IMG/VR virus record: IMGVR_UViG_3300045940_000009
Coordinates: 1 to 43,158 of that record
DNA length: 43,158 nucleotides
DNA from: a virus
Direction: 5' to 3' (one strand)
The notes beneath the pieces were generated by a model, which made no database searches, was not told where the DNA came from, and saw only the letters and a program-made list of their open reading frames with translations. Position 1 is the stretch's first letter; each line of letters starts with the position of its first letter. The position numbers and the translations under genes are program-made. Below are positions 1 to 43,158 of this stretch, piece by piece.

Positions 1-127
1 TCGATCGTCGGCGGCGTGATCAGCACGTTCGTGTTTTCGACGGCGCGCCGCTGATCGACGAAGTCGCTGCCGCCGTAGCCGTAGCTGGTGCACGTCATGA
101 CGTCGGCGCCTTTGTCAGCGCGGCGCG
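1..127. repeat. Terminal direct repeat, left copy
   Basis: These 127 bases are identical to the last 127 bases of the window. A perfect repeat whose length equals a common assembler k-mer (127) is the usual sign of a circular contig, so the two ends should be joined and one copy dropped, giving 43,031 bp. The repeat contains the first 32 codons of the head-tail connector gene (bases 98 down to 1, minus strand), whose complete copy lies at the right end. Confidence 0.95.
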
Positions 128-328
128 CACGACCACGCGCCGATACGTGCCGGTGGTGAACGTGGACGCTGTCGCCGCAGGCGGCGTCTCAGGCAGCACG
201 ATCGGCGTGCGCGGCGTGCGCGGCTGATTGCGCGCCGGTAGCTGCACGAGCGCGAGCGGCGTGCCAGGCGCCGTGCACGTCGTATGCGGCGCGTCGTCTA
301 CCGGACACGGACCGGGATCACACTTCAT
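95..328 (-). CDS. Small proline/threonine-rich protein of the head module, function unknown
   Basis: A 77-residue protein beginning MKCDPGPCPVDD. The ATG overlaps the stop of the IPT/TIG gene (ATGA at 325-328), and its own stop overlaps the ATG of the head-tail connector gene across the circular junction, so it sits inside a translationally coupled head operon. It has an N-terminal pair of cysteines (CDPGPC), many prolines and a C-terminal half able to form beta strands (TYRRVVVRAAL). No family was recognised. Its position between capsid and connector genes suggests a virion or head-completion role, which is inference. An upstream in-frame extension is possible but would overlap the previous gene more deeply. 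Confidence 0.6.
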   Translation of the reverse strand: MKCDPGPCPVDDAPHTTCTAPGTPLALVQLPARNQPRTPRTPIVLPETPPAATASTFTTGTYRRVVVRAALTKAPTS

Positions 329-702
329 GCCGCTTCCGTGAGCGTGAACGCGACGGTGTTGCTGACGTTGCCGGACGGCTGCTGCACGCAAACCGGCAGC
401 GCGATCGCCGCTGCGGCCGTCGCCATGTTCACGGTTGTCGTCAGTTCAGTCGGCGAGACGAACGTCGTCGGTTCCGGCGCGCCGTTCCAGACGATCACGC
501 TGCCATCGACGAAGCCCGTGCCCTGCACGGACAGCGTGAAGTCAGGCGCGCCAAGTGCAGCGGTATCCGGCACGAGCGCCGCGATCGTCGGCGGCGGCGC
601 CGTCGTGTCGTAGATCGGTTCCGGGGGCCAGCCAGGCGGCTGTCGATACGTCGGATATGCGGCCGGTGGTTCAAGCGGCACGTCGCGCGGCGGTTTTGCC
701 AT
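325..702 (-). CDS. IPT/TIG (Ig-like) domain protein, probable capsid decoration protein
   Basis: A 125-residue protein. Residues 1-35 are a proline-rich linker and residues 36-125 form one IPT/TIG immunoglobulin-like domain. The signature is visible: PTIAALVPDTAALGAP, then FTLSVQGTGFVDGSVIVWNG, then a TTF-SPTELTTTV strand and a final SNTVAFTLTE strand. The gene follows the major capsid gene by 67 bp and has a good ribosome binding site (AAGGGAAGAAG just before the ATG). Ig-like domains are known as accessory surface domains on phage capsids and tails, where they may bind glycans. Assignment as a head decoration protein rests on position and is inference; a head fibre or minor head protein is the alternative. 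Confidence 0.75.
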   Translation of the reverse strand: MAKPPRDVPLEPPAAYPTYRQPPGWPPEPIYDTTAPPPTIAALVPDTAALGAPDFTLSVQGTGFVDGSVIVWNGAPEPTTFVSPTELTTTVNMATAAAAIALPVCVQQPSGNVSNTVAFTLTEAA

Positions 703-769
703 TGGGCTTCTTCCCTTTCACGGAGACGCGCGGCGACGGGACCATGAACGCCGCCGCGCGTTCCAGCGC

Positions 770-2044
770 TTACAGCAGGATCACTTCGCCGAAAGCGCCG
801 GGTCGATACACCGCGAGCGCGAGCCGCTCTTCGGCGCGAATCGCCACCAAATTCTTGATAAAGAAATCCTGATGGCTATTGGACGCTTCGACGCGAATGC
901 CGCCCTTGCGGAAGACTTGCGACGCCGAGCCGAAGGCGCCGACGAGCGCCGTCAGTGCCGGAATCGCTGGCGTCACGGCGACAGGCAAGCCCCACAGCGT
1001 CGGACCCACAGGCGCCGAGAACGGACCGCCGCCGATGTATTCGCCGGTTGTCGTCTTCGTCAGTTGGATCTTTTGCCAGTCGGCCGGATTCATGACGATT
1101 CCGTCCGGCATCAGGAATGACGAATTGAAGAGCGCCATCATCTGCCGGAAGATCGCGTCGGCGGCAGTGTCCGGCGCCGCGCCTTGCGTGACGTCGGCGG
1201 CGAGTCCGGTGCGGTTACGAATGCCGACGATATCCGGCGCCGTTACCGTGCCGTTGAGCAGTTGATCTTCTTCGGCGAGTTCGACGCCGAGCCGCAGCCG
1301 CGCGTCGATATAGCTGCGGATCTGCGCGACGTCTTCGAGCATCTCTTCGCTGACCGGCAACCAATGCGCGATCTTGCGGACCGGATCAGATGCGGCGTCG
1401 AAGGTCAGCGTCGATTCAGGCTTTACCGCGCCTTCCGCGACGGTATCGGCCGCGTTCACGAACGACGTCTCCCGCATGTAGCTGATCAGATTCGAGTCGG
1501 TCGTGCCAGGCGCGATCAGATCGGCGACGACGCGGCGCCGGAAGAGCGTTTCGAGAATGCCCGGCCGGACGTCGGGCAGCACGAGCTTGCCGCCGCTGGC
1601 CGGATCTTCCGTCAGCGTCGCGGCGTATTGCTCGACGTGCGACGCGAAGCCCATGCGTCCGCGCCGATCGAAGAGTTCGACGGACGGCGATCGCCAGGAC
1701 GCGCTGCTGCGATGTCCGCCCTTCTTGAAGAAGTCGAACGCTTCGGAGCGCACGAACTGCTCGCCCCAACTGAGAAACGACGGATTCCGGTTCGGCAGCG
1801 CCGGAAGCGTCGGCGACGCGGACACGAGTGCTTCGATCGTGCGCGCCATGCTGGCGTCGGTCGTGGCGCGATCGATCTGCGCCTTGATCGCGACACCGGC
1901 ATCGACGAGCGCCTGCACTTCGCCGCGCTCGGCATCCGACAGCACACGATTTTCCGCTTCGGCCGTGCGCGACACGGCGGTGAGCTTCGCGTGCGCTTCG
2001 GCACGCTTGGCGTCGAGATCGCGCCGCAGTTGTTCAATATTCAT
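770..2044 (-). CDS. Major capsid protein, HK97 fold
   Basis: A 424-residue HK97-type major capsid protein that forms the icosahedral shell. Residues 1-75 are a charged helical segment (MNIEQLRRDLDAKRAEAHAKL onward) typical of the delta/scaffolding domain removed by the prohead protease. The rest shows typical family stretches: SGGKLVLPDVRPGILETLFRR, a long E-loop/P-domain region, a DGIVMNPADWQKIQ segment and a C-terminal RAEERLALAVYRPGAFGEV strand. The ATG at 2044 was chosen because GAAGGA lies 8 nt upstream; an in-frame ATG 9 nt earlier lies in that ribosome binding site. The gene follows the S49 protease and precedes the IPT/TIG gene, the usual head order. Confidence 0.95.
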   Translation of the reverse strand: MNIEQLRRDLDAKRAEAHAKLTAVSRTAEAENRVLSDAERGEVQALVDAGVAIKAQIDRATTDASMARTIEALVSASPTLPALPNRNPSFLSWGEQFVRSEAFDFFKKGGHRSSASWRSPSVELFDRRGRMGFASHVEQYAATLTEDPASGGKLVLPDVRPGILETLFRRRVVADLIAPGTTDSNLISYMRETSFVNAADTVAEGAVKPESTLTFDAASDPVRKIAHWLPVSEEMLEDVAQIRSYIDARLRLGVELAEEDQLLNGTVTAPDIVGIRNRTGLAADVTQGAAPDTAADAIFRQMMALFNSSFLMPDGIVMNPADWQKIQLTKTTTGEYIGGGPFSAPVGPTLWGLPVAVTPAIPALTALVGAFGSASQVFRKGGIRVEASNSHQDFFIKNLVAIRAEERLALAVYRPGAFGEVILL

Positions 2045-2056
2045 GAGCAGCATCCT

Positions 2057-3043
2057 TCACAGAGCAGCGATAGCGAGATCGAGCAGATCGCGCGTGGCGC
2101 GCGCCTGCCAGGCGACGTCGGGCGTCCGATCCTGATCGGTGGCCTGCGGGGCAGGCTCCTGCGATGTGTCGGCCGTCTGACGAAGTGACGCGCCTGCAGG
2201 CAGCAGGCGCGCGAGCGTGTCGTCGAGCGTGCGGATCTCGTCGATCATTCCGGCGTCGAGTCCGGCACTCGCGGAGACGAGCCGCCCTTCGCCGTAGCCG
2301 CCGCGCACGACAGACGCGGCGACGCTGCGGCCCTTCGCGACGTCGTCCACAAAGGTGCTGTAGCTGTCGGCGACGATCGACGTCAGATAGGCGAGCGCGT
2401 CGTCGCCGAGCGGCGCGTCGTCGCGCAGTTCCGTCTTGAACTTGCCTGCGCTGACGAGCGTGCGCTTGACGCCGTTTTTTTCGAGCGCCGCGCTCAGATC
2501 GTTGTGAATCGTGAAGACGCCGATCGAGCCGACTTGCGCGGACGGCGACGCATGGATCTTCGTCGCGTTCGCCATCGTCCAATACGCCGCGCTTGCCATC
2601 TGATGATTGGCGACGGCGATCACCGGCTTGACGGCGCGCGCCTTCCGGACTTCGGCCGCGAACTCTGTCGCGCCTGCGACGCTGCCGCCGGGTGAGTCCA
2701 CGTCGAAGACGATCGTCTTGACGTCGGGACTGTCTACGGCGCTGCGCAGCGCACCCGTCAGCGCTTCAAACGACGTGCCGCCGCTCGCTTCCGTCAGCAG
2801 GTTCGCGCGCGGCGCCAGCACGCCATACATGGGAATGACGGCGACGCCGCCGCGTCCAGGCTGCGGCCCGGCGTCGCGGCGTTGCGCGACAGCCGCCGCA
2901 ATCGTGGCGCTATCCGCCTTCATGCCAGCGAGCCGATCGCCGATGATCGTCGCGACGACGTGCAGCATGCCCGGCGTGAGCGCCCACGGGTGATCGAGCG
3001 CGAAGCTCAGAAGGTGCAGATAGCGCTTATGGGTCATATGCAC
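2057..3043 (-). CDS. S49-family (SppA/protease C-like) prohead maturation protease
   Basis: A 328-residue serine peptidase of the ClpP/crotonase fold. The core (about residues 67-270) holds VAVIPMYGVLAPRAN, the oxyanion-type segment FDVDSPGGSVAG (113-124), the nucleophile Ser151 in NHQMASAAYW, and the general-base lysine in SAGKFKTELRD (Lys203, possibly Lys201), the S49 Ser-Lys dyad. It cleaves the scaffold/delta domain during head maturation. Length matches phage S49 proteases with no separate scaffold gene; the C-terminal 50 residues may act as a scaffold remnant (inference). The start overlaps the portal stop by 17 nt and follows a GGGAAG site. Confidence 0.93.
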   Translation of the reverse strand: MHMTHKRYLHLLSFALDHPWALTPGMLHVVATIIGDRLAGMKADSATIAAAVAQRRDAGPQPGRGGVAVIPMYGVLAPRANLLTEASGGTSFEALTGALRSAVDSPDVKTIVFDVDSPGGSVAGATEFAAEVRKARAVKPVIAVANHQMASAAYWTMANATKIHASPSAQVGSIGVFTIHNDLSAALEKNGVKRTLVSAGKFKTELRDDAPLGDDALAYLTSIVADSYSTFVDDVAKGRSVAASVVRGGYGEGRLVSASAGLDAGMIDEIRTLDDTLARLLPAGASLRQTADTSQEPAPQATDQDRTPDVAWQARATRDLLDLAIAAL

Positions 3044-4559
3044 TCGCTTCCCGATGCGGACTGAACGCCGCCGCGCCTGCCGTCAGCAGCGTCAGCGTGT
3101 CGGTATTGACAATGAAGGCGAGCCGCGCGGCGTGGCGCTGCGCGCCTTCGGCCGTATGCCCGGCGGCGCGGTAGAGCGGCACGAGATCGGCGACAAGCTC
3201 GGCATTCCAGCGCTCGACGTCGAAGGCGCCAGCACGCGCGTCATGCGCGAACTTGCCGACGACGGCCGACTGCCGCTGCCAGGCGCGCTCGATCACTGGC
3301 CCGATCGCGATCGCCGCGTCAGGCGTGAAGCTCGGCGTCGCCGTCTCGCCGCCGCTGGCGGTCGTGTTCAGCGGACGCACGAGCGCGTCGGCGCCAGGAT
3401 CGTCACTGGCTGGCAGGTTCAGCCGCGCGCGCCCTTCGTTGCGCGTCATGATCGGCGCGCCGACGAGCACTTGCAGCGCGGCGGCTTGCTCTTCAAATGA
3501 GCCGGTCAGCTTTTCAGCGATGTTGAACTCGACGTAAACGCGATCGCGATCGCGACATTCCGGCAGCAGTTGCCGCTCGATCTCTTCGGCGAGCATGACG
3601 AGCCACGGGCCGAGACAGTCCTGATATAGCTGCTTGTGCTGCTCTTTAATGTTCGAGAAGGTGGCGTGATCGAGAATGCCGACCATCGGCAGTGGAACGT
3701 GATAGGCGGCGGCGACTTCTTCGCGCGTCAGCTTGCGCGCCGCTGTGTATTCCGCTTGGCGCGGCGTGAACGCGATCGGCTTGAACGTCGCGCCGTCTTG
3801 CAGCACCGGCACGGCGCCTGAGCCGCTCGCGCCGCTGAACTTCGCACGCCATTGCGCGCGGAACGATTCGACTTGTTCCGGCGTCCAGGTCTTTGCGCTG
3901 GATGGCCGCTCGACGACGCCTTCGATCCGCGCCGCATTCCGCCAGAACGACTCGCGGTGATCCATGGCGGCGGCGTCTTCGGCGAGCAGCCGCCGCAGGG
4001 TTTCCAGCGGCGACAACCCCATGAGCGGATTCAGCGGATCGTAGCCGCCGAAGTAGACGATCTCGGACGGCGGAAAGTCATAGACGGCGCCGCGCGCCGT
4101 GATCCAGCGAAACGCAGTCGGCGACAGTCCGCCGAGCACGACGACTTGATCGGGCGGCAGGCGCTGCAGGCCGATCCGGTTGCCAGCTTCGCGCAGCTTC
4201 AACCAGTAAGCGTTGAAGTAGATGCCAAGGTCTTGCATCAACGTTTCGATCAGCCGATAGCGCGTGACGAACGGCGTCGGGTGATAGAGCCAGGTTGCAA
4301 GCTCGTGATCGGCGAGTCGCTCGCGATCGGTATCGCTGACGCGGCGGAAGACGTGGATGCCCAACTGCGCGACGTTGCGCGCGAGAAAGTCGATCACCGT
4401 GCGGACGTTCGGTTGCGTCGTGTAGAGATACGCATACGTCTGCGGGTTCGTCGTGCAGCCGCCGTATGACCAGCCGGTGGCCCACGGCGGATCACTGGCC
4501 GTCAGTCCGGCGAGCGCCTGCACGGCCTGCAACGATCCGACGCTGCGCACGATCGCCAT
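3027..4559 (-). CDS. Portal protein, HK97 family
   Basis: A 510-residue portal protein that forms the dodecameric DNA channel at one capsid vertex and docks terminase and the connector. Family features are visible: YLYTTQPNVRTVIDFLARNVAQLGIHVFRR near the N-terminus, the TPFVTRYRLIETLMQDLGIYFNAYWLK helix region, LPPDQVVVLGG, DGATFKPIAFTP, and AAAYHVPLPMVGI...TFSNIKEQHKQLYQDCLGPWL typical of HK97-type portals, then IAEKLTGSFEEQAAALQVLV. The ATG overlaps the stop of the small upstream gene (ATGA). Immediate linkage to terminase upstream and protease/capsid downstream supports the call. Confidence 0.95.
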   Translation of the reverse strand: MAIVRSVGSLQAVQALAGLTASDPPWATGWSYGGCTTNPQTYAYLYTTQPNVRTVIDFLARNVAQLGIHVFRRVSDTDRERLADHELATWLYHPTPFVTRYRLIETLMQDLGIYFNAYWLKLREAGNRIGLQRLPPDQVVVLGGLSPTAFRWITARGAVYDFPPSEIVYFGGYDPLNPLMGLSPLETLRRLLAEDAAAMDHRESFWRNAARIEGVVERPSSAKTWTPEQVESFRAQWRAKFSGASGSGAVPVLQDGATFKPIAFTPRQAEYTAARKLTREEVAAAYHVPLPMVGILDHATFSNIKEQHKQLYQDCLGPWLVMLAEEIERQLLPECRDRDRVYVEFNIAEKLTGSFEEQAAALQVLVGAPIMTRNEGRARLNLPASDDPGADALVRPLNTTASGGETATPSFTPDAAIAIGPVIERAWQRQSAVVGKFAHDARAGAFDVERWNAELVADLVPLYRAAGHTAEGAQRHAARLAFIVNTDTLTLLTAGAAAFSPHREASAYDP

Positions 4560-4792
4560 CAGGGCAAGACCTGCAGAAAGGCGACGTTGTCGCGATGAAT
4601 GACGACGTCGCCGTCAACCGGCGTCGCCGGGCCAGCCGGACGCAAGAGCGCCGGTTCGCGCAGCACAAGCCAGGCGCCTCGGCTGTGCCAGAGCACGCCG
4701 CGCACGGCGACGTCGCTGTCAGACTTCAAGTTCACAATCACGCTGCGCAACAGACAGGGGGGGCGCCACCAGAGCAGACGACTCAACTGCAC
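4559..4792 (-). CDS. Small conserved protein preceding the portal gene
   Basis: Up to 77 residues from a GTG at 4792. The stop overlaps the portal ATG (ATGA), so it is translationally coupled. The clearly protein-like part begins at VIVNLKSDSDVAVRGVLW and continues as RGAWLVLREPALL...PVDGDVVIHRDNVAFLQVLP, a beta-rich small-barrel-like pattern. I recognise this as a small gene often found before the portal in siphoviruses, without known function. No strong ribosome binding site precedes either the 4792 GTG or two internal GTG codons near residue 18-20, so the start is uncertain. The 80 bp between this gene and the ribbon-helix-helix gene hold nothing recognisable. Confidence 0.7.
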   Translation of the reverse strand: MQLSRLLWWRPPCLLRSVIVNLKSDSDVAVRGVLWHSRGAWLVLREPALLRPAGPATPVDGDVVIHRDNVAFLQVLP

Positions 4793-4872
4793 CGGACGGC
4801 AGCGTGCGGCGGCGCGGACGCGCCGGTCAATATTTCATCCGTTAAATCGCGCGGCAGGCGCAAACAAAAAGG

Positions 4873-5109
4873 TCAGATGCCGAGCCGCCGCGACAGCGTG
4901 ACCGAGCGCGGCCGACGCGCCGCCGTCGCCGTGCGCAGATAGCTGGAGATCGCGCGGCGGATCACGACCTGCACGCGGACGCGATCGGCACGCGCGATCG
5001 CGTCGAGCCGATCGAAGTCGCCAGGCGTCAGGTTCAGGCACAACTGCGCCGAAGGCGCGCCGGACTCGTCGAGCGCCGGACGGCCGCGCGGACGCTTCGG
5101 CATCGTCAT
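4873..5109 (-). CDS. Ribbon-helix-helix DNA-binding protein
   Basis: A 78-residue basic protein starting at an ATG that overlaps the stop of the upstream methyltransferase (ATGA at 5106-5109); a second ATG two codons later is also possible. After a basic arm (MPKRPRGRPALDE) it shows a short beta strand (AQLCLNLTP) and two helices (DFDRLDAIARADRVRVQVVIRRAISSYLR), the layout of an Arc/MetJ-type ribbon-helix-helix domain, which binds DNA as a dimer. It may regulate the late genes, but no operator was identified. The C-terminal 20 residues are basic and probably disordered. Confidence 0.72.
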   Translation of the reverse strand: MTMPKRPRGRPALDESGAPSAQLCLNLTPGDFDRLDAIARADRVRVQVVIRRAISSYLRTATAARRPRSVTLSRRLGI

Positions 5110-5984
5110 GTCAGTTCGGCGTCGGCGTGGATCACTCGTCGTCCGAGCCATTCGGCGATCTGCGGCACGAGCGCGTTGCCGAGCGCGCGCAGTCTGTCCA
5201 CGCGATTGGGAATCCCATGAGCCATTCGGACAGGGCCGGGGAAAGGTGCCCACGTGTCGCTGCCGAATAGGGGTCCATAGTCGAGCGCACGTTCGACTCT
5301 TCGCCGAGTGCAGGGCAGTCGCACTCGTAAGCGTGCAGCGGCCAATGGATCACACACAGGTAATCCTCGCAGCACGAGCACGGAATCCAATCCGGCAGAT
5401 TCTCCGCGAACTCGTCCAGTTGTCCCGTCCGCTGGCCGTAGCGGTGACTGCCTTTGAAGTCGTTCGCGCCGGGGGTAGGCAACCAGCCACACGCGCTCTC
5501 GTCTATGTGGGGCACCAACGACCCATGCAGGTATGCAATCCCATTCCGCGTCATACCCGCACTCGGCCAAGTCTCCGAGAACCGTTCCGAAGCTCCGTCC
5601 AGCGTCATTTGACAGTAACCCTGTGACGTTTTCAGCCAGCACCCAGCGGGGTCGTATGTCGCGAATGATTCGTGCGAACTCGGGCCAGAGATCGCGTGCG
5701 TCGTCAGATCCGCCGCGTCGGCCAGCGACGGAGTGCGGCTGGCAGGGAAAGCCTCCGCAAATAATGTCCACTGGTGCGAGACAGTCGGCGCAGGCGGCGC
5801 CGTCGTGCGCGGCTTGTCCGTGCGTCGTTCGGACATCGGCGTATCTCCTGACGTCGGGCCAGTGCTTCGCGAGCACGCGCCGACAATACGGATCGATCTC
5901 GACTTGCCAGACGATCTCGCAGCCTGCGCGTTCCAGGCCGAGATCGAAGCCGCCGATTCCGGCGAACAAGCTGCCGACTTTCAT
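5106..5984 (-). CDS. C5-cytosine DNA methyltransferase (Dcm family)
   Basis: A 292-residue enzyme that transfers a methyl group from S-adenosylmethionine to cytosine C5, likely protecting phage DNA from restriction. Motif I is FAGIGGFDLGLERAG at the N-terminus. Motif IV is GGFPCQPHSVAG with catalytic Cys81, motif VI is ENV (118-120), motif VIII is APHRRERVWLVA, and motifs IX/X are NRVDRLRALGNALVPQIAEWL. The target-recognition region (about 165-250) is short and arginine-rich, unlike a usual recognition domain. That stretch is also read in another frame by a nested gene. Starts and stops overlap both neighbours by ATGA. Activity is likely because all catalytic motifs are present; the target site is unknown. 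Confidence 0.92.
   Translation of the reverse strand: MKVGSLFAGIGGFDLGLERAGCEIVWQVEIDPYCRRVLAKHWPDVRRYADVRTTHGQAAHDGAACADCLAPVDIICGGFPCQPHSVAGRRGGSDDARDLWPEFARIIRDIRPRWVLAENVTGLLSNDAGRSFGTVLGDLAECGYDAEWDCIPAWVVGAPHRRERVWLVAYPRRERLQRQSPLRPADGTTGRVRGESAGLDSVLVLRGLPVCDPLAAARLRVRLPCTRRRVERALDYGPLFGSDTWAPFPGPVRMAHGIPNRVDRLRALGNALVPQIAEWLGRRVIHADAELT
5132..5836 (-). CDS. Gene nested within the Dcm-type methyltransferase, same strand, different frame
   Basis: A 234-residue open frame lying wholly inside the methyltransferase gene. It has its own ATG with a strong AGGAG 8 nt upstream. The protein does not look like a shadow: composition is balanced, and it contains stretches I recognise from phage proteins found next to Dcm genes, namely GCWLKTSQGYCQMTLDG, FSETWPSAGMTRNGIAYLHG, GWLPTPGANDFKGS and, near the C-terminus, LSEWLMGFPIAWTD. 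A cysteine cluster (PCSCCEDYLC... ECDCP) could bind a metal. Because the family keeps company with cytosine methyltransferases, a role in target recognition or as a partner subunit is possible, but that is inference. Overlap with a conserved enzyme over 705 nt is very unusual. Confidence 0.7.
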   Translation of the reverse strand: MSERRTDKPRTTAPPAPTVSHQWTLFAEAFPASRTPSLADAADLTTHAISGPSSHESFATYDPAGCWLKTSQGYCQMTLDGASERFSETWPSAGMTRNGIAYLHGSLVPHIDESACGWLPTPGANDFKGSHRYGQRTGQLDEFAENLPDWIPCSCCEDYLCVIHWPLHAYECDCPALGEESNVRSTMDPYSAATRGHLSPALSEWLMGFPIAWTDCARSATRSCRRSPNGSDDE

Positions 5985-6241
5985 TCGACGAGTCCCATCG
6001 GCCAGCCGCGCTGCACGCGCTCGCGTTCGACGCGCAGCTTTTCTCCCGTGCTACTCGTCGCCGTCCAGCGCAGATGCTGCGGGTAGCCGTCCACAAACGC
6101 GCACGTCCATTGCACCCGGTAGCCGTGTTCGTTGATCTCAGCCTTCGGCGTCGAACCGTGCTCCAGTTCGATCAGCGTCGCGGCCAGGTTCCGGCGGACG
6201 CAGACGACGTGACTCTCGATCAGGCCGACGTAGACGATCAT
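5981..6241 (-). CDS. Small conserved late-operon protein, function unknown
   Basis: An 86-residue protein starting MIVYVGLIESHVVCVRRN, with a start overlapping the large terminase stop and a stop overlapping the methyltransferase ATG (both ATGA). It looks like an alpha/beta or beta-rich small domain: alternating hydrophobic strands (VVCVRRNLAATLIEL, YRVQWTCAFVDG, LRWTATSS). No signal peptide or membrane segment is present. No family was recognised. An upstream in-frame extension would run deep into the terminase gene and was rejected in favour of the coupled start. Confidence 0.7.
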   Translation of the reverse strand: MIVYVGLIESHVVCVRRNLAATLIELEHGSTPKAEINEHGYRVQWTCAFVDGYPQHLRWTATSSTGEKLRVERERVQRGWPMGLVE

Positions 6242-7968
6242 GCGACGATCAGCACGGGGTCTTCGGCTGGCACGTCCGGCCGCGCGCGTAAGACAAGGTT
6301 TCTCGCAATCACTGCGGCCATGACCGGATCGATCCGGCCGCGCGACTTCTTCTTGATCGGAAAAATATTGCCCTTGCCGTCGCGCTGCACGACGGCATTG
6401 CCGTGCGTCCACATCAGCAGCGGACAGCCGCCGCCGTCCACGTTTCCCGCGAGCACGTCCGCTTCATACGCGCTCGCGCCGCTGGACATTCCGGCATAGG
6501 TCTGCGCGACTTCGACGACGCAGTCGCGATCGAAGCCGTCATCGTCAATCAACTGATCGACGAGCACGTCGGCATGCCATGGATCGAAGCCGACGCGCGC
6601 AATGCTGAAGCGGTTGCGCATTGCGCGCAGCACGTCGCGGATCACGCTGTGATTGACTTGCGTGCCAGGCGTCGTCCGCAGGACCGGCTCGCCGTCGATT
6701 CCGATCTCGGACGCCCAGCGGAGATACGGCGCGCGATCGCGATGCGCGCGCTCGGCGAGCGTCTCTTCGGGCGTCCAGACCCAGCGCAGCAGGCGATAGC
6801 GCGCATGCGTGTCGGACGGCGGAAAGAGCGCCACCATGGCGCAGAGATCGAGCTTGCTCGCGAGATCAATGCCGATGTAGCAGACTTCGCCGCGCAGATC
6901 GTCGAGCGTCCAGTCGTCGGACTGTCCGGCACGCCAGCCGTCGATCGATAGCCACGGCTCGCGCGCGGCTATCCACAGGTTGAGCCGTTTCTGCTTGTAT
7001 TCGGGCGCGCGGCCAGGCGCATGGACGGCGGCGAGCACGGCCTTGCGCATGTCGTCCGGATTGACGGAGATCCCCCACATCGGATTCGCCTTGATCGCCG
7101 TCGCTTCCGTCGTCCAGTCGTCGTCCGGATCGGCGTGCGCAATGAAGGCGAACGTCGAGTCTGTCGCCGCGTCGGCTGGCAGTGTCTCGTCGAGAATCTG
7201 ACAGCAGTAGGTGTGCATCTCGCCGCACGGACTGACGAGATCGTCACCGGCCGTCGTGATAATGAAATGTAGAAACGTCAGCCGCGCGCCTGTCGCGGAT
7301 TCCATGACATCGACGAGCGCGCGCGTCTTGTGCGCATGAAACTCGTCGGTCACGATGCAATACGGATTCAGGCCGTCCGTCGAATCGGCGTCGGCGCCGA
7401 GCGGCTCCAGTTTGGCGTCGAGCGCGTCGCGGTGCAGGTTGTGCGCGAGCACGCGCACGCGCGAGCGCAGGCCGGACGATCGCACGAGCTTGCGCGCCGC
7501 GTCGAAGCACAGCTTCGCTTGCTGCCGCTTCGTCGCGATCACGTAGCCTTCGGCGCCAGGCTCGCCGCTGAAGAAGGTCTGATAGAGCGCGACGATGGCT
7601 GCTTCGAGTGTCTTGCCGCTCTTTCTCGGCAGTTCGTTATACGCCGTCGTGAAACGCGGCAAGCCGCTCGCGGCGTGCTTCCAGCCGAAGACGCTGCCGA
7701 GCCGAAAGCGCTGCACGTCGGCGAGCACGATCGGCTTGCCTGCGAACTGCTCGCCTTTGTAGTGCCGTAGCTGTCCGGCGAAACGAAAGAAGCGCTCGGC
7801 TTCGTGGACGTCGAAGCGATACGCGAAGTCGCCTGCGGCTTCGCGTGCGCGATCGCGCAAGTGTCGCGCGCAGGCGAGCCGATGATATTGCCCGGCAGGC
7901 ACGACGCGCTCGACGACGGCCGTCGCGTAGCGATCGACGTCGTTAGTTCGGCTTGCTCGTGCTGGCAT
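6238..7968 (-). CDS. Terminase large subunit (ATPase/nuclease)
   Basis: A 576-residue DNA-packaging motor that cuts the concatemer and pumps DNA through the portal. The ATPase half carries the adenine/Walker A segment ELPRKSGKT (112-120; the PRKxGK variant typical of HK97-like terminases), Walker B CIVTDE (204-209) and the coupling segment HFIITTAGDD. The RNase H-like nuclease half begins at CYIGIDLASKLDL with Asp368, followed by GFDPWHA and a C-terminal KKKSRGRIDPVMAAVIA segment with another acidic residue. Length is normal for the Terminase_1/HK97 group. It overlaps the small subunit gene by 26 nt. Confidence 0.96.
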   Translation of the reverse strand: MPARASRTNDVDRYATAVVERVVPAGQYHRLACARHLRDRAREAAGDFAYRFDVHEAERFFRFAGQLRHYKGEQFAGKPIVLADVQRFRLGSVFGWKHAASGLPRFTTAYNELPRKSGKTLEAAIVALYQTFFSGEPGAEGYVIATKRQQAKLCFDAARKLVRSSGLRSRVRVLAHNLHRDALDAKLEPLGADADSTDGLNPYCIVTDEFHAHKTRALVDVMESATGARLTFLHFIITTAGDDLVSPCGEMHTYCCQILDETLPADAATDSTFAFIAHADPDDDWTTEATAIKANPMWGISVNPDDMRKAVLAAVHAPGRAPEYKQKRLNLWIAAREPWLSIDGWRAGQSDDWTLDDLRGEVCYIGIDLASKLDLCAMVALFPPSDTHARYRLLRWVWTPEETLAERAHRDRAPYLRWASEIGIDGEPVLRTTPGTQVNHSVIRDVLRAMRNRFSIARVGFDPWHADVLVDQLIDDDGFDRDCVVEVAQTYAGMSSGASAYEADVLAGNVDGGGCPLLMWTHGNAVVQRDGKGNIFPIKKKSRGRIDPVMAAVIARNLVLRARPDVPAEDPVLIVA

Positions 7969-8491
7969 GACTGCGGCCGTTCAGCGTCGGGCCTTTCGGC
8001 GCCGCGCCGCGTGTCGGCAGATCGAACTCGGCGAAGGCGTCGCCAGGTTCCTGCTCGGCCGCCGCCGCGACGCGCGTGCGCGCCGCAGGCGTCAGGCCGA
8101 GCGCGTCCCACAGGCGCGCGCAGTGCAAGAGCGACTTGTGCGCGATCTGCATGTAGGGATTGGGAATCGGGTTGTCGCTCTTCGCCGAGCGCAGCACGCG
8201 CCGCGTCGGCGGCGACTGCGCGAGCGCGTCCTGATAGACGGACCACTGCTGACAGGCGGCGAGCAGCACATTGCGATCGGCCTGCGTGACGACGCGCGCT
8301 TCGCGCAGCAGCGGCGCCAGGCGCGTCCATTCCGCCGCCGCGACAGCGTCGCTGGCGAGTTCCGGCGGCACGGCGTCGAAGCTGTCGTCGGCGGCGGCGA
8401 TCTGCGGCTCGTCGGCGTTATACGGACGTCGGCCAGGATTGCCGCGCAGCTTGCGCAGCGCTGTCGGCGTCGGCGCCGGACCGCGCTTCAT
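7943..8491 (-). CDS. Terminase small subunit, P27 family
   Basis: A 182-residue protein that recognises the packaging site and delivers DNA to the large subunit. The N-terminus MKRGPAPTPTALRKLRGNPG is the hallmark of P27-type small terminases. It is followed by PPELASDAVAAAEWTRLAPLL, VVTQADRNVLLAACQQWSVYQDAL and NPYMQIAHKSLLHCARLWDALGLTPAARTRV, all family features. The ATG overlaps the stop of the upstream methyltransferase (ATGA), which fixes the start. The C-terminus overlaps the large subunit start. Confidence 0.95.
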   Translation of the reverse strand: MKRGPAPTPTALRKLRGNPGRRPYNADEPQIAAADDSFDAVPPELASDAVAAAEWTRLAPLLREARVVTQADRNVLLAACQQWSVYQDALAQSPPTRRVLRSAKSDNPIPNPYMQIAHKSLLHCARLWDALGLTPAARTRVAAAAEQEPGDAFAEFDLPTRGAAPKGPTLNGRSHASTSKPN

Positions 8492-9693
8492 GCTGACGCC
8501 TGCTCGGCGCGCAGCAGCACGCCGTCGCGAATCGCGCGTGCAATCGCCGCCATCATGGGCGGCGGCACGGCGCGGCCGAGCCGCTCCCACTGCTGGCCGT
8601 AACTGCCGGTCAAGACGAAGTCGTCCGGAAAGCCGCAGATCCGCTTGACTTCCGCAATCGTCAGGCGGCGCCGTTCGACGCCCAGCGTAATTTCGTTATG
8701 CGTGAAGCGACGGCCGAGCGTCAGCACAGTCGGCGCAGGCGTGTCGAGCGATCGCCGATCGTGCTTCGTCTGGACCCATTCGACGACGCCGCTGCTGGCG
8801 CCGCTGGCGAATTGATAGTCGCTGTGTCCGCCTGTGCCGCTCATCTTCGCGCGCACAGTCGGCGCCGGACGATCGATCGCATGCAGCCGCGCGGCTTCGC
8901 GCGCGTTGCTCGTGACGATCGCATCGACGGCGCGCGTCGCCACGATCGGCGGCGACGGTCCGGCCGCGTCAAGCCAGCGATCGTGGATCACGCCGTCCTG
9001 CACGGCGTTGAGTTCCGGCAGCGCGTCGCGCACGCTGTAGCGATACGGCAGCGGCGTCGGAAAGACCGGCGCGCGTGCCAGGTCCCGGCGGACGCCGACG
9101 AAGATCAGCCGCTTGCGCACTTGCGGCACGCCGAGCCATTGCGCGTCGAGCAGCCGCGCTTCGACGTTGTAACCGAGCGCGACGAAGTGCGCGAGCAGCC
9201 GCTTGAACATCCCCTTCGCCACGCCTTGCACGAGTCCGGCGACGTTCTCGGCGACGAAGACGCGCGGCTGCAGTTCGTGCACAAGCCGCGCATACTCGAA
9301 GAAGAGATCGTCCACGCGCTGCTTCGTGTCCGAGTAGGTCTTGACGGCGCCCCATTGCGCCTCAAGCTGTCCGGCTGTCGAGAAGCTCGCGCACGGCGGC
9401 GAGCCGTCGAGCACGTCGAGCTTGCCGACTGGAATGCCCGTCGCGGCGACAATGCTGCTGCCGCGCACGGCGCGCACGTCGCGCGGATCGATCGTCGTCG
9501 TCGGCCAGTTCGCGCGGTAGCTGTCGCGTGCCGCCGACACGAACTCATTGGCCCAGACGACGTCGAAGCCTGCCATCCGATAGCCGAGCGACGATCCGCC
9601 GCAGCCGCTGAACGTGGACGCCACCGTCAAGCCGCAGCGCGGCAGCGTCGCGATCTCGGCCATGCTCGGCAGGCAATACGGCGGCTTGATCAC
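8488..9693 (-). CDS. C5-cytosine DNA methyltransferase, second copy, different subfamily
   Basis: A 401-residue methyltransferase unlike the shorter one at 5.1-6.0 kb. Motif I is ASTFSGCGGSSLGYRMAGF, motif IV is DGSPPCASFSTAG with catalytic Cys101, motif VI is AENVAG (148-153), motif VIII is LGVPQVRKRLIFVGVRR, and a full target-recognition region (about 210-345) follows. The C-terminal motifs are RLTIAEVKRICGFPDDF and GRAVPPPMMAAIARAI. The GTG start overlaps the ParB-like stop (GTGA); an ATG ten codons later is an alternative. Lying next to terminase and a ParB-like gene, it probably modifies phage DNA before packaging or counters host restriction. The target site cannot be inferred. Confidence 0.93.
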   Translation of the reverse strand: MIKPPYCLPSMAEIATLPRCGLTVASTFSGCGGSSLGYRMAGFDVVWANEFVSAARDSYRANWPTTTIDPRDVRAVRGSSIVAATGIPVGKLDVLDGSPPCASFSTAGQLEAQWGAVKTYSDTKQRVDDLFFEYARLVHELQPRVFVAENVAGLVQGVAKGMFKRLLAHFVALGYNVEARLLDAQWLGVPQVRKRLIFVGVRRDLARAPVFPTPLPYRYSVRDALPELNAVQDGVIHDRWLDAAGPSPPIVATRAVDAIVTSNAREAARLHAIDRPAPTVRAKMSGTGGHSDYQFASGASSGVVEWVQTKHDRRSLDTPAPTVLTLGRRFTHNEITLGVERRRLTIAEVKRICGFPDDFVLTGSYGQQWERLGRAVPPPMMAAIARAIRDGVLLRAEQASA

Positions 9694-10244
9694 GTCGTCG
9701 GCTCGCTACCAGGCGCCGCGTCCGCTGCCGGTTCCGCCGCTGCGCCGTCCGTCTTCGGACGGCCGGACCATTCATAGCCGCACGACGGACAGCGATAGGC
9801 CGTCTCCAGATCGGCGCCGACGCGCACGAACTCAGTCGGCGCGTCCGGTCCGAGCAGCCGCACGCGCTCGGCGTCGGTCCAGAACGGCTGCAGATCGAGT
9901 CCGGCGGCGTCGTCCGCACGCAGTTGCTCGACGTTCCAGCCTGCCAGTTCGGCTGCACGGTTGTCGTAGATCGCGAGCGCGCGCTTTTGCTCGGCCGTCA
10001 AGTTGCGCCGCCGCACAGCGACGATCGTCTCGCCGTCCGCTTCGACGACGTGCAGCTTCGTGATCCCCGCTTCCGCCGCCGCGTCGAGCGTCGCGTTTCC
10101 GGCGAGCACGACGTCGTCTTCGTCAATCACGATCGAGCGCGCGGCGCCGACTGCCTGCAGCGCTTCAACGACCATGCTGACGTTACGCGGCGTGTGCGAT
10201 CGCCGATTCGCTGGATCTGGCCGCAGTTCCTTTATGTGTTCCAC
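9690..10244 (-). CDS. ParB/sulfiredoxin-fold protein with C-terminal zinc ribbon
   Basis: A 184-residue protein. Residues 1-95 form a ParB-like nuclease domain: IKELRPDPANRRSHTPRN, then EALQAVGAARSIVIDEDDVVLAGNATLDAAAEAGITKLHVV, then a LTAEQKRALAIYDNRAAELAGW helix. The C-terminal part contains a CPSCGYEW half zinc ribbon near residue 150 and a low-complexity acidic tail. Such ParB domains commonly sit next to phage DNA methyltransferases, as here (GTGA overlap). Function may be sequence recognition for modification or packaging (inference). The start is a GTG preceded by AGGG; no better start exists in frame. Confidence 0.8.
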   Translation of the reverse strand: MEHIKELRPDPANRRSHTPRNVSMVVEALQAVGAARSIVIDEDDVVLAGNATLDAAAEAGITKLHVVEADGETIVAVRRRNLTAEQKRALAIYDNRAAELAGWNVEQLRADDAAGLDLQPFWTDAERVRLLGPDAPTEFVRVGADLETAYRCPSCGYEWSGRPKTDGAAAEPAADAAPGSEPTT

Positions 10245-10402
10245 GCGAAAACCCTAGCGAAAATGCAGATTCCGTAACCTGCGACCGTGTGCGACCGGCT
10301 CTGGGTCGGTTTGGAAGGTGTCCGGTTCTGTGGCCATCTCGACCACCCCCCCCCGGCCGGTCCGCGCGCGCGATCGATCGCGTCGCGACGACGCGCGCGG
10401 CG
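10245..10402. other. Largest non-coding gap within the late operon, possible cos or regulatory region
   Basis: No gene fits here. The stretch holds a 14-bp perfect palindrome CGCGATCGATCGCG (10369-10382), a run of ten or more C residues (about 10346-10355) and CGACC/GGTCG inverted repeats around 10290-10310. It lies upstream of the small terminase by one ParB and one methyltransferase gene and next to an HNH endonuclease, a neighbourhood where cos sites occur in HK97-like phages. A cos function is inference only. Confidence 0.3.
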
Positions 10403-10540
10403 TCACACGCCGCCTGATCGGAGCAGTTCTGCGATCACGACGAGCAGCACAGCTATCCAGAGCGGCGCGCGTCCCATGGCGGCGGCGATCGTGACAGCGA
10501 AGGCGAGCACGAGCAGCAGCACGACGAGCGTGAACGTCAT
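10403..10540 (-). CDS. Small double-hairpin membrane protein
   Basis: A 45-residue protein, too short for most gene callers, starting MTFTLVVLLLVLAFAV with a strong GGAG 8 nt before the ATG. Two hydrophobic segments (residues 3-21 and 27-40) are separated by a short turn (MGRAPL), with a charged ELLRSGGV end. It is compatible with a small inner-membrane protein; a holin-like role is possible because no other holin was recognised, but nothing in the sequence proves it. It follows the HNH gene by 17 bp in the late direction. Confidence 0.6.
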   Translation of the reverse strand: MTFTLVVLLLVLAFAVTIAAAMGRAPLWIAVLLVVIAELLRSGGV

Positions 10541-10557
10541 CGGTTCGTCTCCAGTGA

Positions 10558-10947
10558 TCAGGGCGACGGCGGCGCGAGCGCGCCTTCGTGCGCGATCGCC
10601 TTGCGTCGGTTGCAGTTCGCGCAGAGTGACTGGCTGTTCATGGGATCGCAGTGCGCGCCGCCTGCGCTCAGCGGCACGATGTGATCCGTCACGGTGGCTC
10701 GTGTCCATAGGCCAAGCTGCACGCAGCGCGAGTGTTCTGCGTAGCGATAGAAGTCTGTGCGTTCGCCGCAGTAGCGATGCCGCGCCAGCCACGCGCGGGA
10801 GTAGGCAGCCCAGACGGCGTCGTATCCGCGCGCCGTCGCGCCAGGCCGTAGACGATCCGCCTTGCGTCGGCAGGCTGGACAGCGTCCACCGTCTGTCAGG
10901 TTCGGACAGTTCGGCGTTGAACAGAAACGCCGCGCCGGACGGCTCAT
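10558..10947 (-). CDS. HNH endonuclease
   Basis: A 129-residue HNH nuclease. An N-terminal zinc-binding segment (CSTPNCPNL...RCPACRRK) is followed by AYSRAWLARHRYCGE, the catalytic TVTDHIVPLSAGGAHCDPMNSQSLCANCNRRK block with Asp88-His89 and Asn104, and two zinc cysteines (CxxC at 109-112). HNH proteins beside terminase genes in cos phages are known partners of the packaging enzyme (HK97 gp74 type). It is the first gene of the late minus-strand unit, starting 390 bp from the divergent plus-strand cluster. Confidence 0.9.
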   Translation of the reverse strand: MSRPARRFCSTPNCPNLTDGGRCPACRRKADRLRPGATARGYDAVWAAYSRAWLARHRYCGERTDFYRYAEHSRCVQLGLWTRATVTDHIVPLSAGGAHCDPMNSQSLCANCNRRKAIAHEGALAPPSP

Positions 10948-11336
10948 CGGGTCGGGAGTGTCGCATGCGGCGTGCGTATTTGTCCACGGTAAAAGCCAGC
11001 GACAGCGACGCAGGCCGGATGCTAGACTGCGCCGCCATGCGTCACACGCCGCCGGTTCGCCACACCGGACGCCGCAGACGTCGGCACACGTATGCAGACG
11101 TCGGCAACAGTTGACGGCAAAACGGCGCGCCAGGCTGGCAGCGTTGACGCAGGCGGCGCAAACGACGCAGCGGCCGTGCGTCAGGCCGTCGTCAGACGTC
11201 GTCGCTCAGCGGGGCGCTGGCACCGTCGAGCTTAGCCGTCACAGGTTCCGCGCTTGTCCACATACGTCCGTGCTTGTCTCGATGTGGCCGTAGAATGTTT
11301 CCCGTGGAACCATTCAGGCCACAGGACAGGAACCCC
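10948..11336. promoter_or_regulatory. Divergent intergenic region between late operon and plus-strand accessory cluster
   Basis: About 390 bp without a supported gene between oppositely transcribed units, so it must contain promoters for both. A 13-bp direct repeat GCAGACGTCGGCA occurs at 11074-11086 and 11094-11106, exactly 20 bp apart (two helical turns), and a related CAGACGTCGTC lies near 11193. These are candidate operator or activator sites. No consensus sigma70 promoter is obvious. Late promoters of phages often need an activator, which would fit, but that is inference. Confidence 0.5.
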
Positions 11337-11483
11337 ATGAGCGCACCACAGGCCGTTACCGTCGTTCGGATCTCGGACATCACGATCGCGGATCTCGCGA
11401 TCTTCATGCTGAAGTGCTACGTCGCGTCGCTGCCGGTGATCGCGCTCGTGCTCGGCGGACTCGTGCTGCTGCGCAATCTATGA
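11337..11483 (+). CDS. Small single-pass membrane protein
   Basis: A 48-residue protein, first gene of the plus-strand cluster. The ATG follows ACAGGAACCCC, the start context shared by several genes of this phage. An N-terminal soluble part (MSAPQAVTVVRISDITIADL) leads into a hydrophobic segment of about 25 residues (AIFMLKCYVASLPVIALVLGGLVLL). The stop overlaps the ATG of the next gene (ATGA). No family recognised; it could be an anchor or holin-like protein. Confidence 0.6.
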   Translation: MSAPQAVTVVRISDITIADLAIFMLKCYVASLPVIALVLGGLVLLRNL

Positions 11484-11701
11484 CCGACGACGACGTCGCC
11501 GCGCGGATCGACGCCGCCGAAGCGGCGCTCGACGCCTGCGAACGCAGCGGCGCCGATGGCTACGACGCCGCGCACGACGCGGCGCTCGCCGCTGAAGCGC
11601 ATGCCGCGCATACGGCGCTCGCGCGCTTACTCGTGCTGCTGCTCGTCGTGATCGCCGTGCTGCTCGTCTTGCTGACCTTCTCGAAATTGCCGAGCTTATG
11701 A
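11480..11701 (+). CDS. C-terminally anchored small membrane protein
   Basis: A 73-residue protein with an alanine-rich acidic helical domain (MTDDDVAARIDAAEAALDAC onward, residues 1-48) and a strong C-terminal transmembrane helix (ARLLVLLLVVIAVLLVLLTF, 50-69). ATGA overlaps on both sides show coupling with its neighbours. The helical domain would face the cytoplasm if the protein is tail-anchored. Function unknown. Confidence 0.62.
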   Translation: MTDDDVAARIDAAEAALDACERSGADGYDAAHDAALAAEAHAAHTALARLLVLLLVVIAVLLVLLTFSKLPSL

Positions 11702-12300
11702 GCAAGAAAACGAATCACGACGTCGTCGCCAAACTCGATGCGCTGTATGCGACGCTGCCGACGATCGCCTGCAAGAAGCTCTGCGGCGAGTCGTGCGGAC
11801 CCGTGCTGCTGACGCGCGACGAAGCCGAGCGCGTCCGCCGTTACGGACATGCCAGGCTGCGCACGGACGCGACGACGGCGACGTGCAGCGCGCTCAGCGC
11901 GCGCGGCACGTGTCGCGTCTACGCGGCGCGGCCGTTGATCTGCCGGGCGTGGGGTCTGGTCAAGCGCATGTCGTGTCCGTTCGGCTGCGTGCCGGATCGC
12001 TGGCTCTCGGACGCCGAGTTCGCGCGGCTGGCGGCGACGAGCGAAGAGATCGCCGGTTCGCTGATGCTGACGACGCCGGACGGACCGCAGGCCGTTGCCG
12101 ACAGCTTCCGCACGCTGCGCTTTTTCGACGGACTGGAACGCGCCGAGAACGATCCGATCGTTGCCGCTGAGTTTGAGCGGCTCGCCGAGCACACGCGCGC
12201 GCTGCGCGCCATTCACCACGGACAATGCATGGGAGTCGCGCCAGGCGACGCCGGTTCGTGGACGCGCGTCGGTGCGCCGCCGTTGAAGCGCGACGTATGA
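11698..12300 (+). CDS. YkgJ-family cysteine cluster protein (metal-chelating)
   Basis: A 200-residue protein of the YkgJ/UPF0153 cysteine-cluster family, presumed to chelate zinc or iron. The cysteines are in the family arrangement: Cys25, Cys29 and Cys33 (IACKKLCGESCGP), Cys63, GTCRVYAARPLICRAWG with Cys72 and Cys82, and MSCPFGC with Cys93 and Cys97. Length is somewhat longer than the minimal family domain because of a helical C-terminal region. It is coupled by ATGA overlap to the membrane proteins before it and the zinc-finger protein after it. Its role in phage biology is not established. Confidence 0.85.
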   Translation: MSKKTNHDVVAKLDALYATLPTIACKKLCGESCGPVLLTRDEAERVRRYGHARLRTDATTATCSALSARGTCRVYAARPLICRAWGLVKRMSCPFGCVPDRWLSDAEFARLAATSEEIAGSLMLTTPDGPQAVADSFRTLRFFDGLERAENDPIVAAEFERLAEHTRALRAIHHGQCMGVAPGDAGSWTRVGAPPLKRDV

Positions 12301-12560
12301 GCGCGCGCCGCGTCGTGATCGCCGTGTCGAGTCCAGAGCGTTACTTCGCCGACGACTTGAGCGGCTTTTGCTCGCGCTGCGGCTGCGTCGTTTTCTTCCG
12401 GCCGCATACGACGACGGCCGTCGCGCTCGCGGAACGGATCTGCAGTCCGTGCTTTCTGAAGTGGACGCCTGACGACGGCGACGTCGTCGAGTTCGTCACG
12501 AGCGAAGAATCGATCCGCGAAGCCGCGCTCTACTTCGCGAAGACGGGCCGCACGCAGTGA
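12297..12560 (+). CDS. Small zinc-finger-like protein, function unknown
   Basis: An 87-residue protein starting MSARRVVIAVSSPERYF at an ATG overlapping the previous stop (ATGA). Two cysteine pairs, CSRCGCVVFF and ICSPCFLKW, separated by about 22 residues form a likely treble-clef or ribbon zinc site. The C-terminal acidic half (DDGDVVEFVTSEESIREAAL) looks folded. No specific family was recognised. Confidence 0.65.
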   Translation: MSARRVVIAVSSPERYFADDLSGFCSRCGCVVFFRPHTTTAVALAERICSPCFLKWTPDDGDVVEFVTSEESIREAALYFAKTGRTQ

Positions 12561-12895
12561 TGCTGCACTACGTGCTCGACGACGACGGCGAACCGCGCGC
12601 GGAACCCGACGTGCTCGCATGGGCGCGATGGTTTGAACGCGCGAGCAAAGACGGCTCCCGGATACTCGCGCACGATCGCGACGAAAGCGGCGATAGCGAC
12701 GTGCTCGTGTCCACGGTCTTTCTCGGCCTTGATCACAACTTCAGCGCGCACGGCAAGCCAGTGCTCTGGGAAACGATGATTCTTGGCGGACCGCTCGATC
12801 AGTATCAGCAGCGCTACTCGTCCGCCGCCGCCGCGCACGCCGGACATCGCGAAGCGTGCCGACTGGCGAACGCCGCCAGGCCGAAGAAGAAATGA
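12557..12895 (+). CDS. Conserved phage protein (YVLDDDGEP-type), function unknown
   Basis: Up to 112 residues from a GTG at 12557 that overlaps the previous stop (GTGA), or 111 from the ATG right after it. The pattern LHYVLDDDGEPRAEPDVLAWARWFE...VLVSTVFLGLDHNF...PVLWETMILGGPLDQYQQRYSS...AGHREAC is one I recognise as widespread in phages and prophages, always without assigned function. Its conservation and compact length suggest a folded cytoplasmic protein. Confidence 0.78.
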   Translation: MMLHYVLDDDGEPRAEPDVLAWARWFERASKDGSRILAHDRDESGDSDVLVSTVFLGLDHNFSAHGKPVLWETMILGGPLDQYQQRYSSAAAAHAGHREACRLANAARPKKK

Positions 12896-13197
12896 AACCG
12901 CCGCCGTATGCTGACGGACTGGAGCACGTCCGCGACATGCTGCGCGACGTGCGCGACGCCGCGCTCGACGCCAGCGACACGATCGCCGCCGAGCACGGTC
13001 CGGGCCAGATGCAAGTCGGCTTGCCGCTCGTGCTGCTCGATCTGATGATTCTGCAGTTAGACGGCGCGAAGGAATACCGCGACGCGCTGCGCGTCTACCA
13101 TTGGCGATCACGGCGCCTGATCTGGATCAACGGCATGCTCGCGCTGATCGGCTTCGTGCTCGGCGGCGTCAGTCTCGGCCTGTGGCTATTCCGCTAA
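12892..13197 (+). CDS. Helical protein with C-terminal membrane anchor
   Basis: A 101-residue protein starting MKPPPYADGLEHVRDM at an ATG overlapping the previous stop. Residues 8-75 are mostly helical (DMLRDVRDAALDASDTIAAEH..., LPLVLLDLMILQLDGAKEYRDAL), and the last 28 residues form a transmembrane segment (LIWINGMLALIGFVLGGVSLGLWLF). Its 3' end overlaps the 3' end of the convergent MerR-like gene by 12 nt, so the plus and minus units meet here without an intergenic terminator. Function unknown. Confidence 0.65.
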   Translation: MKPPPYADGLEHVRDMLRDVRDAALDASDTIAAEHGPGQMQVGLPLVLLDLMILQLDGAKEYRDALRVYHWRSRRLIWINGMLALIGFVLGGVSLGLWLFR

Positions 13198-13383
13198 GTC
13201 GTCGTCGGCGTCGCCGTCTGTCGCGCGGACGCGCAGCGCGAGCAGATCGGCTTCGTCGATCCGATAGTGGCCGGACGGCAGGCGCGTCGCTGGAAGTTTG
13301 CCGCTGCGAATGTAGCGGCGCAGCGTCTTCGTGCTGACGCCGATCGCTGCCGCCGCCGCGACGACCCGCAGCACGCGCGTCAT
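13186..13383 (-). CDS. MerR/HTH_17-type helix-turn-helix DNA-binding protein
   Basis: A 65-residue protein. VVAAAAAIGVSTKTLRRYIRSGKLPATRLPSGHYRIDEADLLAL is a winged helix-turn-helix of the MerR/excisionase class, with recognition helix STKTLRRYI and wing LPSGHYRI. It is the last gene of the early minus-strand unit, with an ATG overlapping the stop of the VSR-like gene. It could regulate the nearby divergent region at 10.9-11.3 kb or act as an excisionase. The HTH protein at 22.4 kb is the better excisionase candidate by location. Confidence 0.82.
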   Translation of the reverse strand: MTRVLRVVAAAAAIGVSTKTLRRYIRSGKLPATRLPSGHYRIDEADLLALRVRATDGDADDDLAE

Positions 13384-13700
13384 CGCAGCAGTGCCTGCCG
13401 CACGAAGTCGAGCGCCGAGCCGTCCGCGACTTGCTGCGGCGTCGCGCGCAAGACGCGCCAGCCTTCGACGATCGCCGTGTTCAGCTTCAGGCAGTCTTCG
13501 GCGAAGCCTGCGGCGCGATGATGTCGGCCGCGCACAAAGCCGCCGCCGTCGATCTCGATCGCGAGCTTCGCGTCAGGCCAGCACCAGTCGAAGCGCCAGG
13601 CGCGTCCGCGTGACGCGGCGAAGTGATATTCCGGCAGCGGACGCGGCAGGCCGACGCTGACACACAGCCGATCGAACGACACGCCGCTGCTCGTGCTCAC
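13380..13700 (-). CDS. VSR/DUF559-like endonuclease
   Basis: A 106-residue restriction-endonuclease-fold protein. FDWCWPDAKLAIEIDGG (Asp38, Asp43, Glu49), GRHHRAAGFAEDCLKLNTAIVEGWRVLR and a final RQALL helix match the phage VSR-like/DUF559 pattern, in which the acidic residues and the HxxxGF segment form the active site. A GTG overlapping the upstream stop (GTGA) fixes the start; the longer upstream frame is arginine-rich shadow sequence. It probably nicks or cleaves DNA during replication or recombination; the substrate is unknown. Confidence 0.83.
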   Translation of the reverse strand: MSTSSGVSFDRLCVSVGLPRPLPEYHFAASRGRAWRFDWCWPDAKLAIEIDGGGFVRGRHHRAAGFAEDCLKLNTAIVEGWRVLRATPQQVADGSALDFVRQALLR

Positions 13701-14215
13701 GCAGGCACGCTGTCGGCATCGTTGACGGCGGCTTCGAGACAATCGGCCAGCGTCAACGCCTTTTGATGCTGATCGGCTTTCAGCAGCTTCTGCCGTTCCA
13801 TTCGATCGAGCCGCTCGCGCAGACACTGCCGCTCTTCGAGCGAACGTGGATCGTAGATCTTGCACGCCTGCGCGGCGTTGTGTTCGTCCACTTCAACGAC
13901 CAGCAGGCAGTTGCGGCCGAGCAGTTCATGGAAGACGCGATAGAGCCGCCGCCGCACGCGCTTCTTGTTTGTCGGCACGTTGCCTGCGAAGAAGACGCGC
14001 GCCAGTTCCCCGATCGGAATCCAGCGGCGCCGTCCGCCATGATCGCGCACATACTCGGCGACAAGATCAGGATGCCAGCGGCCGTCCGACGGCACGATCC
14101 GATCGCCGAATTGCACGAGAGTCGGCTTGGTGCGTTTGACGATCGCGCGATCGTTCGGCGCCGTCAATGCGAAGTCGCTGCCCTTGCCCGTTATCTCGTC
14201 GTGTTCGTCGGCCAT
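13697..14215 (-). CDS. Early protein of unknown function, basic and helical
   Basis: A 172-residue protein starting MADEHDEITGKGSDF with AAAGGAG 11 nt upstream. A central segment (RWIPIGELARVFFAGNVPTNKKRVRRRLYRVFHELL) looks like a winged helix or helical DNA-binding region, followed by NCLLVVEVDEHNAAQACKIYDP and a coiled-coil-like SLEERQCLRERLDRMERQKLL. It follows the J-motif protein directly and precedes the VSR-like nuclease. A replication-accessory role would fit the location but is not shown. Confidence 0.7.
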   Translation of the reverse strand: MADEHDEITGKGSDFALTAPNDRAIVKRTKPTLVQFGDRIVPSDGRWHPDLVAEYVRDHGGRRRWIPIGELARVFFAGNVPTNKKRVRRRLYRVFHELLGRNCLLVVEVDEHNAAQACKIYDPRSLEERQCLRERLDRMERQKLLKADQHQKALTLADCLEAAVNDADSVPA

Positions 14216-14218
14216 GAT

Positions 14219-14839
14219 TCAAATGCTCCTTTCAGCACACTGCTTGAGCCGATCGCGGACGTGATTCAAGCGTGTCATCGCGTCGCGTGATCCGCCTTTG
14301 TCGGGGTGAAGCTCCTGCGCGAGCACTTTGTATCCAATGTCGATCAGTTGCAGCGCGAGCTTGCGCTGTGCCTCGCGCTCGTCGGCGCGTTTCAATTCTT
14401 CGCGCGCCAGGTTCAGCGTGTCGGTATCGACGCGCTCGACGATCTTCTTGACTGGCTCGTGCCACGTCGGCGGACGAACCGTATGCGGCAAGTTGTAATT
14501 CGGATTCGACGTCTTCCGAATGAAATCGCTGAGACTCGAAAACGGTAGTGCACTACCGTTTTGCTCGGCCGCATGTTCGGCCGCATGTTCGGCCAGTCGC
14601 ATGTAGTGCTTGGCCGTTTCCATCGAGAGTGCGAAGTTACGCTTGACCCACGGCAGAAACTCGCCGTGCGCTAGTTGCTCCTTTGCTTCGAGCAGCTTCT
14701 CGCCTGCGTCGCGGAAGTATGGCAAGCCTGCGCGCTCGGCCGCTTCACGCGCGCGCTGCAGATCGTCTTTGATCAGCGGCACGAGCACGCGCAGCGGACG
14801 TGCGATCGTTGTGCCGCTCTTCTTTTCCAGTTGAGTCAT
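14219..14839 (-). CDS. DUF3102-like protein with C-terminal J-domain (HPD) motif
   Basis: A 206-residue protein. Residues 20-110 resemble the DUF3102 region of plasmid/phage proteins (RAGLPYFRDAGEKLLEAKEQL, FLPWVKRNFALSMETAKHYMRLAEH). Residues 165-200 read LIDIGYKVLAQELHPDKGGSRDAMTRLNHVRDRLK, a minimal DnaJ-type helix II-HPD-helix III with the HPD tripeptide at 178-180, which in real J proteins activates DnaK/Hsp70. A short tandem AEHA repeat sits near residue 85. ATG is coupled to the upstream gene (ATGA) and has AAAGGA before it. It may recruit host DnaK to the replication complex, as lambda does by other means (inference). Confidence 0.78.
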   Translation of the reverse strand: MTQLEKKSGTTIARPLRVLVPLIKDDLQRAREAAERAGLPYFRDAGEKLLEAKEQLAHGEFLPWVKRNFALSMETAKHYMRLAEHAAEHAAEQNGSALPFSSLSDFIRKTSNPNYNLPHTVRPPTWHEPVKKIVERVDTDTLNLAREELKRADEREAQRKLALQLIDIGYKVLAQELHPDKGGSRDAMTRLNHVRDRLKQCAERSI

Positions 14840-15342
14840 GACGTCCTTTCAGTGACCGGCGCGAAGACGTGCTCAAACGGCCGCGCATAGCGCTTCTCGA
14901 TCAGCATGTAGGGCGTGCCGCTGCCGACGCCGTTGCGCGGCGCCGGACCCAGCCAGCCGCGCTGCGTGGCCTGTCGCGGCGTCAGCACGGCGCCGCTGTC
15001 GAAGACGAAGAATGTCGGCGTGAAGAAGTGATCCGCGTAGATCGTCGCGACGGCGATCGCGTCGCATTCGATCGCCAAGTTGTCCGTCGTGTCGTTCGCC
15101 TTCTTCGCGTCGATCAGCGCGGCGAACGGCCGCGACGGACAGACGGCGATAATGTCCGGCATCCAGCGAATCAGCAGCGGCCGACCGCAGGCGTCTTCGA
15201 TCTGCCGCAGCACGTCGCGGCAGTCGTCCGGCAGTTGTCCCTGCCCGAAGGGAAACGCGAGCCAGCCAGGCAGCGCGCGGAACCGTGCGAGCACGGCCGC
15301 TTCGGCCGCGCGCGCCGCCTGCATGCGCGCGTCGAAGCTCAC
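14836..15342 (-). CDS. PD-(D/E)XK nuclease-like protein
   Basis: A 168-residue protein with the core of a PD-(D/E)XK nuclease: RWMPDIIAVCP (Pro62-Asp63) followed by FAALIDAKKAN (Asp78-x-Lys80), preceded by an alpha-helical segment. The downstream part (CDAIAVATIYADHFFTPTFFVFDSG) supplies the remaining strands. A GTG overlapping the previous stop (GTGA) with GGAAGG upstream fixes the start. Small PD-(D/E)XK proteins of this kind may act as Holliday-junction or flap nucleases in phages; which one is not decided here. Confidence 0.68.
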   Translation of the reverse strand: MSFDARMQAARAAEAAVLARFRALPGWLAFPFGQGQLPDDCRDVLRQIEDACGRPLLIRWMPDIIAVCPSRPFAALIDAKKANDTTDNLAIECDAIAVATIYADHFFTPTFFVFDSGAVLTPRQATQRGWLGPAPRNGVGSGTPYMLIEKRYARPFEHVFAPVTERTS

Positions 15343-15584
15343 GCGCGCGCCTTCCGAAACTGCGACGCCGCCGGACACGTCGCGAAGTGCGAATACTTCG
15401 TGTCAATCGTCGTCAGCGTCGCGCCGTCGAGCCGCTCGTGCACGGACTCGACGACGAGCGGCGCGTCGATCGGCATGCGCTTGCCGTTCGTCGTCGTGAC
15501 CCATTCGATCAGCCGCGCACATTCGCGCGCGCGGCAGCGCCGCAGTTCCGGCGGCGTCGCGCGAACGACGTCGATCAGCGACAC
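15339..15584 (-). CDS. Small zinc-ribbon phage protein
   Basis: An 81-residue protein from a GTG start. The pattern CRARECARLIEWVTTTNGKRMPIDAPLVVE, followed later by YSHFATCPAASQFRK, is a recognisable phage zinc-ribbon type protein with a first cysteine pair and a final H-x3-C pair. The first gene half overlaps the end of the upstream gene by 10 nt. Function unknown; such proteins often sit in early operons next to nucleases. Confidence 0.72.
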   Translation of the reverse strand: MSLIDVVRATPPELRRCRARECARLIEWVTTTNGKRMPIDAPLVVESVHERLDGATLTTIDTKYSHFATCPAASQFRKARA

Positions 15585-15772
15585 GACGCCGTTTCCATGG
15601 ACAGGCGCACCAGTTCGGCGCGCACGGCCGTCAGCAGGTTCCGTTTCTGCAGCCAGGCGGCGCGCATGCTCGCTTCGATCTCGGCGCCCAGATCGAGTTC
15701 ATGCATGATCGCGAGACTGCTGTCGAGATCGTCGATCCAGTCGTCGAGCGCGTTCAGCATCGGCCGATTCAT
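15575..15772 (-). CDS. Small helical early protein, function unknown
   Basis: A 65-residue protein starting MNRPMLNALDDWIDDLDSSL at an ATG overlapping the upstream stop (ATGA). Entirely helical in appearance, acidic at the N-terminus and basic in the middle (MRAAWLQKRNLLTAVRAEL). No family recognised. Longer in-frame starts lie inside the upstream gene and give arginine-rich shadow sequence. Confidence 0.6.
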   Translation of the reverse strand: MNRPMLNALDDWIDDLDSSLAIMHELDLGAEIEASMRAAWLQKRNLLTAVRAELVRLSMETASCR

Positions 15773-16011
15773 GACGGCCGCGCCTCGTCGAGCGGCAGCG
15801 GCCGATCGACTTTCGCGCGCTTCCGTCCGCTGCGCGCCTTCGTGCCTGCACGCTTGCCGAGACTCGCGAGCGACTTGCGGAGTTCCGCGAGCGTCGTGCG
15901 AATCGTCGCGGCGGCGTCTTCGTGCTGCTGCAGATCGTCGCGCAGCCGCGCGATCGCCTGCGTGACGTCGTCGAGCGACGGCGTCTTCGAGTTCGTATCC
16001 GTGATCGTCAT
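15769..16011 (-). CDS. Coiled-coil early protein, function unknown
   Basis: An 80-residue protein with a predicted coiled coil (DDVTQAIARLRDDLQQHEDAAATIRTTL..., residues 14-52) and a basic tail (GKRAGTKARSGRKRAK). Start and stop overlap both neighbours by ATGA. The basic tail could bind nucleic acid. No family recognised. Confidence 0.6.
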   Translation of the reverse strand: MTITDTNSKTPSLDDVTQAIARLRDDLQQHEDAAATIRTTLAELRKSLASLGKRAGTKARSGRKRAKVDRPLPLDEARPS

Positions 16012-16328
16012 GCGTCGTCTTCTCCGGTTTGCCGCTGCCGGACGTCGCGATCATCGCGAACGGCTGGCGGCGGCGTGATCGTGGGCTGTGCCTTCGGCGC
16101 GTCGAGTGACGGCGGCGGCTCGGCGGCGATAAGTTCAGCAGGCGGCTGCTCGCCGAGAATCCGATCGGCGCAGACGGCGCAGCGCAAGGCGCCGCTGATC
16201 AGACGCCGCAACGGCACGCCGGGCGGCACCATGTCGCCGCAGCTACCGCAGCGCGCCACCGGCCGGATCTCGCCGGACTTCGTCGGCCGTCCAGGCGCCG
16301 CATACCAGCCAGCACGCAGCGGCGTCAT
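16008..16328 (-). CDS. Zinc-ribbon protein of the early operon
   Basis: A 106-residue protein. RCGSCGDMVPPGVPLRRL and ALRCAVCADRIL give two CxxC pairs 22 residues apart, a zinc ribbon. The C-terminal 45 residues are proline-rich and charged, likely disordered. The ATG overlaps the stop of the replication initiator gene. Function unknown; proximity to the initiator suggests a nucleic-acid-related role. Confidence 0.65.
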   Translation of the reverse strand: MTPLRAGWYAAPGRPTKSGEIRPVARCGSCGDMVPPGVPLRRLISGALRCAVCADRILGEQPPAELIAAEPPPSLDAPKAQPTITPPPAVRDDRDVRQRQTGEDDA

Positions 16329-17059
16329 GCGCGCGCCGCCTTCCGGTGATGCCGTGCGCTGTCGAGCGCCTTGCCGATCGTCGCGCCGTCGTAGGCAATG
16401 TGAAGCTCGGCGCAGCGCTCCTTGACGGCGGCGCGTAGCTCTGGCTCAGGCAGTTGCGTGTCGGCGAACTCTGTCGCGACGAGCTTCGCAATCACGGCGA
16501 CGTTGTCGTCAGGCTCGCGCGGGTTGGGGTCATGCGCCCGAAAGGGCGCGTATTTATCTTTGTTCTGTTCTCTTCCCTTAACGTTCAGTTCCGCGCGCGC
16601 GCGCGAGCCGGGAAGTGCGTCGTCTGCCGCCGGTTGCCGCGCAGTGCCGTCGTCTGCCGCATCTTGCCGCGACGTGCCGGTGTGTGCCGTGCGCGGCGGC
16701 GGCGCGCTGAACTTCGACGCCGTCTCGCGCTGCTTCAGGCCAGGCTGATGTTGTTTGAAGTCAACGATTTGCATCGCACGTTTCCCGAGCGCCGGATCGA
16801 GATAGCGCGTGATCAAGCCGACGTCGTCGAGCGCGTCGAGCGCCGCGTCGAAGTCGGCCAGTGCGCGCGGCGACGTCGGATCGACTTGATGCTTGACGGT
16901 GAAGGCGTCGCCGTCGAAGCGGCCGAGATCGTCGGCGTGCACGACCAGGAGCGGATAGAGCGCTTGCGCGAACTCAGCCAGATCGGGCGCGCGCGTATGC
17001 AGCGCCGCGCGCTTCTCTGACGTGCTGAGCGACTTGGACAGCAGCCGCGCGCGCGCCAT
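16325..17059 (-). CDS. Replication initiator-like protein (replisome organiser type)
   Basis: A 244-residue protein beginning MARARLLSKSLSTSEKRAAL. The first 120 residues (LAEFAQALYPLLVVHADDLGRFDGDAFTVKHQV, FDAALDALDDVGLITRYL, QIVDFKQHQ) match the winged-helix N-terminal domain found in phage replication initiators of the DnaD/replisome-organiser type. Residues 120-170 are low complexity with a duplicated ten-residue unit ending QDAADD/QPAADD, and the C-terminal region is helical. GAAGG lies 7 nt before the ATG. An iteron-like array, an AT-rich tract and a hairpin lie inside the gene, as the lambda origin lies inside gene O, which supports the initiator call. Confidence 0.75.
   Translation of the reverse strand: MARARLLSKSLSTSEKRAALHTRAPDLAEFAQALYPLLVVHADDLGRFDGDAFTVKHQVDPTSPRALADFDAALDALDDVGLITRYLDPALGKRAMQIVDFKQHQPGLKQRETASKFSAPPPRTAHTGTSRQDAADDGTARQPAADDALPGSRARAELNVKGREQNKDKYAPFRAHDPNPREPDDNVAVIAKLVATEFADTQLPEPELRAAVKERCAELHIAYDGATIGKALDSARHHRKAARA
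16535..16690. other. Candidate replication origin inside the initiator gene: 10-bp iterons, AT-rich tract, hairpin
   Basis: Seven copies of TGCCG followed by C, T or G occur at exactly 10-bp spacing, beginning at 16625, 16635, 16645, 16655, 16665, 16675 and 16685, all on one face of the helix. Next to them lie an alternating CG tract (about 16591-16606), an AT-rich stretch unusual for this genome (16551-16592) and a perfect hairpin GCGCCC-gaaa-GGGCGC (16535-16550). Iterons plus a melting region within the initiator gene is the lambda-type origin plan. The repeats are direct observation; origin function is inference. Confidence 0.62.
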
Positions 17060-17061
17060 GG

Positions 17062-17481
17062 TCACGCCTTCTCGAAAAGCGGCAGCGGTTTGCGATCGGC
17101 AATGCGGCCGAGCAAGTCGTGCACCTTCTGCGCGCGCAGATCCATGTCCTTGCGCAGCGCCTTCGCGCGGCTGTCGGCCATGGCGAACGCCGTCGCGGCG
17201 GCGCGGTGATCTTTCTCGAAGGCGAGCAAGTCGGCCATCAGATGGTGGACGTTGCCGCAGTCGGACTCGAAGACTTGCCAGTGCTCGTCGCGCTCGCGGT
17301 TCAGCCGCTCGACGTCGTCGAGCGCGCCTGTGAGCGGCAAGCCGTTGAGCAAGTGCGCGCAAAAGCCGCCGCTCGTGATCTCGCTGGTGACGTCGAGCGC
17401 GCCGAGAATGAAGCCGTTCTCGTCGGCTTCGATCGCGTAGATCGTCGGTTCCTGTATGTGCTTGATGAGCGATCGCGTCAT
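17062..17481 (-). CDS. Early protein of unknown function
   Basis: A 139-residue protein starting MTRSLIKHIQEPTIYAIEAD, with AAGGAAAG just before the ATG. The N-terminal half is alpha/beta (YAIEADENGFILGALDVTSEITSGGFCAHLLNGLPL), and the C-terminal half is long helical (DDVERLNRERDEHWQ, MADLLAFEKDHRAAATAFAMADSRAKALRKDMDLRAQKVHDLLGRI). No family recognised. It immediately precedes the initiator gene. Confidence 0.68.
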   Translation of the reverse strand: MTRSLIKHIQEPTIYAIEADENGFILGALDVTSEITSGGFCAHLLNGLPLTGALDDVERLNRERDEHWQVFESDCGNVHHLMADLLAFEKDHRAAATAFAMADSRAKALRKDMDLRAQKVHDLLGRIADRKPLPLFEKA

Positions 17482-17600
17482 GACTTTCCTTCCGTGTGGG
17501 TGTGCTCTTGAATCCAGCGCAGCGAGACAGGCGTCGGCCAGCCGCGTCCGCGCCACCAGTTGATCAGCCGCGCGAGCCAGTCGTCGAAGCGCGGAATCAT
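17478..17600 (-). CDS. Very small tryptophan-rich protein
   Basis: A 40-residue frame between two coupled genes: its ATG overlaps the stop of the upstream gene and its stop overlaps the ATG of the next (ATGA on both sides). It reads MIPRFDDWLARLINWWRG... with four tryptophans and an amphipathic helix, ending HTHTEGKS. Without it there would be an unexplained gap of about 115 bp in a gapless operon. Function unknown; an amphipathic, possibly membrane-associated or toxic peptide is possible. Confidence 0.55.
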   Translation of the reverse strand: MIPRFDDWLARLINWWRGRGWPTPVSLRWIQEHTHTEGKS

Positions 17601-17806
17601 GCGTGCCCTTCTTCGACTTCGACGACGACGAGATACGCGCTCGACGGGCCAAAGCTGTCGCGCACGCGCGCGGCCGACTCGAAGCTGTCGAACTCCTGCA
17701 GCGGCGGATCAGGCGCGCGTGCCAGGTCCGCCAGCCGCCGGAAGCTGCCATCGACGAGCAGCACTTCGAGCGGCGCCGTCATGACGAGAAAGCGCGTGCG
17801 GCTCAT
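17597..17806 (-). CDS. Small early protein, function unknown
   Basis: A 69-residue protein starting MSRTRFLVMTAPLEVLLVDG, with predominantly beta strands and a conserved-looking core (FRRLADLARAPDPPLQEFDSFESAARVRDSFG, SSAYLVVVEVEEGHA). ATGA overlaps on both sides. The pattern, a value or attribute strand then a helix then a final strand, suggests a compact alpha/beta domain. No family recognised. Confidence 0.6.
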   Translation of the reverse strand: MSRTRFLVMTAPLEVLLVDGSFRRLADLARAPDPPLQEFDSFESAARVRDSFGPSSAYLVVVEVEEGHA

Positions 17807-18030
17807 GACGGCGGCACGATCCGCAGCGTGCGCTCGGCTTCGAGCGCGGCGTCGAGCGCGGCGAAGCAGCGCGCGAGCTTCGCAATGTGCGCGGGTGTCG
17901 CGTGCACTTCAGACACGAAGCGCACGGCGCCGTCTGCCGGAATCACGAGCGTCAGGCTCGCGCAGTCCGGCGGCACAAGTTGCTCGTCGATAAAGATCCG
18001 CATGAGTTCGCGCGGAATCCGAAATGCCAT
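17803..18030 (-). CDS. Small early protein, function unknown
   Basis: A 75-residue protein starting MAFRIPRELMRIFIDEQLVPPDC with alternating strands (SLTLVIPADGAVRFVSEVHA) and a C-terminal helix (AHIAKLARCFAALDAALEAE). ATG overlaps the upstream stop by one nucleotide (TGATG). No family recognised. Confidence 0.6.
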   Translation of the reverse strand: MAFRIPRELMRIFIDEQLVPPDCASLTLVIPADGAVRFVSEVHATPAHIAKLARCFAALDAALEAERTLRIVPPS

Positions 18031-18320
18031 CAGCGTCTCTCCCGTTCGATCGCCAGTCGTAACCGGACGTCAGCAGGCCAGCGCTGCCAGCCGCCGTCGT
18101 CGCCTTCGCCGCCGTAGATCGCGATCGGCGTGCAGGCGTGCGGCGTCCACGCCCGATGGCCGTCGCAGTAGCCGACGCCGACGCCGGTATCGATCTCGTC
18201 TCGCCACACGACCGGCGCCCGGCACCCCCACATCCGGCACGCGAACGGGTGCGGCGTCAGGAATGGCCGTTCCAGCCGCTGGCAGGCCGTATAGGCGACG
18301 ATCTCGGCGGCGTCGGCCAT
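18030..18320 (-). CDS. Cysteine/histidine-containing small protein, possible zinc site
   Basis: A 96-residue protein from an ATG preceded by AGGTGG; a GTG two codons earlier directly abuts the upstream stop and is an alternative. FACRMWGCRAPVVWRDEIDTGVGVGYCDGHRAWTPHAC shows a CxxxxC pair and a CxGH motif, likely a metal site. The N-terminal part is helical (ADAAEIVAYTACQRLERPF). No family recognised. Confidence 0.6.
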   Translation of the reverse strand: MADAAEIVAYTACQRLERPFLTPHPFACRMWGCRAPVVWRDEIDTGVGVGYCDGHRAWTPHACTPIAIYGGEGDDGGWQRWPADVRLRLAIERERR

Positions 18321-18326
18321 TTCCAC

Positions 18327-19010
18327 CTACCGGCGTCCGGCCGCGACGTCGCGGCTGCGGACGGCTTCGACGCCCGGTATCGCCAGACGGCCGCGCAGCG
18401 AGCGCGCCTGCGCGTCGAGCGCCTTGCTGTCCGGTTTGAGCAGCGCCAGATACGCCGGATGCTCGACGGCGGCGGCGACGAGCGCGGCGAAGTTGACGAC
18501 ACGCGCCGTCCAGGTTTCCCGGTAGCGGATGCCGGACACGTCCGGCGTCGCAGGCGGCACGACGGCGACGGGCGCGCCTTGCGCGATCAGCGCTTCGACG
18601 CCGACGACGTCGCCTGCTGTCGCCGCTTCGGCGATCGCCTGCCGGACGGCGGCACGCGCGACGGCGTCGAGTTCGGCCTGCTCGCGTTCGCGATCGCGCT
18701 GCCGGGCCGTGTCCCAGCCGACGAGCAGATCTTTCGCAATGCGCTCGGCTTCGACGGCGGCGGCTTCCGCGTCTTTCTTCTCGCGGCAGAGCGCCCGGTG
18801 CGCGTCATAGGCGCGCGCAATGTGCGGATCGAACGTCGCGGCGATCTCGGCGCGTAGTGACTTGACGCCCAGCAGGAACTCGGCGACTTGCCGATACGTG
18901 TCGCTGTCCACGATCGTCAGCGCGCGCGCCTGCACGGACAGATCGAGCGCGACGGCCGCGACAGCAGTCGGCCGATCGGCACTGTTCATGCGATCGATGT
19001 CGTCTCTCAC
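18327..19010 (-). CDS. Helical protein of the recombination module
   Basis: A 227-residue protein from a GTG overlapping the exonuclease stop (GTGA), with a G-rich site upstream; an ATG seven codons in is an alternative. The core SDTYRQVAEFLLGVKSLRAEIAATFDPHIARAYDAHRALCREKKDAEAAAVEAERI is a long helical pattern I recognise from phage genes lying beside exonuclease and annealing genes; no biochemical function is assigned. The C-terminal third (SGIRYRETWTARVVNFAALVAAAVEHP) looks like a separate small domain. Confidence 0.75.
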   Translation of the reverse strand: MRDDIDRMNSADRPTAVAAVALDLSVQARALTIVDSDTYRQVAEFLLGVKSLRAEIAATFDPHIARAYDAHRALCREKKDAEAAAVEAERIAKDLLVGWDTARQRDREREQAELDAVARAAVRQAIAEAATAGDVVGVEALIAQGAPVAVVPPATPDVSGIRYRETWTARVVNFAALVAAAVEHPAYLALLKPDSKALDAQARSLRGRLAIPGVEAVRSRDVAAGRR

Positions 19011-19660
19011 AGCCACCCCCTGCGCGCGCACGCGACGGTCAGCGCGGCCAAGAAGATCGTCTCGTCGCTGCGCTTCGTCAGCGGGATCAAGCGATACGTC
19101 GCGTCGTCGAGCAGGTTCAAGCACCAGCGGCGACAGCGGCGCCGGACGTGCGGCGGCAGCATCTGCACATAGCCGCTGACTTGCCAGCCGACGAACGCTG
19201 GCGCGCTGCCCGTCTTCACGTCGATCACGTCGATCGCGTCGTCCACGCTCGCAAGCGCGGCGATCGACGGCGGCGTCGGCAGATGGCCGCGCAGATCGAG
19301 CGTGCCCGCACAGCCGAGCGCCGGATCGGCGAGCCGCTCTTCGACGGCGTCGATCCGGATCTGACTCTCGGCCAGGAAGTTGATATAGGCGTTGACGTAT
19401 GGCGCGATCTCGTGCGCCATCGCGTCGTCGCGGCCGAGATCGACATAGCCGCGCTCGTGCCACAGTTCGATCGCCGCGTGCACGAGCGTGCCGCGCCGCC
19501 GCGCGTCGTCCGTGAACTGCGTCCGATCGACGAGTCCAGCTTCGCCGAGCGCTTGCGTCACGCTGATCAGATCGCGGCCGTCGATCGAGTAGCGATGCCG
19601 TCCGACGTCGAGCACGAGTCCCGGCGGCGTGAACGTCGGCAGATCGACGCTCGACGTCAT
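19007..19660 (-). CDS. PD-(D/E)XK exonuclease of the RecB/Cas4-like type
   Basis: A 217-residue nuclease that probably resects double-stranded DNA ends for the Bet-type annealing protein encoded three genes upstream. Motifs of the family are present: RRRGTLVHAAIELW (His61), GTLDLRG with Asp122, and DVIDVKTGSA with Asp147 and Lys149, followed by a helical VGWQVSGYVQML segment with the conserved glutamine and tyrosine. The ATG overlaps the ParB-like stop. Length is typical of compact phage exonucleases. Confidence 0.85.
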   Translation of the reverse strand: MTSSVDLPTFTPPGLVLDVGRHRYSIDGRDLISVTQALGEAGLVDRTQFTDDARRRGTLVHAAIELWHERGYVDLGRDDAMAHEIAPYVNAYINFLAESQIRIDAVEERLADPALGCAGTLDLRGHLPTPPSIAALASVDDAIDVIDVKTGSAPAFVGWQVSGYVQMLPPHVRRRCRRWCLNLLDDATYRLIPLTKRSDETIFLAALTVACARRGWL

Positions 19661-20502
19661 GACGCCGCCGTCGTCGCGCACTCGTCGGCTTCTTTCCACC
19701 AGGACGGCAGACGCTGGCCAGTGTGCCGCACGCCTTTGTTGTAGATGTCGCAGATCGTCGCGGCGACACACTGCACCTTCGCCGCGCCCGTGCGCTCGCG
19801 CTGCGTCTCGGCGCGCTGAATCACGCCGCGCGCGCCGCGCGGCAGTTGCGCCAGTTGCTGGATCAAGTGCTTCTCGTGCGTCTTGCCGTTGAAGCGATTG
19901 AAAACCATCCCGACGCCGCGAATCAGATAGGCGTCGAACGCCTGCGGATCTCCGCCGTAAGCGTCGCGCAGCGTGCGGATCGTCTGGCCGAGCACGGTTG
20001 ATCCGGCCGCGTCGTAGACGGCGCCGATCGCGCTGACGGCGCCGACGCAGTTCGGATCTTTGGCCTGACTGACCTTCAGGCCGTTTGCTTCGACGATCCG
20101 GCGGATGTCACATTCCCGGCCGTGCTCGGCCGTGCACGCGACATGGAACTTCTCGAATGTCGAGATCGCGCGGCGATCGTCGCGGCCGAGAAAGATGTCG
20201 GCGGCTTGCGCGTCCGTCAATCCTTCGTAGACTTCGGCATCGATCACGCCAGGATCGGTGCCGTGGAACCAGAGCTTCAGCGCGGCAATGCGATGCTGCC
20301 CGTCGAGAATCCAATAGACGCCGTTGCGGAAGTTGACGATCGGAATCCCGAGCTTGTCGGGATCGAAGTGCGCTGCGTATTCTTCGGCCTGCGCGCGATT
20401 GAACTTGCGCTGAGTCACGAGCACAGGCGGCACGCGCATTTCGGCCACCGGCACCGGCCGCACCTTTGACGTGCGGCTTGTCTTCTTCGGTTTGCTGCTC
20501 AT
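19657..20502 (-). CDS. ParB-like nuclease-domain protein (DGQHR type)
   Basis: A 281-residue protein. An N-terminal basic tail is followed by VTQRKFNRAQAEEYAAHFDPDKLGIPIVNFRNGVYWILDGQHRIAAL, the ParB/Spo0J N-terminal domain with the DGQHR motif at 67-71. The remaining 180 residues are a helical domain resembling the phage ParB-like/DUF6551-type proteins. AGGAG precedes the ATG, and the ATG has the ACCCC context shared by several genes of this phage. Probably a CTP- or DNA-binding protein; a partition role is not supported because no ParA partner is present. Confidence 0.82.
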   Translation of the reverse strand: MSSKPKKTSRTSKVRPVPVAEMRVPPVLVTQRKFNRAQAEEYAAHFDPDKLGIPIVNFRNGVYWILDGQHRIAALKLWFHGTDPGVIDAEVYEGLTDAQAADIFLGRDDRRAISTFEKFHVACTAEHGRECDIRRIVEANGLKVSQAKDPNCVGAVSAIGAVYDAAGSTVLGQTIRTLRDAYGGDPQAFDAYLIRGVGMVFNRFNGKTHEKHLIQQLAQLPRGARGVIQRAETQRERTGAAKVQCVAATICDIYNKGVRHTGQRLPSWWKEADECATTAAS

Positions 20503-21575
20503 GGGGTGTGCTCCTGCAGTTGACGAATGAAGCGCGCCAGGTCCCGGCGCGCGCGTTGAAGAGACTTAATCCACGGCGGGAGCTTCGCCGCAGACAGCGT
20601 GCGGAAGTCGATCAGGTTCGTGTCGGCACACAAGTGCTCGGCCTGTTCGACCATCGATTCGACGATCCGCGTCGAGTCCAGCCGCCGCGCATGATGCATG
20701 ACGGCGTCGGCGCGCACGACAATGCCAAGCTGCCGCAGGCGCACCCGACAGCCGTTCAGGCTGACACCGAGCGCGGCGGCGATCTGCTGCGACGTGTGTC
20801 CGTCGTCGGCGAGCTTGCGCATGCGCGCGATGCGCGCTTCGACGGCCGCGCGTGACCTGAACGGCAGCGGATCGGACGACGACGGCGGCGGCACGCGCTC
20901 ACCAGGAGACAAGCCGATCGCGCGCCGCACGGCCGTCGCTTCCGCATGTCCCAGATGCAATTCACGGCAGACGTCTTCACGGCTCGCGCCTTCGGCGAAG
21001 CGCTCAGCCGCGCGGCGCCGCTTCTCGGCTTGCGCTTCCGGCGACGCTGAATAGCGCTTGCCGTCGCGGCCGATCAGCACCGGGGGTGCCGCCGGATGGC
21101 CTGTCGAGTCCACCCGGCCGCGTATGTCGCGCCGCACACTATCGACGTAGCTCTTCGCGCAGCCGACTTGATCAGCGATCGCGCGTCCGCTGACGTCGGG
21201 CCACGCCGTGATCGCCAGCATGACGGCGCGCCGCACGTCCGCGTCGGTCAGGCGATAGCCGTGCTGCCGCTGCGCGCCGAGTCCATACCAGAGCGCATCA
21301 CGCTCTGAGCCGACGCGCACGTCGGCGCGGATCGTCGTCTCGCCAAGCTGCCGCGCCGCGTGCACGCGATGCCAGCCGTCCGCCAGGCGATACGTCAGGC
21401 CGTCGCGGTAGACGACGATCGGCGGGAAGGCGTCGCCTGCCGCCATGCGTTCCGCATAGACCGTGACGACGCCGGAATCGATCGACGCGCGGACGTGCGC
21501 ACGCGGATCGAGCGCGAGCACGTCGAGCCGGATCGGCGTGTCGGCCTGCACGGCGATCGCTGGCGCGCCTGTCAT
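20499..21575 (-). CDS. ParB-like protein with three helix-turn-helix units
   Basis: A 358-residue protein. Residues 15-110 form a ParB domain with LADGWHRVHAA (DGWHR at 66-70). Three helix-turn-helix segments follow: SGRAIADQVGCAKSYVDSVRR (about 129-150), ASREDVCRELHLGHAEATAVRRAIG (197-221) and HTSQQIAAALGVSLNGCRVRLRQLG (260-284), linked by basic stretches. The C-terminal 70 residues are helical. Start and stop overlap neighbours by ATGA. Likely a sequence-specific DNA-binding regulator or genome organiser; the binding site is unknown. Confidence 0.82.
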   Translation of the reverse strand: MTGAPAIAVQADTPIRLDVLALDPRAHVRASIDSGVVTVYAERMAAGDAFPPIVVYRDGLTYRLADGWHRVHAARQLGETTIRADVRVGSERDALWYGLGAQRQHGYRLTDADVRRAVMLAITAWPDVSGRAIADQVGCAKSYVDSVRRDIRGRVDSTGHPAAPPVLIGRDGKRYSASPEAQAEKRRRAAERFAEGASREDVCRELHLGHAEATAVRRAIGLSPGERVPPPSSSDPLPFRSRAAVEARIARMRKLADDGHTSQQIAAALGVSLNGCRVRLRQLGIVVRADAVMHHARRLDSTRIVESMVEQAEHLCADTNLIDFRTLSAAKLPPWIKSLQRARRDLARFIRQLQEHTP

Positions 21576-22363
21576 CGCCCACCATCCACGCCGTGTTCAA
21601 GCTCGCTGCAGATCTGCTCGTATTGGTCTTTCAGGATCTCGGCCGTGTGCTCGTATCCGTATTTCTTCAAGTGCGCGCGCACTTCGTCTTCGTGCCAGCC
21701 TGCGTTACGCGCGATCACCCACAGCCTTTTGACTTGCGCGTCGCTGATCGTGCTGCGACCGTTCGTCGTCGAGCGCCGCTGCGGCGGCAGTTCAACCGGA
21801 TTCGCCAGCGCAGACAGCGGCGCCGTGTCGCCAGGACGCGCCGCCTGATCGAGTTCCGCGACTTCGTAGAGTCCGGCGAGTTCCTGCGGAAAGCCCTTGC
21901 GCAGCGCCGCTGCTTCCGCGCACTTGCCGAGCATTTGGTGCGGCATCCGCGTCCACATAAAAGCGTTTGACTCTGGCCGGTATTCGTCCCAGCGCGCCGT
22001 CGCCGTGAACGGGCAGCGCTCGCCTTGCACGAGCCGCCAGACGATCACCGTCGCCGCGAAGTCGCCGGACGCTGGCGCGCCGACGAAGACGGCGTCGTCA
22101 ATTCCGGCACACGCGCCTGTCGCCGCCGCCCTGCTTCTCATGAAGTCGATACTCGTGACCGGCGTATACCGTCCGCCGCGCTTCGTGAAGTGCAGCAGAC
22201 GATCGAGCGGGTGCACGCCGCGACGCTGGCAGTCATAGACGAAGAGATCCAATTCTTCCGGCGTCGCGTCTTTCGCGATCGTGGCGCGCACCAGTGCCAG
22301 GTGTTCCACTGTGATCAGCGGCGGCGCGTCCACAGGCGCAAGCGTGGTCAGGGGTTCAGACAT
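21572..22363 (-). CDS. bet: Bet/RecT-family single-strand annealing protein
   Basis: A 263-residue recombinase that anneals complementary single strands. Family hallmarks are ATPEELDLFVYDCQRRGVHPLDRLLHFTKRGG (33-64), TPVTSIDFMRSRAAATGACAG, and the conserved block MWTRMPHQMLGKCAEAAALRKGFPQELAGLYEVAE (136-170). A C-terminal region (STISDAQVKRLWVIARNAGWHEDEVRAHL) resembles the accessory domain on some phage Bet proteins. GAGGTG lies 6-7 nt before the ATG. It works with the PD-(D/E)XK exonuclease of the same operon. Confidence 0.93.
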   Translation of the reverse strand: MSEPLTTLAPVDAPPLITVEHLALVRATIAKDATPEELDLFVYDCQRRGVHPLDRLLHFTKRGGRYTPVTSIDFMRSRAAATGACAGIDDAVFVGAPASGDFAATVIVWRLVQGERCPFTATARWDEYRPESNAFMWTRMPHQMLGKCAEAAALRKGFPQELAGLYEVAELDQAARPGDTAPLSALANPVELPPQRRSTTNGRSTISDAQVKRLWVIARNAGWHEDEVRAHLKKYGYEHTAEILKDQYEQICSELEHGVDGGR

Positions 22364-22422
22364 AGACAGCACCTCGATCGAGCGAAAACCGAGCAGGGGG
22401 GAGCGATGGTGCGGACGGCCGT

Positions 22423-28112: not shown

Positions 28113-28901
28113 TCAGGATCGTTCCAGCCGCTTCACGCGCCGTTCCAGGTCCGCGACGCGATCGATCGTCGAGATCATGTCCCATAGCGGCGCGCCCAGC
28201 GTGCCGTCTGCATTCTTCGTGTAGCCGACGAAGTTGCCGTCGTCGGCCTGCAAGTGCGCTTGATGCACGGTGTCGTCGAGATACGCGAGCGCCTGCGGCG
28301 GCGGCGTCGGACCCGGCGTCGGCGGCGGCGTGCTGCCGCCGATCACCGGCACGCGGAAGTCGGCGCCGCTGCGCCGCAGCAGCAGCAGCGGCTGCTTGTC
28401 GCCTGCGTCGTCGATTGACCAGAACTCGAAGCCGTCTTTCAACGACCAGCGGAACAAAAGTTCCTGATGCTCGTCGTCGCCTTCGGCGTCGCTCAGCAGG
28501 TAGCATTCGAGACAGGGATACGGATCGAGCTTGAAGCCGAGAAAGCCGACTTCGAGCCGCCGGATCGTGCCGTCTTCGACGCTCAGCACGTCGAAGCTGA
28601 TCGTCGCAATGTAGTAGCCCGGCCGTCCGTCCGCCGGTTTCCAGACGCCGAAGCGCAGCTTGACCGGATCGTCCATTGTCGGCACGCCGTGCTCGTCGGC
28701 TTTCTGATCGAGCGCGACTTCGTTCGTGTAGCCGTTCAGCCAGGCGTGCGCGAGATCGAACAGCAGCACGTAGTAGGGATCGCTCGACGCAGGCCAGCCG
28801 TCCGCCTGCGGCGCCGGTTGATCGCGCCGCGCGATACGTTCAGCCGCGCGCGCAATCCGCGTCAGCACTTCGAGCGTCGCGTGATCGGTTCCGATCTTCA
28901 T
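28113..28901 (-). CDS. Tail-associated protein, last gene of the late unit
   Basis: A 262-residue protein starting MKIGTDHATLEVLTRIARAAERIARRD with GAGGAAAAG upstream. A globular beta-rich region (about 40-190, WLNGYTNEVALDQKADEHGV, FRWSLKDGFEFWSIDDAGDKQPLLLLRR) is followed by a proline-rich linker (STPPPTPGPTPPPQ) and a final coiled coil (IDRVADLERRVKRLERS). Downstream of the tail fibre genes, it is probably a fibre accessory or receptor-binding adaptor protein (inference from location). No family recognised. Confidence 0.68.
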   Translation of the reverse strand: MKIGTDHATLEVLTRIARAAERIARRDQPAPQADGWPASSDPYYVLLFDLAHAWLNGYTNEVALDQKADEHGVPTMDDPVKLRFGVWKPADGRPGYYIATISFDVLSVEDGTIRRLEVGFLGFKLDPYPCLECYLLSDAEGDDEHQELLFRWSLKDGFEFWSIDDAGDKQPLLLLRRSGADFRVPVIGGSTPPPTPGPTPPPQALAYLDDTVHQAHLQADDGNFVGYTKNADGTLGAPLWDMISTIDRVADLERRVKRLERS

Positions 28902-28903
28902 GA

Positions 28904-29182
28904 TCACTTTTCCTCGACGACGTTGCCGCTCGTGTCGCGCTCGACGGCAGGCGGCGGCGGCGTCTGCTCGATCAGGCTGCAGGACTCGTCTTGCAGCGCA
29001 TAGGGTCGATCCATGGCGACGCCATACTTCGCGGCGATCGTCGTCCAGAGCGTCTGTCGCCGCTCGCGCGCGAGTTCCAGCCGCGTCTGCACGAGCAGCG
29101 CCGTCGTCTGCTCGCGTTCCAGGTCCGACGTCAGCGAGCGCAGGCGCCAATAGTCCGCCGGATCGAGCTTCGTCGGCGTCAT
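28904..29182 (-). CDS. Small tail-module protein, function unknown
   Basis: A 92-residue protein starting MTPTKLDPADYWRLRSLTSDLEREQTTALLVQTRLELARERRQTLW, a long amphipathic helix, then an acidic/proline-rich C-terminus. ATG overlaps the previous stop (ATGA). Position after the tail fibre suggests a fibre chaperone or accessory role. No family recognised. Confidence 0.6.
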   Translation of the reverse strand: MTPTKLDPADYWRLRSLTSDLEREQTTALLVQTRLELARERRQTLWTTIAAKYGVAMDRPYALQDESCSLIEQTPPPPAVERDTSGNVVEEK

Positions 29183-29520
29183 GCCGCCGGGGCGTCCAGC
29201 CCCGCGAGCGCGTCCCAGAAGGTGGCGATCTGCGACAGCAAGGCGCCGTCCGTCACGCTCGTCGTGATTCCAGCGTCTTCCATCGTGACGGTGCCGATCA
29301 GGTTCGTGCCGCCGACGATCATGGTTGACGCCTGCTGCGCCGCGCTCGGCGGATTGTTGATCACGGTCGTTGCGTAGTTTGAACGTCCGGCGTGTCCCGG
29401 CGTGCTCGCCGGTTCGGCCTTGACCGTGCGCGCGTGCTGCACCATCGCATATGCCAGCCGCGCCAAGAAGTTCGGGTCACGCGCAAGCTCCATCTGTAAC
29501 GTCGATTCCGAAAGCGCCAT
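29179..29520 (-). CDS. Small conserved structural-module protein
   Basis: A 113-residue protein starting MALSESTLQMELARDPNFLARLAYAMVQHARTVKAEP. This N-terminal pattern (ELARDPNFLARL...MVQxAR) is one I recognise from small phage genes beside tail fibre genes. GHAGRSNYATTVINNP and a beta-rich C-terminus with TVTMEDAGITTSVTD follow. Function unknown; likely virion-associated. Confidence 0.7.
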   Translation of the reverse strand: MALSESTLQMELARDPNFLARLAYAMVQHARTVKAEPASTPGHAGRSNYATTVINNPPSAAQQASTMIVGGTNLIGTVTMEDAGITTSVTDGALLSQIATFWDALAGLDAPAA

Positions 29521-29524
29521 AGTG

Positions 29525-32500
29525 CTATCTCCCTTCGAGCGCGTCGAGCCGCGCGCTGAGTTCCTGCAGTGCGACGATCATCGGCGCGAGCAGTTGCGTG
29601 TATGCGACGTCGTCCGGCTGCGCGTCGCGATCGAGTCCGGCAAAGATCGGCCGCTCATACGCGCGCGGCCCATGCGCGGCGACGTCTTCCGCGAGCAAGC
29701 CGCCATTGCGCCGCGTGCCAGGCGTCTGCTTGTCGTCGAAGTAAACCGGCGCCAGATCGAGCAGCCACCGCCAGTCGCGCAGCGGCTCGATCGCCGTCTT
29801 GTATCGCCGCGACGACGTCACCCGACGCACGCGGCCGTCACTCTCGACGACGACGTTAGCGCTGCCCGTGCCGGTCACGTCGGCATACATCGTCTGCGAT
29901 CGGACCGAACCTTGATTCGCTTCGAGATACAGCTTCGAGCCAGCGGTGTAGGAGTAGACGAGCGTGTCGTCGGCGTTTCCGCCGATGCCGTGCGGCGCGG
30001 CGTGCCCCAGCCACATCGTCTGCACGCCGTTCCGCTGAACCATGATCCCGGCGCCCTGCGCGTTGCTGCTGTTCATCGTGGTGAGCGTCGCCGACGACGT
30101 CGAGATAGCCAGGTTCGTTCCGCTGATCGTCGTGCCGTTGATCGCCGCGCCGGTCAGCGTGCCGCTCACCGATAGCGCGCCGCTCACTGTGACGGCCGTT
30201 GTCGAGATCGCGATATAAGCGTTCCCTGCGCCTTGCGTTTGCAGGTAAAGCTGATTGTCGGTCCACATGAACAGTTCGCCGAAGACCGCACTCGCGTTGC
30301 GCACGAGCCGCAGTCCGCCGCCTTGCGCGTCCGCCGATTGTTTGACGGACAGCTTCGACGTCGGCGCCGCGCCGATACCGAGCGCGCCAGCGAGTGTCGT
30401 CGCGCCGGTCACGCCATCAATCGACAAGGCGTTGAGGCCGTCGCCGCGAAAGACATCGAAGCGCGCGCCTGCGACGTTGCCGACGTAGACGTGGAATCCA
30501 CCCGCGCTCGCGTTTTCGTTGCCGTAGATCCAGACCGACGCGCCGCGCGCCTGCGGCGAATCGCCGCCGCCGACGATCGCAATGCGGCCGGTATCCGCGC
30601 CGTCTGCCGTGCTCCGTTGGATCATCAGATCCGACGTGGCCTGCAGCGTCGGACCCATGCTGATCGAGCCAGTGAGATACAGCACGCCGATGCCCGTCTT
30701 GTCGTATTTCAAACCGTTGTGCGCGCCGAAGACGCCGCCATCGTTGAACTGGATCTGCTGGGTGACTCCAGCAGGCACGGCGCCAGGCGGCGCCGCGAAC
30801 GATCCGTCCGCTCGAAGAAACGTCGTCGTGCCGCCGGGATAGCCGCCCGTGAAGCGCAGCACGTCGGCCGTCAGTCGCGCATTCGGCAGCGTGCCGGTTG
30901 TCAACTGCGTCGCGTTCAGCGGCGTCGCGCCGAGTCCGGCCGCTGTCACCGTGCCGCTAAAGAATCCGTCCTTCCAGCGGAACGATGCATGGCCGAGATT
31001 GTGCGTCGCGTCGGCTTGCGGAATGAACTGCGAGCCGACATCGGTATAGCCAACCCCAGCACCGAGATGCAGCGCGTCGCCAGCGTCTAAATAGATGCCG
31101 GTGATATTCGTTGTGTTCGCAGCGTTTCTCCACGCGATGATTCGATTGTTCGGGAGCACGAGTGCATTGCCGAGCGTCAAGACTCCCGTGTCGTCGATCG
31201 TCGCGTTGCTGTTTTGCAGCAGCTTGCCTGTCGCGCCGTCGTAACGTGCAATCGCGTTATCGGTAGCCGACGCTGGGCCGACGACGTCGCCGCCGCCGCC
31301 GCCGCTGGCCGTCGCGAACGTTCCGTCCGCGCGCAAGAATGTGGACGTCCCGCCAGGAAAGCCGCCAGCGAAGCGCAGCACGTTCACCGTCAGCCGCGTA
31401 TCCGGCAGCGTGCCGCTGGTCAGGTTCGTCGCATTCAGCGGCGTGCCGCCGAGTCCGGCGGCGACGAGCACGCCACCGTCGTCGATCGTCACGTTCGACG
31501 CTTTGATCAGCTTGCCCGTCGTGCCGCTGAAGCGCGCGACTTGCGTATCGACGCTCGACGCCGGACCGACGACGTCGCCCGTGCCGCCGCCGCCAGGCGG
31601 CGCGGCGAACGTGCCGTCCGCGCGGAGATAGAGCGCCGTGCCGCCGGGAAAGCCGCCGGTTACCGACAGCACGCGCTTGCCAGCGTCGGCCGTGATCGTG
31701 CCGGTGACGACGAGATTGCGCCCCACGGACAGATCGCGCGTCAGTGCCGCGTCGCCGGACTCTGTCAGCGATAGCACGTCTACATGCGTCGCGAGCGCGG
31801 CGCTGTGTTTCGTGACGACGAGCGGCGCGCCGGGCAGCGACGAATACGCGATCTCCCATGGTCCGGCCGCGTCCGAGCCGAGCCACACTTCGCCCGTGCC
31901 AGGTCCGGCGTTCACGAATTGCGCTGATCGCTGGAAGACGTTGAACGTGTCGAGCCGTGGAATGTTCGCGCTCAGCCGCGCGTCGGCCAGCGTGCCGCTC
32001 GTCAGCACGGCGGCGCTCAACGCCGTGATCGGATCACTGCCGCCTGCGTTGTGCGTCGGCGCATGCGCAGTCGGCGCGCCGCCGCCAGGCGCCGCGAAGG
32101 TGCCGTCGCCGCGCAAAAACGTCGTCGTGTTCTGGGGGTAGCCGCCTAGCTGATTGATCAGGATCTGATCGCTGCCGCCGCCGAAGTGCGTCGAAGCGTG
32201 CGCAGGCAGGCGCGCGACAGCGATCGTGCCGGTCAGGTTCGCGGCGTTCAGCGGCGTCGCGCCGAGTCCATACGGCGCCGTCACAACGCCGGACGCACCA
32301 TCGACGTGCAGCGCGACATTGCCGTCCGTGCGCTCGACGGAGACATACGATCCGGTAACTTGGCCCGGCCGCAGACGCACGACGCCGGGAAATCCAGCGA
32401 GTTCGTTGCCGGTCACGGTCACGTCGCCGCCGCGCGCAGGCGTCGCGCTCGCGCCGCCGCCGCTCAGCGCAATCCAGCCTGTGTCCGAGCCGTCTGTCGT

Positions 32501-32818
32501 GTTCCGGCGGATCGAGCCGTCCGTCGTCATGACGATATCGCCGGACACGGTGCCAGCACCCGGCAGCGCGAAGCTGCCATCGGCGCGCAAGAAAAGCGCC
32601 GTGCCGCCGGGATAGCCGCCTAACGTTGTGACGTTGACTGGATCACTGCCGCCTGCCGCGTGCCGACTCGCATGCAACGGGATCGCTTCGAGCGGCGCGA
32701 GCGCCGCGTCGATCACGTCATGAAAGGCGCCGATCTCGGCCTTGTTCCAGATCGTGCCGTCCAACCCGGCGCCGGAATCATCGACTAAGCTGTTCAGCCA
32801 GGCTCGACTCAAGGGCAT
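29525..32818 (-). CDS. Tail fibre with repeated FLRADGTF units and S74 auto-cleaving chaperone
   Basis: A 1097-residue fibre. The shaft holds at least five copies of a PGGT-x-x-FLRADGTF-A motif (for example PGGTALFLRADGSF, PQNTTTFLRGDGTF, PGGTSTFLRADGTF) alternating with LGATPLNAxxLTxGTLPxARL repeats. The last 96 residues are a peptidase S74 intramolecular chaperone: SSRRYKTAIEPLRDWRWLL with Ser1002 and Lys1007 in the SDxRLK-type arrangement, then GGLLAEDVAAHG and TQLLAPMIVALQELSARLDALEG. In this family the domain trimerises the fibre and cuts itself off. GGAAAGG precedes the ATG; the start overlaps the previous gene by 41 nt. Confidence 0.9.
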   Translation of the reverse strand: MPLSRAWLNSLVDDSGAGLDGTIWNKAEIGAFHDVIDAALAPLEAIPLHASRHAAGGSDPVNVTTLGGYPGGTALFLRADGSFALPGAGTVSGDIVMTTDGSIRRNTTDGSDTGWIALSGGGASATPARGGDVTVTGNELAGFPGVVRLRPGQVTGSYVSVERTDGNVALHVDGASGVVTAPYGLGATPLNAANLTGTIAVARLPAHASTHFGGGSDQILINQLGGYPQNTTTFLRGDGTFAAPGGGAPTAHAPTHNAGGSDPITALSAAVLTSGTLADARLSANIPRLDTFNVFQRSAQFVNAGPGTGEVWLGSDAAGPWEIAYSSLPGAPLVVTKHSAALATHVDVLSLTESGDAALTRDLSVGRNLVVTGTITADAGKRVLSVTGGFPGGTALYLRADGTFAAPPGGGGTGDVVGPASSVDTQVARFSGTTGKLIKASNVTIDDGGVLVAAGLGGTPLNATNLTSGTLPDTRLTVNVLRFAGGFPGGTSTFLRADGTFATASGGGGGDVVGPASATDNAIARYDGATGKLLQNSNATIDDTGVLTLGNALVLPNNRIIAWRNAANTTNITGIYLDAGDALHLGAGVGYTDVGSQFIPQADATHNLGHASFRWKDGFFSGTVTAAGLGATPLNATQLTTGTLPNARLTADVLRFTGGYPGGTTTFLRADGSFAAPPGAVPAGVTQQIQFNDGGVFGAHNGLKYDKTGIGVLYLTGSISMGPTLQATSDLMIQRSTADGADTGRIAIVGGGDSPQARGASVWIYGNENASAGGFHVYVGNVAGARFDVFRGDGLNALSIDGVTGATTLAGALGIGAAPTSKLSVKQSADAQGGGLRLVRNASAVFGELFMWTDNQLYLQTQGAGNAYIAISTTAVTVSGALSVSGTLTGAAINGTTISGTNLAISTSSATLTTMNSSNAQGAGIMVQRNGVQTMWLGHAAPHGIGGNADDTLVYSYTAGSKLYLEANQGSVRSQTMYADVTGTGSANVVVESDGRVRRVTSSRRYKTAIEPLRDWRWLLDLAPVYFDDKQTPGTRRNGGLLAEDVAAHGPRAYERPIFAGLDRDAQPDDVAYTQLLAPMIVALQELSARLDALEGR

Positions 32819-35800
32819 CTGGCACGACCTTTCCGCGAGTAAGCGAGAAGAGATAGTTCAGACGCGCAGCGTTCAGCCGCATCGCGCCGACGCGCGCAGG
32901 CGTCAACGTTTGCACTGGCCGCGCGCGCGCCAGCGTCAGCGTCACCGTCACGAACGCAGGCGCCTGATAACTCAGGCGCTTCTCGCACACGATAAACGTC
33001 GGCAGCAGCGTCAAGCCCGTCATCGGTTCCGCGAGCGCGAGCTTGTCGCCAGGTTGAAGCTGCAGGCAGTAACGCATTTGCGTCGCGTTGACGTTGCCGT
33101 TGATCGTCACGCTCGACGGCATCGGCACTTCTTGCCGATAGAGCGCCAGCAAATACTCTGCGTAGGCTTCGATTCGTGACGGGGCGCTGTCATACGGCAG
33201 CGTGATCGCCAGCGTGCGGGGTCCGCGCTCGCGGACGCTGGCGGGATCGCGCTTCTCGATCGTCGTTTCGTTGTAGGTATAGACGGCCTTGCCGCGCACT
33301 TGCAGGCTGACGCTCGGCGTCACGTAGAGAAAGGCGTCTTGTCCGGACTTGTTCGTCAGTTCGACGCGAAACGAATTGCCGCCGAGCGTGTAGAAGATCT
33401 GCAGCGACGCCGTCAGGTTCGTGCCGGTGCCGTCCGCGCGCGTGTTCATGCCGTAGTCAACATCCGGCACCAACGGCACCATCTCGATGCCGCCGATGCT
33501 TTCGGCTTCATTCGCCGGATCGACGTAGCCGCCTTCAAAGACGCGCGTCTCGCCGCTTTCGATCGGCTCGGCTTCCGTGTGCGTCGTCAACTGATAGAGC
33601 GGACGCACGGTGGTATCGACGCGGCGCGGCGTGTAGCTCAGCCTGACGATATTGACCAGCCGCTCCAGCGAATAGGACACGTCCAGCCCTTGCATGGTGT
33701 TGCCGATTCGCACGAGCACAGGCGCCTGATCGCGCTCGCCTTGCGACTCGAAGCGCAGCACGCCGCCGCGCGCCGTGTCGCCGCGAATGTAGAGATAGCC
33801 GCCTTCGCTTTCGACGACGCGGCCGATCTCCGTCAAGAGCATTTCGTGCTCGCTGTCGCCCTTGTCGAGCGCGTATGGAAACGTCGCCTTCCCGACGTGC
33901 AGATCGATCGACAGCGGCGTGCGGCCCTGCGCCTGCGCGAGCACGGCGGCGAGCACGCGATCGGAGCGCTGATCGATCTGGATCGGCGGCGCCAGCACAG
34001 GCGTCGCGGCGGCGACGTCCATCCAGTCCGTCACCATGCATTCGGCATACTGCGCCTGATGGATACCAGGTAACGGCCGCACTTCGGCCAGCCGTCCGTG
34101 AAACTCGACATAGCGCACGCCTTCAAAGACGATCGAGAAGCGGATCGGAATGCCGATCTTCCAGCCGCGCCGGACGCCGACATGACCCGGCGTATAGGCG
34201 CCGCGTCCTGATCGTCTGGACGAATTGTCGAGCGGAAATGTCAGCGTGCCCGTCGTCGCGACGCGATCGCTCGGCGTGCTGCCAGGAATGCCGACGCGCG
34301 TCGCAATCGGACCCGGCAGCGTGCGCACGTCTTCCCAGATGTCGGTCCAGACGCGCGTCGCCGCAAGCTTCGCGCCCCAATGCCAGTCGCCTTCGCGTCC
34401 GATCGCGACATAGGCGATCGTGCCGATAAAGCTCGCGCCGTCGTTTGCGGCGCCGCCAGGAAAGGCGCCGAGTCGGAGCGGCGCGCTCGTCGCCTGCGGC
34501 TCGGCGCCGCTCAGGCCGGACACGCGCACATCGACGACGCCGTCGATCGCGATCACGGCTTCACGATCTTGCGTCAGATAGTGCGCGGTGACGATCCGCT
34601 CGCCTGCGCCGAGCACGAAGGCGGACGTCAGGTTGACGATCTCGGCGCCGCCGATCTTCACGTAGAACTTGATCTGGCCGCTGCGGACGGACAAGTGATA
34701 GCCGTTGCCGGTGACGCCGCCGTCCTGCTTGCTGACGATACAGCGCTCGACGCCGTCGATCGCGACGTCGCGCAGCAGCACGGCGATGTCGATATCGCCG
34801 CCAGCCAGCGACAGATTCGGATCGGTCATATGCGGCACTTCGACGAAGCCGTTACCGTTGAGCGTCGAGCCGAGCACGCCTTCGGGAATCGACTCGAATG
34901 GCACGCCAGGCGTGAAGCCGCTGCCGACCCACGTGCCCACGGCGCGTTCGTGGATCTCGTGCGCGCGCGCGCCTGCCTGCACGCCGTCGCTCAAGGGCCA
35001 CGTCGCCACGTTGTTTGCTTCGCTGACCAGTTGCCCCCGGAAGCTGCCGCCGAGCGCGGCTTCAAGCGAGAAGCTCGTCGGAAACGCTGGCCCCTTCGTC
35101 GTCGTGAATGTCCAGACAGGACCCGACACTGTCGCGACGGCATTGCGCGCGACGACTTGCCATTGATACGCCGTCAGGTTGTCCGTGTGCGGCGGCACAT
35201 AGATCACGCCAGGCTGATTGATACTGACGATCGCGAGCGGCTCGCCGACGCGGCCGAAGTAGACGTCGTAGCCCGTCGCGAGCGGCACCGGCAGCCACGT
35301 CACCAGCGAGCCAGTCGGAATGTTCGTCGAGCCGTCGCGCGGCCGGGGTCCGCTCGGCACGCCAGGCGGCTGCAGCGTTGTGAATGTTTCGACGCGGCTC
35401 GTCGTCTCGCCGATCGCATTCTTCGCAACGATCTTCCAGTAGTAGGTGCTGCCGTTCGCGGATACATGCGTGCTGGCGTCGAAGACGTTCGCGATCTGAT
35501 TCGCGCTGACGAGCGGCGGCGAAGGCGTCGTCCCGAGATAGACGTCGTAGCGATCGGCGCCGAAGGCACCCCATTGCAGGCGGACCGGCCAGACGAGCAC
35601 GCCGCCGACCGGCGCGATCAACGTCAGCGTCGGCGCCGTGACGGCGGCTGTCGCCAGTGCCACGCGCGCACGGCCGCGACGCGCGCGCATGAAGGGTCCT
35701 TCGCCGCTGACGAGCGGCGCGACGCCGATGCCGCCGCCGGTCAGGTTCCGCCGATCGCGCCAGCGATCGAACCAGAGCACGCCGCTCGTCGATCCCGTGC

Positions 35801-36350
35801 CGAGCGGCCAATAGGCCAGCAGGCTGTGCGGACGCACGATCGGCGGACTGAATCGCTTCGCCAGTGCCGCGATCTCGTCGGCCGTCAGGGCCGCGCTGTA
35901 GACGGCGGCGTGGCTGAGTTCGCCTTGGAACCGATCGACGAAGTCGGCGCCGCTGCTCTGCGCGCTTGCGCCGAGCACGCAGCGCAGGCCCATGAACGGA
36001 ATCGCGCGCGTGCTGCCGTCCATGCGCACGCCGTTCTGCCAGATATGGCGCTCCGTCGCGCTCACGAATATCGCCGCCGCGTGCGTCCAGACGCCCTGCG
36101 AAAACGCCGTGCCTGACGTTGCTTCGCCGACGTCCGTGCCTTTGCGGCTGTCGGCCTGTAGGTGCAGGCCGTCCGCGCTCAGCGTGATCGCGTGATACTC
36201 GGGCAGGTTCGTGAAATTGCCCCACGCCAAGAGCGCGGCGTGCGGCTGCGCGAGCGACGCGCGGAACCAGGTTGCCAGCGTGAACGGGTAACCGGGAATC
36301 GCTAGCTCATATGTGACGAGCCATTCACGGCCGGTGAAGATCGCCGCCAT
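32778..36350 (-). CDS. Large tail hub/tip protein with LamG and fibronectin-type domains
   Basis: A 1190-residue mosaic protein. Residues 1-170 form a concanavalin A-like/LamG domain (FTLATWFRASL, WTHAAAIFV, GELSHAAVYSAALTADEI). Residues 235-430 hold two Fn3-like domains (WGAFGADRYDVYLGT, STYYWKIVAKNAIGETTSRVETFTT; WLPVPLATGYDVYFG, YQWQVVARNAVATVSGPVWTFTT). A second LamG-like domain spans about 440-655. The C-terminal 500 residues (GHVGVRRGWKIGIPIRFSIVFEGVRYVEFHGRLAEVRPLP, CLQLQPGDKLALAEP, RVGAMRLNAARLNYLFSLTRG) look like a tail hub. Probably binds surface glycans at the tail tip (inference). Confidence 0.82.
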   Translation of the reverse strand: MAAIFTGREWLVTYELAIPGYPFTLATWFRASLAQPHAALLAWGNFTNLPEYHAITLSADGLHLQADSRKGTDVGEATSGTAFSQGVWTHAAAIFVSATERHIWQNGVRMDGSTRAIPFMGLRCVLGASAQSSGADFVDRFQGELSHAAVYSAALTADEIAALAKRFSPPIVRPHSLLAYWPLGTGSTSGVLWFDRWRDRRNLTGGGIGVAPLVSGEGPFMRARRGRARVALATAAVTAPTLTLIAPVGGVLVWPVRLQWGAFGADRYDVYLGTTPSPPLVSANQIANVFDASTHVSANGSTYYWKIVAKNAIGETTSRVETFTTLQPPGVPSGPRPRDGSTNIPTGSLVTWLPVPLATGYDVYFGRVGEPLAIVSINQPGVIYVPPHTDNLTAYQWQVVARNAVATVSGPVWTFTTTKGPAFPTSFSLEAALGGSFRGQLVSEANNVATWPLSDGVQAGARAHEIHERAVGTWVGSGFTPGVPFESIPEGVLGSTLNGNGFVEVPHMTDPNLSLAGGDIDIAVLLRDVAIDGVERCIVSKQDGGVTGNGYHLSVRSGQIKFYVKIGGAEIVNLTSAFVLGAGERIVTAHYLTQDREAVIAIDGVVDVRVSGLSGAEPQATSAPLRLGAFPGGAANDGASFIGTIAYVAIGREGDWHWGAKLAATRVWTDIWEDVRTLPGPIATRVGIPGSTPSDRVATTGTLTFPLDNSSRRSGRGAYTPGHVGVRRGWKIGIPIRFSIVFEGVRYVEFHGRLAEVRPLPGIHQAQYAECMVTDWMDVAAATPVLAPPIQIDQRSDRVLAAVLAQAQGRTPLSIDLHVGKATFPYALDKGDSEHEMLLTEIGRVVESEGGYLYIRGDTARGGVLRFESQGERDQAPVLVRIGNTMQGLDVSYSLERLVNIVRLSYTPRRVDTTVRPLYQLTTHTEAEPIESGETRVFEGGYVDPANEAESIGGIEMVPLVPDVDYGMNTRADGTGTNLTASLQIFYTLGGNSFRVELTNKSGQDAFLYVTPSVSLQVRGKAVYTYNETTIEKRDPASVRERGPRTLAITLPYDSAPSRIEAYAEYLLALYRQEVPMPSSVTINGNVNATQMRYCLQLQPGDKLALAEPMTGLTLLPTFIVCEKRLSYQAPAFVTVTLTLARARPVQTLTPARVGAMRLNAARLNYLFSLTRGKVVPDALESSLAEQLSR

Positions 36351-36353
36351 CGA

Positions 36354-36860
36354 CTATGTCTCGCGGAGTTCGATGCTCCACAATTCCGCGTCGCCGACGA
36401 ACGGCGGCGGCGTGTAGCCCGGCGGATAGTCCACGTATCGCGCGACGCGGATGCGGAAGTGCTCGCCCGGCAGAATGCCGCCGAGTCCGGCAGGCGCGAC
36501 GACGACGTCCGTATATGTCGGCACGCCAGGCTCGGGCGACGTCAGCACTTCGGCTGATCCGGCCCATGGCCCGAAGTTTTCGATATCGCCGTCGATCACG
36601 GCGTTGCGCTCGAATTGCACGGCCCAGACGATCTGGCCGCTCGTCGCGAGCGTGGCGCTCCAGACGAACATGAACGTAATTCCGGCGCCGCCATAGTGGC
36701 GCGGCAGCATGCCGTTGAACTCGGCGTATTCGTGCTGCACGGCATCGAAGTCCAGCACCGGATGGCCGTTGCGCACGTCCGGCGTCGCGGCGACATAGTC
36801 CGGACGTGGCGCCGTCGCGTCGCTCGACTCGAAGTGCAGCAGTGTCTGGCCGCTTGCCAT
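36354..36860 (-). CDS. Minor tail protein, function unknown
   Basis: A 168-residue beta-rich protein (AGITFMFVWSATLATSGQIVWAVQFERNAVIDGDIENFG, HFRIRVARYVDYPPGYTPPPFVGDAELWSIELRET), jelly-roll-like. It lies directly after the tape measure gene with GGGGGAG before the ATG. Proteins of this pattern are common at this position in siphoviruses and are considered minor tail or tail-tip components. Confidence 0.72.
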   Translation of the reverse strand: MASGQTLLHFESSDATAPRPDYVAATPDVRNGHPVLDFDAVQHEYAEFNGMLPRHYGGAGITFMFVWSATLATSGQIVWAVQFERNAVIDGDIENFGPWAGSAEVLTSPEPGVPTYTDVVVAPAGLGGILPGEHFRIRVARYVDYPPGYTPPPFVGDAELWSIELRET

Positions 36861-36868
36861 GGCTCCCC

Positions 36869-39800
36869 CTACGCGCGCGCGAGCAGCGCCTGATCGCGAA
36901 CCTGCAGCGCGTTCTCGCGCACGGCGCGCAGCAGCACCGTCTGCAATCCCTGCACGGCCGTGACCATGGCGGCGACGTCGGCATTCTCGCCGCGCGCTTC
37001 CGCGCCAGTGACGACCCGTTCATGGCCGTGCAGCATCGCTGGCGTGCCTTCGCCGAAGTCCAGAAACCGTCCGCCCGTGCCACGTTGAAAGTTCAGCGGT
37101 GCCAGGAATGACGACGGCCGCGCGCGCGAATACGGCGCGGCTTCGTCGTCGCCTGAATCGGGGTCCGTGCCGCCGCCGTGTGTCGTGTCGCCGTCGTCGC
37201 CGACGTGCTCGGTGCGCACGCGGATCACTTTCTCCGTGACGTCGGGGATATCGTCGAGCGCGTCGCCGACGCCGCCGATCTTGCGGATCAATTCTTCGAG
37301 CTTCTCGACGATCCGATCGAAGCCCTGCGTCATGGTCTGCGCGAACGTCACGCCGAGATCTTCGAGATGCTCGATCTTCTTGCCGTTCGCGTCCGTCAGC
37401 ACGCCGGACTCGATCATCTTCTGCAGCATCGGCCGCATGGCGGCAGGCACTTCGGCGCCGGTCTGCTTGGCGAGCTTCAGATACTCTTCAATGTGATCCG
37501 ACATCTTCGCGTTGACCTTGCCGAGATCAACGCCTGCTTCGATCAGCACGCGCCAGTCTTCGATCAGATCTTTCGCCTGCTCGTCGAGCTTCTTCTGCTG
37601 GATGTTCTTGCCGAGTTCGTCCCATGCAAAGCCGTATTTCTCGATCGCCTTTTCGAGCCGCTCGGCGTCTTCTTCCTGCTCGCGCGCAAAGCGATCGAGC
37701 TTCTCCTGCGCGGCTTGCGTCGCTTCGTCGAAGTCTTCGATCTTGTCGGTGTTAAAGATCTTGTCGATCTCGGCGTCCGTAATTCCGGCCTGCTTCGCCA
37801 GGCGGCGGAAGGATTCTTCGCTGCCGCCGACGCTCTTCAGCCAGTCGGCGCGCGACTTCGCCAGTTCGGCTGTCGCGTCCGCCGCTGCCTGCTCGGCGTC
37901 CTGAAACTTGTCGATCACGGCTTGAATGCCCTGCGCCATCCGGTTGAACGTTTCGCGATCGCCGACTGTCTCGAAGCGGTGAATCTGATCGGCCGTCACG
38001 CCTGCGGCGGCGGCGAGCTTCTCGAATTGATCCTGTGAGCCGAAGTTGTCGCGCATCCACTTGTCGCGCTCTTTGTTCGTCGCCTTGCCTTCGGTCTTGA
38101 ACAGCTTCGATCCGAGTTTCTGCAGTCCTTGCATGCCGAAGCTCATCGCAGCCGACAAGCCCATATTGGTGAGACTGTCGGTTAGCTGCTTGCCGATGTT
38201 CTTGAACAGGCCGGACATGCCTTCGCCGCCGCTCATGCCTTTCCAGAGATCTTTAAAACTGCTCTTGATGCCGCTGAAGACGCCTTCAAAGGCGTTGATC
38301 GAGTTCGGCGGCGGCAGCATCGCCATCTTCAAGCCCTGTCCGAAGACGGCCGTCGCGTCCGTCAGGCCGACGATCTTGCCGGTCAATTCTTCGGCCAGGC
38401 GGATCGGCGGCTGCAGCGCGGCGCCGAGCTTCAGATCGGGCATCGGCGGCACCCAGCCCGGCGCGCCGATTCCTTCGCGCTCTTTCTTCAGGAACTCCGG
38501 AAGCTCGATGCCCATCACGGCCGCGCTCAGATCCGTGCGCATCTTCGTCGCAAGCGCGCTCAGCGTTTCGCCGCGACGAATCGCCTGATCGAAGCCCGCG
38601 TTCAGCGTCTTGAAGTATTGGATCTGCTGATCGTTCGACAGTTCATAGATCCGCGTGACGTCGCCGATCAGCCGCGCGAGATCTTCGGCGGCGTTGATAT
38701 CGCCCCGGAACATATCTTCTTGCTTTTGCGCGAACGCTTCCTGCTGCCGCTTGCGCTCGTCGGCGGCGCGCTGATTCGCGCGTTCGCGATCTTCGCGCGC
38801 CTTCTTGTCCTTTTCGGACTCGCCAGGCTTCGACGGCGGCGGCGGCGCGTCGTCGAGTCCGAGATCTTTCTTGAGCTTGGCGACGATATCGCGCGCGACG
38901 ATCTCGTCGATCGACGTGTTCATGACTTGCAGGAAGAAGTCGGCGATATCTTTCAATTCGCCGAGCAGCGGACTGTCGTGCAGCACGCGCGCCGCTTGCA
39001 TGCCGAAGTCGCCCGTCATGATCACGAGCTTGCCCATCGTCCCGCGATACGCCGCTTCGAGCTTCGTCAGGAACTTGTCCCATTCGTCGCCGAGCTTCGC
39101 CAGTTCCTGAATCTGATCGTCGGCCGTGACTGCCGCCTTGCTGCGGATCTTGTCGAAGTCTTCGAGCGCGACGCCGGTAAAGTCGTCGTAACTCTTGCCG
39201 ACCAGCGCATTGAGCGCGACGGTCCGCTTCGCTTCGTCCTGCAGCTTGCCTGCGGCCGTCAGCACGGCGGCGAACTGATCTTCTTTGCCCATCGCGCGGA
39301 TGGCGTCCCAACTGAGTCCGAGATCTTCGATCGCCTTCTGCGCTTCTTCCGTGCCTTTCGCGATATTCAGGCCGAGCTTGTTTGCCGCGCCGGTCAGCGT
39401 TTCGAGCGATGACCCGGTCTGCCCGGCGACGAACTGCAGTTCCTGAATCATCCGCGTGCTGAGTCCGGTCTGCTGCGCCAGGTCCGCGATCGCGCCAGCA
39501 CTGTCGAACGTCTGCTTCGCGAAGTTGACCATCGTTCCGGCGGCGCGATCGATCAGGCTCGCGGCCGTGAAGCCAGCGAACATCTGGCCGAATGTCGAGC
39601 GCGCGGCGGCAGCGGCGCGGCCCATCAGCGTCAGCTTGTTCTGCGCTTGCTCGCTGGCGAGCCGCAGATCTTTCAGTTCCTTTTCTGCGACTTTGATCGA
39701 GTTCGCCAGCGTCTGCAGTTTCGGCGGCACTTCCGTGCCGAGCCGGTTCATCTTTTCGATCGCTTCGCCAGCGATCGATCCGGCGCGCTGCAGTTCCGTG

Positions 39801-40015
39801 GCGGTCAGCTTCGAGACGCCGCCGAGTTCGTCGATCGCCTTTTCCATGGCGATCGCGTCCTGTATGACTTTGGTGCCAGAGAACTGATCGCCAAACCTCG
39901 ACAGCGTCCGGCCGACGCGGCTGAGATCGTCTTCCCAGTCCTTGATCTTGACCGACGCCTTATCGACGGCGGCGTTGAACTTGGAAAAGTCGGCGGTGAA
40001 GTTTGCTGCCAGCAT
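36869..40015 (-). CDS. Tail tape measure protein
   Basis: A 1048-residue, mostly helical protein that sets tail length and is ejected during infection. The N-terminus MLAANFTADFSKFNAAVDKASVKIKDWEDDLSRV is typical. A middle region (GRAAAAARSTFGQMFAGFTAASLIDRAAGTMVNFAKQTFDSAGAI) is hydrophobic, and residues 385-440 form a lysine/glutamate-rich coiled coil. The C-terminus has a GTGGRFLDFGEGTPAMLHGHERVVT segment usual in tape measures. By the rule of about 1.5 angstrom per residue it predicts a tail near 150 nm. It starts 6 nt after the frameshifted chaperone stop. Confidence 0.93.
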   Translation of the reverse strand: MLAANFTADFSKFNAAVDKASVKIKDWEDDLSRVGRTLSRFGDQFSGTKVIQDAIAMEKAIDELGGVSKLTATELQRAGSIAGEAIEKMNRLGTEVPPKLQTLANSIKVAEKELKDLRLASEQAQNKLTLMGRAAAAARSTFGQMFAGFTAASLIDRAAGTMVNFAKQTFDSAGAIADLAQQTGLSTRMIQELQFVAGQTGSSLETLTGAANKLGLNIAKGTEEAQKAIEDLGLSWDAIRAMGKEDQFAAVLTAAGKLQDEAKRTVALNALVGKSYDDFTGVALEDFDKIRSKAAVTADDQIQELAKLGDEWDKFLTKLEAAYRGTMGKLVIMTGDFGMQAARVLHDSPLLGELKDIADFFLQVMNTSIDEIVARDIVAKLKKDLGLDDAPPPPSKPGESEKDKKAREDRERANQRAADERKRQQEAFAQKQEDMFRGDINAAEDLARLIGDVTRIYELSNDQQIQYFKTLNAGFDQAIRRGETLSALATKMRTDLSAAVMGIELPEFLKKEREGIGAPGWVPPMPDLKLGAALQPPIRLAEELTGKIVGLTDATAVFGQGLKMAMLPPPNSINAFEGVFSGIKSSFKDLWKGMSGGEGMSGLFKNIGKQLTDSLTNMGLSAAMSFGMQGLQKLGSKLFKTEGKATNKERDKWMRDNFGSQDQFEKLAAAAGVTADQIHRFETVGDRETFNRMAQGIQAVIDKFQDAEQAAADATAELAKSRADWLKSVGGSEESFRRLAKQAGITDAEIDKIFNTDKIEDFDEATQAAQEKLDRFAREQEEDAERLEKAIEKYGFAWDELGKNIQQKKLDEQAKDLIEDWRVLIEAGVDLGKVNAKMSDHIEEYLKLAKQTGAEVPAAMRPMLQKMIESGVLTDANGKKIEHLEDLGVTFAQTMTQGFDRIVEKLEELIRKIGGVGDALDDIPDVTEKVIRVRTEHVGDDGDTTHGGGTDPDSGDDEAAPYSRARPSSFLAPLNFQRGTGGRFLDFGEGTPAMLHGHERVVTGAEARGENADVAAMVTAVQGLQTVLLRAVRENALQVRDQALLARA

Positions 40016-40021
40016 GATCGG

Positions 40022-40530
40022 CTAGTTGCGCACGCGCGCCTTAAATTGCTCGCTGAGCCATTCGATCAGCACGTCGTATTGATCCACCGGCAGCGCTTCC
40101 AGATCGGCCAGCGTCCAGTGCATTTCGCGGCAGATCACGAAGTCGGAGATACAGCGGTTTCGGAAGGCGCCGGGACTTTTTTTTCGTGCTCTTCGCCTTC
40201 GGCGGCGACGCGCAATTCGTGCGCTTCGATCGCGTCTTCGATCTCTTTGTAGCTGTCCAGGTCCAGCGACTTGATCGAGTCGAGCGACACGCTGACCGGC
40301 AGATCGTTCGCGTCGCGGAACGACCAGCGCACGAGATACGCCAGCACTTGACCCATGCCAAGCGTTTCCAGGTTCGGCGTCCGCGAGCCGTCACCGTGGA
40401 ACTTGCCGATAAAGCTCGACGTCGCGGCGCGCGCTTCGCCGACTGTCAGCCGCTTCTTGACTTCGATCCAGTCGCCGTCCGACAGCGGCAGGCGGACGAT
40501 CTCTGGCGTCACGAATCGCACGCGGGGCAT
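40022..40530 (-). CDS. Tail assembly chaperone, -1 frameshift fusion product (GT type)
   Basis: The zero-frame product (131 residues, 40530 to 40135) starts MPRVRFVTPEIVRLPLSDGDWIEVKKRLTVGEARAA with AAAGGA upstream and ends shortly after EGEEHEKKVPAPSE. At eight A residues (minus-strand gaa aaa aaa) a -1 slip joins it to a second frame without its own start: SPGAFRNRCISDFVICREMHWTLADLEALPVDQYDVLIEWLSEQF, ending at 40022, six nt before the tape measure ATG. The fusion is 169 residues. This is the lambda G/GT arrangement: both forms escort the tape measure before tail tube assembly. The extension is clearly protein-like. Confidence 0.88.
40177..40184 (-). promoter_or_regulatory. Programmed -1 frameshift slippery run (A8)
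   Basis: Eight consecutive A on the minus strand (plus-strand T8) give the slippery heptamer A AAA AAA in the zero frame of the chaperone gene. The GC-rich stretch just downstream (gtcccggcgccttccg) could form structure that promotes slipping. The frame reached after a -1 shift is open for 51 codons to the tape measure gene. Confidence 0.8.
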
Positions 40531-40540
40531 GTCTGTCCTT

Positions 40541-40837
40541 TCAGTATTCCGGGGGTCCGAGCGTCGCCGACACGCGGCCGGTGGACGCATTGATCGACAG
40601 CGTCTGCACCGGCCAGCAAAACAAGCCACCCTTGCGCGGCGCCGTGAACAGCAGCGGACGCTGCCGCAGCGAGAAGCTATCCGGCGCCGGTCCGAGCGCG
40701 CCTTCGAGTTCCCACCGCCACGGTTCGCCTTCGACGTCACGCCGCCGCCGGACGATCCAGCGCTCGACAGTCGCGGCCGTGCGATACGCCCACACGATCG
40801 CGCCCTTCGGGCCGCGCAGCGTTACGTTGCGAAACAC
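40541..40837 (-). CDS. Small tail-module protein, function unknown
   Basis: A 98-residue protein from a GTG with GGAG upstream: MFRNVTLRGPKGAIVWAYRTAATVERWIVRRRRDVEGEPWRWELEG, then LRQRPLLFTAPRKGGLFCWPVQTLSI. Beta-rich with many tryptophans and arginines. It lies between the tail tube and chaperone genes. No family recognised. Confidence 0.65.
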   Translation of the reverse strand: MFRNVTLRGPKGAIVWAYRTAATVERWIVRRRRDVEGEPWRWELEGALGPAPDSFSLRQRPLLFTAPRKGGLFCWPVQTLSINASTGRVSATLGPPEY

Positions 40838-40850
40838 GCGCGCCGCTCCG

Positions 40851-41258
40851 TTACGGCGTCGCAGGTTCGCGCGCCCACGGACCAGCGGCCATGAACGTGC
40901 CCGACAGCGCAGGCGCGTCGTTCACGCCGCAGTCGATATCCGTATCCATGTAAGCCAGACCCGACCAGAAGAAAGTCGGCTCGGTAGAGTTCGGCACGAG
41001 CTTGAGCAGGCCAGGCGTCGGCGCGTCGGCGGCTTCGACGAGCGTCGTGTCGGCCGAGTTCCAGTAGCCACCTACGGTGCCGGACACGTCTTTAAGGCCC
41101 GGCACGTAGACTTTATTGGGGTCCCCAAAACAGGTCACTTCCAGATGGTCTGTTTTCAGGGACAGCGTCCACGCATTGATCGACGCGATCTCCGTCGCCG
41201 TCGCGCCGCCAGTCGGGTCGTAGAGCACTTGGCCGTAACGGCCTGAGAGAATCGCCAT
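40851..41258 (-). CDS. Major tail (tube) protein
   Basis: A 135-residue protein: MAILSGRYGQVLYDPTGGATATEIASINAWTLSLKTDHLEVTCFGDPNKVYVPGLKDVSGTVGGYWNSAD, the classic tail tube pattern (short N-terminal strand, INAWTL, EVTCFGD, PGLKDVSGTVGG). It polymerises into hexameric rings around the tape measure. GGAAAGGGTGAG precedes the ATG. Length is at the short end of the family. Confidence 0.88.
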   Translation of the reverse strand: MAILSGRYGQVLYDPTGGATATEIASINAWTLSLKTDHLEVTCFGDPNKVYVPGLKDVSGTVGGYWNSADTTLVEAADAPTPGLLKLVPNSTEPTFFWSGLAYMDTDIDCGVNDAPALSGTFMAAGPWAREPATP

Positions 41259-41279
41259 GTCGTCTCACCCTTTCCGTTG

Positions 41280-41726
41280 TTAGAGCAGCGCGTATTGCAC
41301 TTTGAAATGTCCGCCCCGATGCTGCCAGGCGAGCTTCGGATCGGCGTCGTCGATCTCCTGCAGTTCGATCCAGTCCGTGCGGTGCGTCGTCATCCACGTA
41401 TAGCCTTCGACAGCGATCGGCGTGTCTTCGAGTAGTTCGTTGATCCGATCGGCGGCACTGTTCGCCGTCTTCGGCGACAGATCGCGCGTGACCGCCTTGA
41501 CCATGTAGAGATGCTCTTCATACGCACGACGGCCGAAGACGCCGACGTCACGCGAGATCGGCACATGCGAGACGATCGCGAACTTCGTGCGCGGCACGCC
41601 GGTTGAACTCGGCATCGCGACTTCGAGCCAGACGCCGTCCGGCAGCAGGCCGATCAGCGTCGCGTCGGCGGCGAGCTTGTTATAGATGCCGACCGTGATC
41701 AGGTGCGTGCCAGGCAGACTAGGCAT
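41280..41726 (-). CDS. Tail terminator / tail completion protein-like
   Basis: A 148-residue protein with the pattern of DUF3168-type tail terminators: LITVGIYNKLAADATLIGLLPDGVWLEV, PRTKFAIVSHVPISRDVGVFGRRAYEEHLYMVKAVTRD, ANSAADRINELLEDTPIAVEGYTWMTTHRTDWIELQEIDD. It caps the tail tube and joins it to the head. It overlaps the gp10-like gene by 8 nt and precedes the tail tube gene, the usual order. Confidence 0.8.
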   Translation of the reverse strand: MPSLPGTHLITVGIYNKLAADATLIGLLPDGVWLEVAMPSSTGVPRTKFAIVSHVPISRDVGVFGRRAYEEHLYMVKAVTRDLSPKTANSAADRINELLEDTPIAVEGYTWMTTHRTDWIELQEIDDADPKLAWQHRGGHFKVQYALL

Positions 41727-42192
41727 ACGTGTCCACGTCGCCGCGCACGAGCAAGCCGTGGCGCGCCATCATGCGCTTGAGCGCTTCGACCATCTGCGCG
41801 CGATACTTGACGACGCGCGGGATGAAGACGTTGCCGGGTTCCGTCGATCCACGATTCGCGAAGTTTTTGTTCTCGCGCGCCTGCGCCGCGCCGCTTTCGT
41901 AGATGTAGCCGAGCGCCGAGTTTTGCAGCACGAACGCGCGCGCCGTATAGGCGACGTGCTCGCCGCCGACGACTTCAATGCCGTCTTTCAAATGCTCGGG
42001 CGTGACTTTCCTGCCGCCGATATACGACGGTGGACCATTCCAGAGCGGATACGCCTGTCGAATGTCTTGCGCCGCGCGGTTCGCGTGGACGTTGACAATG
42101 CCGCGCGCTTCGTCCGTCAGTTCTGTCGGCAGGCGCCGCAGCGCGTCGTAGAACTGCTGCATCTCCCGATTGATCACGACGCGCGCGCTCAC
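41719..42192 (-). CDS. HK97 gp10-like head-tail/tail protein
   Basis: A 157-residue protein from a GTG overlapping the previous stop (GTGA). VVINREMQQFYDALRRLPTELTDEARGIVNVHANRAAQDIRQAYP, then GGEHVAYTARAFVLQNSALGYIYESGAAQARENKN and NVFIPRVVKYRAQMVEALKRMMARHG match the HK97 gp10 family, which lies between head closure and tail terminator genes. Longer in-frame starts are shadow sequence. Confidence 0.8.
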   Translation of the reverse strand: MSARVVINREMQQFYDALRRLPTELTDEARGIVNVHANRAAQDIRQAYPLWNGPPSYIGGRKVTPEHLKDGIEVVGGEHVAYTARAFVLQNSALGYIYESGAAQARENKNFANRGSTEPGNVFIPRVVKYRAQMVEALKRMMARHGLLVRGDVDTYA

Positions 42193-42548
42193 GGCTTTTG
42201 CTCCGTGCAGAAGGCGACTGTCTCGGCTTCGAGTTCGTCGGGTGTCTGAACGTCGTTCACGTAGAACGTGCGCGCGCGAAACTGGATCGTGGTCTGCGTC
42301 GTGATGCCGGGGTGATACGGGCCGGTGAGCACATACGTCGCCTGCGCGACGATCGTGCTGACCGTCAGGCTTTCGAGATCGCGCACCGTCGCCGGACGAA
42401 TCTGGCAATACCAGCGTGGGGGATCGAGCGGCACAGGCGTTTCCGTCCAGCCGCCTTCGCCGTCCGGCACGAGCGCGCCAGGACCGAGCAGCGAGACAAG
42501 ATGCGGCCGTTCGGCGATCGACGTGCGCGGCCCAATGCCGAGACTCAT
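42189..42548 (-). CDS. Head closure / head-tail joining protein
   Basis: A 119-residue protein. VSLLGPGALVPDGEGGWTETPVPLDPPRWYCQIRPATVRDLESLTV...ATYVLTGPYHPGITTQTTIQFRARTFYVNDVQTPDE is the pattern of phage head-tail joining (SPP1 gp16-like) proteins: a small beta barrel that closes the connector channel. ATG overlaps the connector stop (ATGA). Confidence 0.85.
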   Translation of the reverse strand: MSLGIGPRTSIAERPHLVSLLGPGALVPDGEGGWTETPVPLDPPRWYCQIRPATVRDLESLTVSTIVAQATYVLTGPYHPGITTQTTIQFRARTFYVNDVQTPDELEAETVAFCTEQKP

Positions 42549-43129
42549 ACGCTCACCCGGCGGAAGTCGCTGATCGCGTCGTCGTAGCCGAGCGGCACTT
42601 CGCTCGCGATCGTGCCGACGACGACGGCGTCGCGTCCGGCCGTCGCATAGTGCGCCGTCAGCAGGCCGACTGCCTGCACGAGCAGCGGCGGGATCTCGGC
42701 GACGGTTTGCCAGCCGACGACGATCCGCGCCGTGTAGGGATAGAGCGCGGACGGCGACGGGGGCCAGTCGTCCGGCGGCTCAGGCGGCGGCTCAGGCGGC
42801 GGCGGAATCGCGCCGATCGATTGCAGCGGCCGAGCCGGTGCCGGAAAGTCGTTCGGATTCACGAGATGCGACAGGTAGAGATCGCGTGTCTGCGTCAGCA
42901 GCGCATAGCCGGTATCGCGCTCGACCCGCTCGCGTGCCGCCTTCACGAAGCCCATTAGCTGCGCTTCGCGCGGATCACCGGCAGGCCAGTCGAAGCCGCA
43001 GCGCAGCTTCGCTTCGTCGAGCGTCAGCGGCTCGATCGTCGGCGGCGTGATCAGCACGTTCGTGTTTTCGACGGCGCGCCGCTGATCGACGAAGTCGCTG
43101 CCGCCGTAGCCGTAGCTGGTGCACGTCAT
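42545..43129 (-). CDS. Head-tail connector protein, HK97 gp6-like
   Basis: A 194-residue protein that sits under the portal. ITPPTIEPLTLDEAKLRCGFDWPAGDPREAQLMGFVKAARERVERDTGYALLTQTRDLYL is the characteristic gp6/gp15-type helical segment. A proline-rich insert (IPPPPEPPPEPPDDWPPSPSALYPYTARIVVGW) is unusually long, and a C-terminal helical part (IPPLLVQAVGLLTAHYATAGRDAV) follows. The start overlaps the small Pro/Thr-rich gene across the circular junction. Confidence 0.88.
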   Translation of the reverse strand: MTCTSYGYGGSDFVDQRRAVENTNVLITPPTIEPLTLDEAKLRCGFDWPAGDPREAQLMGFVKAARERVERDTGYALLTQTRDLYLSHLVNPNDFPAPARPLQSIGAIPPPPEPPPEPPDDWPPSPSALYPYTARIVVGWQTVAEIPPLLVQAVGLLTAHYATAGRDAVVVGTIASEVPLGYDDAISDFRRVSV

Positions 43130-43158
43130 GACGTCGGCGCCTTTGTCAGCGCGGCGCG
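43032..43158. repeat. Terminal direct repeat, right copy
   Basis: Identical to bases 1-127; see the left copy. It contains the first part of the connector gene and the last codons of the small Pro/Thr-rich gene. Confidence 0.95.

Follow-up and report, generated by a model that had tools for sequence, protein, structure and literature searches.

A phage C5-cytosine DNA methyltransferase probably divided between two overlapping reading frames

A stretch of virus DNA of 43,158 bases, the whole of which is referred to here as the window, carries a gene for a C5-cytosine DNA methyltransferase (alpha) that encloses a second open reading frame (beta). Both frames are under selection, methyltransferase motif IX is located in beta and motif X in alpha, and profile comparison shows the C-terminal half of beta to be homologous to the region between motifs VIII and X that single-chain enzymes carry in frame. 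It is very likely, on the strength of these sequence comparisons, that the locus encodes one enzyme as two polypeptides, each read from its own frame of the shared DNA, and that these would form a heterodimer in which alpha is the catalytic subunit and beta the target recognition subunit. Each frame appears to correspond to one of the two structural domains of a single enzyme.

To our knowledge, long same-strand overlaps with selection on both frames have rarely been demonstrated outside the small viruses. The overlap described here is present in phages as well as in bacterial records that, by their titles, come from many phyla, and its single-chain and split relatives show a possible route from one gene to an overlapping pair.

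Results and discussion

Organization of the locus

Both ORFs are on the minus strand (Table 1). Beta is in the +1 frame of alpha and lies wholly within it, the overlap taking up 705 nt out of alpha's 879 nt, so that the earlier note on this DNA was right to describe a 234-codon frame with an AGGAG site fully inside a C5-methyltransferase gene. Beta would initiate at this ribosome-binding site of its own. Alpha sits downstream of the large terminase gene (6238-7968), with one small ORF between them. A second C5-methyltransferase gene (8488-9693, minus strand), which is canonical, complete and single-chain with motifs IX and X, is found upstream of alpha on the same strand and adjoins the ORFs upstream of the large terminase. 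The 3' end of alpha is overlapped by a small ORF (4873-5253, minus strand) with a weak match to phrog_876, a phage transcriptional repressor family (E 0.016). From what is generally known of phage methyltransferases, the role of the enzyme is probably self-methylation of the phage DNA against host restriction.

Table 1. Features of the alpha/beta locus, in positions of the window
Feature	Position	Strand	Description and basis
Alpha, catalytic (large-domain) subunit of C5-cytosine DNA methyltransferase	5106..5984	-	292 aa; motifs I-VIII and X, no motif IX; ORF, PF00145, phrog_363
Beta, nested subunit; probable small domain (target recognition and motif IX)	5132..5836	-	234 aa; ORF, phrog_1008, open-frame and selection tests
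Beta ribosome-binding site AGGAG	5845..5849	-	8 nt ahead of the ATG at 5836-5834; sequence
Alpha 5' part free of beta	5837..5984	-	Motif I at 5949-5975; relatives vary freely at third codon positions
Alpha motif IV (5730-5756) to motif VIII (5472-5516), same DNA as beta N-terminal half	5472..5756	-	Third-position change reduced in relatives
Alpha linker, motifs VIII-X	5208..5471	-	88 aa, 16 Arg; alpha frame poorly conserved; alignment, codon-position pattern; GC by codon position follows beta frame
Alpha motif X segment NRVDRLRALGNALVPQIAEW	5148..5207	-	Profile alignment and sequence
Beta conserved block FSETWPSAGMTRNG	5540..5581	-	Alignment and sequence
Beta block WLPTPGANDFKG, near start of stretch common to single-chain methyltransferases	5450..5485	-	Profile comparison and sequence
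Beta motif IX LSPALSEWLMGFPIAWTD	5192..5245	-	MGFP at 5207-5218; begins 38 nt before GN of alpha motif X
Cys/His cluster CSCCEDYLCVIHWPLHAYECDC within beta	5315..5380	-	Sequence and pattern count in nested loci

Selection on both reading frames

An open frame inside a conserved gene of a GC-rich genome may seem conserved only through the conservation of the gene around it, in which case beta would be a shadow of alpha. As a null test, codons of each alpha were exchanged among synonymous sites, which leaves its protein and codon usage unchanged, in a pool of 160 loci (L087-L246) that had not been used in the beta profile; 146 of these were tested, with five repeat loci left in, the others being excluded for a partial alpha, ambiguous bases or an overlap in another frame. 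The real beta frame has no stops in any of the 146 loci, while the shuffles contain a mean of 4.5 and are stop-free in 5.8% of cases (n=5840). The earlier note had allowed that homologues might show frequent stops here, and the frame instead stays open in relatives. The median beta-profile score of the real frames is 166 bits (40-243) versus 56 bits for the shuffled ones, only 6 of 5840 shuffles reach the real value, and the +2 frame scores at most 9.8 bits. The 56-bit score is a shadow of alpha and is carried by any beta similarity search; this, and the fact that the frame of the window stays open in 21 of 5000 alpha shuffles (mean 4.0 stops), are the points in favour of a shadow.

Changes per codon at alpha positions 1/2/3 were counted over 39 independent pairs of nested relatives. 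They are.150/.089/.483 in the 5' part of alpha without overlap (1549 codons),.177/.106/.323 in motifs IV-VIII (4065 codons),.367/.237/.271 in the VIII-X linker (1943 codons) and.148/.055/.162 around motifs IX and X (420 codons), and an earlier count over 28 pairs agrees (.143/.071/.454 before the overlap,.172/.092/.229 within it). Position 3 of alpha is position 2 of beta, and the suppression of change at this position therefore indicates that beta is constrained. In the linker, change is fastest at position 1 of alpha, equivalent to position 3 of beta, so that beta is the protein kept there. GC content by codon position in the linker of the window is.73/.60/.49 in the alpha frame and.60/.49/.73 in the beta frame, and the latter resembles the unshared 5' part of alpha (.63/.45/.80). 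Beta-frame ATG codons with an SD of at least 5 occur in 79 of 184 nested loci versus 27.1 in alpha-preserving shuffles, and with an SD of at least 4 in 146 versus 73.1.

The overlap is thus not due to chance but is a case of dual coding with both frames under selection, which agrees with the impression in the earlier note that both products look like real proteins. Given also that the same overlap occurs in loci titled Bacillota, Synergistaceae and others, and that the C-terminal half of beta occurs in frame in single-chain enzymes, we give the shadow explanation almost no credence.

The same counts bear on programmed ribosomal frameshifting, by which ribosomes would pass from the alpha to the beta frame after motif VIII and produce a single chain of motifs I-VIII, target recognition domain (TRD) and motif IX, without an independent beta. 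The geometry of the ORFs alone would permit this, and the single-chain and split relatives described below do interchange repeatedly within one clade. Such a product would nevertheless be without motif X and would not need beta to be constrained upstream of motif VIII, where third-position change in alpha falls to.323 from.483, nor does the enrichment of SD-bearing start codons in the beta frame fit it. We consider frameshifting very improbable, and independent initiation of beta is preferred.

Distribution of the overlap

A scan of viral sequences with beta as query gave loci L005-L084, the best 80 of 454 confirmed; L167-L246 are the best 80 of the 593 confirmed in a second scan, for which alpha was the only query. 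In the alpha-first set the overlapping frame matches the beta profile in 80 of 80 loci and is the +1 frame in 79; in L240 the beta frame is shifted together with a frame-shifted alpha. Five of these 80 are also among the loci of the beta scan, and two of the five are copies of the window's virus. The +1 overlap is present in all 84 beta-first viral and phage loci (74 distinct beta ORFs; three loci are copies of the window's virus) and in 78 of 80 beta-first bacterial loci. L020 and L073 show a downstream shift in both frames, the ORFs of L160 overlap but the HMM segments compared do not, and L152 has a stop in the alpha frame near motif IX. A phrog_1008 query found 27 of 398 genomes in the phylum of the genome containing L092 and 4 of 398 in that of L112, each count including the centre genome, which had been picked for having the gene. 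Beta is in the +1 frame of alpha in all 26 loci of this phylum sample (24 distinct places), with the alpha ORF cut short in L430 and L433. The overlap was also seen in the Bacillota, Synergistaceae and other loci mentioned above. A plasmid search for beta gave four records, none of them enterobacterial.

Ten large neighbours of the bacterial copies were scanned, of 76 listed. Three matched integrases, two matched phage replication proteins (a DNA polymerase and a DnaC-like loader) and three matched phage families of unknown function, while one matched a radical SAM family and one had no match. At least part of the bacterial copies are therefore probably in prophages or other mobile elements.

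The overlap also exposes an annotation gap. None of six nested phage records (SG4, XFactor, Llama, Microcystis phage Mwe-JY08, ctjLE16 and SOVA965) lists alpha and beta as two genes, whereas four of five split records do (Firecracker, Alma, RemusLoopin and Orcanus), the exception being a Streptomyces plasmid whose gene table may be incomplete. In Mycobacterium phage XFactor (L002, 2001-2871) beta alone is annotated, as a hypothetical protein, and the surrounding alpha is not; in Mycobacterium phage SG4 (L001) the reverse is true. In Mycobacterium phage Llama (L003, 2001-2760) alpha is split over two frames and annotated as two genes, and the beta frame shifts near the same place. A two-piece match like that of Llama was seen in six other named mycobacteriophages.

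The predicted catalytic subunit

Alpha matches phrog_363 (E 3.6e-80) and PF00145 (DNA_methylase, E 5.8e-48), the latter over profile positions 1-166 of 324 only. It has the motifs of the catalytic half of a C5-cytosine methyltransferase, namely motif I, motif IV with PCQ, motif VI with ENV and motif VIII, and the reading of motif X in the earlier note is also correct, although this stretch alone is not significant in comparison with M.HhaI. The alpha profile aligns to residues 12-177 of M.HhaI (motifs I-VIII), and a second stretch aligns to residues 294-319, where GNAVVPQ falls on motif X with 2.1 bits; nothing aligned between the two stretches (177 to 294). Relatives of alpha are conserved through motif VIII and then again from about GVPNRVDRLRALGNAVVPQ, and the length and content in between are highly variable. 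A single-chain C5-methyltransferase has motif IX and the recognition region on the same chain between motifs VIII and X. Alpha does not, and motif IX is found in the +1 frame.

Alpha would accordingly be read as the large domain (motifs I-VIII and X), responsible for AdoMet binding and catalysis, and its stretch between motifs VIII and X as mostly a linker carried along by the code of beta. The earlier note had regarded this stretch as an arginine-rich oddity; the richness is real (16 arginines and no lysine in 88 residues), but the oddity is only mild.

The nested frame and its predicted product

Beta matches phrog_1008 (E 5.8e-25 in the window), as do all 50 beta rows of alignment A1, so the nested protein has relatives in a known phage family, another point on which the earlier note had been prepared for the opposite. 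Both phrog_1008 and phrog_363 are labelled only "DNA methyltransferase", and the search output is silent on overlap or subunits. None of the 50 beta rows matches Pfam or NCBIfam. The conserved blocks of beta are SWRTSQ, FSETWPRSGMMRNG, at least one LPTP block and NPxWVEWLMGFPIGWTDL, and the three strings that had been quoted from it are all present (Table 1). The EWLMGFP string is motif IX, in which beta ends.

The beta profile matches the in-frame C-terminal half of several single-chain methyltransferases, none of which went into its construction. With E values set for 30,000 sequences, these are Filuzino gp68 (4e-13), Philonius gp55 (1.8e-7), PFR1 gp45 (4.1e-6) and Lton gp60 (1.1e-5), with Tweety gp72 as a marginal match (1.3e-3). 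Among the ORFs of 78 loci of the window's other methyltransferase family (5457 in all), the same profile reported no match. In Lton gp60 and PFR1 gp45, PF00145 extends through the C-terminal half (profile 11-316 and 3-312, of 324). Taken together, the in-frame matches and the PF00145 coverage indicate that the C-terminal half of beta corresponds to the recognition region plus motif IX. The similarity of the N-terminal half is partly a shadow of alpha, since the shuffles still give the 56-bit median and single-chain loci, whose +1 frame is open, score 64-75 bits in that frame.

Other comparisons were of little use. When beta was compared by hhalign with the window's canonical methyltransferase family (19 sequences), 7 columns aligned at motif IX, LMGFP on ICGFP, with an E of 0.49, a match that is unusable alone. 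A search of PDB sequences with the beta profile for a relative of solved structure gave only chance apolipoprotein matches (E of 0.85 or higher). AlphaFold produced poor models both for the beta of the window (48 rows, pLDDT 57.3, pTM 0.18) and for a compact relative from L203 (119 rows, pLDDT 64.3, pTM 0.24), and Foldseek with the poor L203 model found no match with E < 1 (best E 2.8).

In the earlier note the nested protein was a possible supplier or modifier of target recognition, and the evidence favours the former: the homology of the C-terminal half of beta to the single-chain VIII-X region includes motif IX, and beta is the conserved frame there. Beta could instead be an accessory or regulator of a self-sufficient alpha, involved in stability, toxicity control or anti-restriction. 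The short linker of alpha could in principle recognise DNA, and the published prediction for M.EcoHK31I, as given in passages of PMC3404938, puts the recognition domain in the large subunit. However, the linker is the unconserved frame, the counterpart of the single-chain VIII-X region is in beta, and motif IX is in the beta frame rather than the alpha frame in the 210 loci classed as nested, and we regard an accessory role as very improbable. The preferred reading is that beta is the small domain, with target recognition and motif IX, and that alpha and beta would assemble as a heterodimer whose target sequence is set by beta.

Beta has some further features of its own. The Cys/His cluster CSCCEDYLCVIHWPLHAYECDC looks zinc-binding; the pattern occurs in 13 of 184 nested loci, in every case in the beta frame, with the window and its copies accounting for 6 of them. 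The LPTP stretch is matched two or three times in succession in Filuzino gp68 (L338, 85-1695) and Orcanus gp41 (L335, 862-1584), and by a loose pattern at least two LPTP blocks are found in 70 of 246 beta ORFs. By analogy, these repeats may possibly be tandem recognition modules, which are a feature of multispecific Bacillus phage methyltransferases. In L128 (4680-5651, plus strand, 120.8 bits) and L008 (3572-4048, plus strand, 61.6 bits) the beta profile has a further match, in a second ORF that lies downstream of the nested pair and is possibly an extra or separate beta.

Single-chain and split relatives and the origin of the overlap

In Gordonia phage Lton (gp60), Propionibacterium phage PFR1 (gp45) and the Mycobacterium phages Tweety (gp72), Philonius (gp55) and Filuzino (gp68), a single ORF runs from the catalytic motifs through EWMMG(L/W)P to GNG(V/A)xP. 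Mycobacterium phage Firecracker has a split form: gp6 contains motifs I-VIII only and is overlapped by 209 nt by gp5, a beta relative that ends VNPAFAEWMMGWPDGWVTGLGLSHADKLWIIGNGVCPQQA... and has motifs IX and X in one frame. Both match phrog_116, gp6 at 205-374 and the C-terminus of gp5 at 441-482 (9e-6).

A regular-expression search for motifs IX and X over 299 loci with alpha gave 210 nested loci (IX in +1, X in the alpha frame), 19 single-chain loci, 17 split loci (IX and X in +1) and 53 unassigned or odd ones. The last comprise 25 with motif IX only, 15 with X only, 7 with neither, 3 with both frames shifted, 2 unpaired and 1 (L380) with IX in the alpha frame and the X match in +1. In the split class L193 and L152 are probably misfits and six rows are identical to each other; in the single-chain class L407, whose motif IX (LNADWVEALMGYPQGW) resembles that of nested loci and lies in the alpha frame, is doubtful.

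Measured from MG of motif IX to GN of motif X, the spacing is 38 nt in 189 of the 210 nested loci, and also in 9 of 9 phylum-sample loci in which both motifs were recognised (of 26). A spacing of 66-72 nt is found in 18 of the 19 single-chain loci and in 12 of the 17 split ones. Nested alpha (RVDRLRALGNALVPQ) and single-chain enzymes (SRAEQLKAIGNGVCPPQ) have similar residues around GN. The 38-nt spacing of the nested form, as against 66-72 nt in the single chain, suggests two compensating frameshifts: one would have occurred after motif VIII, and the other would have been a change in length between motifs IX and X that was not a multiple of three.

A tree of 83 rows, in which the single-chain and split forms make up 34 rows (without L407, L193 and L152), places these two forms in one clade (100/99) with repeated switches between them (8 label changes for single-chain and 8 for split). 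In the best tree this clade lies inside the nested rows, although a topology that unites all nested rows in a single clade is not rejected (p 0.393). The canonical outgroup branch has 2.6 changes per column and, because it is so long, the tree does not fix the order of events. We infer the direction from single chain to nested pair because a single chain is the canonical C5 state.

Comparison with known systems

Lee, Kam and Shaw reportedly described in 1995 a beta gene of M.EcoHK31I that lies inside the alpha gene in another frame, and the window would share with it this placing of the small-subunit gene within the large-subunit gene. According to passages of PMC3404938, M.EcoHK31I (YGGCCR) is an E. 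coli two-subunit C5-methyltransferase with motifs I-VIII and X on the large subunit and motif IX on the small one, so that a two-subunit kind with IX alone on the small subunit is already known. Alpha and beta of the window have the same layout, the likeness being one of motif layout, with motif X judged by position and sequence. The earlier note named neither this precedent nor the EWLMGFP string as motif IX. The two systems differ in that the one in the window is phage-borne and has recognition placed in beta, whereas in M.EcoHK31I it is predicted in the large subunit.

M.AquI (CYCGRG) is a two-subunit C5-methyltransferase split after motif VIII (passages of PMC3404938), a layout that is resembled by the split relatives Firecracker gp6/gp5, Alma gp83/gp82, RemusLoopin gp34/gp35 and Orcanus gp40/gp41. 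Its motif X is on the small subunit together with IX, unlike in the window, where X is in the alpha frame. The single-chain actinophage enzymes (Lton gp60, PFR1 gp45 and Tweety gp72) share the catalytic half, and their C-terminal half is homologous to that of beta, but they are one polypeptide in one frame while the window uses two frames. In the structures of M.HhaI and M.HaeIII, as passages of PMC3404938 describe them, the variable region and motif IX belong to the small domain. Two other candidates were set aside: M.BatI, a prophage enzyme with a short TRD, differs in motif I (passages of PMC8936443), and the ShiLan paper deals with a phage methylase carrying an out-of-frame HNH insertion, which is not the present type of overlap (passages of PMC11855218).

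No paper on the nested family in phages was found in the open-access literature searched. As far as that literature shows, what is new here is the breadth among phages, the evidence for recognition in beta, the series of single-chain, split and nested forms, and the 38-nt spacing between motifs IX and X. Put together, these may describe a widespread class of methyltransferases that stores two structural domains in two frames, not by overprinting but as a single chain re-partitioned by the two compensating frameshifts (one following VIII, the other between IX and X), after which each frame would have expanded into the code of the other. Beta would be free to vary and to duplicate LPTP blocks while the other frame keeps catalysis, and the recognition domain of M.EcoHK31I would have been assigned to the wrong subunit. 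We lean slightly towards this joint reading. The reassignment of target recognition to the small subunit can be tested in enzymes of the M.EcoHK31I layout.
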